Source: Cristatella mucedo (Eukaryota; Bryozoa; Phylactolaemata; Cristatellidae). Taken from it: DNA of 64,000 nucleotides. Positions 1 through 64,000 of the stretch are shown here, piece by piece. Made by a program: the position numbers and the translations under genes. The stretch is from contig WPIO01000087.1 in the NCBI GenBank assembly GCA_009760855.2, positions 1,396,001-1,460,000 of the forward strand. The letters are read 5' to 3'. Under the pieces are notes generated by a model. It saw only the letters and a list, made by a program, of their open reading frames with translations. It was not told the DNA's origin and did no database searches. The first letter of the stretch is position 1; every line of letters begins with the position of its first letter.

Positions 1-29
1 TCAAATGTATTATTTATATTATGATCTCT

Positions 30-194
30 CTGTCTGTCTGTCTGTCTATCTCACTCTCTCTCTCTCTTTCTCTGTCTCTCTCTCTATTTCTCTCTCTCTC
101 TATCTATCTCTCTGTCTCTCTCTATTTCTCTCTCTCTCTCTACTTTTCTCTCTCTCTCTCTCACTCGCTCTCTCTTTCTCTGTCTCTCTCTCTC

Positions 195-249
<55 letters not shown>

Positions 250-335
250 CTCTCTTTCTCTGTCTCTCTCTATTTCTCTCTCTCTCTCGCGTGCGCGCGC
301 GCTCTCTCTCTCTTTTTCTCTGTCTCTCTCGCGCC
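30..335. repeat. (CT)n microsatellite, imperfect
   Basis: About 300 bases of nearly pure CT dinucleotide with scattered TTTC, TGTC and TATC interruptions, ending in a short GCGCGC run. It reads open in several frames as Ser-Leu or Arg-Glu repeats. These are by-products of the dinucleotide and not proteins. Confidence 0.95.
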
Positions 336-729
336 ACCTACCCAGGTTAGCCAACGAACGAAGTGTGTCATCCAGTCAAAGGACTGCATCGGGCCCGGCC
401 GAGGGAGTACGCAGTCAGTTAGTCGGGGTATAGAGCAGCTAGCCGCAAGGCACCAGATCTGCTTCCTGCATCGGTGATTTGCTTTAACCTGCCTTCGCTG
501 CTTGCAGCCCAATGATAGTGCCATCGAGTGACATATTATTGATAGAACGAAGCAGAAGCAAAGAAGAAATCGACCCGCAAAGAGAGTCCAGAAATTACAA
601 GAGTCATTTTTAGTTACAGGTCCGAACGACTTTGGTGCTCGAAGCGATCGCCTCTGTGGCCAATCGATCGCCCATCAGCAAGCAAGACATAGTCTTTGGC
701 ACTGCGACGTTATCTTGGCCGACTGTTTA
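336..729. other. Unassigned sequence
   Basis: No gene, RNA or known repeat is visible. Base composition rises toward the CpG-rich block that follows. Confidence 0.5.
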
Positions 730-1850
730 AATTAAATGGGAATGGCCTTGAGATTCGGCGTTATATTGGCGCGCCAAATATGAACCCTCTGCGAGTCTGC
801 TCTGCTCACAGCAGATCGTGGAGCTCGCGGAGCGAGCTGCTGACACGCTGCTTGCATTCACCTGCTGCTGGAATTCGACCTTTATCGTACGCCGTACGCT
901 GTCAATTGTTCCACGCTGGACTTTACCACCGTCTCGCGGCGCGTGAGCGATTGCCGCAGCGAAGATTGCTATCAGCAGTCGGCGCTGGCTATTGTTGCTC
1001 TCCGTATGCGTATCCCGCGCTGCGGCTCCGGCACTGGCGCGCTGTGCCACTCCGCGCCTCGCCCAGCGAGAGCCTCACCGGAGCCGCGTCCACTCCGCGT
1101 CCGTCCCGCCGACCGGCAGTACGGTCCGCGCGGCAAGCTAGTGAAGCGATTTTTCTAGAGCCCGCTCTCCGCCGCTTTCGTCGCCACGTCGCTACTTGCG
1201 CAGAAATGGTGTCCTTTAAATTTATCGCAACTCCGGCGCGTGGTCCGCGCGGCCCCGGGGGGGGGGGAGAAGGAGTGGGTGCACTCTTAACGCAGGCGCG
1301 TGCCACTGGCTAGCCGAGAGGGCATTTCCGGGGAGTCTGCTCATTCTGTCCAAGCCCGTTGTCACTCTCTGTCATCGGAACAATTTAAGAGACCGCTATT
1401 TGCTTACGAAGCACGAGGCGCATTAGGGCTCGGAGCCGTAGAAGTTCGGCGACGCCGGTCCTAGACCGCAAGCTAACCCGCAGAGGGTTCTCAGCTCGAG
1501 CTAATCGCTCTGCGGCGGCGGCGGCTGCATGAAGAGCGCGGACGAATGCTCGGCGGCCCCCTCCCTTGACGACTGGCGCCGACAGGCGCTGCCGCCCAAA
1601 ATTCACAAAGCCTTTAAAGTCTACTAGGCCAATTACTGCATTTATTGCCTGCTCCGTAACTCGATACGCTAGCGCACGGCCGCTGCACGGCCGCATCCCT
1701 GGCTAAGCGAGCAGGGCACCCGGCCGGCCGGCCGGCCGCCACAACACGCTGCTGCTGCTGCGAACGCTTACATCTTCCGGGGGCCGGAGCGCGAACGGTG
1801 AGGAGTTTGACATCGCTCGCGAGAGTTGCCACAGGCCGACTAGAAAGCTG
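730..1850. promoter_or_regulatory. CpG-rich island
   Basis: GC-rich sequence dense in undepleted CpG (GCGCG, CCGCCG, GGCCGGCCGGCC runs), unlike the AT-rich flanks. In vertebrates such islands usually mark promoters or first exons. The open frames in it (696-1313 plus, 989-1306 minus) are Arg/Ala/Pro-rich and match no family I recognise, so I treat them as composition-driven. It contains a G run near 1258-1267 and a short (GGCC)n-like run near 1721-1738. The direction and identity of any gene are unknown. Confidence 0.45.
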
Positions 1851-2390
1851 ACTCCCTAATGATTGTAGCTTAAAAATGTTCTAGTGACTGACAAAAGACG
1901 ATTGTGACACGATCTTCAGAAGAGATTTGAGGAGTGCGATGCTCGCGTCCTAAGCATTCACTGAGTTGCTAAGCTACATTGGCCGCCGTGTCGCGTCGAC
2001 CGTTGAATCTAACCTTCAATGGAAGATGCCATCGGCACGATGTATTGTCTAAGGTCAGCGCAGCGTCTAAGGTCAGGGCGCTAGGTCATTTGCCCCGCAC
2101 CCCGTGCAGGGGGGCAGCGACCTCTGCCGCCTCTATTCCTGCGCCCCACCCACTCTCTAGACCATCGCCGAACGCAAAATTATGTCCCAATTTCACTTGC
2201 CGAACAGCCTCGGAGTTCGCGTGGCGTAAGCGTGATAGTTTTTCGCTACAATCTCTCATTTCATTGCAGGTGAAGCTCCGTACGTGAACATCTCGGCTCT
2301 CCGCGGGTCTGGCTCCGCGGGTCTGGCTCCGCGGGTCTGGCTCCGCGAGATGAAATTCCTGGCTCGAAACACAGTGAGTGAGTTAAGAGG
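1851..2390. other. Unassigned sequence with a small tandem repeat
   Basis: No gene recognised. It contains three head-to-tail copies of a 14-bp unit (GCGGGTCTGGCTCC) at 2302-2347. Confidence 0.6.
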
Positions 2391-2515
2391 CTCGCCCCGA
2401 CCAAAGTCGTGGTAAATCGAGTTAATTACCGAGATCGTGGGCTCGAGCCTCGTGGCATAGGTAAAGCGTCTGAATAGCAATTAAGTTCTCGTGGGGTGCT
2501 ACACAAATGAATTAT
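2391..2515 (+). mobile_element. SINE-B copy (tRNA-derived SINE with L2-type tail)
   Basis: A degenerate tRNA-like head carries a B-box-like GTGGGCTCGAGCC segment. The tail reads AAGCGTCTGAATAG...GTTCTCGTGGGGTGCTACACAAATGAATTATAT. The same head and tail recur at 8315-8458, 21345-21475 (both minus) and 58231-58375 (plus). The tail parallels the L2-A LINE 3' end (AAGCGCC...GTTCTCT...GGGCGCT). The copy is old, and a long AT microsatellite follows directly. Confidence 0.7.
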
Positions 2516-2527
2516 ATATTTAGTTAC

Positions 2528-2622
<95 letters not shown>
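2516..2622. repeat. (TA)n microsatellite
   Basis: About 46 uninterrupted TA units directly after the SINE-B tail, whose own end (AATTATATAT) could have seeded it. Confidence 0.95.
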
Positions 2623-2624
<2 letters not shown>

Positions 2625-2694
2625 CATATTCGAATGCCAATATTGGTTTGTGCATTTTTGACATTCCGCTTCGACTTCAGTAGCTCAATGCCTG

Positions 2695-3065
2695 AAGGTC
2701 TGTGCGTTCATGTATTTACAGTTGGTGTAAAACCCTGCGGCCAGGTTTGTCTTTCGTCACCGTTGCAGTTGCCGCATCATACTACTTAAAGCCGACCTGC
2801 ACTGGCTCCCAGTCAAGCAGCGCATTGACTTCGATGTTCTGTCAGTCACTTTTAGGTCCATTCATTCCTTTTGCTTCAGCCTACCAATCAGAACTAATTC
2901 CTAATTGGGTTAGGTATCTGAGCAACTGCTCTTTCGATTCAAGTTGGTTAGCAATGCCCCGAACTAACCTAAAATGTACAGGAGATCTTCAGTTTATACT
3001 CTTGCAAAGCCCGGAACTCAATACGGACTGACGTCATTTACATTCCCTGACTTGATGGCATTTGA
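2695..3065 (+). mobile_element. Old L2-A LINE fragment (RT C-terminal part)
   Basis: This is a decayed copy of the L2-A region after the RT core. In mixed frames it shows ADLHWLPVKQRIDFDVLSVTF, recognisable from the intact-looking copies at 5380-5450 and on the minus strand at 47250. Many frameshifts are present. It ends where the next copy begins. Confidence 0.75.
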
Positions 3066-4272
3066 CAAAGATCATCTGAGGTACCTCTGAAATATGGGGT
3101 ACCTCAGGGATCCGTGCTAGGTCCGGCTCTTTTCACGGTTTATACTCTCCCTCTTGCTGATGTGATTGCCAAGCAGAATCTAGGCTTTCACTTCTATGTG
3201 GTTGACACTCAGTTGTACCTTTGCTTTGATCCCTCCCAGCTTTCGAGCACCTCAAATTCTTTCAACTCGCTGCATGTGTTGATGACATCCGCACATGGAT
3301 GACAGCAAATCTTCTAAAATAAACCATGATAAAACTAACTTACTAGTTATGGGCAAACCCAGTGTGATTCAGAGATTGGAAAGGCTGACTTTCAAAATTG
3401 GCTCTGCCAGCATATCTCCAGTTGAATCAGCTCGAAATCTAGGTGTCATATTCCAAAGCGAGTTAGACGACCATATCAGCTCCACAGTCAAATCTGCCTA
3501 TTTCCAACTTCATAACGTTACTAAAATTCGGGCTTGTATAGATAAGGACACCACGTCCAAGTTAGCCCATGCATTCGTGACATCCTGTCTCGACTTCTGC
3601 AACTCACTGCTTACTGGCCTACCAGCATGTGCGATCAGGCGATTGCAGCTGGTGCAAAACTCTGCAGCTAGGCTTGTCAGTCGTGAGCGCCGCAGTTGCC
3701 ACATTACTCCACTTCTCGCCGACCTGCACTGGCTACAAGTGAGGGAACGGATTGACTTCAAGGTTTTGTCGCTCACTTTTAGGTCACTTCATTCTTTGGC
3801 TCCAGCCTATCCCTCAGATCTACTCCCCCACCAGGCCAAGCATTGTACCACCAGCTTTTCGGAATCCAACAGCCTACAAATACCTCGTACAAATCTCAAA
3901 TCCTTTGGAGAACGTGCATTTAGTCCGTATGCTCCGACAGCCTGGAACTCCCTCCCGACCTGCGTCAGAACATCCCCTGACCTGACCGCATTTAAAAAGA
4001 ACTTAAAAACACAACTATTTAGGCCAGCATTTAGTGGGTCCCTGTGATTCGTCCTTGATGTGCGTATGCGTGATGACACTTTGCATGCTGCCACTAACCA
4101 CATTTGCATGCTGACCCTGTGCATGTCAGCCCTAACCATGTTATTCATTTTGTTTGTTTATCAAGCATGATTTTACTCACCATTCAATTGCGTTTCCCTT
4201 TGCAGCAAATGTAAAGCGCCTTGAGAGAAATTAAGTTCTCTGAGGGCGCTTTATCAAGTGCATTATTAACAT
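3066..4272 (+). mobile_element. L2-A LINE, 5'-truncated, RT pseudogene
   Basis: This L2-clade non-LTR retrotransposon starts inside the RT domain just before the [10 protein letters not shown]-type motif. It runs through the RT C-terminal region (3295-4047 open, ending ...LFRPAFSGSL) to a 3' UTR with the family hairpin (AAAGCGCC...GGGCGCTTT, about 4213-4252) and an ATTATTAAC-type tail. The polymerase motif YADD reads YVVD (3195-3206), so this copy is catalytically dead. A frameshift separates the two open parts near 3295. Its 5' break is almost the same as that of the copy at 4721. Confidence 0.92.
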
Positions 4273-4500
4273 TATTGTTATCTAAAACGAAGCTAAAAAA
4301 TGAACTTTTCCTGACAGCATCCGCTGGGTCCTGCGAATTGTCCATGGCGAACCTATGCATGATGATACTGTCTATTTTTCACTAATCCTGTTAAAATGTT
4401 TCCTTTCGGCGGTTTAGCGAGCCTAGAAATAGCAACATTCTCAGGTGGGTGCTATATGATATGTCATTCTTACTATTATGATTATTATTTTTGCTTGAGG
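4273..4500 (+). mobile_element. Old L2-A 3' fragment
   Basis: This is a degenerate copy of the last coding residues and 3' UTR. Its AGCATCCGCTGGGTCCTGCG parallels AGCATTTAGTGGGTCCCTGTG in the neighbouring copies. It ends in a TATTATGATTATTATT tail. Confidence 0.65.
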
Positions 4501-4720
4501 TCTCACAATGAAGGATGGTAATTTCGTCAGGGCTGGATCCACGTCTAAATTATGCAAGCGCAGTTATTTGCATCTTGCATCCTCCACATGCTACGAGGAG
4601 GAGGATGGAGTGCTGAAGATGCGACCACATATGTTACTTTAGAAACTCAGTGCTCTAAGCTAAGAGTTGAGTAGTTAAGTATATTTAAAAGATGTTACTG
4701 CCACAAGGCTAATTATTGTA
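4501..4720. other. Unassigned spacer between L2-A copies
   Basis: No motif recognised. Confidence 0.5.
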
Positions 4721-5952
4721 ATAAAGATCATCTGAAGTACCTCTAAAATATGGAGTACCTCAGGGCTCTGTGCTAGGTCCGGTCCTTTTCACCGTTTATA
4801 CTCTCCCTCTTGCTGATGTGATTGCCAAGCACAATCTAGGCTTTCACTTCTATGCGGATGACACTCAGTTGTACCTTTGCTTTGATCCCTCCCAGCCTTC
4901 GAGCACCTCAAATTCTCTCAACTCACTTGCTGCATGCATTGATGACACCCGATGGCAGCAAATTTTCTAAAACTAAACGATGATAAAACTAACTTACTAG
5001 TTATGGGCAAACGTAGTGTTATTCAGAAATTGGAAAGGCTGACTTTCAAAATTGGCTCTGCCAGCATATCTCCAGTTGCATCAGCTCGAAATCTAGGTGT
5101 CATATTCAAAAGCGACCTCTCGTTAGACGACCACATCAGCTCCACAGTCAAATCAGCCTATTTTCAGCTTCATAACATTGCTAAAATTAGGGCTTGTTTA
5201 GATAAGGATACCACGTCCAAGTTGGTCCATGCATTCGTGACATCCCGTCTCGACTTCTGCAACTCACTGCTTACTGGCCTACCAGCATGTGCGATCAGGC
5301 GATTGCAGCTGGTGCAAAACTCTGCAGCTAGGCTTGTCTGTCGTGAGCGTCGCAGTTGCCACATTACTCCACTTCTCGCCGACCTGCACTGGTTACCAGT
5401 CAAGCAACGGATTGACTTCAAGGTTTTGTCGCTCACTTTTAGGTCTCTTCATTCTATGGCTCCAGCCTATCTTTCAGAGATACTACCCCATCAGGCAAAG
5501 CATCGTACCACTCGCTTTTCGGAATCCAACAGTCTAGAAATACCTCGTACAAACCTTAAATCCTTTGGAGACCGTGCATTTAGCTCGTATGCTCCCACAG
5601 CCTGGAACTCCCTCCCGACCTGCATCAGAACATCCCCTGACCTGACCACATTTAAAAGAAACTTAAAAACATACCTATTTAGGACAGCATTTAGTGGGTC
5701 CTTGTGATTCGTCCTCGATGTGCTTATGCGTGCTGACACTGTTCATGCTGCCACTAACCACATTTGCATGCTGACCCAGTGCGTGTAACCCCTAACCATG
5801 TTATTCATTTTGTTTGTTTTTCAAGCATGATTTTACTTACTATTCTATTGCGTATCACTTTGCAGCAAATGTAAAGCGCCCAGAAAGAGATTAAGTTCTC
5901 TGAGGGCGCTTTATCAAGTGCAATATTATTATTATTATTATTATTATTGTGT
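4721..5952 (+). mobile_element. L2-A LINE, 5'-truncated, relatively young
   Basis: This is one of the best preserved L2-A copies. RT motif B ([11 protein letters not shown]) is at about 4757-4790, the catalytic YADD is intact at 4851-4862, and a 251-codon open frame (4952-5707) covers the RT thumb and C-terminal region, ending SGSL. A small deletion near 4950 shifts the frame between the YADD part (4770-4970) and the rest. The 3' UTR carries the AAAGCGCC/GGGCGCTTT hairpin (about 5873-5912) and an (ATT)n tail to 5948. Without an endonuclease and upstream RT it cannot move by itself. Confidence 0.93.
4770..5707 (+). pseudogene. L2-A reverse transcriptase, frameshifted C-terminal part
   Basis: This is the coding remnant of the copy above. 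The first part has the palm motifs [16 protein letters not shown] and YADDTQLYL. The second part has [15 protein letters not shown], the typical L2/CR1-group stretch after the palm, then KSAYFQLHNIAKIRACL and DFCNSLLTGLP. The protein would copy LINE RNA by target-primed reverse transcription in the nucleus. A frameshift near 4955 breaks it, and there is no native start because the element is 5'-truncated. Confidence 0.88.
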
Positions 5953-5994
5953 ATTGGCACCGGATTAATTATTGCGGTCCTATTTCACTGTCTC

Positions 5995-6826
5995 TCCGTT
6001 ATAATAATGATAATACATTTGAAATAGAGCCCTCGGAGAACTGAATCTCTTCCTAGGCACTTTACATTTTCTGCAACGGAAGCACTATTACAATAGTTAG
6101 TGGTAGCTTGCTTAATGATAAGAGCCAAAACATAAGGCTTTTGGTGATATGCACAGTGTCAGTATACATAAGCACACACAGAACAGACGAATGTCACGGA
6201 TCCGCTAAATGCTGTGATACACGTATGCGTTCTTAGTTTTTTGTTAATGCGGTCAACTCAGGGGATGTCAGGACACCGGTTAGAAATGAATTCCAGGCTT
6301 TGGGAGGACACGAACTAAACGCACGGTCTCCACAGGATTTAAGGTTCGTATGAGGTATAGGCAAACAAGTGTATTCTGGCAGGCAGGTAGCCTGATGGGG
6401 CAGTAGATCTGATTGGTAGGCTGGAGCTAAAGAATGAAGGGACCTAAAACTGAGTGACAAGACCTTGAAGTCGATGCGTTGCTTGACCTGGGGCCAGTGC
6501 AAGTCGGCGAGAAGTGGTGTGATGTGGAAACTGTGAGCTCACGAAAGACAAGCCTAGCTGCAGAGCTTTGCACCAGTTGTAAACGCTTGATTGCACAGGC
6601 CGGTCGATAAGCAAGCAGTGAGTTAGTAAAGTTGAGAAGGGATGTCACAAATGCACTGCCAAGTTAGCCGTAGTATCCCTGTCTAAGCATACCCGAATGT
6701 TAGCATTGTTATATAGCTGAAAGTAGGCAGACTTGGCTGTGGAGCTGACTCGGTTGTCAATTGAAAGGTCACTTTGAAACAGTTTAACTAGATTTCGTCC
6801 AGATTCAGCAGGAGACATTACGTCTG
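5995..6826 (-). mobile_element. L2-A LINE fragment, old
   Basis: The minus-strand 3' tail (TAATAATGATAATA then the hairpin remnant, about 6002-6080) leads into RT C-terminal sequence with HWPQVKQRIDFKVLSLSFRS (6440-6500) and NSLLAYRPACAIKRLQLVQ (6560-6640). It has several frameshifts. It ends near 6820, where a second tail begins. Confidence 0.85.
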
Positions 6827-7085
6827 TATATCACCCTCAGAGAACGTATTCTCTTTCTAGGCACTTTACATTTGCTGCACAGAAAGTGCGATCGAATTCT
6901 CAATAGTAGCATGCTCAATGACGGCATATATATCATGGTCAGAGGGGAAATGCATAGGTTCAGAATGCAAATATGTTTAGTGGTAGCATGCACAGTGTCA
7001 GCATGCATAGGCGCAAAAAGGAAGAATCACTTGGACCAACTAAATGCTGCGATAGTTATGTGCGTTTTTAGTTTCAGCAGCCAAG
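6827..7085 (-). mobile_element. L2-A 3' fragment
   Basis: A second minus-strand 3' end with the AGAGAACG...CTTTCTAGGCACTTTACATTTGCTGC signature, 3' UTR and the last codons. It abuts the L2-B copy that starts near 7086. Confidence 0.8.
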
Positions 7086-7477
7086 CCGTGGCTAGCCTTG
7101 TCTATCGGCACAACAACTTACTGCTTTTTATCCGTTGATAAACCGGCAGCCATCCGAGCTCTTTTATCAAACCGTGCATATAGTCATAGACATCTGGGAT
7201 TTGTAAACTAGTCTGGTGGTGGTCTCGTCCATCATAATCAGGTTGAAAGTGACTTTTGGTTGCTTTTTGGCTGAAGCTCATCAAAAATCTCAGTGCAATA
7301 ATCCAAGCCAAGACAGAACGAAAGAAATGGCTAAATCATTTGCATGCCACAGCGGTAAGAAGTCTCTAATCTTAGATTGGGATCAGATATGATGGCTAGC
7401 AGTGGAGGCAGTCTTATTAATGGAACTTTCATAATTTTGGCAGCTATCAAAGACGACATTCTAACAGTAAAAATAAC

Positions 7478-7970
7478 ACACTTGATGAAGCTCCCTCGGG
7501 GAACTCAATCTCTTTCCAGGTGCTTTACGTTTGATGCAAAGAAAGAATTATCGAATGGTTAGAAGTAGCGTCCTCAATAAACAGAAAACAACAGAGTGGT
7601 GACATGCACTGGGTCAGCATGCAAGTGTGGTTAGTGGCAGCATGCGCACTGTCAGCACGCAAAAGCACATGAAGGACGAATCACAGGGACCTACTAAATC
7701 CTGTCCTAAATAGGTGCGCTTTTAATTTCTTTTAGAATTTGATCAAGTCAGGGGATGTCGTGACAGAAGTCGGAGTGAGTTTTCAAGCGTTGGTATCATA
7801 CGAACTAAAGGCGTGGCCTCCAAAGGATTAGAGGTTTGTACGAGGTATAGGTGAACAGTTAGATTCCGAAAAGCGGATTGTGCGATGCTTAGCCTGGTGG
7901 GGCACTAGATCTGATAGGTATACTGGAGCCAAAGAATGAAGGATCTGAAAGTAAATGACAAAACCTCGAC
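7478..7970 (-). mobile_element. L2-A fragment inserted in L2-B
   Basis: It starts with the minus-strand 3' hairpin region (ACTTGATGAAGCTCCCTCGG...CCAGGTGCTTTACGTTTGATGC) and runs through 3' UTR into the last RT codons (GGACCTACTAAATCCTGTCC block), ending near 7970. L2-B sequence resumes on the other side. Confidence 0.8.
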
Positions 7971-8284
7971 GTCTAGATTAGGAGCACAAGTTGACAGTCG
8001 GAAAAAAGCATCCCATATTACAATGGCAAATTCTTCTCCAGTCATTTACTATGGGGTCTTATAAGTAGAAGTTACGTTTCATTGTCATTAAGTTTTAAGG
8101 ACATTTTCTTATATCCAGGACCAAGTGTCTGCAAGTAAAGCATTCAGTTTATCAGTCGATGCAGCAGATGGTTGAAACAACAAATACAGATAAGTACCAT
8201 TAGCATAAAAGTGATAGCCAATTACACTGGCGAAAATCGCTTTTCTTAGAGATTTGGTATAAATAAAGAACATCAAAATGTATA

Positions 8285-8458
8285 CGATGATATATATATA
8301 TATATATACATATTTCAGTTGTATAGAACCCTAAGATAACTCGATCTCTATTCAGGCGCTTCACATATGCCACGGGGCTCGAGCCCGCGATCTCGGTCGG
8401 GGCGAGCACCTAGCCACTGGGCCAAACCATCGAGGCAGAATCGAGGACGGATCTTTGT
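8285..8458 (-). mobile_element. SINE-B copy with AT tail, inserted in L2-B
   Basis: Read on the minus strand, it has a tRNA-like head (TGGCCCAGTGGCTAGGTGCTC, then GTGGGCTCGAGCC-like B box) and the L2-type tail (GAAGCGCCTGAATAGAGATCG...). A short TATATA run (8288-8308) follows at the 3' end. L2-B sequence continues on both sides. Confidence 0.8.
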
Positions 8459-9090
8459 GGGACTTTACAAGTGAGGGGTCTAGTGAAGGAGACCTGATCA
8501 ACAAACGACAGGCACTGAACAAGATCGGAGAAGTACGATTTGAACACGCCTCGTCTGCCAGTCCGATCAATATGCTCACTCGTCGGAGTACGATATTGTG
8601 ATCAATAATGTACGAAAAGCAGAGGAAAGTGTGTTCCCGTCGTCGCTGAGGCATAAAACACCACAGGTTGCAGCACGGAGGAGAGCATTTTTAGAGGCGC
8701 GACGTCTCTTGAATCCATACTCACATTTTTCTCACATTCATTCTTATAAAATGTGCAACATGCTGCTCAGCGACAGTGTTTTCAAGAAACTTTGACGAAA
8801 AATGGAAACGTGCAAGAAACTTTGACGAAAAACGGAAGCATTGGAAAATCTCTTATGCAATGTAACAGGTTGCGACTCCACAATTGATTCTCCCGGGGGG
8901 GGGGCTCTGTAGAGGCAGGAATGAGTGTAATTTATTTAGGCAAAAAAAGGCTGAAAACTCGTGGGGCGAACTATTAATATCTGGCGAGTAAAAACCTCTC
9001 GGCGTTGGCAAGCAAATTGTCCACCGTCTTGTAAATCCTTTTGCGTCCGACTGACAGGACTCTTCCGGTGTTCGAGTGAAAAAGCCGACG

Positions 9091-12000
9091 CACAATGAAC
9101 GACAAGCGCCATGACGGCCACGAGCCACGTGCACGAGTGACGCATGCACTTGAGATCGCTCTGCAACTTCTCGAGGTCCGAAACTGCAAGGACCGGACGA
9201 AATTTATGCTGGAGAGTCTGAAAAGCGAAGAAAACACCTCAAAGTTGGTTTCTGTGCACTCAGCTGCCAGCGTAGCGTTTCTCTCGCACCAAAACATTAA
9301 GCAACAAGGATGGCCGATTTCGAAGAACAGTCAATGAGAGCAAGTTTCCTTTAATTAGCAGCGTGGGTGACTGAAAAGGAACCGACAGAGGCCGCCATAT
9401 GAACGAGGCTGATTCTGCAGCCTCGTGTATATAGCGGCGGAAGAGGCTCGGAGGCGATCGTCCCTCACCCCGGATTGCAGTGGGCAAAACATGGTTGCCT
9501 GCTGGAGGACTCGAAAACTACGACTTGTGTTGCTAACCTGTGAGCGCCGCACCACTGTGCTTAAGCCAAGCAGGGTGCAAGCGAGAGAAGCGGAGAAGAG
9601 AATGCGTCTATGTCTTTTACCATGAATACAGGAAGGGAACTCTAGATTCTAGGACTGATAGATTAACAGCTATTTTTTGGGGACTTATTGCACGACGATC
9701 CTGAAATGGTTGCGCCAGTTGAGCTGACTGATTTTTTGTGCACATAAAAGAGGAAAAGTAAACAAGCAAGATTTTCTACTCGCGACAAGTAAAGAGCCAT
9801 CTTGACCAACTAAAAATTATGAATTGGTCATACAATCGTCGGCAATCGAAGGTCACATTGAGCACATATTTTTGAAGTAATTATTTTGTTGCTCAAGTCA
9901 AAATGATCTCGATTAAACATCTTTCTCAGAGCATAAACAATCTACGCATTTGTTCGCATTAGCTTCCAATATCACGAGACGCCATTTTCATTGCCGTTTG
10001 GTAAGGAGTGACAACAATATCAGGCATTTATATTTTCACAAACACTTCACATCGCGGCGGACGTGGTTACAAGTTGGTAGCCTGTTGTGACATTAAGCGC
10101 TGGACAAATGCAAGATGACTACCAGAAAGGCCGAAACGTTTTTCCACAACTTTATGCGCCGATGTTTATAAGGATATGAGTATTTAAAGTGATTCACGCA
10201 TCAGCTAAATAAAATGAATGTATGTGTCGAGCTGTGAAAACTTGTTACACTTTTTATCAAAACATATAAAAATCACTGTGCAGCCACTGTTATTTAAACA
10301 GTACAGTTTTGAAGAGCTTGAAATGTAGAGCACTCAGATTTTAGGTGGAAATATGAAAATTAGACTCCGACGAAACTGCGATCAACCAGTACAGTATTTA
10401 TTACTTGAATTAATCCCCAGTGAGTTGTGGGTTTCCATGAAAGCAAAGTCGCTGAAGTCATGCTTACGGCGTGCTCTTTGTGATATGTATATTACCACAT
10501 CAATGGCAAAGCTTTGATGAGTATGGTGCCAAATAAAAGGTGAGATAACTTGCCAAGTTAAGCTTTTAGCTAAAACACACACTCTTACGGTTGAAGTCTA
10601 ACATTACAGTGCGCATGAAAATAAGAAAAATGGATGAGTGTGCTTTTGAACCTAGCTACTTACTTGTATATAAAAACACTGCAGAGCACTCTCATTAATG
10701 AAATTGAGCATCTGGCCACTATAAACGCCTACAGTAAGCTAAGTTTACTATTTAATGATTTCCTCACCATAGCATAATGCTTGCGATAATTTGCTGCACA
10801 CTGACCACCATTGCATAACGCTTTGTGCTAGATTCGTTCATAACAACTCGTTATTACATAGAAAACTATTACGTAACATTATACGCTATGCATTCATAGG
10901 ACTATAGACTGATGAAAGGGCTGAGTTTCAATCTGAGGCCACGTGACTTCAGCTGCATGCGCTCTCTGCACAACGACCTCTTCAGAAATTATAATGCATA
11001 TCTGTTCTTGTTCATTTAGCATCTTTTAACCGCCAGGAAAAGGATGTTTAATTAGACGGAGGTTAATTTGTCAGCTAATCGAGTACAGGGCATATGAATT
11101 GCGCTAAAATGCAGGAAAGAAATGTCGCTACAGTTTGTAGAATTTCAGTTAAACACTTTATATATTTTCCGTTCCGCTTGACACCAGCATTGCCGCTTCG
11201 TCCCCCGTCTCCAGAGCTCCAGCGTTGTTGCTGTCGCGACTGCGATACGTACGGAGCAACGTGTTTGCAAGACGTTCGGCTTTTTCCGCTTTTGTCTCTT
11301 GAATGGCGTGAACAGCTTGAACAATTCTTGGACAGCTTTAAATATTTTAAGTCGTTTTTTTCAGCTATTTTTTCGCGTCAAAGTTAGTTGGGGTGCGATG
11401 TCCGAAATACTTGCTTAGAATTAATCATGCAAACGCTGGGAGTGCGGAGGAGGCGCAGGAAAGAGTGGGCAGAAGGGAAACTGGAAGAAAATGAGGGGAT
11501 TGGGCAGTCGAGAGGGAGAAGAATTCTCTTGGTAAGCTAACCGCTGGCCATTTATAACTACGTGCAAACGTAGACTCCAAAACTAAAAAATAGCAGCCTC
11601 CAAGCGGTTAAAACCAACAGACGCCAGCGGAAGCCCGCTTTTCGTCCAGTGTCAAATTAAAAACAGCTTGCAATGCAGATAGCAGTGCTTAAATCATATA
11701 CGATTTTCTTACGGATATGGCGCGATCAGTTATGGTCGCTCGCCGCTTCACTTCATATATTTGAGAAATAATAGGCCATGACAATGTATTTTTCAGTTCT
11801 CTATATCGTCGTCATATATTCGTGTATATTGTCGTTTGAGTTCCGCTACGTTAAGAGCCCTGACGCTGTACCAGAATGTTCCCATTGACATCTGACATTA
11901 CTGTGTCGCACTTGCAATCTATGTCACTAAATGCTGACAGCAAGTCAGACGATATTTCGTACTAGCCGGCAGCAAAGGCACCGAGCCAAACCATTGCAAG

Positions 12001-12464
12001 CGTGACCCGACGTGACTTGGACGCTGCCGATAAGAGCGAATGATGGCAGCAAACAAAGAACCGGTGGCGAAGGCAAAGGCTTTGTGTAGACAAAGCGCTC
12101 CGTGTTTATTTACTGGCACGGGTTTGCACGTGACTGTCAGGCGCACCCAGCCACGTGTAGCTACAGGATATGATAACAGCAAGCCGCCTAGTATTTCTTA
12201 AATTTAGCCAGTCGGTCCCAAAGCTGTCGCTACTGAATGAAAGGTATTCCGGAAATAAAACAAAAATGGTGATAGTCGTGCACCTGTAACCTGCGAAGCA
12301 GCGGATAAGAAACAGTGAGACAGGAACTAGCGCTTCATAAATAGTGAGGCGAGTGACAGAGATAATACTGCATGAATAGATGCAAATACTGATTGAAAGT
12401 TGGAGATCGAGAGATTGGCAGATAGAGACAGATGAAGAGAGATGCGGACGGAGAAGCGGAAGAG
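9091..12464. other. Unassigned AT-rich sequence, no element seen
   Basis: About 3.4 kb without a recognisable gene, tRNA or repeat family. Short open frames exist (for example 9095-9337 plus, 11094-11387 plus) but show no known domain or convincing splice context. It could be intronic or intergenic. Confidence 0.5.
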
Positions 12465-12575
12465 AGAGAGGAAGAGAGCGATAATATAATATAGTATAAT
12501 ATAATATAGTATAATATAATATAGTATAATATAATATAGTATAATATAGAAAGAGAGGAAGAGAGCGATAATATA
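12465..12575. repeat. 15-bp AT-rich tandem array between direct repeats
   Basis: About 4.5 copies of a 15-bp TATAATATAATATAG unit (12481-12549) are bracketed by two copies of a 24-bp sequence beginning AGAGAGGAAGAGAGCG (12465-12488 and 12552-12575). Confidence 0.9.
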
Positions 12576-12727
12576 ACGCAAGCAAGCAAGGCGTAGACAT
12601 CGAGACCAAGATAAAGATATAATATCTCGGCGGAGTCCGAGATGAAGACAGAGGAGGGGACTGATTCTGAGTTAGAGAGTGACAGCGACAGAGAGATGGA
12701 ACGGAAACTGGTGGATGGACGTATAAT

Positions 12728-13338
12728 AATAATAATTATAATAATAATTCACTTGATAAAGCGCCCTGAGAGAACTTAATCTCTCTCTCTCTCTCTCTCT
12801 CTCTCTTGGCGCTTTACATTTGCTGCAAAGTGATACGCAATAGAATGGTAAGTAAAATCATGCTTGAAAAACAAACGAGATGAATAACATGGTTAGGGGT
12901 TACATGCACTGGGTCAGCATGCAAATGTGGTTAGTGGCAGCATGAACAGTGTCAGCACGCATAAGCACATCGAGGACGAATCACAAGGACCCACTAAATG
13001 CTGTCCTAAATAGGTATGTTTTTACGTTCCTTTTAAATGTGGTCAGGTCGGGGGATGTTCTGACGCAGGTCGGGAGGGAGTTCCAGGCTGTGGGAGCATA
13101 CGAGCTAAATGCACGGTCTCCAAAGGATTTAAGGTTTGTACGAGGTATTTCTAGACTGTTTGATTCCGAAAAGCGGGTGGTACGATGCTTGGCCTGATGG
13201 GGTAGTATATCTGACAGATAGGCTGGAGCCATAGAATGAAGGGACCTAAAAGTGAGGGACAAAACCTTGAACTCAATCCGTTGCTTGACTGGTAGCCAGT
13301 GCAGGTCGGCGAGAAGTGGAGTAATGTGGCAACTGCGA
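12728..13338 (-). mobile_element. L2-A LINE, 5'-truncated, hairpin loop expanded by (TC)n
   Basis: This is a young-looking minus-strand copy. The tail (AATAATAATTCACTTGATAAAGCGCC) and 3' hairpin are followed by 3' UTR and an uninterrupted RT C-terminal frame from about 13340 down to 12981 (RRSCHITPLLADLHWLPVKQ ... AFSGSL). The hairpin loop contains a (TC)n run of about 27 bases at 12781-12807 that other copies have only as TCTCTCT. The 5' end is truncated directly at an AT microsatellite (13340-13440). Confidence 0.92.
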
Positions 13339-13339
13339 C

Positions 13340-13440
13340 GCATATATGCATACCTATACATATATATATATATATATATATATGCATGTATATATATATA
13401 TATATGAATATTTATAAATTTCATTACATATATATATACA
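13340..13440. repeat. (TA)n microsatellite, interrupted
   Basis: TA runs with GCATG interruptions directly at the truncated 5' end of the L2-A copy. Confidence 0.9.
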
Positions 13441-14505
13441 GTATGAATTTATTAATATATTTGAATATATTTCATAAAATATCATATATGTATAGTTATC
13501 GATATAGTGATCTAGCTAAGACATACCTTAGGCTTCTAGGCTGGTCGAGGCGTGAAATGAAAATTGAATCAGATTCCCGAAATCAGTGAATGACACTGGG
13601 TCAGTGTTTAGTCATGAGTTCAGTTAGTGCCACGGTGATACTGTGCACGTGATACATTATTTATCATGCAGTATTGGCATGCGAAGAGCGTCTGCATGAC
13701 ATTCCGTTTTACCTTGGTTATTATTTCTAATACATCTGCGTTCAGTTGTGTTCCAAAACATTTAAAAAGAGCCAGTCAAGCTGTATCTTGTAAACCCGAA
13801 TATGGTAGCAAAGTGCAGCGTGAGGAGGACATAGCTAGTGGCAAGGTACGAGATTGATATGGAGACATCCAAATACCGCCTGGTTACTACCGAGCAGAGG
13901 TAACCGGATTCTCGATCTCGTTTACAAGGTAATCATGACCCACACGTTATCATTTATAATAGTAATAACAATAATAATTTTACTAATTATCTTTTATTTC
14001 AGCATGAGAGAATTACATTTTTCTGGGTGCTTTAAATATTTTCGAAAATAAGCTTATCAATCTGTTCGTTATAAAAGGCATTGTTTTAACAAAAAGATAG
14101 CTTCTATGGACTTAGTAAATTTATTCATCTATTCGAACAGATTTTTTTTAGTTTTGTTCAAATTTCAAGCAAAGAGTCACTGATAGCTTCACGGGCTCTC
14201 ACAATCGGAACGATTCAGCATGCACACGTTTTAGCCAACGGTCAGGATCGGGCAAACGGTAAGTAGCCATCTTAAAAAGTAATTATAGCGTCCGTTCAGT
14301 TGTATTGGTGAGCTTCGTTAATTGTGGCTGCTTTTGTATTGCACGTGCTCACATTTAAAGGTAATGAATTGCAGGAAGGGCGCAATGTCTATCAGCTGAA
14401 TATCTATTGGCCAGCAGTGAATATAGGTAGCACGCATGGAAGGTAGCCTAGACAATAGAAAGTAAGGAACAAGCTATCACTAGAGCACACAAAGAGACCT
14501 AACCA
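13441..14505. other. Unassigned AT-rich sequence
   Basis: No gene, SINE or LINE motif recognised. Confidence 0.5.
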
Positions 14506-16395
14506 CGACATCCGTCCGCCCGTCCGTCCGTCGTCGCACGAAGCAGCCTCGTCCGGCTCGCCCCGCCGACGGTGGCGCCTCCGAGCGCTGGCCTGTCGCC
14601 GCCGCCGCGGCTGCTTGTACAGCGAGCGTCCGCTCTGCGACGGGTCCTCTGGGGCAAGGCCGCCGAGGCCACTGATGCAGCCGCCGCCGAGGCCGCCGCC
14701 GAGGCCGCTCGCGGAGTCGTCCGCGATGGAATTGGGAGTTGCTAATGGAAACTCGCACAGGCGGCGGCGCGGCACGCTAATTGAGGCTCGATTGGCAGAG
14801 GCGAGCCCGGCAGCTGAGCTGTCTTTCAGTCTCAATTGTCCCTCGACGTCCGGCGACGGCGGGCGGCAACCTGAGAAGCTCGCCGCCTGCGAGCTGGCGA
14901 GTGCTGGAGGCAGCGGCGGCGGCGGCGGCATTCGATCGCGCCGCCGCCACCGCACCATGCCCTCCCGCCCGATCCGCGCGCGCGGGACGGCGACGGGCGC
15001 GAACGGTACGCCGGGCGCGCGCCCGGGCGACCGCCAGTCGCTCCGACTCGCGTCGTACCGCGACTGGCGGCTCTCTGGCTTCTCGAGACTTCTCGGCGTG
15101 CTCTGTCTCTACTGGGCAACGAGCGCTGCGCTGCGAATCAGCTGCGAATGGCGACCGCTCGGCAATCGCTTCGATCCGCTGGGAAAGCGCTCGTGAGAGC
15201 ACGTGACGTGTCGCGGCCTCGCTGTAGCTTAACGGCGGCCGCCGAAGATCGGGTGGTTTTTTTGCGCTTCGTCGGCGTTTGCTCGACTCGCGAGCGCGCG
15301 CAGCGGGCGGACCGAGTTGGGTCACGTGAGTTTACCCTCGCGCTTCCCTCCCTCCGCCGAGCTGCGCGTAGGAATGGCGTCGACCGAATGCTCTGGCGAC
15401 GGCTCGCGCTTGTCTTATGAAACTACAGCTGCTGGACTTCTTCGCCTTTCTCCCAGAATGCCCGAAAACCATTGCCTGCCTGCAGCGTGGGCGTTCGTTA
15501 CGCCGCAAGAGCCATCCGTCACGTTTCCCACACGCTATTGCAAGAATTGCGGAAACAGTTCAACGGAATGACTCCGTGGAGCGAAGAGCGATCGGCGAGT
15601 GTGAGATACATTAAGGAGGAGCGCCCGCTGACGCACCATTAAGACCTCGATTCAGCGAATGAGCTAGCACTTTCGGGGTCGATGTGCTGCTGCTTTCGTC
15701 TGCCAGCGCGGAAGTACTCGCTGCAGCTCTAGCAGGCGTGCGCGGCCAAGCCAGGGGAACGCTCTCGCGCGCGTTCCGCATTATTTCTAAGCGCTGGCAG
15801 AGCGCCGTATCGACTCGACTTTCGCACGATGCTCTAGCTTTCTTCAAAGCGCGCCTAATATTGACTGCGTGCGTAAGCAAGTTTGCGTGCGACTGCGCTG
15901 GGGCGAGTGCGCGCGTGCAGGTCAGTGCGAGTGCGCAAAGCTGCCGTCAACGGCGGAAACCTCGAAGCCGTTAGCTGCACGAGTGGGTCGTCGTGCGAAA
16001 ACCGCGGACGAGCGAACCGACGGTGGACCGGTCACTCCTAAGATAGCGACCTGACTGTGAGGCGTACCGCTCGCAGCGGCACTGGGACGCGCGGCGGCAT
16101 GCGGAGTCCCTGGCGACGCACGTAGCAACGCACGGCGCCTCCTCGATATACCGCTACTTCATTGCTCGACGACGCACGAGCCGACGAACCGCCCGGCGCC
16201 CACGATCAAAAACGTTAGAGCGGCCATTTCGGGGCAGGGCTGCTAAAGATCCGGTAGCTCAGTTACCGACGCCCCGCGATCGGAGCGAGCTTGCGGTTCG
16301 TTCTTCAGTTATGACGACGGAGCACGAGCCGATGGTTGACTCCGCTCGCAGATTGCAGTCCGCGGCCGCCAGCAAGACCGACCCCCGTTCGAGCG

Positions 16396-16432
16396 CGAAG
16401 CGTCGCGCATTTCTTAAATGCGCGACGCTTCG
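16396..16432. other. Perfect 17-bp inverted repeat, 3-nt loop
   Basis: The arm CGAAGCGTCGCGCATTT (16396-16412) and its exact reverse complement (16416-16432) are separated by CTT. It lies in the CpG island and in no recognised element. Confidence 0.9.
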
Positions 16433-16779
16433 ATGCGTGAAACTTCGAGCGGCATTTCGCGCGCCCGCGAAAGGGGCGCCCGAAGCGAGACCGATCTGTG
16501 GCCAATCGTGCGTTTCCGTTTCACGGCCAAACTCGAGGCAGTGCTATCGGCAGCGAATTTCGGAAAAAATCTGCTGGCTCGTCGACCGGAGGTTATTTCT
16601 CGGGTGGCGCTCCGTCGGCTGTTTTCCCCAGGCACCCGCTCCATCCGCGCGAGGCACGCAGAACGCGGGACGTGATCCCCTTTGTCCGTCAGGGAGCCGT
16701 TTTCGAGATGTCTCCGCACCCGTTGCCTGGGCACCGGTGGCGTCCAGCTCGTAGGGCTAGTGTGGCGGCGGCAGCCAGC

Positions 16780-16836
16780 GATGGAGGCGGCAGCCGGCGA
16801 TGGAGGCTGCAGCCGGCGATGGAGGCTGCAGCCGGC
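16780..16836. repeat. 19-bp minisatellite, three copies
   Basis: Three tandem copies of GATGGAGGCTGCAGCCGGC, with one T-to-G change in the first. The unit is not a multiple of three, so it is unlikely to be coding. Confidence 0.9.
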
Positions 16837-16989
16837 GGCGGAAGAGGAAGCAGAGAAGCTGCAGTTGGACGCTGAATGAGCTGCCCACCCACGTCCCGCC
16901 ACAAGCGGCGTCTCACCGCATGCCCTGCTGCTGCTGTCTGGAAGAAAATTAAAACCTTAAGGCTTGCATAGTGCGAGCCGTCGTTGGAC

Positions 16990-17165
16990 TTACATGGTGA
17001 GCCGTGATGGCACACTAGGTAAGGCGATTACTTTCACGACCTCGGTCCCGATGTCGTGGGTTCGATTCCTGCGGTGGGCGATCCGTTAATCGCCACTGCA
17101 AGCGGTGGTGATAGCCGTAAAGGCTCTTCTGTCGCTATACAAAAAGAGGCTGTTTAAGCAGCTAG
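16990..17165 (+). mobile_element. SINE-A copy (tRNA-derived SINE)
   Basis: The tRNA-like head has an A-box-like TGGCACACTAGGTAAGG and a clear B box GGTTCGATTCC, with a GACCTCGG...GTCGTG stem just before the B box. The body has GCCACTGCAAGCGGTGGTGATAGCC and ends AAAAAGAGGCTGTTTAAGCAG before a TTATTGTTATTATT tail. The same sequence recurs at 31728-31905 (plus) and 41253-41432 (minus). It carries no L2-A hairpin tail, so its partner LINE is unknown. It is not a functional tRNA gene because no matching acceptor stem closes. Confidence 0.85.
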
Positions 17166-17189
17166 ATTGATTTATTGTTATTATTTACA

Positions 17190-17255
17190 TGAAATACAAC
17201 TCATTTGTATTGCAGCATAAAAGCACTTAATCTTTATTCAGGCGCTTCACATATA
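17190..17255 (-). mobile_element. SINE-B tail fragment
   Basis: Minus-strand remnant of the shared tail (GCACTTAATC then ATTCAGGCGCTTCACATAT), without a head. Confidence 0.6.
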
Positions 17256-17966
17256 TGCAATGTGATGTAATGTATTGTATCTCCGTCTGTAACTCCACAA
17301 AGTCATAAAGACCATGTGGGTGTTACGCAGGAGAGTTTTGTATAGCACACTCACAGCCTAAGCGGCTTTTGGTACGCATTCGGTAGCCAACACACTTCGT
17401 CTAACGCAACGAAGAGAAAGTGGGAAGCATAGCCAAGTCAGGAGAGCAGTTGAGGTAGTGAGTAGCATGGAAGTAGCAGCTCAGAACCGCTGAAAAGGAT
17501 GAGCCATAGTCGGCAGAAGGAGAGTAGTTGTCGTTGCGTAAGAATTTTGGAAGCGAGTTCCACAGTCAAGGACCTGCAGAGCTAAAGCTTCTGTCACCAA
17601 CGGTCTTTAAGCGGAGGAATGGGAAAGCTAATGTATTGTCCACACAGGACCTGAGGGTGCGAACAGACTGAAACTGACGCAGCAGTTCAGCTAGGTACGA
17701 AGGAGCCAAGCCGTGGTGGGCCTTGTGGGTCAGCGTAAGAACTTTGCTCTGCATCTGTTTCTCAACCGGTATCCATCCTAGCTAATGGCTCTTTCAGGAA
17801 AGGAGACACGTGCTCAAACCTCTGGGACTTGAAGACTAGCCTTGCAGCCATATTCATAGTCAGCTGCAGTGGCCTAGTTGCTTTTTTTGGTACCCCAGCC
17901 AAAAGGGAATTACAATAATCAAGCTGAGACAGAACTAAGGAGCTAGTTACATTTTTTTACCAACTG

Positions 17967-18716
17967 CTATGGGAGACAGCTCCTGATCTTGGATAGCGAT
18001 CGGACGCGATGACTAGCTGTGGAGGCAGTCTTCTGAATAAAGCTATTAAAATTGAGGCAGCTGTCGTAAACGAAACCTAAATTTTGAGCACGCGGTGATG
18101 GTCGCACAACAGCATCACCTATTAGAATAGCAAAGCCTTTTAATCCAGCCACACGCTTAGGGTGTCCTATGAGCAGCAGTTCGGTTTCATCGTCATTTAA
18201 TTTCAGCAAGTTTTCCGACGTCCAGGATCGAATGTCGGTAAGGCAAGCATTCAGCTTCTCAGTTGCTGCAGCAGATTCCGACGGTTTGAATGACAAATAC
18301 AACTGAGTATCGTCAGCACAAAAGGGATATCCTATTCTATGGGCCTTAAACACTTTTCTCAGAGGTAGTGTATAAATGTAAAACAGCAACGGACCGAGTA
18401 CGGACCCTTGAGGGACTTCACATGTGACCCTTCTCGTGTGTGAGACCTGACCCTCCCCACACGACACGCATTGAACGCGATCATACAAGTACGATTTAAA
18501 CCACGCCAGTGCTTCGTCTGCCAGACCGATCGTTGTTCTCAATCGCTCAATCAAAACATCGGGATCAATGATGTCGAAGGCAGCAGACAGATCTAGTAGA
18601 GCTAGGGCGGTAACATTCCCGTCGTCTTTGCCACGTAGAATGTAATTGTTTACATCGAGAAGAGCAGTTTTAGTGGAGTGCTGCCTCTTGAACCCTGATT
18701 GAAACGTTTCTGACAT
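17967..18716 (-). pseudogene. L2-B reverse transcriptase domain
   Basis: A 249-residue open stretch carries the RT motifs in order: FQSGFKRQHSTKTALL, ALLDLSAAFDIIDPDVL (catalytic Asp), [28 protein letters not shown] (YADD box with Tyr changed to Cys, Asp pair kept) and NLLKLNDDETELLLIG. The frame is lost at 17967, and the C-terminal part continues in another frame at 17566-17754 (HKAHHGLAPSYLAELL). Known L2 RTs make cDNA by target-primed reverse transcription; this copy is broken. Confidence 0.92.
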
Positions 18717-19329
18717 TTCATTATTTTAGCCACCACTTTTTCAAGAATCTTTGACAAGAAAGGAAGAAGGAAAACTGGAAAAGGGAAACTGGGCGATAGT
18801 TTACAAGGACCTCTGTATCTAATCCAGGCTTTTCAAGTATGGGTTGAACGATTGCCGATTTCGAGGACTTGGGGACGACCCCTTTTCCCAGAGAAGCATT
18901 AAAAATCTTGGTTATGGCAGTGCTAAGTTGGTCTGCTAGTAAATATTACAGAGATGAAAGTATAGGGTCTTCAGGAGACGAGGTCTTTTTGCTAGACCTT
19001 ATTAAGTAAGGTAGCCACGTTGCATGCAGAAACCACACAGAACCTTTTAAGGAAGGTAAAAAATTGTTGAACCTTGATTGCTTTAGTCGGAGGGGACTTA
19101 GTGGAGGCACGAATGTGCACAATGTTTTCAGTAAAGAAGGCTGAAAACATTTCGGCTGAGCCCTTAACATCTGGGGAGTCAGACCTCACAGCATTGGCCA
19201 GTAAATGGTTAACTGGCTTATATATCTGTTTAGTGTCCGACTGGCAGGAATTCAGCTTTCTAATGAAAAAAGAAGCCCTGGCTTTTTTAAGCTTTCGGGT
19301 GTAAGCTCAAAGGAAGTCTTTGAAATTGA

Positions 19330-20290
19330 CTAGATCTTCACCAGACCCGATTTCTTGAAACGGCGTTCAAGCCTGCGCTTAACCCGGCGCATCTTTAGGA
19401 GTTTTTTTGTAAATTGAAAGGAATCTCCACTACTTTGAACATGGCTAGAATGAACGGGAGCATGCTTGTCAAGAGCACTCCTGAGTGTCCTGTTCATGGC
19501 AGTATAGAGGCTCCCTGTCGAGTCTGAATGCAGATCAAGAAGACCTACGTCACAAACAGATTTCAAAAACTTGTCTATGTCAATGCTTCGTAAGTTACGT
19601 CGTTTGACAAGTTCGACATCACCCTGTACGTACAAGAGAGCATGAACAGTAAATGAGACCGGAGAATGATCTGAGAGGGTCAGTGGGCACATCACAAGGT
19701 CAGTGGGGAGGACATCCTTAGTAATCACGAGATCTAGAATGTGGCCACCGACGTGGTTGGTATGATTAACGTGTTGGACCAAACCAAAATTCTCCAGACA
19801 GGTAAGAAATGAGCGGACCTGGCTGTTGCTAGGGTTGCCAACGTGAATAGTGAAGTCTCCTACAATCAGTAACGGCCTGTTGCACACAAATATTTTAGCG
19901 AGGAACTCTGAAAACTCCTCTATAAACAAATTTAGACAGCCAGAAGGCGGCCGGTATATCACAACAGTGAGAGGCATTGTTTTTTATGAAGACCTGAGTG
20001 CAACCGATTCAAACGATGGCCCATGCGAAAAACTGCACATCTTATAGCCAAACGATTCACGAACAACAAATGCAACCTTGCCACCAACCTTGTCAGAACG
20101 CGTGGACTGATAGAATGAGAACCCGGGTGAAGTGGTCTCAGAAATACAGCTACTGGAACAAGGATTCATCCAAGTTTCGGTAAGCAGAAATGCATCTAGC
20201 TTCTCCTGGACCACCTGATCGAGGATAAGTAACCCCTTGGTTTTAGCGAGCGGACATTTAGTAGGCGGAATTTAAGAAGCTATCTAACAA
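19330..20290 (-). pseudogene. L2-B endonuclease domain
   Basis: This is an apurinic/apyrimidinic-like endonuclease that nicks the target DNA for LINE integration. The N-terminal part (about 20290-19984) has KLDAFLLTETWM, the family's catalytic-Glu segment. The second part (19977-19330) has VIYRPPSG, LLIVGDFTIHVGN, HILDLVITKD and LSDHSPVSFTV, the last containing the conserved SDH metal/phosphate site. A frame break near 19980 separates the two parts. After SDH the sequence runs into a basic linker (KKLLKMRRVKRRLERRFKK). Confidence 0.88.
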
Positions 20291-20300
20291 GTGGGCGACG

Positions 20301-20565
20301 GCGATGAAGTGGCTTGTATTCACGTCGGTATGAATCCGGCCCGGCGGACGCGGGCCCTTCGAATTAAAATTGGACCTTAGTAACTGCCATCAGTGGACGT
20401 TTCACAGCGTGGTGGGCTACGGAGGGTGGGCTGCTACCGCAACAAGTACTATTCAGCGCTTTAAACTTACGGGTTGTACGTTTTATAGCCGAGCTGTTGA
20501 TAGGGCAAACGCAGGCTGCAGGAAGGTTCTCACCGACCCGCCGGAGAAGGCCCGCCGGTAGGTAT
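20301..20565. other. Unassigned, possibly L2-B 5' sequence
   Basis: It could be the 5' UTR or a lost ORF1 of the L2-B copy, but no motif supports this. Confidence 0.4.
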
Positions 20566-20690
20566 CGACTAATGGCGACATCGCACCTTATGCCATCGGG
20601 CTCGAACACGCGACCTCAACCAGACATTAGTCAGGGCGAGCACCTTAACCGCTGGGCGAAACCAGTGCGGCAACTTGACTTTCTCCGTCC
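20566..20690 (-). mobile_element. SINE-B head fragment
   Basis: On the minus strand, CTGGTTTCGCCCAGCGGTTA, AGGTGCTCGCCCTGAC and a GTGTTCGAGCCCG B box match the SINE-B head at 58231. The usual L2-type tail is absent, so this is a truncated or different-tailed copy. Confidence 0.65.
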
Positions 20691-21289
20691 GACTTCGTGA
20701 ACTCGCCAGACCTTTTACAAGCCAGAGTGCGGACTGATCGAACATTTGCGCTATCAAAATAATCGGAGCTCCCTACACTGTCGCTGTTGAGCGCGGGCCG
20801 GTAGCTAACTGCCAATTATTGCTTACTGGAAAAAACTGGTCCATCTTTTTTTGGGTACGTTTAGAATTAGTAACCTGGCTTTGCGGAGCTATCCTCATAT
20901 TTGCAATGCTATATTCGGGACCAATAATCCAAGACAGTCTCGCATTTTTCTGGAGAGCGCGGCTAATGCTCACATAGTAAAAGCGCTCCGTTGAGGTGCC
21001 AGAAAGCAGCACTGTGCTGCTGCTGCGTGCAAGCGTCTATTTTCGCTGCGTCCTTGCATATATTTACTGTTACTGGGCGTAATTTGGATTGGCATTCAAT
21101 GCAGCGTACTTCCGGCTTATCAGGGAAAACAGGTACGGATCTTTATTGTAGGATGCGTTACGATACATACTACGTCGGGGCAAAAGAATATAATGCCGTG
21201 CATTTCCATGCATACACGTCACAATAAGCAGCCACCCAAACTGCCTCGCTTCAGCTTGCCTTCACATATAGGAAATGCAGCGAGTGCAT
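20691..21289. other. Unassigned sequence
   Basis: No element or gene recognised. Confidence 0.5.
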
Positions 21290-21290
21290 T

Positions 21291-21335
<45 letters not shown>

Positions 21336-21475
21336 TATAAATATTTATTTGTACAACTTCCTAAGAGAATTGAATCTCTATCCTGGCGCTTCACATGCGC
21401 CATAGGGCTTGAGCCCATGGCCTCAGCCTTAAAGGTGAGCACCTTGATAGCATTGGGTAAACGAGCACCGTAACC
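21290..21475 (-). mobile_element. SINE-B copy with (TA)n at its 3' end
   Basis: A (TA)n run (21292-21340) lies at the 3' end of a minus-strand SINE-B. The tail (GAAGCGCCAGGATAGAGATTC) leads to the tRNA-like head with AGGTGCTC and a GGGCTCAAGCCC-like B box, where the family has GGGCTCGAGCCC. Confidence 0.8.
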
Positions 21476-21986
21476 TCTTAGCAATGGTTCTAAAGCGAGC
21501 GTCGTAACCCCAGCAGTAGAGCTAGGGTGTGGTGCAGTGCGACGGCAATTTACAGCCAAGAGATGACCAGCAATGAATATAACACATGCGTACATGACAA
21601 AATCGTTGTGAATAATCAACCTGTAAATTCCACCATCTGACAACGTCTTACGCAGCATTGAGCACTGAGCAAATCACTAGATTATTTGTTTTCTAACTTC
21701 CTCGTTGCCGTCATGCAATAGAAATGCTTTTAATAAAACATTTCTATAGTATCTTTACATAATTTAATCTCCCGCTCTCTCTTTCTCTCTATATATATTT
21801 ATTTATTTATTTACGCGTATATATACCTCTACATATTGTAAGAATGCTGCAGGAAATTAAGTATATTGAGTACTGATGATGACGTGCACATTTTCCGCAC
21901 GCGAAAGCATATAGAAAATCGCTCAGACGTAGCAACAGCTGTGAAAGTCAGCTGCGGAAATGTTCAGCTTTCTCGCCCGAATACCG

Positions 21987-22013
21987 AGCTGCTGCTGCTG
22001 CTGCTGCTGCTGC
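21987..22013. repeat. (GCT)8 trinucleotide repeat
   Basis: Eight GCT units followed by GCGGCGGC. No reading frame around it is convincing. Confidence 0.95.
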
Positions 22014-22061
22014 GGCGGCACTCGGCTAGCGCCAGAGGCCCAGCGACCTAGTTGGGTCACC

Positions 22062-22110
22062 GATGGCTGACACGAACGTGTCAGCCATCCGTCCCCTGGA
22101 TTTCAGGGGT
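22062..22110. other. Two adjacent perfect hairpins
   Basis: The arm GATGGCTGACACG (22062-22074) and its exact reverse complement (22077-22089) have a 2-nt centre. A second stem CCCCTG/CAGGGG with a GATTT loop follows at once (about 22094-22110). Confidence 0.9.
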
Positions 22111-22420
22111 GCGCGGGCGCCAGTGACACGCCAGCCGTCGCTCGTCTAACTTTCAGCGCGCTCGCAGCAAAAGCATTCTGCAGCTACCGCTGTCTCTGCG
22201 AGGCATTCCCTAGAGGCGGCGCCTGGGCTGCGGCGGCAATTCGGCCGCCGCCGCCGCTGCGCACCGATCGCCGCTCTTGCGCCGCTGCCTCGGCACGTGA
22301 CGCAAGCCCTTCATTCTCGATCTCAAAAGCAGGCTCTACCTCGGGGAACTCTCGCCCAACATCGGACTCGTCGATCTAGTTAGTGAAGACTCGGAAAGCG
22401 GAAGGGAGGGAAGGAAGGGA
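22111..22420. promoter_or_regulatory. Short CpG-rich island
   Basis: CpG-dense stretch with GCCGCCGCCGCCGC and AATTCGGCCGCC. A promoter or first exon is possible; no gene is identified. Confidence 0.35.
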
Positions 22421-23190
22421 ATAAGCCCAGCAGCCTCCTCAGGCCTTAAATCCGATCGATCCGACCGATTACTCTACTGACCGAGTAGCAGCAGCTGGTA
22501 GCAGTCTTCGACTGCTGTTTACGCTACTGCCAACGACGAACCGGGAAGAAGGACGTGCAATAAGCTGCACTAACATGTTTAGAGTGGCTTTTGATAATTC
22601 TCGTTCCCGAAACCTGCGGCCGTGGCTATGGTGAGGGCACAAATGTATCGCCCCCATAGTTCGAAGGGACATCAGTTTCACTCTGAGTAATGACCACTTC
22701 GCTACAGATGATGTTCGCTCTCGTAGTCGCAAGAGCATGCGACATCTTTCTAGAATCACATGATTTCTTCTGTTCGATCTCTTGCTCGGTAGCAAGCAGA
22801 AGTTTCCTACCATGTGCTGGCTGGATGGGGGCTTCTAAATCCACTCCTGAGCTATTACTGGCTTCTGAAAAAAGAAACCGCTATACGACTGTGCATAGTT
22901 GGTGCAGACGAACCAAATCGCCCGCTCAGGCATTGTCAAATGCTAGCTTCACGAATTCACGACACCAAGTGACTGCATTATGAATCGTCATCAGCGTTTG
23001 CAGTTAGTTTCCGTCCGGTCTCCCTATTCATGTACCTATAAAAGACACTGAAAAGAGCTTAAGTGGCAGACCTCTAGCAGGCTGTCAGACCTTCGTGTAA
23101 AACCTTGTCACGTGCTAGTCGCATGCGAGTCACGTGCCTGTCACGTGCTAGTCGCTTGCTAAACACTTGCCAGTCATGGGCCAGTCACTT
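22421..23190. other. Unassigned; contains three clustered CACGTG sites
   Basis: No gene recognised. Three GTCACGTG E-box palindromes occur within 40 bases (CACGTG at 23109, 23131 and 23142) inside a degenerate short-word repeat. Confidence 0.5.
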
Positions 23191-23191
23191 T

Positions 23192-24372
23192 CAGCAATAT
23201 TAATAATAATAAGAATACCTTTGATAAAGCGCCCTCATAAAACTCAATCTATAGGTGCTTAAAAATTGTTGCAAAGGAAACTCGATCGAATGGCTAGTGG
23301 TAGCACAATCAATAAACAACAAGAATAGCAAGCTTAGGGGTGACGTTCACAGGGTCAGCATGCAAATATGGTTAGTGGCAGCATCCACAGCATCAGCACG
23401 CATAAGCACAGAAAGGACGAATCACAGGGACCCACCGAATGGTATCATAAATAGATGAGTTTTTAGTTTCTCTTTAAATGTGGTTCAGTCAGGAGATGTG
23501 ACGCAGTTTGAAAGTGAGTTTCAGGATTTGGGAGCATGCGTACTACCGGCACAGTCTTCAAAGAATTTTAGGCTTTTACGGAGTGTAGTTAAATAGTTAG
23601 ATTCCGAAAAGTGGTGGTACGATGCTTAGCCTGTTGGGAGAGTAGATCTGATAAGTAGGCTGGAGCCAAACAATGAAGGGACCTAAAAGTGAGTGACAAA
23701 ACCTTGAAGTCGATACGTTGCTTGACTGACAGGCAGTGCAGGTCGGCTGGTGTGATATGGCAATGGCGACGCTCATGACAGACATGCCTAGCTGTAGAGT
23801 TTTGCACCAGCTGCAAGCACCTGATTGCACAGGCCGGTAGGCCAGCAAGCAGTGAGTTACAGAAGTCAAGACGGGATATCACAATTGCACTGACCAATTT
23901 TGACGTGGTATCCCTGTCTAAACAGTATCGAATTTTAGAAATATCGTGATGCTGAAAGTAGGCAGACTTGACTGCGGAGCTGATGTCCGATGAAAAGTCG
24001 GAGCATGACACCTAGGTTTCGTGCAGATTCAACAGGACATATGCTGGCAGAGCCGATTTTGAGCGTTATCCAATTTATGATTCGCACTTGGTTAGCCCAT
24101 AACTAGTAAGTTGATTTTATCATCATTCAATTTAAGAAAGTTATCTGCCATCTATGTGTGGATGTCTTCAATACATGCAGCAAGGGAGTTGAGAGAATTT
24201 GACGAATTGGAGGGCTGGGTGGGATCAAAGTATTGGTTTAAGTGAGTGTCACACACATAGAAATGAAAGCCTAGACTGTGCTTGGCAATCACATCGGCGA
24301 GACGGAGAGTATAAACCGTTAAGAGAACAGGACCAAGCATGGAGCCCTGAGGTACCACATACTTCAGGGGTT
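23192..24372 (-). mobile_element. L2-A LINE, 5'-truncated, old
   Basis: The minus-strand (ATT)n tail and degenerate hairpin (23195-23270) lead through 3' UTR into RT C-terminal sequence (24011-23589, ISSAVKSAYFQHHDISKIR, DFCNSLLAGLPACAIR) and the palm region (24358-24152, VPQGSMLGPVLLTVYTLRL). YADD reads YVCD, so it is inactive. It meets an oppositely oriented older L2-A copy at about 24372-24430. Confidence 0.9.
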
Positions 24373-24429
24373 CCTCGAATAATTTAGGAAATAGCTCTGC
24401 TGAGTTAGCACTGCTGCAGGTTCATAATG

Positions 24430-25105
24430 ATCTTCTCAAGAATGCTGAAACAGCTAGTGATTCCGTTTGTTCTCCTACATATACTCGTAGATTTAGATGA
24501 AATTGATCATCAAGTCCTTATTATGTGCCCAGGAATCACAGCTTAACACTTTAATGTAGGTACACTCCTATTCGGAGATTTCATGTCAACGTCCAAGGCG
24601 TCATCTAGTGAGCCTTAAAGTGTGGGATACCCCAGGGTGGATTTTTCACAGTTTCAGCTATTTTTACAATTTACACTCTACTCCCACCTGATATAATTGC
24701 CAGGCAAAATGTGGACGCCCGCTTTCATTCCTGCTGCTACACAGACACAGCTCGTACTGTCATTCCTACTGCATTAGATCGGCCCAAACTCTCGTAACTC
24801 TGATTGCAGCAGTACTTGCTACATGCAGCAAGTACTGCTTACTTTTGAGCTAGGACGGTATCAAACCTTCCTGGAATTGAGATAAAATTATTAGATTAAA
24901 ATTAGTATCGCTCAGAACCTGGAAAGCTTAACACTGCAAATGGGCTCATCCAGCACATCTCGGATTGACTAAGAACAGACTCGTGGTGCTTGTACCAAAT
25001 AACGTTTCCTTAGATAGCCACTTAAGCCCTTCATTCAAGTAGGCCTACTTACAGCTACTTGACATTGCAAAATTAAAGTTAGCTCAAATGAGAATACTTC
25101 AGTGA
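24430..25105 (+). mobile_element. Very old L2-A-like RT fragment
   Basis: In shifting frames it shows EIDHQVL (motif A region), CGIPQGGFF...FTIYTLLPPDIIARQNV (motif B region) and the segment that would hold YADD, now lost. It is much more diverged than the other copies. Confidence 0.65.
24808..24839. other. Perfect 13-bp hairpin inside the old L2-A
   Basis: The arm AGCAGTACTTGCT (24808-24820) and its exact reverse complement (24827-24839) are separated by a 6-nt loop. It sits where other L2-A copies have CTCACTTGCTGCATGCATTG, which has no such stem. Confidence 0.85.
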
Positions 25106-25309
25106 AGCTGATCCAATGCTTTAGACATTCCTTCAAGACTTCCAAAAGCTCAGTACTTGCAGATGCTCCATTTTTGTGCAATGCGGCTCTTTCAAGCTAT
25201 ATCATTTCCGGTGCACACTTTCTTATCACTTATTGTCGGCAGAAAGGATCGTGCATTGAACTAGATCGTGCATTATCAGGTGCATCTATTTATCAGTCCT
25301 TGCTCTACA

Positions 25310-25916
25310 GCCAATGCAGCTGGCTATAAATATGGCTGCAAGGTTTGTTTGCAAATCCCTTAAGTTTGACTTGAAGTGTCTTCTCTGTTAAAAGAGCTAG
25401 GATGGCTGCCGGTTGATCAACGGATACAGAGCAGAGTTCTTACGCTGACCCACAAGGCCCGCCACGGTTTGGCTCCTTCATACCTAGCTGAACTGCTGCA
25501 TCAGTTTCAGCCTGTTCGCTCCCTAAGGTCCTGTGTGGACAATAAATTAGCTGTCCCATTCCTCCGCTTAAAGACAGTTGGCGACAGAAGCTTTAGCTCT
25601 GCAGGTCCTTGACTGTGGAACTCGCTTCCACAACTCTTAAGAAACGACAACTACTCTCCAACTGCCGACTATGGCACATCTTTTTCAGCGGTCCTGAGCT
25701 GCTACTTCTATGCTACTCACTACCTCAACTGCTCTCCTGACTCTGCTATGCTTCCCACTTTCTCTTTGTTGCGTGAGACGAAATCTGTTGAGTACCGAAT
25801 GCGTACCGAAAGCTGCTTAGGCTGTGAGTGCGCTATACAAAACTCTGCTGCGTAACACCCACATGGTCTTTATGACTTTGTGGAGTTACTGACGGAGATA
25901 CATTACATTACATTAC
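25310..25916 (+). mobile_element. L2-B LINE 3' part
   Basis: RT C-terminal sequence: ELGWLPVDQRIQSRVLTLTH, then HGLAPSYLAELLHQF, then RLKTVGDRSFSSAGP (25376-25612 open). It continues through 3' UTR to GGAGATACATTACATTACATTAC at 25894-25916. The 5' side is decayed. Confidence 0.88.
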
Positions 25917-26376
25917 TTCCATGCTACTCCCTGCCTCAACTGCTCTCTTGAATCTGCTATGCTTCCCACTTTCTCTTTGTTGCGTGAGATGAAGTCTGTT
26001 GGCTACCGAATGCGTACCGAAAGCTGAATTGCTGCATAAATTTCATCCTCTTCGTGCCCTCAGCTCCTTTATGGACAATAAATTAGCTGTCTAGTTCCTC
26101 TGCTTACAGACTGCTTGCGACAGAAGCTTTGACCGATTATGGCACATCCTTTCCAGCTGTCCTGAGCTACTGATTCCATGCTACTCACCACGTCAACTGC
26201 TCTCTTGACTCAGCGATGCTTCGCACTTTCTCTGTGCTACGTGATAGAAAGTTTGATGGCTACCAAATGTGTACCGAAAGCCGCTCAGTCTGTGAGTGTG
26301 CTACACATAACTCTCCGGCGTAACGCCCACACAGCCTTGGTGGCTTTGTGAAGTTATACACGGAAATACATGCATA
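25917..26376 (+). mobile_element. Rearranged tandem L2-B 3' fragments
   Basis: Sequence from the L2-B 3' end (CATGCTACTC, TCTGCTATGCTTCCCACTTTC, ACCGAATGCGTACCGAAAGC) is repeated. It jumps back to the upstream HQFQP...DNKLAV region (26030-26130), then runs again to a second 3' end (CACGGAAATACATGCATACATG, about 26355-26376). This looks like a partial duplication or a second truncated copy in the same orientation. Confidence 0.75.
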
Positions 26377-28295
26377 CATGACCGATCGTCTGGATGAGAT
26401 TAAGGCATCGTGGATGCCCGAAGTCGGAGAAACTGCAAGTGCTAGCACGTCGCTAACACCTTGCTAGCCAGTGCTAGCAAGTAGCTGGCACTGCTGAGTG
26501 GAGCAGGGGCCTTGAGCTCGATGGCCTTGAACCTGCCATCCTTCCTCCAAACATGTACTCATGCTTCTCGCGCCACGAGGGCCGGACGACAGTCATCTAA
26601 GGAGCATAGCATCTGCTCAATTGCACCGTGGCAATCAGTGCAGCTGCTTGGGTGCCGTGAGCCATGAGCTTCACTTGGAACGCTGCCACTGTAGCTGCTG
26701 CTGCTGCTGCTGCTGGCTGGCTGGCTGGCTGCGTTTAGTGCAGCTCAAGACTCTGCTTGGAAAGGATTGCACAGATTCTGGGAGGAGAGGCCTGCCAAAG
26801 GCTGGACTGCTGCTCTGCGGGCGCCAAAGTGCTGCCCTTAATATAGCAGTGAGTGTCTGCACGTAGCCGTCAGGTGGAACTGAATGGGGCCCAGTCAGAT
26901 ATCAGCCTCTACTCCTCATGCCCGCGATTCAAATCTCGGCAGCTCTTTGCCGTAGACTGCAGTGGGAGACATTTTAAGTCTAATCTTAATTAACACCTGC
27001 GTGCTTGTCTAACGTCGCCAGCTGACGAAGCCGTCAAGAGAGAAGGACCTTGCGTACGCTGTGTACCTCAGCGTCCCTTTGCACCATCACTGTGGATCCA
27101 CTGAACTGAGAGTTTGTTCTCATGTGCGGCCCATTCAAACCAACCCTTGATCCTGCACAAGCGTGCTGTTGCCCTATTGCATGGGGCCAATACATTGATT
27201 CCACTGAAACCTGCTTCATGCTCATCTTGTGTGCTTCTTCGGCAGCAACACACGAGAACACTAGCTTCACACTTCGAATTGTAGCAGCAGAAACGCCATC
27301 TGCTTCCTACTTATGTTTAGAATGGTCTTGACATAAATGACTGCTATCAACGAGTCCAACTTAATTTCAATTTTGTGATTAGCAAAGTAATAGCTAGCAT
27401 TTGAAGTTGACCAAATATTCTAGGTGCCACTTCATGCACCTACAGTGTAGGCATCTGGGCTAATATGCACATCGCATACACAATTAACTGACGACACGCT
27501 CACGTTGTACTCTTTGTGATACGTACAGCACTACTATGGTGCTACAGCCATGAAGAGAGTGGTGTCAGAAACATCATACGAGATCATTTACTAAGTTTCA
27601 TTTTTAGTGACAACATGCACTCTCATCACAGCAGAAATAATTTAACGTTGAATTGCACATGGAACTATCACACAATAGTCAGCATGCTTTTGATCGGTGT
27701 TACTAAATAACATATGTAGGCATTTTCGAGATTACCATTCTCAGTGGAACGATAAATGAAACGGATGAATGAAAGTATGACTTGCCGAGGTCACACAGCA
27801 AAGTGATTGAAACTCTGGGACCAATTCATTGCCAGGCGTTTTCTGAGCTCGGTGAAGCAATTTTTAGCAATTAAAACACGAACATTAATGAGTTGACTTC
27901 ATCTCTTTGGAAGATTAAGATGATGTGACTTATTTGCATTCCTAAAAGAAATTGATCCTTCGTGATTGCCTCCACACTTATTTTAGCTGAATGTTGATAA
28001 TTTCTTCGTGCTGTTGAAAAATCAAATCTGAACTTGAAAAATTAGTTTGGTGAATAAAAGAAGGCTTGATGTTCGAGCGCCGAGTGGCAACTTTACCAAC
28101 GCAGAAGTGATAACTAGTAGTCTAAAAGAAGAGAGTTTCCATTCCACTACTTTATTTAAAACCAAGTAATACCAGTCGACCTTTTTGAATAAACTTGTCC
28201 CATTTTCGAACGATTTGAGCATTGGCTCGGACAGCCAATTATTTCAAGAACAATCATTAGACAGAAGATGGGTAATGTATCTTCCAGAATAAGTT
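26377..28295. other. Unassigned sequence with a CTG/GCTG microsatellite
   Basis: No gene recognised in 1.9 kb. A mixed repeat, (GCT)7 then (GGCT)4, lies at 26694-26731. A tRNA-B-box-like GCGATTCAAATCTCGG at 26922-26937 may be the remnant of an unknown SINE. Confidence 0.5.
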
Positions 28296-28614
28296 CTTGA
28301 CTTTAAGTAGTTGTATCACGTGGCCAAATGTAAAAATAAATTCAAAACGCAGCTATTTATGACAGTGTTTACTGGGTCCTGCGATTCGTTCTTTGCGTGC
28401 TTATGTGTGCTGACACTGTTGCATGCTGCCACTAACCACACTTGCATGCTGAGCCTGTGCATTTCACCCATAACCATGATATTTATGTTGTTTATAAAGC
28501 ATGATACCACTCACCATTCAATCGTGCTTCCTTTGCAGCAAATGTAAAGTGCCTAAAAAGAGATTGAGCTCTCTCAGGGCGCATTTTCAAATGTATTATT
28601 GTTATTATGTTATA
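28296..28614 (+). mobile_element. L2-A 3' fragment
   Basis: The last RT codons (KNKFKTQLFMTVFTGSCD frame) and 3' UTR, with AAAGTGCC...CAGGGCGCATTTT in place of the perfect hairpin and a TATTATTGTTATTATG tail. Confidence 0.85.
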
Positions 28615-29120
28615 CCGATGGAGGAAGAAATCATGAGCTAATCGATGTTTCAATGACTGTTTCACGAACATATCCGAACAAAGAGAGCTGGTGCCAAAGG
28701 ACTTACACAAACATTTCATACTATTTTTTTTATTTGAGAATTGCGAAGCGATGGAAATTTAGGCTTTGGTCAAATTAAAAAATTAACTTTTTAGAAATAT
28801 TAAAAAAAAATTCATTTAAGTCTCCTAAACGTTTTAAGTTGTTGAACTCATTTTGCAGTGATAAGAAATAGCAAAGATAATAAAAAACAAATAGTGTGAA
28901 TGCACTGAAAGACCAAGAATAGAGTAATTAAAAAAGTGAGCTCGGATGAGCATTTCGGTGTACATGCCTAGCTGGTATGCACAAAACCGACTTTAAGCAA
29001 CAGGCTTGATTTGATTTGATTTCAAGGCTATGTTTGGTTGTGTGTGTCTGCATGCGTGGGTGCCTATGTGTGTGTGAGTTTTGGTGCTAGTGCGTATGCT
29101 CTGTATATACATGTATACAT
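28615..29120. other. Unassigned AT-rich sequence
   Basis: Nothing recognised. Confidence 0.5.
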
Positions 29121-29122
29121 GT

Positions 29123-29212
<90 letters not shown>

Positions 29213-29252
29213 CACAGTATGTTTGCTGCATTGTGTATTACTTGTCTTCAAC

Positions 29253-29296
<44 letters not shown>

Positions 29297-29300
29297 CGTC
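29121..29300. repeat. (TA)n and (GT)n microsatellites
   Basis: An AT run at 29126-29208 and a GT run at 29257-29295, separated by 48 bases of ordinary sequence. Confidence 0.95.
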
Positions 29301-30065
29301 TATGAAGGTCTCCTGGTGCATTTACTTTTAAACAGATTTGTACAAGTATTTGCAGGTATAAATAAATATATATATGCGTGTGTGTGTCTCTGTGTGTGCG
29401 CAGGTGCACTTTTATGGGCATCATTCTGCTAATAGACATTGAATGCAAGTCTGTTTACCTAAAAGGTGAAGCCAGACGATTAGAAAGGGCAGTAAATTAA
29501 AGCACTGACTGTTTGAAAGTGAACTATTACTTGCTTACTTGAGGTAACTGGGCCATTGTTGAAATTCTAGTGATATCAGCCTAGGTCTCGCATGCTTAAT
29601 GATCTTTGAATTCATTCGTACATTCTAACCCGGCCTAAATTTTCAACGGCAGCTGAAACATTTACCCGGTGGCTGGTCTACCGTGGGAGAAATGTACTGA
29701 TCGGCTGCAAAATTTGAATTTGATGACAGTCTATGAAGAGCAATGACGTCTGTCCTCTCTGGGAACTTTCCGCTGCCACTGACCTAGGCCGAAAAGAATC
29801 CGTGCACTTCAGACACACCCTCACTAAAAGCTAATCTCAAACAGCACAGAATTTTTGAGACAAAACAACTAAATGGCCTGGCCTCTCAGACTAAGGAGGT
29901 GCGTCGCCCGCATCCCAGCTGACCCAGCTAACGATGCACACAGAGTGCAGAGAAAGGCGTATTTGCATTTGTGCAGAGAGCGTGCAAAATTGGCTGCATT
30001 AGAAAAATGGGCTCCCGTCTGAAAAAGAACCTAAGAGCATGGGATACAGGTCCCTACTAGCTTCT
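29301..30065. other. Unassigned sequence
   Basis: No gene or known repeat recognised. Confidence 0.5.
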
Positions 30066-30420
30066 TTAGGGGAATCGTAATGATAATAAAAATGCCTATA
30101 AATAGTGCTATCGGAGAACTTAATTTCTTTATGGGCACTTTACATTTGCTGCAAAGGAAGCATGATTGAATGGTTGAGGATAGCATGCTCAATGTCAACA
30201 AGTGTAACAAGGTTAGAGGTGACATGCATAGGGTCAGCATGCAAATGTGGTTAGTGGCAGCCTGCACAGTGTCAGAACGCATGAGCATACAAAGGACGAA
30301 TCACATGCAGCCACTAAATGCTTCGACAAGTATACGTGCTTTAGCTTTTTTTTAAACGTGGTCAAGTCAGGCGATTTCATAACGCCAGTCGAAACTTGGG
30401 GAGTAGTTCTACCTACACTT
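30066..30420 (-). mobile_element. L2-A 3' fragment
   Basis: A minus-strand tail (AATGATAATAAAAATGCC), degenerate hairpin remnant, 3' UTR with the GCATGCAAATGTGGTTAGTGG signature, and the last RT codons. Confidence 0.85.
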
Positions 30421-30479
30421 CTCCTAGAGGGGTAGACAAGTTGCTTACCAACTGGCAAATGACGCCGATCCAGGTACAT

Positions 30480-30532
30480 TATATATATATATATATATAT
30501 ATATATACGTACATAAAAAATAAACGTATATA

Positions 30533-30600
<68 letters not shown>
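30480..30600. repeat. Two (TA)n microsatellite blocks
   Basis: TA runs at 30480-30507 and 30537-30599, separated by a short ACGTACATAAAAAATAAACG spacer. Confidence 0.95.
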
Positions 30601-31149
30601 CAGGATCTTCAAATGTGGGTATCTGTATGAACCATTTCCCCTTTAGACGTATAAGGTTACAATACAGAATTCTATGAATGGACGTGCATGCTTAATGTGT
30701 GTCGGCACTAGCTAAATTCGCACATAAGCGAATACTAAGTGGTTGCTATCCTAGCTACCTTACGTGGCAGATTTCAAAGATTCTTCTGCTTTCGGCAAGC
30801 TACCTTCAATAGCCGCTTCTTCACAGGTAAAGAGGAAGAAGTGTGCGCCACCGTTGCAGTTACAATGTACAATGTAGAAGTAATACCGTGACGAAGTCAC
30901 GAGCACATTGGCAGCCGAGATGGCTCTCAGTGTCTCTGAACGCTTTTCATGGAAGCGGCTGCAATCCGATTTTACGACCCCACAGACCTACCACCTTGAC
31001 CTTCTCTAAGTGAAAAACTGGATCTGCTATCTCTAGTGGAAGACCTACAGGTCTGAGAGCGGTACCACTGATCTGTGCGCCTGAACCATTGGCTCGAACT
31101 GCAAATCCTTGCCTTGAACCCAAGTAGGCCCGAGCTTTAGGTCCGAGCG
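30601..31149. other. Unassigned sequence
   Basis: Nothing recognised. Confidence 0.5.
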
Positions 31150-31225
31150 TTTTGCTAAATAATAATAATAATAATACACTTGATAAAGCACCCTCAGAGA
31201 ACCCAATCTCTTTCTAAGCACTACA
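31150..31225 (-). mobile_element. L2-A tail only
   Basis: An (AAT)n tail plus the CACTTGATAAAGCACCCTC and CTCTTTCTAAGCACT hairpin segments, truncated to about 75 bases. Confidence 0.85.
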
Positions 31226-31727
31226 AGCTGTAGGCTCGAGCACCTGTGGGCTCCTGATCTTCAGGCTCGAGCAGCAGTTGTGGGCCCGGAGTCCCGCTCA
31301 GAGCTCAGGCTGGAAGCATGCGGGATTACGCGAGCCACCGGTGGTTCGGGTCGGACTCAACAAGGCATTCTTGTGGTTAACAGCACAGTCATCTCATCAG
31401 CCCTGTGTGTGTGTCTGTGGTGCATGCTGTTTCTCAAATGAAGAGGCTCGGGTTACCTAGGTTACCTGTAAATTTGATGAGTTTCTCTAGCAGCGTAAAG
31501 ATACGAAGACTGAGTAGGACATAATGCTGGAGCTTTCTGGAGACATCCAAAAAAGTCTATGAGGCCTTTGGTGAGGGGCTTCTGATCAGAAAGTGCTTGA
31601 ATGCCAAGGTTGGCGAGGCCCATGAAAACCTACGTGTGCAACCATTCGAAGCCAGCAGACGTCACGGCGTTGCAAGCTTGTATGTTTGATGACTATGTGT
31701 GCATGTATGCGTAGGGTATATGTAGTT
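31226..31727. other. Unassigned sequence
   Basis: Contains repeated GGCTCGAGCA words near 31232-31275 but no recognised gene or element. Confidence 0.4.
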
Positions 31728-31905
31728 GGTGAGCCGTCATGGCACACTAGGTAAGGTGGTTGCTGTTCACGACCTCGGTCCCAAGTCATGGGTTCGAATT
31801 CTGTGGTGGGCGATCCTTAACTGCCACTGCAAGCGGTAGTGATAGCCGTAAAGGCTCTTCTGTCACTGGTCCAAAGAGGCTGTTAATTCAGCCAGTATGT
31901 TTTTT
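31728..31905 (+). mobile_element. SINE-A copy
   Basis: Same order as 16990-17165: A-box-like TGGCACACTAGGTAAGG, B-box-like GGTTCGAATTC, GCCACTGCAAGCGGTAGTGA, then AAAGAGGCTGTTAATTCAGCC. It differs at scattered sites, as expected for independent insertions. Confidence 0.85.
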
Positions 31906-32251
31906 AATTGTCAAATCAAGAAAGGCCATGTAGAAAGAGTTGCGATTACTACAGTGCACACTCTCAATTATTTAGTCCAAACGGATTGCGTGGCTTTCGG
32001 TGGTCACTGAGATTGAGCAACTGCTTATAGACAAAGCTCTGTTGTATCATTTTTATTCTCCGGTGTGACTATGCTACCCCTTTGTACTCATTACCTTTTC
32101 TGTGTGGTGCATGTGCACGAACGGGATTCCACCAAGACACACAATTGTATTGCTCCTGAGCACCCACGGTTGTCAACTCCTTAACGGTGCTTGCAGCTGA
32201 TCCCTTTTTCGTGTAAGCTCGTGCTGTGCTTGATAGCCAAGGCCATCTGGG

Positions 32252-32256
<5 letters not shown>
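31906..32256. other. Unassigned sequence
   Basis: Nothing recognised. Confidence 0.5.

Positions 32257-32314
<58 letters not shown>
32257..32314. repeat. (AG)n microsatellite
   Basis: About 28 AG units, directly at the truncated 5' end of the following L2-A. Confidence 0.95.
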
Positions 32315-32316
<2 letters not shown>

Positions 32317-33622
32317 GGACCTGTCAGGGATATCACTGGCACTGCACTGAACGGTTCAGGTCCTATCTCAGTGGGGAACTCCAGAATACTGATGCCAAAG
32401 GACAAACATCATCCAAGAAACCTCTGAAATATAGGGTATCTCAGGGCTCCGTGCTTGGTCCTGTTCTTTTCACGGTTTATACTCTCCCTCTTGCCACTTT
32501 GATCGCCGGGCACAATCTAAGCTTTCACATCTATGCGGAGGATCACAACTCAGTTGTGCCTCTGCTTGGATCCCTCCAAGCCCTCCAGCAGGTTGAATTC
32601 TCTCAACTCCCTTGCAGCATATATTAATGACATTTGCACATGGCTGGCAGCTAGCTTTCTTAAATTGAGTAATAATAAAACCAACTTTCTAGCTACGGGC
32701 AAAGCAAGTGTGATTCAGAAATTAGAAAAGCTAACGCTCACAATTGGCTCTGCCAGCATATCTCCTGTTGAATCTGCTCGAAATCTAGGAGCCATGTTCC
32801 AAATAGGCCTTTCGGTGGACTACCACATCAGCTCCACAGTCGTCTGCCTACTTTCAGCTACATAACATTGCTAAAGTTCGGGCTGGTTTCGATAGGGGTA
32901 CGACATCTAAGTTGATCCATGCATTTATGACATCCCGTCTTGACTTCTGTAACTCACTGCTTACTGGTCTACCGGCCTGTGCAATCAGGCACATACAGCT
33001 AATGCGAAACTCCGAAGCTAGGCTTGTCTGTCGTGAACGTCACAGTTGCCACATCACACCACTTCTCGCCTACCCGCACTGGCTACCGGTCAAGCAACGG
33101 ATCGATTTCAAGGTTGCGTCGCTCACTTGTAGGTTCCTTTGCTCTTTGGCTCCACGCTACCTATTTGATCTACTGCCCCACAAGGCCATTCTTCGTACCA
33201 CCAGCTTTTCGGAAACCAACTGTTAACCTATACCTCGGACAAATCTCAAATCCTTAGAGACCGTGTATTTAGTTCGTATGCTCCCAAAGCTTGGAACTCA
33301 CTCCCGACTTGCGTCACGACATCTCCTGACTTGATCACAATAAAAAAGAAACTAAAACGCATCTATTTATCACAGAATCTAGTGGGTCCCTGTAATTCGT
33401 CCTTTATGTGCTTATCTTATGTGTGCGGACTCTGAGCATGCTGCCACTAACCACACTTACATACTGACCCTGTACATTTTGCCCCTAACCATGCTATTCT
33501 TTTTGTTTATTGAGGATGATACCACTGACCATTCGATCGTGTTTACTTTGCAATAAAAGTAGAGTGCCTAGAAAGTGATCGAGTTCTCTGAGGGCGCTAT
33601 ATCAAATGGATTATTATTATAT
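32315..33622 (+). mobile_element. L2-A LINE, 5'-truncated, RT pseudogene
   Basis: It starts just upstream of RT motif B (GTALNGSGPISVGN-like, then [18 protein letters not shown]) and continues through the palm. YADD reads YAED (about 32532-32543). Then come LKLSNNKTNFLATGK and the C-terminal region (32912-33226, LDFCNSLLTGLPACAIR). It has frame breaks near 32625, 32860 and 33226. The 3' UTR ends in GAGGGCGCTATATCAAATGGATTATTATTAT. Confidence 0.9.
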
Positions 33623-33639
33623 CTCTCTTAAATATTCTT

Positions 33640-34243
33640 GCCAACTATGCATTCGGATTACATTGCCCTCTATTAACAGATTCCAGCTGCTTACTTCATT
33701 CAGCCACTCAAGCTACGGGATATGTTTAGGAAATGTAAATGCTTTTTAGAGTAGGCGTAAGCATCCAGCGTTCAGGAAGCGCACAGGGTGGAGGCTCGTT
33801 GACCTGGCTCCTCCTCACCTAGCTGCACTTCTGCTCCAGCCTCAGCCTCATGCCTCAGTTATTCTTTGAGCTATGCATTCACTATTCTGTTGCTAGGCTT
33901 AAAGACCGCTGGCGACGGAAGCTTTCCCTCTGCAGGTCCTAGACTGAGGAATTCACTTCCACAATTCTTAGGCAATGGCGTCTACTCGCCTGCGGCCGAC
34001 TGGGGCACATCTTGTTCAGTCATTCTGAACTGTTGACATCCGTACGACTCCCTTCCTCGACAGGCCTCATGATTCAGCTATACTTAACCATTTCTCCTTG
34101 CTGCGTGAGATCAAGTCTGTTGGCTAAAGCATACGTACCAAAGGTCGCTTAGGCTTTGAGTGCACTGTATCGGATTCTCCAGCAAAACACCCAATTAGTC
34201 CACGTGTCTTTGTAAGAGCTACAGATGGAGATACATTACTTTA
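33640..34243 (+). mobile_element. Old L2-B 3' fragment
   Basis: A degenerate copy with CTTAAAGACCGCTGGCGACGG, GGTCCTAGACTG and a CAGATGGAGATACATTACTTTAC 3' end (34222-34243). No frame is open. The 5' limit is uncertain. Confidence 0.7.
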
Positions 34244-35022
34244 CAAGGAATGGGCGTCTCCTTGCCTCAGCGGTGCCAGTGATGCCATTGCTAAAGCTGA
34301 TTTGCTTTCTCCCCCGGATGTTTGCCTCACGACGGCCACAGCGACGGCCATGGGAGCCCTGCGTAAACAGCAGCACAGCTGAGAGACAAGCCAAGTGAAA
34401 TCTCAAAGCGGCACCGGCACGCACCGGCTCTAGAAGAAAACGGAGAAGTGCGAGCCTAATTGAAGAAACCCGGTACTATTGATTTATATTAGAGGCCACT
34501 CGATCCCGTGCTTGCCCACTTTAGCTCGCCCAACGATCGCATTGCATAACGCGTCCGTGCACTTTGCTTTGTGCACTTGATACGTCCCTCGCCGCGTTTT
34601 CGACGGCCGACGCTTGACGCAGCCCATCCGGCTATTTGTGCACCACTTTTACTCTTTCAATCCTATTCAAGTACATCGAAAGCCCTATTCCGCACCTGAA
34701 TAAATCTGGATTTAGCGAAAAGCGTCGCCCTCCCATTAAAGATGCGGAACCGACGCGGACGAGAAGAAAGAGAAGGAAAGAAAAGAGAGCGATATGGTCT
34801 GGTTGATTGCTAGATGCACGGATGAATGCACGGATGGATGCTGAGATTCCTACGCGGACACAAGGATAGAACGGAGGAAAAAACTTACATCCGACTTGGC
34901 TATTCCAGTTGTCATTTGTCTTGCCTGAGTACGGCTGACTAGCCGCAGGCGGAAGCAGTGCCCCGGTGCAAGCTGCTTTTGGCTGTGCCGGGCTGCTCCT
35001 CAGCTTAGCCTCTGGCCGTAAC
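34244..35022. other. Unassigned sequence
   Basis: Nothing recognised. The right boundary is the presumed edge of the Gypsy LTR remnant. Confidence 0.5.
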
Positions 35023-35120
35023 TGTAACAGAGCACGACATTAATACACGCAAGCCTTTATTTGTATAATGTGGTAATCGCCCCAGCCTCGTTTTCCCCAT
35101 GTACCGATGTAATGTCACAA
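35023..35120 (-). repeat. Gypsy 3' LTR remnant
   Basis: The run ACACGCAAGCCTTTATTTG ... CCGATGTAATGTCACAAC matches 39596-39665 in order. On the minus strand it carries AATAAAGGCTTG, a polyadenylation-signal-like site expected in an LTR. The edge TGTAACAG (35023) fits the TG...CA rule. The rest is lost or displaced by the L2-B insertion. Confidence 0.6.
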
Positions 35121-35224
35121 CTTTTCCCCTTCTGCTCTTTCCTTAAAGATAGAATGGGTATTTAGCCAGTTTCGTAGTGATGCAGCCATACTGGAGGTCT
35201 GACCGCTCATGACCTAGTATGCCT

Positions 35225-36192
35225 AGCTGGCTGAGGATTGGGATGGTTTAATACCTCATTTCTTGAAACTAAACGACGATCAAATTTAACTGCTGCCCAC
35301 AGGATACCCGAGGCGTGTGGCTGGACTAGAAGGCTTTGCTCTTCTAATGAGGGAGCTGTTGTGCGACCATCATCGTGTGCTCAGAATTTAGGTGTCGTCT
35401 TTGACAACTGCCTAAATTTTGAAAGCTTCGTTTAAAAGACTGCTTCCACAGCTAGTCGTCACGTCCTATCCCTATCTAATATTAGGAACTATCTTCCACG
35501 CTAGTTTGTAGCAAATTTAACTTGCTCATTAGTTCTTTCTTGGCTAGATTATTATAATTTGTTTTGGCTGGACTACTGAAAAAAGTCACTGCAGGTGACT
35601 GCAGCTGGGGATGAATATGGCTGCAAGACAAGTTGACAAATCCCAGAGATTCGACCATGTGTCTCCTTTGCTGGAAGAACTTGGATGACTGTGAGTTGAT
35701 CAACGGATCCTGAGTAAAGTTCTTATCCTGACCCACAAGGCCCGCCACGGCTTGGCCCCTCATTATCTAGCTGAACTGCACCACCAGTTTCAGCCTCCTC
35801 ATGCCCTCAGGTCCTGTATCGTTAATAGATTAGCTGTTCATTCCTCCGCTTAAAGACCGTCGGCGACAGAAGCATTTGCTCCACGGGGCCTAGGCTGTGG
35901 AACTCACTTCCACGATTCTTGCTCAACGACCACTACTCTCCTGCTGCTGACTATGGCACATCCTTTCCAACCGTCCTGAGCTGCTACATCCGCGTTACTC
36001 ACTACCTCGATTGCTATCCTGACTCTGCTACGCTTCCCACTTTCTTTTTCTTGTGTGAGATGAAGTCTGTTGGCTACCGAATGCGTACCGAAAGCCACTT
36101 AGTTCGCGCTTAGAGTGCTCTATACAACACTTTCCTGTGGGAAGCCCACATAGTCTTCGTGGCTTTGTGGAGTTAAAGACGAAGATGCATAT
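35225..36192 (+). mobile_element. L2-B LINE inserted near the Gypsy 3' end
   Basis: A 5'-truncated L2-B with FLKLNDDQ-like start (35258-35280), RRVAGLEGFAL, QNLGVVFDNCLNFESF (35385-35433) and the C-terminal HKARHGLAPHYLAELHHQF region. It ends in the 3' UTR at GGAGTTAAAGACGAAGATGCAT (about 36169-36192). It has many frameshifts. Gypsy sequence lies on both sides. Confidence 0.8.
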
Positions 36193-36439
36193 CAATCATA
36201 ATGCTCCGTTAGTCCAGATCCATGGTAGCAGATCGTGATAGGCTGCCATTCGCAGTCGAGTCAACAGCTGGAGGAACCGATATGGTTAGCGCGTAGACCC
36301 TGCTAGACAAAGCACCTGTCGCCACTGAGCGATCCTCTGTCGACGCTGCTTGCTGGGCGTCCTCACTGCAATTCTGATTATCCTGAAGTCTGCATTCTTC
36401 ATCAGCCAGCTGTTTTCTGTTCCTTAAAGCAAAACAGAT

Positions 36440-37370
36440 GATCACTGTTTACAGCGAAAGGTCTTGCCCTTGCCTATCTGATTAGATATAAAGGTAACTG
36501 ACCTTGCGTTAAAGGACGAACGGGCCTCGCCAGTGCTGTTGAAGTTTAGAGCAGAGACTGGGTGATTTTCCCCAGTTTCGCTGCTACACTGTATCTCCCT
36601 CTTGAAAGGCTCACACTGAACTGTCCTGGCTTGCTCACTCATCGGCTTGGCTCGTTGCAGTTTCAAGTTCTTGGCCACTTTGTCGTACGCTAATGGATGG
36701 GATTTTTTTTCGTGTTCATCATAGCTAGCCATCGTGGCGGGTGAGGCATCCGAGCTGCCTGCACCACGCAATCTCACCAACGTTGCGTCGCAGGTGCTTA
36801 GAGCGGTCCTGAGCCCAAATAACAGTCCGTATGGAGAAGACCGAGTCGCTGCATGTCTCTTTGCATGTGCGCGCGCGCACGCACGCACGCGTGCGGAGCG
36901 TGCGAATCCCAGTAATGCCGGTCTGGACGAGCAAGTAGTCAGATCAGATCGTCAATAGTTGGATCGCACCGCTCGAAACCACCACCACCCCCCCCCCCCC
37001 CCCCCGCTACTGACAGGATGGACGACAAAAGAGCATACCGCGTGAATCGGTCGGAAAACGTCCGTCTTTGCAGTAGTCTCGACTCAAACTCGGCACCTTG
37101 GTCGCTGTACGGGCTACTTAGGACGCCGTAGGCGAGCACAACATCATGGACGAAAATGTTCGTAACCGTCTCTGTAAGCTTGTTAGGCAGAGGGATGTGC
37201 ATGATGTATTTTGAGAAAAATTCGAACGATCAGAAGGTGCATATTTCCGCTTGGGGTTTGCGGTGGATTGCACTTAAAGTCCACTGGAACAAACTCAAAC
37301 GGCTTGCTTGGTATCTGCATCTGACCAAGTGGAGCCTTCTGTTTCCGAATAGTCACCGCTCCTGACGCGT
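36440..37370 (-). pseudogene. Gypsy integrase remnant
   Basis: This is a DDE integrase, which would join LTR DNA to the genome. On the minus strand, PFEFVPVDFK (first catalytic Asp, about 37271-37300), then NPPQTPSGN, then after a frameshift PLPNKLTETV...VLAYGVLSSPYSDQGAEFESRLL (second Asp in SDQG, 37080-37130). The C-terminal part is around SPYGLLFGLRT (about 36810-36850) and AYDKVAKNLKLQRAK (36645-36690), typical of the region after the core. A poly-C run (36988-37005) and several shifts disrupt it. Confidence 0.8.
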
Positions 37371-37684
37371 CACATAGGACTGGACCTAATCATCAATGTC
37401 CTTCATTTCCAACCCAAAGAATCGCTCGTAGATTATCGAGAAAGCAGTCTCCTTGGCACGGCACCCTGCGGCTCAGTAGTGTAGGTCAAATCACTAAATC
37501 ACTCAGCTGAAGTGTTGGGGAAACATTTTCTCTGGGTTTTTCTTAACTAGAACATGAATGCACGCGGCTAGTGTATGGAGCGAGTGTAGTACCCAACAAG
37601 TAGGTTGTGCACACTGTCAGCGGCCCCACAACTTCAGGATACTCCAGCACAGCTGGCGAGCTTTTCGCCTTTCTGGCATTCAGC

Positions 37685-37691
37685 TCGCGAG

Positions 37692-37759
<68 letters not shown>
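37685..37759. repeat. (TC)n microsatellite inside the Gypsy pol remnant
   Basis: About 37 CT units with single TTTC interruptions, lying between the RNase H and integrase remnants. Confidence 0.95.
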
Positions 37760-37761
<2 letters not shown>

Positions 37762-37799
37762 AAATGTCACCGGCTGGCGCTCCGCGAGCGAGCGAGTGC

Positions 37800-38122
37800 T
37801 TATTGAGATGCTCTACGACAAAGCCACGACTACCATCCACTGAGTAAGTATCGCAAGCTACGACGAACGGAAGACCTTTACTTGGGCGGACTTCCAGCCC
37901 CCCCCCACATCGTCGGTGAGCGGCTCTCGAGTTTGCTGCGGGCCGATGTACATTTTCCCAAACACTGGGACTGCTTCGGCTGGTCATAGGGGACAGCAGA
38001 AATCTGGGCACAAAGTCCAGCTTGAGCTCAAAATAAAACCCTGCGAGCCCCGGGATGCCAGACAGTTCGTCAGCGTCACTTGGTATACGCCGGTCATGGA
38101 TGACTGCCACTGTTTGTGTCAT
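37800..38122 (-). pseudogene. Gypsy RT-RNase H connection and RNase H start
   Basis: A 120-residue open stretch shows GLAGFYFELKLDFVPRFLL (about 38010-38065), like the usual LAGYYRRFI connection motif. KGLPFVVACDTYSVDGSRGFV (about 37820-37885) follows, resembling the first RNase H motif (PF.L..DAS..G.GAVL) with the Asp kept and Ala-Ser changed. The hAT insertion separates it from the RT core. Confidence 0.65.
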
Positions 38123-38124
38123 TC

Positions 38125-38328
38125 GTCAAGTGCAGCGGTTCTCAACCTTCCCAAATGCCGCGACCCTTTTAATACAGTTTCTCATGTTGTGGTGACCCCC
38201 AACCGTACAATTATTGTGTGTAAAATATGCATTGCGTGTTTTCCGATGATCTTAGGCGACCTCTGTTAAAGAGTCATTCGACCTCCAAAGGATTTGCGGC
38301 CCACAGGTTGAGAACCGCTGGTCTAGTA
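38125..38328. mobile_element. Non-autonomous hAT element resembling SPIN, with TIRs and imperfect TSD
   Basis: A 188-bp element (38133-38320) has perfect 16-bp terminal inverted repeats, CAGCGGTTCTCAACCT at the left and its reverse complement at the right. It is flanked by 8-bp repeats GTCAAGTG and GTCTAGTA (6 of 8 identical), the length expected for hAT transposition. The interior (CCGCGACCCTTTTAATACAG, TCATGTTGTGGTGACCCCCA, TCTTAGGCGACCTCTG) matches, from memory, the short SPIN-type hAT family found across distant animals. It has no transposase and would need one supplied in trans. It sits in the Gypsy pol remnant, so it is the younger of the two. Confidence 0.85.
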
Positions 38329-38429
38329 CTTCCTGCTGATGCGACGAGTCCCGAGAAAGCGACTCCCTGTTGGGAAAAGCAGCATTTTGCAGAGGTTTGA
38401 ACGTCGATTACCTTAAGAGACTTTTAAAT

Positions 38430-38965
38430 GCATTGAGGCCAGCAAGATGGTCATTCTAAGTCTCGTGGAAGTGAACGAAGTCGTCGAGGTGTGCCAGGAC
38501 ATCTTCTGTGTCAAGCACATGAATGAGGTTATTGAAGACACGTTGAAATGTACGCGGGGCGTTGTTGAGTCAGAATCTCAAACGACAGTACATGGAGAGG
38601 CCATAGTGTGATGCAAAAGCATTTTTGGGTCTATCTTCTTCAGTAAGCTCAATTTGATGTTAGCCAGATGTCAAGTCGAGGCTGCTACAGAACTTATCTT
38701 TGTGAAGAGGATCCCGAGTCTCGGTAACAGCCGATAGTTGTCCCTAATGGTGACCTAATTGAGATGCGATAATTGATGAAAATTCTACGGTCACCCGGAG
38801 GCTTTCTTACGATCGCTAAGGGTTACGCCCACTGACCGTTTAGTCGTTCGATGATGCCATAGTCCAGCATCTCGTTCTCTTCTCTTCGTGACAGGCGCTT
38901 TACTGTAGCGCAAGTGGAATGACCTTTAGGGCACAGTCGAACGAGCACTTCTTGCGGCTGCAGCT
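38430..38965 (-). pseudogene. Gypsy reverse transcriptase remnant
   Basis: On the minus strand in mixed frames: EMLDYGIIERLNGQWA (38830-38880), AIVRKPPGDRRIFINYR, then DLTSGY.QIELTEEDRPK (38635-38680, with the catalytic Asp), FASHYGLSMYCRLRF, LNNAPRTFQRVFNNLI and LAHLDDF (38477-38497, the YLDD box with Tyr changed to His). At least one stop and several frameshifts are present. Confidence 0.88.
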
Positions 38966-39199
38966 GAAGCGGCCACGCTGTATTTTACTATATATTATAT
39001 TGTATTTTACTACACTTTCGCGAATCCCTCAAGCTTTAGGAGAATACTTGGCAATTATGTTTGATCAGAGCTTGTTCCCTTCCGCCTCTGTGACCATTCG
39101 TTGGCATCATGAAAGCCTCCCTGACCTAGCTCAGCAGCTTCTTCCGCCGCTAGAGCCGCTAGAGTGAACGGCTTCGGCGGAGCTGGAAAGGATTGGTCG

Positions 39200-39540
39200 C
39201 AGTAACTGCACAGGCAGGCCCGATAAATAGCTGCGGTCCGACTCAACGGGGCCGCCGCCTGAGCCCAGCCCAATCTCGATGTGGAGACGGAGTACAGCGT
39301 AATGGTTTTCAAACTGAGCGTCACGAAAGCCTGACGAAGATTCACAAACTTCCGCACTGATTGCGGCTCCTCATATGCCGGCTGCCGAAGACACGCCTGC
39401 GTGTCTTCATCTAGGTGCACAGCCAAAGAAGCAGCAGTGATCTAGCTCGGTCATTCATTAGCTGCAGCGCACCATTCAAATCTTGAAGGTATTCGCGAAT
39501 TTCGACGGCTTCTTCTTGGCCAAAACATTTTCTGGAAGGC
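39200..39540 (-). pseudogene. Gypsy gag remnant (probable)
   Basis: On the minus strand, FGQEEAVEIREYLQDLNGAL, then NDRARSLLLLWL (39420-39530), then VHLDEDTQACLRQPAYEEPQ and SVRKFVNLRQAF (about 39320-39420). The layout resembles the capsid region of Ty3/Gypsy Gag (D.RA..LA..L...A...L......Y..L...L...F). No zinc knuckle or protease was seen. Confidence 0.5.
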
Positions 39541-39579
39541 AATAAAAAACCTCCGCGCGGAACTAGCGCTGCCACCAGA

Positions 39580-39665
39580 TGCAGGAGAACAACGGTAGTA
39601 CGCACAAGCCTTTATTAATAGGAATTACTCCAGCCTTAATCCGGTTTGTACACCGATGTAATGCC
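39580..39665 (-). repeat. Gypsy 5' LTR remnant
   Basis: Matches 35023-35120 around ACGCACAAGCCTTTATTAAT and ACACCGATGTAATGCCACA. The inner edge TGCAGG at 39580 is followed on the minus strand by a TGGTGGCAGCG primer-binding-site candidate. The outer limit of the LTR is not determined. Confidence 0.6.
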
Positions 39666-41252
39666 ACATAACAACTAAACGAGCTGAATTTCGTTATCAA
39701 TGCTTTGCTGAGATACTGCTTACATGCAAAACAACCTTAGAGAGGAGTGGTATTGCATTTACTTCCGCCAATGCTTGGCAAACAAGGAAATCTTAATGGA
39801 AAGTACTACTGAGATATCTTTTGCTGCACATAATTCCTACAATTGTGTGGCTGGATTGCATTTGAACTACTGAAGACAGAATTCCACACCGAGGGCTAGC
39901 ATTCTCGAGCGGCAGGTAGCAGCATCTCACGTCCCGCATTATTTCACCTCGACTCGACTGAAATGGCGGCTGAAATCGTCGTGTGTCACGTGAGTGACGA
40001 AAGATTTTGCCTCACGAGCGACCGGCGATCATCGGCAATGCAAAGTTCCGACTGCTTCGCTCGGCTTCCCTCCGCGCTGATGCCTTCACCCGTGGCCATG
40101 ACTACCGGATTCCCTATGCGTACGCCCTATATTGACACTGCATAGGATTCCAAGCGGCGTTCAGATGCTTCTAGATCCGGTCAGTCTAGACTGGGCCGCA
40201 AACGCAGCGCTCGTAACCGTACTAGCCTCTGCTGATGGGTGACAGACACTGGTTAAGGTTAAGATTAAGGTCAAGGTTAAGGTTAAACGGTTATGGTTAG
40301 GCGGTTAAGCCCGGAGCCTTGAGCAGAGGAGTGGCGGCTGGCGACTTGCATGCACGCATGCCGACAGTAGCGGACTACGGCAGCAGCAAAGATTGCCCCA
40401 ACCTTACGATAGACAGTATCCTGAGCGTAGAAACGTCTGCTTGACAGCGAAAAGGCGCTACTGACCTCTAGCGGTTGTCATGGTGTACTGTAACTCTTGT
40501 GCGGCTCAAAGCTTGTGAGAACAAGTCAGCTTCGCTGCTCAGGCAGGACTGATTGCCTCTTACATGGTTCCGGTTTTTATGCTGCCCAACCATGGACTAT
40601 CACATAACATTGCCCGTTCCAATCCGGCAAAATTTACATTATTCATTTAATTTAAAATATAATAATTTACAAATAATACTTTTTCAAATAGTTTAATTTA
40701 ATTACAAATCAATTTGATTTACATAATTATAATTTGAAAATCGGGAGCCACGAATAATGTATACCTCGTCAGTCATAATCTAGCCGACCGAGCACGCCGC
40801 AATTTCAACAGCATATACGCGTTGGTAATATTTGCTGTTTGACTAGTTCCTCATAAGTAAGTGTACCTAGGTGCAGGAGAACGAGCATTTCGGTAGCTGC
40901 GCTTACGGTGAGACGAGAGAGAGAGAGAGAGAGAGCGGCGGAGCGCTGTTATCGGTGCCTTTTGGCGACTCGTTCCTCCACGTGACTTGCGGACGCGTAG
41001 CTGACTGTCTTTTTTCACCTCTTGATACCGAGATTGTACTGACCGCTCATGACCACAGTCTAGAGGAGTTTTGAAAATAATCCGGTTTTCGATTTACTTG
41101 CTCTATTTTTTATTGCTGGTTTTCTCGTTGCAATACTCATTTCCGACTTTCGCTGTAGTAAGTACGGTGAAAATAATCAGATTGGCAAGTTCGCAATTAT
41201 GTGGTGTTATTTTTCAGCCTCCGAATTTTAAAAAAAACTAAAAAGAAAAATC
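39666..41252. other. Unassigned; contains a dispersed repeat and a hexamer array
   Basis: No gene recognised. 40194-40252 is similar to 57571-57625 (CGCAGCGCTCGTA...GGGTGACA), an unnamed dispersed repeat. 40251-40310 is a degenerate (GGTTAA)n array. A short (GA)n run lies at 40916-40935. Confidence 0.6.
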
Positions 41253-41432
41253 CTGGCTGATTAAACAGCCTCTTTTTGTATAGCGACAGAAGAGCCTTTC
41301 ACGGCTATCACCGCCGCTTGCAGTGGCGATAAAGGATCGCCCACCGCAGGAATCGAACCCACGACCTCGGGACCGAGGTCGTGAAAGCGACCGCCTTACC
41401 TAGTGTGCCATCACGGCTCACCAGATTTGTAA
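41253..41432 (-). mobile_element. SINE-A copy
   Basis: The reverse complement of the 16990-17165 element: AAACAGCCTCTTTTTGTATAGC, then GCCACTGCAAGC on the minus strand, B box GGTTCGATTCC (minus, about 41350-41360), and the A-box region at 41390-41415. The 11-bp stem CACGACCTCGG/CCGAGGTCGTG before the B box is perfect here. Confidence 0.88.
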
Positions 41433-42303
41433 TTAGCTTATTGCACTTTCCGAAAAAAATTAATTGCAATTGGCATTACTAAGCACATCAGCAGCAAGCA
41501 TTTTTCCACTAAAAGGTTAAACGCTGGTTAAACGCTAGATCCAGCCTTTTAGAACACATTGCCAGTGGATGTATCTCCTCGACCGAAAACATTGTTCTAA
41601 TGCTTGCCGAGGTAAATGGAAAAGGGCGAGACAAAACAAATAAATAGCAATAGGATTTTATTTTTTTGCAGCTAATGCACACACATGCAAGAGCTCCTTC
41701 AGATGCTTCAGATGCTTCAGGAGTCGTCACGGGGGAACGACATCAGAGAGCTGTTACTGCATTTCTCGCTGAGACTCAAATTAGCTTGGCTAAGGATGGC
41801 AAGCGATCTGTTAGGCAGCTGGTACAGTCATTTGCTTAATGTGTCCAGTTTCAGTCTATGCTGTGGGTTTGAATCGGCATGACATGCGCACGTTTTTTAA
41901 TTCAGATCGTACTTAATAAATTTGCAGCACCAGTGCTACTGTTCTAGCAGAAAACCCTAAAAAGGCAGAGATATCTGAAGCTACGTGCTCGTAAAGTCAA
42001 TTGAGTAACTCACAGTGACTCACATAGGGTGTAGCGAATTCTAGAGGCTTTCGAGTTTCTTTACGAAATGCCGGATGGACATATGAGTAGCTCAAATTAC
42101 ACTGCATAATATTGTGTGCGACACCTCAGCCTAATGTCAATCACTAGTACGCTCCCCCCCCCCCCGTGTTGCCAGGAGCCGCAATTTCAGGCTCCTGTCA
42201 ACAGAGATTTGCGGACAGTTACCAGAGATTCAAATGTATTTAATTCGTTTCAACATTAGCTGGTCGATACATTTACGGGACCTTCCACAGCATATTGCCA
42301 AGT
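41433..42303. other. Unassigned; poly-C tract
   Basis: No gene recognised. A run of 12 C lies at 42154-42165. Confidence 0.5.
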
Positions 42304-42389
42304 AGGTGAGCTGCCAGCGAAGGTGTGGCTTTGTCAACGTGTACTGGTGTACACGTTGACAAAGCCACACCTTCGCTGGTAGCTCATAT
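42304..42389. other. Near-perfect hairpin, 37-bp arms, 4-nt loop
   Basis: Arm 42308-42344 (starts GAGCTGCCAGCGAAGG) and arm 42349-42385 (ends CCTTCGCTGGTAGCTC) are reverse complements at 36 of 37 positions around a TGGT loop. The one mismatch is a G.U wobble if the plus strand is transcribed. The pairing adds one or two further bases at the base. It belongs to no element family recognised in the window. Confidence 0.92.
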
Positions 42390-43148
42390 CTGGTATGCCC
42401 CTACCATACCTAGCCATACCGCCACTTCGTAGAGCTTCACTTACAATTCTTAGCCTCAGGTTATATCTTATGAAATGCCTCGGTCATGCCTCCGATCAGG
42501 CCTACTCACACCCATGCCCATAGCAAGTACCCACACCCATACCCATACTTATGCCAAACTCAGGCGTTTGAACTCCGTCTTTGACTCCGAAAGAACTGTG
42601 GGCAGGCTCGGTCGTTTGTACTCCTAAAGGTAACCTTGAGTGAAATTTTAATAAGGCAGGCTAATTAATACCTGCCCACGCCCACCCATAACATCACGCT
42701 CACCAACCACACTCACCGAGTACCAATGGGTACGGGTGGATGTGGGCGCGAGTATTGGTTCGGGTAACCAGTTGGGGGGGCTAACGTGATCACTCACTTT
42801 GCGGCTCTCGGCGAAGACTGTACAGCTAGGTCATGTGAGTCATTAAAGTGCTTAGAGCAAGTATCGAGGTCCGCCGTACGGCCTAGATTTAAATAGCTGT
42901 CATCGCCCCCTGCAGCTCTGTCGCTTAAAAAAACTTGGCAATTACAAACTGCACGACAGAAGTCGCTTGGCGACATTTGGCACACGCGGCCAGCTTACGA
43001 AGAGACTAGCTTGGCACTCGTGTATAAGCACTGTGAACAAGCGCACCGGATATTGTATTCTCTTATGTAGACTAACTTAAATGATTAGTCACAGGTACGA
43101 TGCCTCATTCTTTATGCACGAAGGGCCATCGGTCTAAAACATATACGC
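42390..43148. other. Unassigned; CCCACA/CCCATA-rich patch
   Basis: No gene recognised. 42500-42560 is rich in CCCACACCCAT-type words and 42680-42780 has a loosely inverted G-rich counterpart. Confidence 0.4.
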
Positions 43149-43335
43149 GGTCGAAGTCAAGGAGCTTGCATCGCCATACCTCATGCAGTATGTGTTCAAA
43201 GTGAAGGAAACTGATTCGCCATACCTCATGCAGCGCAGGTTCAAAAGTGAAGGAACTTGATTCGCCATTACTCATGCAGCACCGGTTCAAAGTGAATGAA
43301 TTTAATTCCCTGTACCTCATGCGCCTCGGGTTCAC
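43149..43335. repeat. Degenerate 45-bp tandem repeat, about four units
   Basis: The unit has CGCCATACCTCATGCAG and GGTTCAAAGTGAAGGAA segments and recurs at 45-46-bp spacing with about 80 percent similarity by eye. The minus strand stays open (15-residue units containing LHEVWR), but I see no start context or homology that would make it a gene. Confidence 0.8.
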
Positions 43336-43974
43336 TCGATCGGTTACGCATAATTGTATGGTGAAAGGACTAACACCACGAACGAGGCTGACCGGCTAAA
43401 AATGTTCAGTTTAGTTTTGAAAATATCCCAATTTTCGTGGGCACATATTTGCAAAAGTAAGTTGTAAAATGCTTCTTAACTCAGAATTCATCCTTGACTG
43501 CTAATATTTTAAAAGAAAATTTGGAAATTAATAGATTTTCAAGTTCAACCGCTTATCGCATGACTCGTCTCGAAAGAGTACCGAATAATTGCATCCGCCA
43601 TCCCCTCCGTGCGTGCGGATCCATGTTTGTCCTCTCCAGCTTAATCCACGGTTATGCCTCGGAGGCCTTTCGTATTTGAAACTAAAGCCATACTAAAAAT
43701 TTTCACCTAAATTTTGAATTTATACTTTCGAGTAAATTTGGCTCCTATGAAACCACTAAATGCTTTCTTTAGGTATTGATTGATTCAATGTCTAGTACTG
43801 CTAAAGCAACGTAAACCTACCCAGTGGAGCGAGCTGAGATGCACTGAGTCTTCGCATTTAGTTCACTGCATTCTACTTGCTGGACTATTTGGAAAGTTAA
43901 AGCTTTGAGAACAATCCTGATCTTATTTCAAACTTCTTTTTTAACATGTCTATCGTGAACAATCGCTAGGCGCA
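43336..43974. other. Unassigned AT-rich sequence
   Basis: Nothing recognised. Confidence 0.5.
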
Positions 43975-44204
43975 GCCTCGCTGTCGTGGTGAGCTGAGCC
44001 TCGCTGTCAAGGTGAGCTGAGCCTCGCTGTCGTGGTGAGCTGAGCCTCACTTCCGTGGTGAGCTGAGCCTCGCTGTCGTGGTGAGCTGAGCCTCACTGCC
44101 GTGGTGAGCTGAGCCTCGCTGTCGTGGTGAGCTGAGCCTCACTGCCGTGGTGAGCTGAGCCTCGCTGTCGTGGTGAGCTGAGCCTCGCTGTCGTGGTGCG
44201 CTGA
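43975..44204. repeat. 23-bp minisatellite, ten copies in two alternating variants
   Basis: Ten units of GCCTCGCTGTCGTGG+TGAGCTGA. Units 4, 6 and 8 carry the CAC variant (GCCTCACTGCCGTGG or close), and units 5, 7 and 9 between them carry the CGC variant. The middle is therefore a 46-bp higher-order repeat. Confidence 0.93.
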
Positions 44205-44384
44205 GCCCATCTGATGGAATGCAGCAGTTTCTTCAGGTGACAGGTGCCTTAGGTTAAAGGCTTCGACACCAAAGGCCGTGTACAACTGCTGACACAAACG
44301 AGATCTATGTACATATTTATATGTATATATATATATGCATATATATTGTATATTTATATATACAATATATATACAGGCTTTAAA
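44205..44384. other. Unassigned with AT-rich inverted repeat
   Basis: A TATATATTGTATA arm and its reverse complement lie near 44341-44372, next to a short TA run (44321-44336). Confidence 0.7.
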
Positions 44385-44497
44385 TAATAGTAATAGCAAT
44401 GCACTTGATAAAGCGCCCTCAGAGAACTCAATCTCTTTCTAGGCGCTTTAAATTTGCTGCAAAGGGAAATGCAATTGAATGGTGAGTAATATCATGT
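44385..44497 (-). mobile_element. L2-A 3' tail fragment
   Basis: Minus-strand tail AATAGTAATAGCAATGCACTT, a well-kept AAAGCGCC...GGCGCTTT hairpin and about 40 bases of 3' UTR. Confidence 0.9.
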
Positions 44498-45841
44498 AGG
44501 TATGCGTGTTTGTCTGTGTTTATGTGTACCAATGCAGTATGTATACAGTATCCTTTCTCTGTAGCACGAAGCGATGGTGCGTTCGAGTTGCTGTTAGCTT
44601 GGCAATTCGTTCCAACTGCTGCCTATGTACTAAATCACAATCAGTTGCTATTTGACAGTGCCGAGTGAAGCAACACTCATGCAACACTCGCAAGGTCACG
44701 GTCACTGACCTTAGTTGTGTCGCTGCTTATAGGCAGACCCATGTAGCAGCTACAATGGAATCTAACTCTGGCGCCTTCCTCTGCCGCCGTGCAGGTTAAG
44801 CCTGTCTAGTGAGACACGCGTGTGACCGAGACGCGTCCGAGCAGCTGTCTGAGCGTGGCTAAGGCCGCAATAACCTGTGGCTGTCGGCTGGCAGGGAATG
44901 TGAGAAAATCGTTCCCCATCAAAGCTGTTGACTTGCACTGCGGCGCCCGCTCGCCAGGTGGCGCTCGCCCTCTGGGCGGTGGCTCCAGCTAGTCGCTCTC
45001 GGGTGTCAGCCGAGCGACTCGGCAACCGATGAACCCGATGTGGCTACGAGCGCGCTCGACAGGACGCACGTAGCCACCAACATCTCGACGTACCAGGAAT
45101 GTGCACTCGTCTGAACTCCATAGGTCAAGGCCGAAACCTGATTGGTACGACTTGGGTTTGAGTGCTGACCTAAGAGTCGTTTGTTCGTAAATTCCTCTCT
45201 GGCAAGCAAACAGAGCCGGCGATGCCAATTCAATATTCAATTGCCAGTCTTTCAGTCTCTCCTTCGGGAGCTTTTAAGCCTCTCTAGATATCAGCTATTG
45301 TGTGTCAGGAATGACGCGGCGACGAGGGTGCGGAAACCTAAGCGCGGGAGGGCCTTACAAGAAGTTTGCTTACATTACAGCCAACCAGCCCTCTTCAAAA
45401 CTCTGTCGGAGGAGCCACGGGACGGTAGCTTCTTGCAGTAACTTCCTTGACATACGAAATAACTGCTTTACGTTTTATTCGACCATCTTCCCCTTCAGCC
45501 GGGTATTGCAGTAAAAAAAAGCTGCATCTTTGGGTGCCGCATTCGTGCCGTGCTCTGTCTAGGTGTGCACCGACGTCACGGCCGGTTCTTGTCGCCTAAC
45601 ACTCTAGCCAGACCTGGTAGGCCACTTGTGTTGGTGTGAACAACTGGACTTAAAATGGGTCAGCTCGCACCAAGCGAACTTTGATACTTTCACGGCACCT
45701 TTCAGCTTATTGTCGTTGCTCGGCAGACTGCAATAATCAGTGGCAGGCAGTGAATTCTATCTGGCCCCCAATATTTTGTATCGAATAGGTCAAACACACT
45801 ATCTGGATCTGTTTATTCTTCGTTGGTACGTAGAATATATA
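44498..45841. other. Unassigned; moderately CpG-rich 44780-45080
   Basis: No gene recognised. The CpG-rich part might be regulatory. Confidence 0.4.
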
Positions 45842-45905
45842 TGTATATGAGTGTGTGTGCGTGTGCGTGTGTGTGTGTGTGTGCGTGCTCGTGTGTGTGA
45901 GTGTT
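45842..45905. repeat. (GT)n microsatellite
   Basis: An imperfect GT run with GC and TC interruptions. Confidence 0.9.
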
Positions 45906-45926
45906 ATAATTTCATTTCAGAGATTA

Positions 45927-46020
45927 AAGGCTCTCGAGAAGTACTTTATTATGAATAGCATCAAATGCAACTGAAAGATCTAGAAAAACAAGCAGAGATA
46001 CTTTACCTAGGTCCACACTC
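45927..46020 (-). mobile_element. L2-A RT motif-A fragment, opposite to its neighbour
   Basis: On the minus strand it reads DLGKVSLLVFLDLSVAFDAI then HNKVLLES, the RT motif A region. It matches 48055-48130 base for base over most of its length. It continues in register the older minus-strand L2-A segment that ends near 48166 (RVYNDFIRT...), so it is probably the far half of an element split by the insertions at 46021-48165. Confidence 0.85.
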
Positions 46021-46742
46021 CGTGAACGTCTAAGCTAGTCCATGCATTTGTGACATCCCGTCTTGACTTATGTAAGTCACTGCTTCCTGGCATACCGGCA
46101 CGTGCCATCAGGCGCTTACAGCTGGTGCAAAACTCTGCAGTTAGGCTCGTCTGTCGTGAGCATCGCAGTTGCCACATCATACCACTTCTCACCGACCTGT
46201 GAGCTGGTTACCAGTCAAGCAACGGATCGACTTCAATGTTTTGTCGCTCACTTTTAGGTCACTTCATCCTTGGCCCCAGGCTATCTCTCGGATCTACTCC
46301 CCCCACCAGGCCAAGCATCGTACCCCTCCCCCGCTTTTCAGGATTCAATAGTTTACCATTACCTCGTACAAACCTCAAATCCTTTAGAGACCGTGCATTT
46401 AGTTCGCATGCTCCAAAAGCCTGGAACTCACTCCCGACTTGCGTAAGAACATCCCTTGACTTGACCACATTTAAAAAGAAATTAAAAAGATACCTATTTA
46501 GGACAGAATTTAGTGGCTCCCTGTGATTCGTCCTTCATGTGTTTATCCGTGCTGACACTGTGCATGCTACCACTAACCACAGTTACAAGCTGACCCTGTG
46601 CATGTCATTCCTAACCATGTTGTTCATGTTGTTAATCAAGCATAATATTACTCACCATTCAATCGCATTTCCCTTTGCAGGAAATGTATAGCGCCTAGAA
46701 AGAGATTGAGTTGTTTGAGGGCGTTTTATCAAGTGCATTATA
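46021..46742 (+). mobile_element. L2-A LINE, 5'-truncated
   Basis: It begins at the K(L)[10 protein letters not shown] region (46024) and shows the RT C-terminal part. 46236-46526 is open to ...TEFSGSL after a frame change near 46200. The 3' UTR and a partial hairpin (GAGGGCGTTTTATCAAGTGC) follow. Its tail touches the tail of the next element. Confidence 0.9.
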
Positions 46743-48165
46743 ATAATTCACTTGATAAAGCGCCCTCAGGGAACTTAATCTCTCTCTAGGCGCTTTACAT
46801 TTGCTGTAAAGTGAAATGCCATTGAATAGTAAGTAAAATCATGCTTGAAAAAAACAAACGAAATGAATAATATGGTTAGGGGTGACATGCACAGGGTCAG
46901 CATACAAATGTGGTTAGTGGCAGCATGCACAGTGTCAGCACGCATAAGCACATCACAGACGAATCACAGGGACCCACTAAATGCTGTCCTAAATAGGTGT
47001 GTTTTTAGGTTCCTTTTAAATGTGGTCAGGTCAGGGGATGTTCTGACGCAGGTCGGGAGGGAGTTCCAGGCTTTGGGAGCATATGAACTAAATGCACGGT
47101 CTCCAAAGGATTTAAGGTTTGTATGAGGTATTTCTAGACTGTTGGATTCCGAAAAGCGGGTGGTACGATGCTTGGCCTGATGGGGTAGTATATCTGACAG
47201 ATAGGCTGGAGCCATTGAATGAAGGGACCTAAAAGTGAGGGACAAAACCTTGAAGTCAATCCGTTACTTGACTGGTAGCCAGTGCAGGTCGGCGAGAAGT
47301 GGAGTAATGTGGCAACTGCGACGCTCACGACTGACAAGCCTAGCTGCGGAGTTTTGCACCAGCTGCAATCGCCTGATCGCACATGCTGGTAGGCCAGTAA
47401 GCAGTGAGTTGCAGAAGTTGAGACGGGATGTCACGAATGCATGGACCAACTTGGACGTGGTATCTTTATCTAAACAAGCCCTAATTTTAGCAATGTTATG
47501 AAGCTGAAAATAGGCGGATTTGACTGTGGAGCTGATATGGTCGTCTAACGAGAGGTCGCTTTGGAATATGACACCTAGATTTCGAGCTGATTCAACTGGA
47601 GATATGCTGGCAGAGCCAATTTTGAGAGTCAGCCTTTCCAATCTCTGGATCACACTGGTTTTGCCAAAACTAGTAAGTTAGTTTTATCATCGTTAAGTTT
47701 TAGAAAATTTGCTGCCATCCATGTGCGGATGTCATCAATGCATGCAGCTAGTGAGTTTAGAGAATTTGAGGTGCTCGAAGGCTGGGAGGGATCAAAGCAA
47801 AGGTACAACTGAGTGTCATCTGCATAGAAGTGAAAGCCTAGATTGTGCTTGGCAATCACATCAGCAAGAGGCAGAGTATAAACCGTGAAAAGAACCGGAC
47901 CTAGCACTGAGCCCTGAGGTACTCCATATTTCAGAGGTACTTCACGTGATCTTTGTCCATTCACGTCAATACTCTGGAGTCTCCCACTGAGATAGAACCT
48001 GAACCACTGCAGAGCAGTGCCAGTGATGCCCAGGCGAGGTGAGAGGCGCTCTAGAAGAACTTTGTGATCGATGGTATCAAAAGCTGCCGAAAGATCAAGC
48101 AAAACAAGCAGAGACACTCTACCCATGTCTGCATTCCTAAGTAGGCCGTTGTATACCCGAAGCTT
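46743..48165 (-). mobile_element. L2-A LINE, young, opposite orientation, tail-to-tail
   Basis: This is the longest well-preserved L2-A. The tail and intact hairpin (46747-46800) are followed, going upward, by the RT C-terminal frame (46964-47245), the middle (47264-47653) and the palm (47650-48126). The palm has [29 protein letters not shown] and an intact YADD (47812-47831 region). Only two or three frame breaks separate these. Upstream it ends near 48165 at a second copy of an RVYN-encoding sequence, where older L2-A begins. Confidence 0.92.
46964..48126 (-). pseudogene. L2-A reverse transcriptase, three frame segments
   Basis: The palm segment has motif A (LSAAFDTIDHKVLLERL, catalytic Asp), motif B ([11 protein letters not shown]) and motif C (YADDTQLYL, both Asp kept), then [16 protein letters not shown]. 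The second segment has IGSASISPVESARNLGVIF and SSTVKSAYFQLHNIAKIR. The third ends ...FRTAFSGSL. Breaks at about 47650 and 47250 are single small indels or stops. No endonuclease remains in this copy. Confidence 0.9.
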
Positions 48166-48930
48166 AATAGTATTGTTCTTATAAAGTCGTTATACACCCT
48201 AACCGATGCTAACTGACTCTGTTGAGTTATTATCTCTAAAACCGGACTGAAACTTGAATGCTAGATTTGAAGTTTCATTGTAAGAGTTCGGATAATCTGC
48301 CGCAATTCAATCCAGTGTTTTTTATTGGAACGGTAGAATGGAGACTGAGCGGAAGTTGCTCAGGTTCTTTTGATCTTTTGTTGCTTTCGTTATCACTGGC
48401 TCAATAAAATAGCCCCTTTGAAAGTGGCAGTGACAAGACCCGAGGGAAAGGACATATTTTGCATATCATTTATGTAGGGCAGTAGCAGAGCTATGCACCG
48501 CAGAAATATGACAGCGAAAATATGGTCAAGAGGGCTAGCATTCTTCTTTGATTGTAGAGATAAGCTTTTAAGATAATGTCACTCGTTGCTTTTTTGAATG
48601 TGGACATTGAGGTGCTGCACAGAACTGACGTTGGATAGTCTTGTTGGGTCGTTGCTGGAGGACAGTAGTCCAGTTGGGTTTCTTCCACCCTACGGATGAA
48701 TCCTGTCTATCCTTTTGGCAAAGAAGATTCCATAACAATCAGCCAGATCGTCATAAAGATATAACGAACCAATTTGTGAGCGGTTAAAGAGATGATTGGT
48801 CTTAGACATCAGCCTCTTCGGATTGTGCACCTGTGATTCAACAAAATTTTTACTGCACCAAGAGTTAGCCTTAGCTAGGATATATTGGATATTCACATCA
48901 ACTAAGATGGAATTCCCTGGACTTATCGTT
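48166..48930 (-). mobile_element. Older L2-A, upstream RT and pre-RT region
   Basis: On the minus strand the pre-RT segment has SWCSKNFVESQVHNPKRLMS and LYDDLADCYGIFFAKRIDRI (48690-48870). STSMSTFKKATSDIILK (about 48590-48620) and a PYINDMQNMSFPSGLVTATF-like stretch (about 48425-48485) follow. The segment ends with FQSGFR...STESVS and RVYNDFIRT near 48166-48260. It is more decayed than the copy at 46743-48165, which lies within it. Confidence 0.8.
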
Positions 48931-49329
48931 GTAGATTGATTTCCGCTGCCATTGACTTCATCTCCAGCTTCTTAGAAGTTTCTGCCCTTCTATTTGAACG
49001 CTGCTTACTGAAATCGCTGAGTTGCATCGCGAAACTGGCGTCTTCGTACTGTAATCAAGAATATCACTTTGGCTTTATCAGTAAGGCAGCTAGCAAACCT
49101 TTCGTCACTCCACGATGGCCGTCAGTGCTCGGGCATTGTTGGTAGATCAACTTTCGCGGATGCCTCCAGCCCACTCACTTGAAACGGCATCGTGCCACGT
49201 CAGCCAGACAATGACTGCCGAAATAGCATCTGCGGTTTTCTCGAGTCAGTTACGACGCAGTCTCCGAGGTAGCCCAGCAATGAAAACCTCTTGTCCGGCA
49301 GTAGGCTGTCAGCAGTGACCTTGTGCACG
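48931..49329. other. Unassigned; possibly more L2-A linker
   Basis: It may hold further decayed L2-A upstream sequence, but no motif is clear. Confidence 0.4.
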
Positions 49330-49680
49330 TGAGCAAGGCCGAAGTTGTGCGCTATATACCGCGGGTCGGGCAGTCGCAGTGGCGCTCGCGAGGTAACCCT
49401 CGGCAGTTGTCGAATGGACTTCTCTGTGCCCCCCTCCGTTCCGCTCCACCATTTCGCGAGCTGGCGCTGATGCGGCTGTACCTAAATCTCTCTGGCGTTA
49501 GTTTGACGGCTCTGGCGTTCTCGCCGGTATTTTTGCACGCATTTTTGCCGTCGAGGACGAGCGCCGAGCTCGCCTCCAAGCTCTGCGTTTGCGGCCAGCG
49601 GGGCATCAGCTCAGAAGCGGCGTCGCCGTGTTTCTAGCGCGGTTTTCCTCGCAGCCTTACGAGTCTCAAGGTCGTGATAA
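49330..49680. promoter_or_regulatory. CpG-rich island
   Basis: CpG-dense block with GCGCTATATACCGCGGG at its left edge (49350-49366). The open frame 49323-49637 (plus) has no recognised domain. Confidence 0.35.
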
Positions 49681-50249
49681 TCGGTGAGTGCATGCCAAAT
49701 GCTCGTCAAGATGATAGCACGTTCTTGACGGCACATTGCTTACACTATTTCCACCGCCAGCGGTAATAATATTGATGATTTTAATAAAACGTATGTGTAG
49801 CTCCTTCTCAAAGCGCGAGATTATCGTGAACGCAGTCCCTAAATAGGGACTGCCAGTAAACTCTTAAGGCATTCATAATTCAGGCCCGCCTAATATTGAC
49901 CTGCGTTTCATCATGGTACCGTCGGAGCACCGCCGTATTCGTGTGCCTTCTGCAGCTCCGAAAAACCAAGCCCTGATTTCTCTGGTTTAAGCAGTGCTTG
50001 CAGATAAAGGTCTTGCATTACTGACCATCTCAGCCGTTCGCTGTCACATAGAAATGCACTTGGAAAGAAACGAATTAAAGGACAGGCCCTAAGGCTTGTT
50101 GCGCCAGTTCCTTGAGTTGTAGCCTCAACCGTGGGTGCAGCCGGAGGCGAACTCTTCGTTTTACTGTTATGTAAACATCGGCGTAACAATGTCGTGCTCC
50201 AGATCGTTCCAAAACCGGAGACTGGTCAACAACTTACTGAGTCTACGGA
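49681..50249. other. Unassigned sequence
   Basis: Nothing recognised. A short GGGACT duplication surrounds 49838-49850. Confidence 0.5.
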
Positions 50250-50366
50250 AAGAAAGTAAATCGTGCTTCCTTTGCAGCAAATTTAAAGCGGCTAGAAAGA
50301 GATTGAGCTCTCTGAGGGCGCTCTATCAAGTCTATTATTGCTATTACTATTGTTAATATTATTAAA
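50250..50366 (+). mobile_element. L2-A 3' tail fragment
   Basis: AATCGTGCTTCCTTTGCAGC, hairpin AAAGCGGC...GGGCGCTCTATCAAG and a TATTATTGCTATTACTATTG tail. Confidence 0.88.
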
Positions 50367-50689
50367 TGGCTGATACGAAACAAGGCAGTACAAAGAAAGA
50401 GAGAGAGCAGCCGAGATAGAAAGAGCGGCTTAGGAAGAGAGAGAAAGAGAGGGAGAGATAGTGAGTTAAAATACGTCGTTAAATTTCCAGTTGAAACTTA
50501 TTTCTTTTGATTAAATCTAGCCCTCCTGCTCAATGATTGCATAATATCTTATTTTATATTTTGATTCACATGAATTATGAAATTGGCTGCGGGAAGTAAA
50601 AATTGTGATGCTGCTGAGAATTACAAAAGCAGTAGTAGTAGGTAGCACCTTTTGAGAAGTCTAGATTTGTTGACTTCCTGCATCGCTGA
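50367..50689. other. Unassigned; GA-rich patch
   Basis: A short GAGA-rich tract lies at 50394-50465; nothing else was seen. Confidence 0.5.
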
Positions 50690-51060
50690 CATTTAGATAT
50701 TTTACCTTCCCGTCTTTTCCAACTGCCTCCAAATCCGGCTATAAATCACACCACCCGCACTTGTGGCTCGACTCATTTAGATATGCCTCACATCAACCTT
50801 AAATCGTACGATGACCCGGCTTTAGTTCGCACGCTCCCAGAGAGTGGAACTCTCTCCTGACTGATGTCGCTACATTTCGTGACAAAAATAAATTTTTAAA
50901 AGAAAAAGCTTAAAATTCACATGCTCCTCACAGCAAAAGCTAGGTCCACGTGACTTGCCCTTTGTGTACTTAATCTTACTGACACTCTGTGTGTCGTCGC
51001 TAACCAAGTGACATGTGCCCTGTACAGCATGCATAAAGTACCTAGAGCCAAGTGCTCCAG
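50690..51060 (+). mobile_element. Old L2-A 3' coding and UTR fragment
   Basis: Sequence such as ACCTTAAATCGTACGATGACC (50796-50816), GTTCGCACGCTCCCAGAG and GACACTCTGTGTGTCGTCGC keeps the order of the L2-A end, but the hairpin is lost. Confidence 0.6.
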
Positions 51061-53838
51061 CTAAAGAGTGGGCGGAGATGAATCATGCTGGCAGAACTGC
51101 CAAGAAGCAGGCTAGCTGGCACCTGGGCCAGCTTCGTAGCAACGACCGTCCAAATATTTTACCCTGGCCATCGCCCAAAGCTGACGGGGACCGTTAAAGC
51201 ATGCTGCCCTGCTCATCCCGCTATAAATCGGCCGTCGCTAGTAGCTGAAGCCCAAGATAGCGGTGGCGGTGTGAATCAGCTCTCCGCGACTGACGGACAG
51301 CGCATCTGCTGAAGCCCTTCAGTAGACCGAGACATCCAAGTAAGCCGGCTATTCTTCGAGGGCAGTACTGTGGCGATCACTCGAAATTCCAGCTCCTATT
51401 ATAGCCGCTGTAGGGGGCCTTTCGAGGGCCTCCATCACTAGGCTTATCACGTGACGTGAGAGAGCCGCTGCTGGCAGCGGGTGCCAAAGTTAGCCCTCGA
51501 GGAGATCCGCGTGGCTCGTTGCCTTTTGATTGCGAGGGTGATAACGTTGCTCCACATTCAGACGCTTCCGAGCGCTGCGAAGCGTCCGTCGCAATTAAAT
51601 CCATCCCTTCGCTGCTCGCTGCCGACCTCGCTGCTTCGATTCACAACCCAAGCCCTACGCCAAGTTCGGCGAGCTAGCTGAAGCTGAATCATTCCGGAAA
51701 GATCCGATCCGCTCCTCTTCTCGCCGCGTTGGAATACTGGCTGTTATCTGATTCGTCTGAAAGATTTCACTTAATATTTAGACTGGCTACGCACGGAATG
51801 ACAAGCAGGCAGCTCTGGCAGACCAACGCAGCTACACTGCCTAGGCACTATGCAGGCAAAACCCGTTTGCAATTTTCTCACGGCGCGCACTTTTAAAGGA
51901 AACTTGCGGAACGTTTCAAGAAATCTGAATCTGTCTCTTCGAAATAAGCAGTTTTCTCTCTTCTCTCAGTCTTCTGCATGCCAGAACTTTGGAAGGATCT
52001 CCCTCCCAGCTGCACCGAGCATCTGCACGTTGATGAAAGCTGGACCGATGAATTTACGAAAGCCATTAGCGAATTGAAGTCCGGAATAATTCAATGCATT
52101 AAACGGGGCCGAATACATACAAGCAGCGAAGGAAATGGCAAGACTTACCGACGATTGACTTTGATCCCATCCTATTATATTATTATTATTATTGTTATTG
52201 TAAATTATCCCATCCTTTATCGGCCACTACCAGTTCAATATGCAGAGCAAAACGTGTAGCATCAAATCGCTATGCGACAAAGCAGCATTAGTTCAATCTT
52301 AAGTCATACTCGGCTGTCGACTTTCTAGTTTCCGCTGATCGGAAGTCTCTTCAAGAATTGAACGCGAGTGACCTTCAAAGATCCACTGACCTATTTAACC
52401 CCAATTAGAATCGACGACTGGCGATGTTTTAAGGGTGCCCGATACGACGACGGCTGACATTGTGGCGAGAGACCATAGACCACGCTTGCATCAGCCTGCC
52501 GATGAGCTGAACCCGATAATGGAAGATTCTCGTGTTTCCCTGCCCTAAACATGGCCGAAGACAAACCTGAGATATGAGGCAATGCAGTACCCCGGCTGTC
52601 AGCTCCGTGTGTCCAGGCGTCTGGGGGGCAGGTGTTGTGCGTCAGCTGCTGTCGCTTTGAATTTGTCTGTTAAGCTTTCAAGATAGATACCGCAGCTGAC
52701 ACCTAATGCTTTTCGATTGCTGCCACACCGAGGTTAACGTCTTTGTCGCTTGTGCGGTTTGCCTGTCAGGCAGATACGACAGTCTTAATTGTTCAGTAAT
52801 TGACATTTCTGGGCTTACTGGGGCCTGCCACATTTATTTATGATTTTATCACCACTATGAGTACAAACACTCACGCCATCTCCTACAGAGTCGTTGGCCT
52901 CTGACCTCGGTCTCTGATCCTGTTCATGAGGCCGTCATTCAGTTTTTTAATGCCAACTTAACAGTACGTTTTCTCCGCTTTATAGCCAATATGTGCAAAA
53001 AGACAGCTCAGAGAAAGCTATGGTGAAGGCGGTGCGATGTTATTCTGAGTGCGTTCTGCACCGATAAATGCTGAGGTTGCTTGAGACAGCCCTGACTGTC
53101 ATGACACTCAGAGGCCTGGCGGCCATCAAAGAAAACTGGCGTCACTGCATCCAATATGCCGACGAGTGCTCTCGTTCAAGTTCGTCTTCAAGCTCTCTTT
53201 CAACAGCGTGTTTCGACGCAGTAGGGCGCACTTGGTGAGGCAGAGAGACCAAGACGGAGAGACAGCTGCAGCAATGCTGGCTTCGCCAAGAATGCTGCAC
53301 AATTTCTTGAATTTCGGCTGCGCTACTCAGTTAATTCAGTAATTATATCATGTTTGCGTAACCTAATGGAGTCTGCCGCGAAAACAGCATTACGACCGTA
53401 TTACTAATGATGAGTGATGGCAACGCCTCGCGGCGGCTCAGGGTCTGCACCTGCAGCTCAATCTCTTGCTCGAGTCCACTAAACGGGCTTTGTACCGGTT
53501 GGGAGTAAGCACGCTACTTTGACCCACTGAAAGATGTGCTTACTGTGTACCCCGTCGCCTCAAACTTCGAGAACGATGAGACTCAGATGAGAACAAGTCA
53601 GCCTGGTGGTGTGTGGCAGTAGAATGGCATACAGCGATGGCTCATTTACGATGCCAAACCTCACTATTCACAGCCCATGGCTGATCTGTGAAGTCCCAGC
53701 AGCCATCAGTAGCTCTCGTCCCACAGTGCACCTTGGAAATTTCGTATAGCGAGTTCTCGCTCGTTCATCGTTTGAAAATGTCTCACCACCATTTTGAAAA
53801 TGCATGCCAGTTCGGTTCCGCCAATCCGCTTCTGCGAG
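51061..53838. other. Unassigned sequence
   Basis: No gene or element family recognised in 2.8 kb. An (ATT)n run lies at 52172-52200. Short open frames show no known domain. Confidence 0.5.
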
Positions 53839-53862
53839 ATATATATATATATATATATATAT
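53839..53862. repeat. (TA)n microsatellite
   Basis: Twelve TA units just upstream of the candidate exon. Confidence 0.95.
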
Positions 53863-53911
53863 GTATAATATTTTTCGAGAACAATATTGTATCTAGTATA
53901 TATACATTAGC

Positions 53912-54128
53912 CGGCGGTGCCCTGTCTTGCCGGGGTCGAGCGTGCCACCCGGGCCTCCCTGTTCAAGAACAGGGACCACACGGCTTCCGAGCCGGTAATG
54001 GCGTCGGAGACGCAGTGCCGCCTCAAAGCCGTCCTCTCCGAGCTTGGGATGCCGAGTTCGGCCAGGCAGGCTTCATTCAAGCTTCAGAACCCGAGAGACA
54101 CCCTTACGGACAAAACACGTGCTGCTCG
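53912..54128 (+). CDS. Candidate coding exon of unknown protein
   Basis: This is a GC-rich island of about 215 bases right after AT-rich repeat sequence. The frame containing RATRASLFKNRDHTASEPV and ETQCRLKAVLSELGMPSSAR is open throughout. Its codons end in G or C about three times in four, the pattern expected of real exons in a GC3-rich genome, while the overlapping frame looks less protein-like. A possible acceptor (TTAG before 53912) and donor (CGC|GTAAGA at about 54128) bracket it. I do not recognise the protein. Cysteine, Leu and charged residues are mixed as in a soluble globular or helical segment. Confidence 0.3.
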
Positions 54129-54168
54129 CGTAAGAGGAGCCCCGAAAGTGCAGTAAGGTGCGCGAGCA

Positions 54169-54221
54169 CCCCCCCCCCACCACCACCACCACCAACATCA
54201 CCAACACCACCCCCTCCTAGT
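54169..54221. repeat. C-run and (CAC)n tract
   Basis: Ten C then CACCACCAC repeats, giving Pro or Thr/Thr-like frames. It follows the candidate exon. Confidence 0.9.
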
Positions 54222-54379
54222 ACATTTGCATAAGGCCGCAGCGCCGGGTAATTTATCTGCAAAAGAGCTAGGCAGGGCACTGGCACTAGCATGCAATAAG
54301 CTCCGAAGCCAGATTGCAAAAATCGGAATTCAAACGGCTGGCTTACTCCGTCTCTCTGCCCATCGACGCCAGTGCTATG

Positions 54380-55250
54380 CCGAACGGCATAGGATTAGGC
54401 AAACCGGCGCCACAGCGGTAGAGCTAGCTAGCGGCGGGCAGAGCGCTTCCGCCGTAGCTAGCACCGTCTTGCGAATTGGTTGCCTGGTGCGCCCTCCACT
54501 GAATGACTCTATCGTTCTCCAGAATGTGACGCTAGAGCACGTGTTGAGAATCTAGTCTGCTAAATTGTTCGGGAGGACTTCACGTTGCCTGTTGCTCCTG
54601 TACTTGGACAGCACTTTCTAAAATGTGGCTCGGAGCTACCCACCAATAAACCAGCTCGCCTCTGCCACGTTGTCATCCTAATTGGTCCTACTCGACCAGA
54701 CGCCTCCGTGCCGTCGCGTGCCCTAGGGTTTTACAGCGTTCCCTCGCGAGCAATTTTGGCGCCGGCGCCACGTTTCAATGAGCGGGCCACGCACCTGCTA
54801 CCCAACCAAGTGCGCAGTCCTGGCCGAGCGGCGCCATCGCACGGCGCACGGGCAACTGTCAGTAGCAAGTTTCGCAGCAACTTTTCGTCCTTTCCCGCAG
54901 ATGGTATAAGCGCGCGTCACTTAACTGCTGTCAGCTTCGCGGACGCCTAGGTGCCCGCGCCGTCGCAACCTAAGCCATTTAAATTAGGAAAAAGTGGCAA
55001 CGAGGAATTTTGACGTCGGACCAAGATTCGCGCATCTGCCCCCTCTGCGCGAGAGCTCTTCGGCGGCGAGCACCGTTGGGCAGCCTCGTCGAGCAGGGCG
55101 GGATGCGTCGTAGGCGAAGCATCCGTTTCCGTTTCCGCCTCTCGAGCTAGTAGGCGTCGGGACCGAGCACACTAGTCCGCGCGTAACCCTGCCCGGTACA
55201 AGCGGCTGCAAAACGCGTGGAATGTGAGCAGCAGAGACACCTGGCGGTAC
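54380..55250. promoter_or_regulatory. CpG-rich island
   Basis: CpG-dense stretch with GCGCCGGCGCC and GGCGGCGAGC. A GGTATAAGCGCG at 54903-54914 is TATA-like, about 30 bases before a GC-rich segment. No gene is assigned. Confidence 0.35.
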
Positions 55251-57969
55251 GCTACGTGCCAAACGGAAAAGACGGAGCGATCGAAATTCCGCGAGCATTG
55301 CTATCGACATCATCCAGCGTGCTGAAGCGCCGGGCATTGCCTGCTCATTGCAACTGAAGCGCGGCCAATTATTTCGAATTTGAAATTCGAAAATTGAAAT
55401 GAATAAGTCTTTCATTGCAAATGGCGGGTGCAGACTTCGAGCGGACGCTTCGTAGCAGTAAGCTGAAGCTCAGGTCACACAATCAGCGACACAAGTTTCG
55501 CAGCCGAATCTTGCTCACCTACTATGGCTCCTCGGCAGCGTTCGGTGCAAGAACATTTAGACAGAGCTCTGAGAAATAGTCTGCTGGTTCGTGTCAAAGA
55601 GCCTCGGTAGCTCTCACTTTTCCGTGGAAGCTTCGATTCTACTTCCGCTTGTGTGAACCTCTTTTTTCCCAGGCTGAGGCAAACGACAGTCAGTCTCTTG
55701 CGCCTGTGACGACTGCTCGAATGATTGGAGACTGTTCGCATGCGGTGCCGCCTAAAATGCATCAGTTTCTAGGCGCTGTGGCTGTTATGATTCGGTTCCC
55801 GCTCCACCTCGGCACGTGCTGCTTCTCACCTCTCTAGGCCAAAGGTCATTCAGCGGCGCTTCACGGCGGCGCCGTGTGCTGGCGCAGATCAGCTGGCTAC
55901 AGGATTAAGGGCAGATCATTTCCGCCGTTGTTGTTTGGTGGTTCGAAGGTCAAAACCAAGCGCGATGCGCAAATGTAGCTTGTTTGAAAGTTAGTCCATA
56001 TTTATTTTTATTGCATAAGCAACGCTGACGAATACAAAATGGTATCTGACCGGTTTGATCGGCAGGGCAAACCGATCTCTGATGTCATTTTCATTGACTG
56101 CCTGACATCAGCTTGCTTCCTGCAGTAACCTCTTGGTCTCTGGGTTGGTCTTGGTTTGTGGACAGAAACGTTCGAATTCAACGCAGTATCATCGTCGTCC
56201 TTGTCTGGAATGATTCTGGCGCTGCAATCGTACGTAAAGCGTCTAAGAACGTCTTACAGACACCCCCTTGCATCTGCCAAGGCGGCCTCGCGGAAATTCT
56301 CAAGTACGCGACCTCGGTTAATACGCTATTAAAGGCGGCTCGGTGGACTTAATTTGGTCACTTACTCACTACTTTTGCATTCCAATTGCAACGGTAGTCC
56401 TCGTGTGGACTTTTCCACGTTCAATCCATGCAACCGGTACACCATAGCCAAGCTTCCGCGTGCATAACACGCGACACGGCGGATCATTTCAATTCACTCC
56501 CGTCAACCAAGGTCACAGTCGACTGGCAGAGTTTCGTATCATGGTTCTCACTTCTCCTTCCGGCTAAGTGCGATCACGAGGCCTCCATTGTTGGCATGCT
56601 TGTTTTTTGCAGCCAACTGTTCTCGCAGCCACGACGCTAACAGCAGTTTCGACTGCTTCTTCTCCATGCTCCGCTAGACATCGCGAGACTGGTATGCACC
56701 TGTAAGCACCGCGGACCTGTGTAAGAGCTCACATGCGCTCGTACGTCACCTGGAGAAGCCAGCTGCCAATTGGATCTAAAAGAGTGGACTGACTTAACGT
56801 GGCAGCTGCCTCTTCGAGTTCGCGCCAGCCCTGCCCAGCGCGAACAGGATGCCGGGCCCGGACGCAGCTGTGCCAAGCTGGTTACAGCCGATTCATTGTG
56901 TTTGAATTCCGTAAATTTTTCGATCAATTAAAGCTGCTTCAATTCGACAGAGCTCTCTCTCTCTCACTCGCTCCCGCTCAGCCAGTAGGAGATTGGCTGT
57001 TGGTTGGTCGGTTGCTTGCTTGCTTGGATGCGAGAAATGGCTCGAATAACACGGCTAGCTTGCTAGAACAAAACTGATCCCTGCTACCGCAGCAGATAGA
57101 GCGACAGCGATGCGAGGGGTGCGGCATCTCGCGCCAGAAAGAACCAATCGTAATCCTCTTCGCACGTCGCGAGCCAGCCGAGCGTGGAGACACCTGAAGC
57201 TCCGGGCAGAGCTGACTGCTCGCGCAAGCGAACTCTTGAGGGCCGCCGACACGCCTTCATTTTATGTGCGTAAGTAATACGGCAGTCGTATCACCACATT
57301 GCTTATAACACGCACAGCATTCATCACATTTAAAAAGAGGCTACCTCTTAAGGTGACTTAGTAACCAGAGGAAGCACTTGGGTAGACCTAGGAATATTAA
57401 ATGTGCGACAAGTGCTTTTCTAGAAACTAAAAGAGACCAGATTTTTAAGACCGAATGCATACGGAAAATGTAGCGTCGGTTTTAAAATCGACAAAATGTA
57501 GCGTCAGTTTAAAATCGACAAAGCGTTGTTGCAAACAGGCTTGCGGCAGCTTCCACAACCGGACAGAAATAGGCCACAAACGCAGCGCTCGTAGCACCGC
57601 ACTAGTCTCAGCCGACGGGTGACATATGCCGGCGAATTCCTGAACTTGTGAAACGGTCACCGACTTTTAAGTGCAGCACTAATGCACGTAGATATGCTGA
57701 CAGTAGCAGAACAGCAGTACAGAAGAGCGCCAATACCTCAACATGCATAGCAGGTCCGCATTTAGAATGGAGAGAATGAATTACATTCAACGGAAGCATA
57801 GATATGCGGGTTATCAACAGCCGCCGTGACGTACACAAACGACTCCTTTGGCTAGAGCTCAAACCACTACAAATGCCAAGACGCCAACATCCGGGAGCTC
57901 AGCTGACTGCCCATCACACGGCTATGACTGCGATGCAGCCGTAGCCATACGTTATCGCTTAATGGGCAG
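55251..57969. other. Unassigned; small duplications
   Basis: No gene recognised in 2.7 kb. A 28/27-bp direct duplication lies at 57465-57519. The dispersed repeat shared with 40194-40252 lies at 57571-57625. A moderately CpG-rich patch lies at 57070-57250. Confidence 0.55.
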
Positions 57970-58665
57970 TCATAATAATAATACGCTTGATAAAGCACCC
58001 TCAGAGAGCTCAATCTCTTTCTGGGCGCTTTACATTTTCTACAAAGGAAATACAATCGAATGGTGAGTGGTATCGTGCTTGATAAACGACATGAATAACG
58101 TGGTTAAGGGGGTGACATGCACAGGGTCAGCATGCAAGTGTGGTTAGTGGCAGCTTGCACAGTGTCAGCACGCATGAGCACATAAAGGACGAATCACAGG
58201 GACCCACTGAATGCTGTCAGAAATAGGTGCCGAGCTGGTTTGGTCCAGCGGTTAAGGTGCTCGCCCCGACCGAGGTCGTGGGCTCGAGCCCCGAGGCATA
58301 TGTGAAGCGCCTGAATAGAGTTTAAGTTCTCTTGGGGCGCTATATAAATGAATTGTTTATTATTTATTTATTTAAGTTATTTTTAAATGTGGTCCAATCA
58401 GTAAATGTCATGGCGTAAGTCGTTAGTGAGTTCCAGGCTTTGGGAGCATACGAACTAAATGCATGGTCTCCACAGGATTTGAGGTTTGTACGAGGTATAG
58501 GTAAACAGTAAGATTCCGAAAAGCGGATGGTACGATGCTCAGTCTGTCTGGCGGGGCAATAGATATGATAGGTAGGCTGGAGCCAAAGAATGAAGGGACC
58601 TAAAAGTGAGCGACAAAACCTTGAAGTCGATCCGTTGCTTGACTGGTAGTTAGTGAAAGACTTCT
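57970..58665 (-). mobile_element. L2-A LINE fragment split by a SINE-B
   Basis: The minus-strand tail and hairpin (57973-58035) and 3' UTR run up to the last RT codons at 58230. SINE-B (58231-58375) follows, and then the RT C-terminal part resumes at 58376 (FKNNLNK, WNSLTTY, QSSNGSTSRFC) to about 58660. The sequence is in register across the insertion. Confidence 0.88.
58231..58375 (+). mobile_element. SINE-B, best-preserved copy
   Basis: The head GCCGAGCTGGTTTGGTCCAG, GGTTAAGGTGCTCGCCCCG and the B-box-like GTGGGCTCGAGCCCC are tRNA-like. The tail TGAAGCGCCTGAATAGAG...GTTCTCTTGGGGCGCTATA and the ATTTATTTATTT end follow. The tail hairpin arms GCGCC and GGCGC, and the loop, are nearly those of L2-A. 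It is inserted in an L2-A copy. Confidence 0.9.
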
Positions 58666-59956
58666 TCTTATATGCCGCTGAGCTGAAGATCACCATAAAA
58701 CCTGTCCTGAGCCATTCCAATTCAGGAACCACAAGCAATAAATATCCGGGCAGTCGTAATTGCACTGATTTACCGCACCGTCGTTGCAATAGTTAGTGCC
58801 TCTGCTTCGCCGCCTAACTTCGAAAGCCTGACGCAAGGCAGATGGCCGCCTTCGCTCAGCTGCGTGAGCTATCAAAACCTGGAAACGCAGACGCAGCAAT
58901 CGGCACTAGATTTTGCTTCAGGCGATCAACGGTACTTGCAATATTAAGATATTTGGCACGGCGAATGTCACAAAATTCAATGAAGACCCAGTCACTGCTG
59001 CACAACCCAGCGACCGCCTTCATTGCCTCTGGTTCGCTGCGTGCATTATCTGGAGTCCGCAGAAAAAGGCTCGCGGAAAGGTTCACGGCCATGTTGACTA
59101 AGCCTTCCCGCGCGAGACTCGGCTTGCCGTCGCCCCCTGCTGTTAGTGGGTGTCTGCCATCATCAGGGCAGCTGCGTCTTTTGGCTGCTGCTGCTGCCGC
59201 TGTCGATATATGCCAGTCTCCCGCTATTTATCGCACCCCTTCCACCCGCTACCCGCGCTTGCCCTCCGTCAAATGCCGCGCTCCATTACAAGGTCGTGAC
59301 ACTCCCTTTAGGTGTCTTCGCTATCTAGCTCGGGCGGACCAGCCTGAGCTACTAACTCCTCGCCGCATCGCCATGGCCGCCATTCCTCCTCCGACTCGCG
59401 CTGCTCGGCTGCGCTTCTCGCGCATCCCTCGAATCCGTCAAGGGCCTTGACCTTTAATTCGCATGCGCCCTGCACCTGCGTCATTCGCTACCGAATTGCA
59501 AACCAATTTGCCCACGACTTGACATTTTGACTCAAATTGAAAACCCACCCGCTTGTCAGACCGCGTACTCGTTCGTTGTGAATCGTCTGCAGAGTATGCT
59601 TATGTATTTAAACAAGTGCCGCCGCAAGTGTGCAATTATACTTACTGCATCTGTACTCACTACCTCGTCACATGCCAGTTGACTCGCTGAAAAGCTAGCA
59701 CGCGCGCCGCGCGGAGTGCTAAAGAATTATATTATGGCCTATGGCCACCGCATTTCTATATCAACTGCGGGCCTCTCAAAGAAATTTTCTTCGCGGCAGT
59801 TGTCTGAGACAGACCTCCACCCATGGGCGGAGGGAGAGTGCTTCCAACGACGCGTACTTAGCGTCGGCCGACTCCACAGCCTCGTAGTCTCGTTTAACAA
59901 GGTGCGGTCTTTGGCCTTACAAGCTCTCACTCAGCAGTAAAGTTCGAGCAGCGAAG
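58666..59956. other. Unassigned; GC-rich in part
   Basis: 58830-59460 is moderately GC-rich with an open plus frame (58842-59450) of Arg/Ala/Leu-rich composition and no recognised domain. Nothing is called. Confidence 0.4.
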
Positions 59957-59986
59957 ACCTGTGCTTCAAAGTGCAACAAGCATCGC

Positions 59987-60076
<90 letters not shown>

Positions 60077-60114
60077 ATATATATGCGATGCTTGTTACAC
60101 TTTGAAGCACAGGT
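59957..60114. repeat. Inverted repeat with 39-bp arms around an AT/GT microsatellite
   Basis: Left arm 59957-59995 begins ACCTGTGCTTCAAAGTG. Right arm 60076-60114 ends CACTTTGAAGCACAGGT. They match at 38 of 39 positions. Between them is an 80-base (TA)n block with GTGTGTG interruptions that is itself partly self-complementary. Confidence 0.92.
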
Positions 60115-60399
60115 ATAAGTAGCCTTTGGCAAATGCTAATTGTTCGAATGGGGCCTTAATTTGAGCAGGCGGTAATGAAACTATTTCGCAGCCGTTAACT
60201 ATGGGTTCAAGGAAGCTGCCATCCATTTTGAAAAGTGCTCCCCTACTCTGCTGTCGAATGTAGCCCGCCCGTTCATATCCTGAAAGCGCTGCACTGACGT
60301 GTTTCTGAGGTACGGGCAATGTGATCTTTGCTGCTGCTGTGCTACGTCCTGCCATCGTGTGCGTACATGTCTTAAGCCGTGTATGGATGGCGAGACTGA

Positions 60400-60507
60400 C
60401 TTCCTGTCCAGCTTCCTGTCCAGCTTCCTGCCCAGCTTCTTGTCCAGCTTCCTGTCCAGCTTCCTGTCCAGCTTCCTGTCCAGCTTCGTGTCCAGCTTCG
60501 TGTCCTG
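60400..60507. repeat. 12-bp minisatellite, nine copies
   Basis: Nine CTTCCTGTCCAG units with single-base variants. Because 12 is a multiple of three, all frames read as four-residue repeats (for example EAGQ or KLDR on the minus strand). I see no independent evidence for a protein. Confidence 0.93.
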
Positions 60508-60711
60508 CTCCAATCTTCATTCTTGTCGGAAACTGGCACGGTAGGTTTTCCACCCTGCCTGATTTCTACTCGCTCGTACTCCAGAGTGGTCATGCAAAAA
60601 AAAGTTGCCGCTGTTTAAAAGGTAGGAAACGATCCCCGCAATCCAGCTCGAGGTGAATGCAGGCCTGCTACGACTGCCTTTATCCCACCGCCGCCTCATG
60701 GTACGATTCTC

Positions 60712-61068
60712 ATGTTTAATGCAATGTATCTCCGTCTGTAACTCCACAAAATCATAAAGACTATGTGGGTGTTACGCAGGAGAGTTTTGTATAGCGCACT
60801 CACAGCCTAAGCGGCTTTCGGTACGCATTTGGTAGCCAACAGACTTCATCTCACGCAACCAAGAGAAAGTGGGAAGCATAGCAGAGTCAGGAAAGCAGTT
60901 GAGGTAGTGAGTAGCATGGAAGTAGCAGTTCATGACGACTGGAAAGGATGGGCCGTAGTCGGCAGCATGAGAGTGAGTCATTGCGTAAGGATCATGGATG
61001 CTAGTTCCGCAGCTTAGGACCTGCAGAGAAAAAAGCTTCTGTCGCCAACGGTCTTTGAGCGAATGACG
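60712..61068 (-). mobile_element. L2-B 3' fragment
   Basis: The 3' end AATGTATCTCCGTCTGTAAC (about 60720-60740), then 3' UTR and the last RT codons (ADYGPSFPVVMNCYFHATHY, KTVGDRSF) in broken frame. Confidence 0.88.
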
Positions 61069-61379
61069 AGCTCGTCGTGTGCCCCAAACCGGCAGCCGTT
61101 GCAGAACGCTTCAATGATTTCGCCGGCCAAGTCTTCCGCCAAGCTTTCGATGCAATGAAGCAGGCTTACCCTCGGTGGCGCCTCCGACCAGGCCACCAGG
61201 CTCGCAGACAATGCTAATCTAGCGGTGGATTCGGACCTTGACCTTTCCGGGGTGGGGAGGTCCTGTCACTCGTATTAGCTAACAATGTCTCCGTTGCCTG
61301 CCGTAACAATTGCGAGGGGCTACCAACCGAGGCCGTTGTTAATTCGAAATTCAAAACGCTGCAGGTGCGAACCAGTTTT
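61069..61379. other. Unassigned sequence
   Basis: Nothing recognised. Confidence 0.5.
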
Positions 61380-62540
61380 AACTGGCTTTTTCCATCCGCA
61401 ACGTCCCCCCGTCTGTGCCGCACGAGCGCGCGTCTTCGTCTTCGTTCGCGCCTCCGATGTAGCAGACGTCTGGATGCGGCCCCGCGCGAGTCGCGTCTTT
61501 TCACTTACTCTCTCTCCTTCGATGCGAGACCTTCGACCCTGGCGGAGCGCCTACACAGCGCTTGCAGTGCGCCAGCGGCGGTGCAGGAAGGCGGGCGTCC
61601 GCCGCCGAAGCGGAAGCTCGCTATCCGCCGACGGCGGAGCTTGGCCCTCTGGGTCGACGGTGGTCAGCCAGTGGTGGACGATTGGCCCGCGTTGGCGGCG
61701 GCACGACGCCCGCTAGCGCCCGGGTTCTCACCACCTGCGCGACGCCCCCTCCCCTTTCCAGACTCCGACGCCACCAGCTGCTCCGCCGGAGGCTCCGGCC
61801 TCGGCGGGGGACGCGCGGCGGTGGCGGCGAGCAGGCGTGCGCTGCAGCGCACGCGTCCGTCGGTCAGGCGCGCGGCGGCGGGTCTCGATTCCCCAACACC
61901 AGCAGCAGCGACCGGCGGCTCAGTTCGAGCTGCCGCGCGGATCACGCACTTCCACTCGAGCGCGCGAACCTCCGCGCGGCGTACGTCGGCGTCACTTGAC
62001 GCGACCTCGCCGGTGTCCGACTGGTTTCCGCCGCGTTGGCCCGAGCGATTGCGGCCGTTCGGCGAGCCGTCGTTGCGCCCGGTTTGGCTCGGCGCCGCCA
62101 AGCAGTCACAAGCGCGAGAGAAGGCGCGGCCTCGCCGCCGCCACCGCCGCCGCTACGCGTTGCTCGAAAAGGCGCTGTGTCGCGTGAAATCGCTGCTGCT
62201 GCTGCGGCCACGATTGCCCGTAGGCAGTGACAGTAGGCAGTGACACCCGGCGGCGCTCGCTTGCCGGGCCTCGTGCGCCGGGGTCCCGAGGGGAGCGCGC
62301 CCCGAGGACCGCCAGGCGACCTCGCCCCATCCGATAAGACGAGAGCGCGCTCGGCGAACGGCAGGGATCAAGGTCGGGCTGCTGCCCCCGGCGCCTCCCT
62401 GCAGGCCCGGCTCCAGCGCCGCGAGGCGGCTGGCCCCAAGTTGCTACGGGCGCGGCCGCGAGGCCTGGCGCGGCTGCGTGGGGCCGGCGCGCGGCCGGCT
62501 GCTGCGCGAAATGCTAACTTTAGAGCTCTGCTGACATTTC
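61380..62540. promoter_or_regulatory. CpG-rich island
   Basis: Very high GC with undepleted CpG across 1.1 kb. Long open frames on both strands (for example 61365-62243 plus) are Arg/Ala/Pro-rich and mutually overlapping, so they are not taken as genes. A promoter or first exon is likely somewhere here; direction unknown. Confidence 0.5.
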
Positions 62541-62574
62541 GGACAGGTACCTGACGTAGTGAAAAGAGAGCGGC

Positions 62575-62960
62575 TCTAAAATAATAACAACGCGGCATAC
62601 AGCGTTTGCATAGCCTCCTAAAAGAGCCGAATCTCTTTCTCAGCATGTCGCACGCGCTGGGAAAGAGACGCTTCAATTGCTTAGCAAAAGCAAAAAGCAG
62701 CGTCGGCGCGCGTCAGCAGCGTCAGCAGCAGCAGGACACTTAGCGTGGAGGCCGGAGCAAATGCGGGTGGAGAACCTTTCCGGTTTGTAGCTCCTCGTTT
62801 TAAATGTGGCCGCCTGAGTGCGTTTTATTTTGTGTCAGTCAGTGGTAGGATCCTGGCATTAGGAGCGTTCGAGCTGCACAGCCGTCGTCTCTACAGGATA
62901 GGAGTTTGATCGGAGGCTCGAATTGAACGACTCGAGTCGGAAGAGCGAGGCTGCGGCTGC
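62575..62960 (-). mobile_element. Very old L2-A fragment
   Basis: Minus-strand pieces such as AGAGCCGAATCTCTTTCTCAGC (hairpin region), TTTTAAATGTGG, TTAGGAGCGTTCGAGCTGCAC and GTCTCTACAGGATAGGAG follow the order of the L2-A end. Similarity is low. Confidence 0.55.
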
Positions 62961-63016
62961 GGCTGCGTGACGACGAAACGCCTGATCAGTTAGCAACTCC
63001 GATAGGTATTCTACAA

Positions 63017-64000
63017 TCCATTGTAATGTATCTCCGTCTGTAACTCCACAAAGTCATAAAGACCATGTGGGTGTTAGGCAGGAGAGTTTCGTATATCGCA
63101 CTCACAGCCTAAGCGGCTTTCGGTACGCATTCGGTACTCCACAGATTTCGTCTCACGCAACAAAGGGAAAGTGGCAAGCATAGCAGAGTTAGGAGAGCAG
63201 TTGAGGTAGTGAGTAGCATAGAAGTAGCAGCTCAGGACCGCTGAAAAGTTTGAGCCATAGTCGGCAGTAGGAGAGTAGTTGTGGTTGCGTAAGAATTGTG
63301 GAAGCGAGTTCCACAGTCTAGGACCTGCAGAGCTAAAGTTTCTGTCGCCAACTGTCTTCAAGCGGAAGAATTGAACAGCTAATTTATTGTCCACGCAGGA
63401 CCTGAGGGCGCGAACAGGCTGAAACTGATGCAGCAGTTCAGCTAGGTACGAAGGAGCCAAGCCGTGGCGGGCCTTATGGGTCAGCGTAAGAACTCTGCTC
63501 TGTATCCTTTGCTCAACCGGCAACCATCCTAGCTCTTCCAGCAAAGGTGACACGTGCTCAAACCACTGGGACTTGAAGACCAGCCTTGCAGCCATATTCA
63601 TAGTCAGCTGTAGTGGCCTAGTTGCCTTTTTTGGTACCCCAGCCAAAAGGGAATTACAATAATCAAGCCGAGACTGAACTAAAGAGCTAGCTAAATTTTT
63701 TACAAGCCACTGTGGGAGACAGCTTCTAATCTTGGATTGGGATCGGACGTGATGGCTAGCTGTAGAGGCAGTCTTCTGAATGAAGCTTTTGAAATTGAGG
63801 CAGCTGTCGAACACGACACCTAGATTACGAACACGTGGTGAAGGTCGCACAATAGCATCACCTATTAGAACAGCAAAGCCTTTTAATCCAGCCACACGCT
63901 TAGGGTGTCCGATGAGAAGCAGTTCGGTTTTATCATCATTAAATTTCAGGAAGTTTTCCGACATCCAGGATCGAATATCGGCAAGGCAAGCATTCAGTTT
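63017..64000 (-). mobile_element. L2-B LINE, young, runs off the right edge
   Basis: The 3' end (AATGTATCTCCGTCTGTAAC at 63025-63045), a short 3' UTR and an uninterrupted RT C-terminal frame reach the window edge. This is the only L2-B with a long unbroken frame, which suggests recent activity of the family. The catalytic core lies outside the window. Confidence 0.93.
63074..64000 (-). CDS. L2-B reverse transcriptase C-terminal half, partial
   Basis: The frame is open from the edge to the stop at 63074. It has ENFLKFNDDKTELLLIGH (the segment after the palm), NLGVVFDSCLNFKSFIQ, QSRLDYCNSLLAGVP, ELGWLPVEQRIQSRVLTLTH, HGLAPSYLAELLHQF and a C-terminal part with several Cys (FYATHYLNCSPNSA, LGCECDIRNSPA). 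The reported Met at 63964 is internal, not a start, because the frame continues upstream. The full protein would have endonuclease and palm domains before this. Confidence 0.88.
   Translation of the reverse strand, partial: KLNACLADIRSWMSENFLKFNDDKTELLLIGHPKRVAGLKGFAVLIGDAIVRPSPRVRNLGVVFDSCLNFKSFIQKTASTASHHVRSQSKIRSCLPQWLVKNLASSLVQSRLDYCNSLLAGVPKKATRPLQLTMNMAARLVFKSQWFEHVSPLLEELGWLPVEQRIQSRVLTLTHKARHGLAPSYLAELLHQFQPVRALRSCVDNKLAVQFFRLKTVGDRNFSSAGPRLWNSLPQFLRNHNYSPTADYGSNFSAVLSCYFYATHYLNCSPNSAMLATFPLLRETKSVEYRMRTESRLGCECDIRNSPA

Follow-up and report, generated by a model that had tools for sequence, protein, structure and literature searches.

A SPIN-like hAT MITE family in an invertebrate genome and its probable arrival by horizontal transfer

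The question raised by this locus is whether a short inverted-repeat unit belongs to the SPIN family of hAT transposons, and, if so, how it came into the genome of its host. The 188-bp unit occupies positions 38133-38320 of the window, by which we mean the whole 64-kb stretch of DNA that was analyzed, and is bounded by perfect 16-bp terminal inverted repeats (TIRs), CAGCGGTTCTCAACCT. The flanking 8-mers, GTCAAGTG at 38125-38132 and GTCTAGTA at 38321-38328, are identical at 6 of 8 positions. The preliminary description had claimed exactly this unit with these TIRs and flanks; its coordinates were exact, and the flank and TIR checks, together with the family of copies described below, confirmed it. 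The features are as follows.

38125-38132, unstranded: left target-site duplication (TSD), GTCAAGTG, from the flank comparison and the family-wide pattern
38133-38148, plus strand: left TIR, CAGCGGTTCTCAACCT, perfect over 16 bp
38133-38217, plus strand: left arm, common by alignment to the host family and a murine MITE (presumed sequence)
38218-38234, plus strand: short middle, by alignment unlike that of the presumed murine MITE, which is about 40 bp longer
38235-38320, plus strand: right arm, by alignment to the presumed murine arm
38305-38320, minus strand: right TIR, perfect over 16 bp
38321-38328, unstranded: right TSD, GTCTAGTA, with TA at positions 4-5, from the flank comparison and the nnnTAnnn pattern (PMC3499496, passages cited)
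37760-38990 (approximate), minus strand: probable decayed Ty3/Gypsy pol interrupted by the MITE, from motif-like stretches recognized by eye only

Perfect inverted 16-bp pairs spaced 60-600 bp apart were absent from 20 random windows (Markov-1 model). In the real window there were 388 such pairs, mostly of low complexity, and 21 after low-complexity filtering; the 20 listed of these 21 fell in three places, one of which was the SPIN-like unit. The background for a flank match of at least 6/8 at the same spacing was 351 of 63,796 window positions (0.55%). No second copy of the unit was found within the 64-kb window, and neither Rfam (at the gathering threshold) nor ARAGORN gave a match on it. 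The unit was classed as a MITE because 188 bp cannot encode a transposase; like other MITEs it is short, non-coding, bounded by TIRs and accompanied by many similar copies.

These copies were sought with the 188-bp query in the host assembly (572,011,866 bases in 688 contigs). Forty places, including the window copy, were scored as the best of 1876 first-look candidates. The 39 best-scored copies besides the window copy were 84-87% identical to it and nearly all full length, and the length across all 40 was 185-190 bp. A 187-bp host consensus was derived from the 39 copies with their flanks and the window copy. In 28 of the 40 copies the two flanks agreed at no fewer than 6 of the 8 positions (9 copies at 8 positions, 14 at 7 and 5 at 6), whereas with permuted right flanks (2000 permutations) only 3.4 of the 40 copies on average, and at most 10, reached that level. 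Among the 56 flanks of the 28 copies with a TSD, 51 had T at position 4 and 51 had A at position 5. Agreement was below 6/8 in the other 12 copies, some of which had decayed ends or an apparent register shift, as judged by eye. This family-wide TSD pattern is the strongest check on the element, and the unit is a member of a real repeat family in the host genome. The expectation that a true element of this kind would have many host copies with 8-bp TSDs was thereby borne out.

A 16-bp TIR of the CAGYGGTTCTCAACCT type is, we assume, a hallmark of SPIN, and a TIR of this type was found in the window copy and in the host family. A TA-centred 8-bp duplication, as expected of hAT/Buster elements, was present in 28/40 copies. 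With a 16-bp TIR of the Buster/SPIN kind, a TA-centred 8-bp TSD and many copies, the unit is a hAT element, as had been proposed. The host element resembles SPIN and its MITEs in the presumed type and length of the SPIN TIR, in the Buster-group TSD and in its high-copy short derivatives. It differs in that its host is an invertebrate, and its kinship with SPIN is read through the presumed sequence of a murine MITE. The passages cited from PMC3499496 give nnnTAnnn as the form of TcBuster duplications and place SPIN with TcBuster in the Buster family; the TA-centred 8-bp duplications of the host MITE are like those of TcBuster, a likeness by target sites alone. The 15-base TIR pattern also occurred in 58 stretches of viral contigs and at least 118 stretches of prokaryote contigs, with alignments of 31 bp or less that were ascribed to chance. 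Phage records gave no match to the element, and four short pieces in plasmid records were also taken as chance.

For comparison with mouse, a presumed sequence of a murine MITE was fixed before any host copy was known; we take it to be URR1, presumably a derivative of SPIN. The left arm of the window copy agreed with the presumed murine arm at 76 of 83 ungapped columns (91.6%), and the right arm at 75 of 86 (87.2%). The window core without its TIRs scored 114 against the presumed MITE, and the maximum of 500 shuffles was 25. When aligned with the presumed MITE, the host consensus matched it at 178 columns, with 8 mismatches and 40 gap columns. The middle of the presumed URR1, about 40 bp longer, differs from that of the host consensus, but outside the middle there were 2 mismatches only, with 164 of 166 bases alike: 79/81 bp in the left arm and 85/85 bp in the right arm, its first base left out. 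The convergence of a consensus of worn copies on the presumed murine sequence is a strong check, short of a database match. Of the earlier SPIN-family claim, the part that stood is a match to a murine MITE far beyond the TIRs; that MITE is presumably linked to SPIN.

The murine comparison is one with a presumed sequence, save for 39 bases known independently from print, namely two reverse primers (mouse Ate1 locus; PMC2767504, passage cited). These primers matched the host consensus at 18/19 bases (at its end) and 18/20 bases (from reverse-strand position 56), and none of 5000 shuffles matched them as well. On the window copy, the second primer matched at 16/20 bases, and the first, in its 20-base form, at 11/20; this primer starts one base outside the element, to which the scan was confined. 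In open-licence papers, words from the TIR were found only in two mouse papers, and one inner word was found in a crab paper.

An ordinary, vertically inherited hAT MITE that is specific to the host and belongs to the Charlie/Buster clade might carry a SPIN-like TIR only through family-wide conservation. Related hAT ends are indeed alike, the left end of a presumed MER5A sequence matching the window element at 15/17 bases, and further loci with a hAT dimerisation domain, most of them weaker, are numerous in the host genome. However, the presumed MER5A core was no better than shuffles against the window core (score 15, shuffle maximum 31), and the match of the host consensus to the presumed murine element covers both arms beyond the TIRs, so that vertical descent is unlikely. 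It is more improbable still that the element belongs not to SPIN but to another hAT family that moves horizontally (OC1, hAT1 or hAT-6). OC1 alone of these families was compared, and its presumed end aligned to the host element no better than chance (score 19, shuffle maximum 24). Several hAT families have moved among the same carriers (PMC11614815, PMC3621081 and PMC11008031, passages cited), and OC1 (OposCharlie1) shares with the host element its hAT nature, a similar spread and a short MITE, of 192 bp in the Tasmanian devil (PMC3621081, passage cited).

The family has decayed. Mean divergence from the consensus was 6.1% over the 39 copies, a value biased low because these copies are the best matches to the window copy. 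The window copy, at 11.3% from the consensus, was the most diverged of the 40, a rank likewise biased by that choice of copies. The mean pairwise distance was 1.85 times the distance to the consensus, which is near the star value of 2 and therefore fits one main burst. Transitions reached 8.4% at CpG and 4.4% at the remaining C/G positions (1.9-fold), an excess that is weak in comparison with mammals; the CpG observed/expected ratio of the window, 0.94, is also unlike that of mammals. These two values argue against contamination, for example by rodent DNA, of the copies or of the mitochondrial contig, which would make the transfer only apparent. In addition, the 40 copies are scattered over numerous contigs, mostly of megabase length, and have different flanks. 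Finally, a nuclear copy of mitochondrial DNA beyond 4.3 Mb of contig C166 (97.1% alike over 2268 aligned bases and 96.0% over 1505) ties the mitochondrial contig, C688, to the host. Contamination is thus scarcely credible.

Because its nuclear copy sits in C166, the mitochondrial DNA belongs to the host. COX1 on C688 can be read without interruption under code 5, the invertebrate mitochondrial code, in which TGA stands for Trp. Its AGA/AGG codons fall at serines that we take to be conserved, e.g. in NNMSFW; under the vertebrate mitochondrial code these codons would break COX1, and a lamprey, considered as host, was rejected for this need of code 5. The mitochondrial order, cox3-trnK-trnA-trnN-atp6-...-cox1-atp8-trnI-nad3 (protein genes, including atp8, placed by eye), resembles what is presumably the lophotrochozoan ground order (mollusc/brachiopod/phoronid). 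The host gave no match to the cuticle-protein domain Chitin_bind_4, a weak sign that it is unlikely to be an arthropod, as the control genomes gave none either. The molluscan haemocyanin beta-sandwich also had no match in the host or the controls, an equally weak sign against a haemocyanin-bearing mollusc. The long nuclear mitochondrial copy (L275 against L274, 96-97%) was also seen to be missing some 520 bp of COX1 that the mitochondrial DNA contains.

An autonomous partner was sought through the hAT dimerisation domain, for which 150 of 766 candidates were scored and 138 matches listed. SPIN-like arms were found at none of the 50 host loci examined out of at least 138 matches listed, and 30 of these 50 belong to one other young hAT family. 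In the same set, 63 of the 138 listed matches stand apart with E values of 1.1e-16 or better. This second family, at loci L224-L253 (e.g. L235 from base 1062), is very young and has no SPIN-like arms. When L235 was compared with the 29 other loci, 25 gave alignments of 2.1 kb or more, with 99.0-99.8% identity. Several open frames of 635-642 aa are present in this family, one end of which starts TAGGGCTGTACCGGAT, and it looks recently active.

The preliminary description had placed the insertion in a decayed Gypsy pol and drawn a relative date from it. Minus-strand stretches near the MITE resembling motifs (AFASHYGL, NNAPRTFQRVFNNL and HLDD) make this context plausible by eye, but 8 of 8 pieces near the MITE had no Pfam match, and hence no Gypsy match. 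The relative date is therefore weak. One nearby piece gave a single PDB match (E 0.69), which was taken as chance.

Other repeats were also observed in the window. Many copies of an L2-like non-LTR retrotransposon, recognized by eye, lie at 3053-7973, 12728-13341, 23196-24383, 32332-33620 and 46026-48027, up to 93.7% alike and with an RVT_1 match in 47650-48189; the stretches at 5066-6818 and at 46026-47458 each align to themselves in reverse complement. Among viral contigs, 22 pattern matches to the reverse transcriptase of this element were obtained and none was confirmed as a relative. A second repeat family (17262-18257, 25310-25916, 35260-36196, 60717-61061 and 63022-64000; most pairs 78-90% alike) overlaps another reverse transcriptase frame, with an RVT_1 match, at 17967-18725. 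An endonuclease-like frame is present at 19330-19983, and a long (TA)n/(TG)n array between inverted flanks at 59957-60114 may form a hairpin.

The best explanation, to which we assign a probability of roughly 0.83, is that a SPIN-like autonomous element was transferred horizontally and mobilised a hAT MITE of the Buster/SPIN group in trans, and that the family then decayed. A SPIN-like autonomous hAT would have entered the invertebrate lineage by horizontal transfer, and its transposase would have worked in trans through the TIRs and subterminal arms that the MITE shares with it. Internally deleted copies would have been inserted into TA-centred 8-bp targets, giving the 8-bp duplications. The family would have decayed in place, the window holding one worn copy. 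Mouse and a protostome-like invertebrate split more than 500 million years ago, and a horizontal route is likely because arms that are not translated cannot remain about 98-100% alike over such a span. The near-identical murine arms and the host's own code-5 mitochondrial DNA likewise make horizontal transfer likely. The supposition of the preliminary description that this would be a new transfer fared accordingly: a new transfer into the host lineage is likely by the arm match and the mitochondrial code, the murine sequence being partly presumed. The structure, the repeat family with its TSD pattern and decay, and the invertebrate mitochondrial code of the host are established; we infer the mobilisation in trans, the transfer and the placing of the family in SPIN proper.

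In the passages cited, the carriers of SPIN include murine rodents, galago, opossum, tenrec and vespertilionid bats, with transfers to mammals, murine rodents among them, at 15-46 My ago (PMC5857283), as well as Rhodnius (PMC11614815) and the painted turtle, with 385 copies (PMC4054807); a SPIN-like hAT is present in about 1000 copies in the snail Biomphalaria (PMC5440852). As SPIN-like elements in other invertebrates are already in print, the host family would be a new member and not a new kind, and the host is probably a new SPIN-type carrier. The fuller proposition stands at about even odds: that a SPIN-type MITE, possibly in more than 1000 copies, is present in a lophotrochozoan-like carrier outside the known ones, the result of a new deep transfer between phyla. 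In the same proposition that carrier is no vertebrate and not evidently an arthropod, annelid or haemocyanin-bearing mollusc, and the arms of its MITE are virtually identical to those of the mouse element.

Among transposons that have crossed between remotely related animals, SPIN is the textbook example. Another invertebrate carrier, with a large MITE family that can be dated, would widen the range of SPIN, and such a family would provide a point from which to ask which animals or parasites moved SPIN between phyla.
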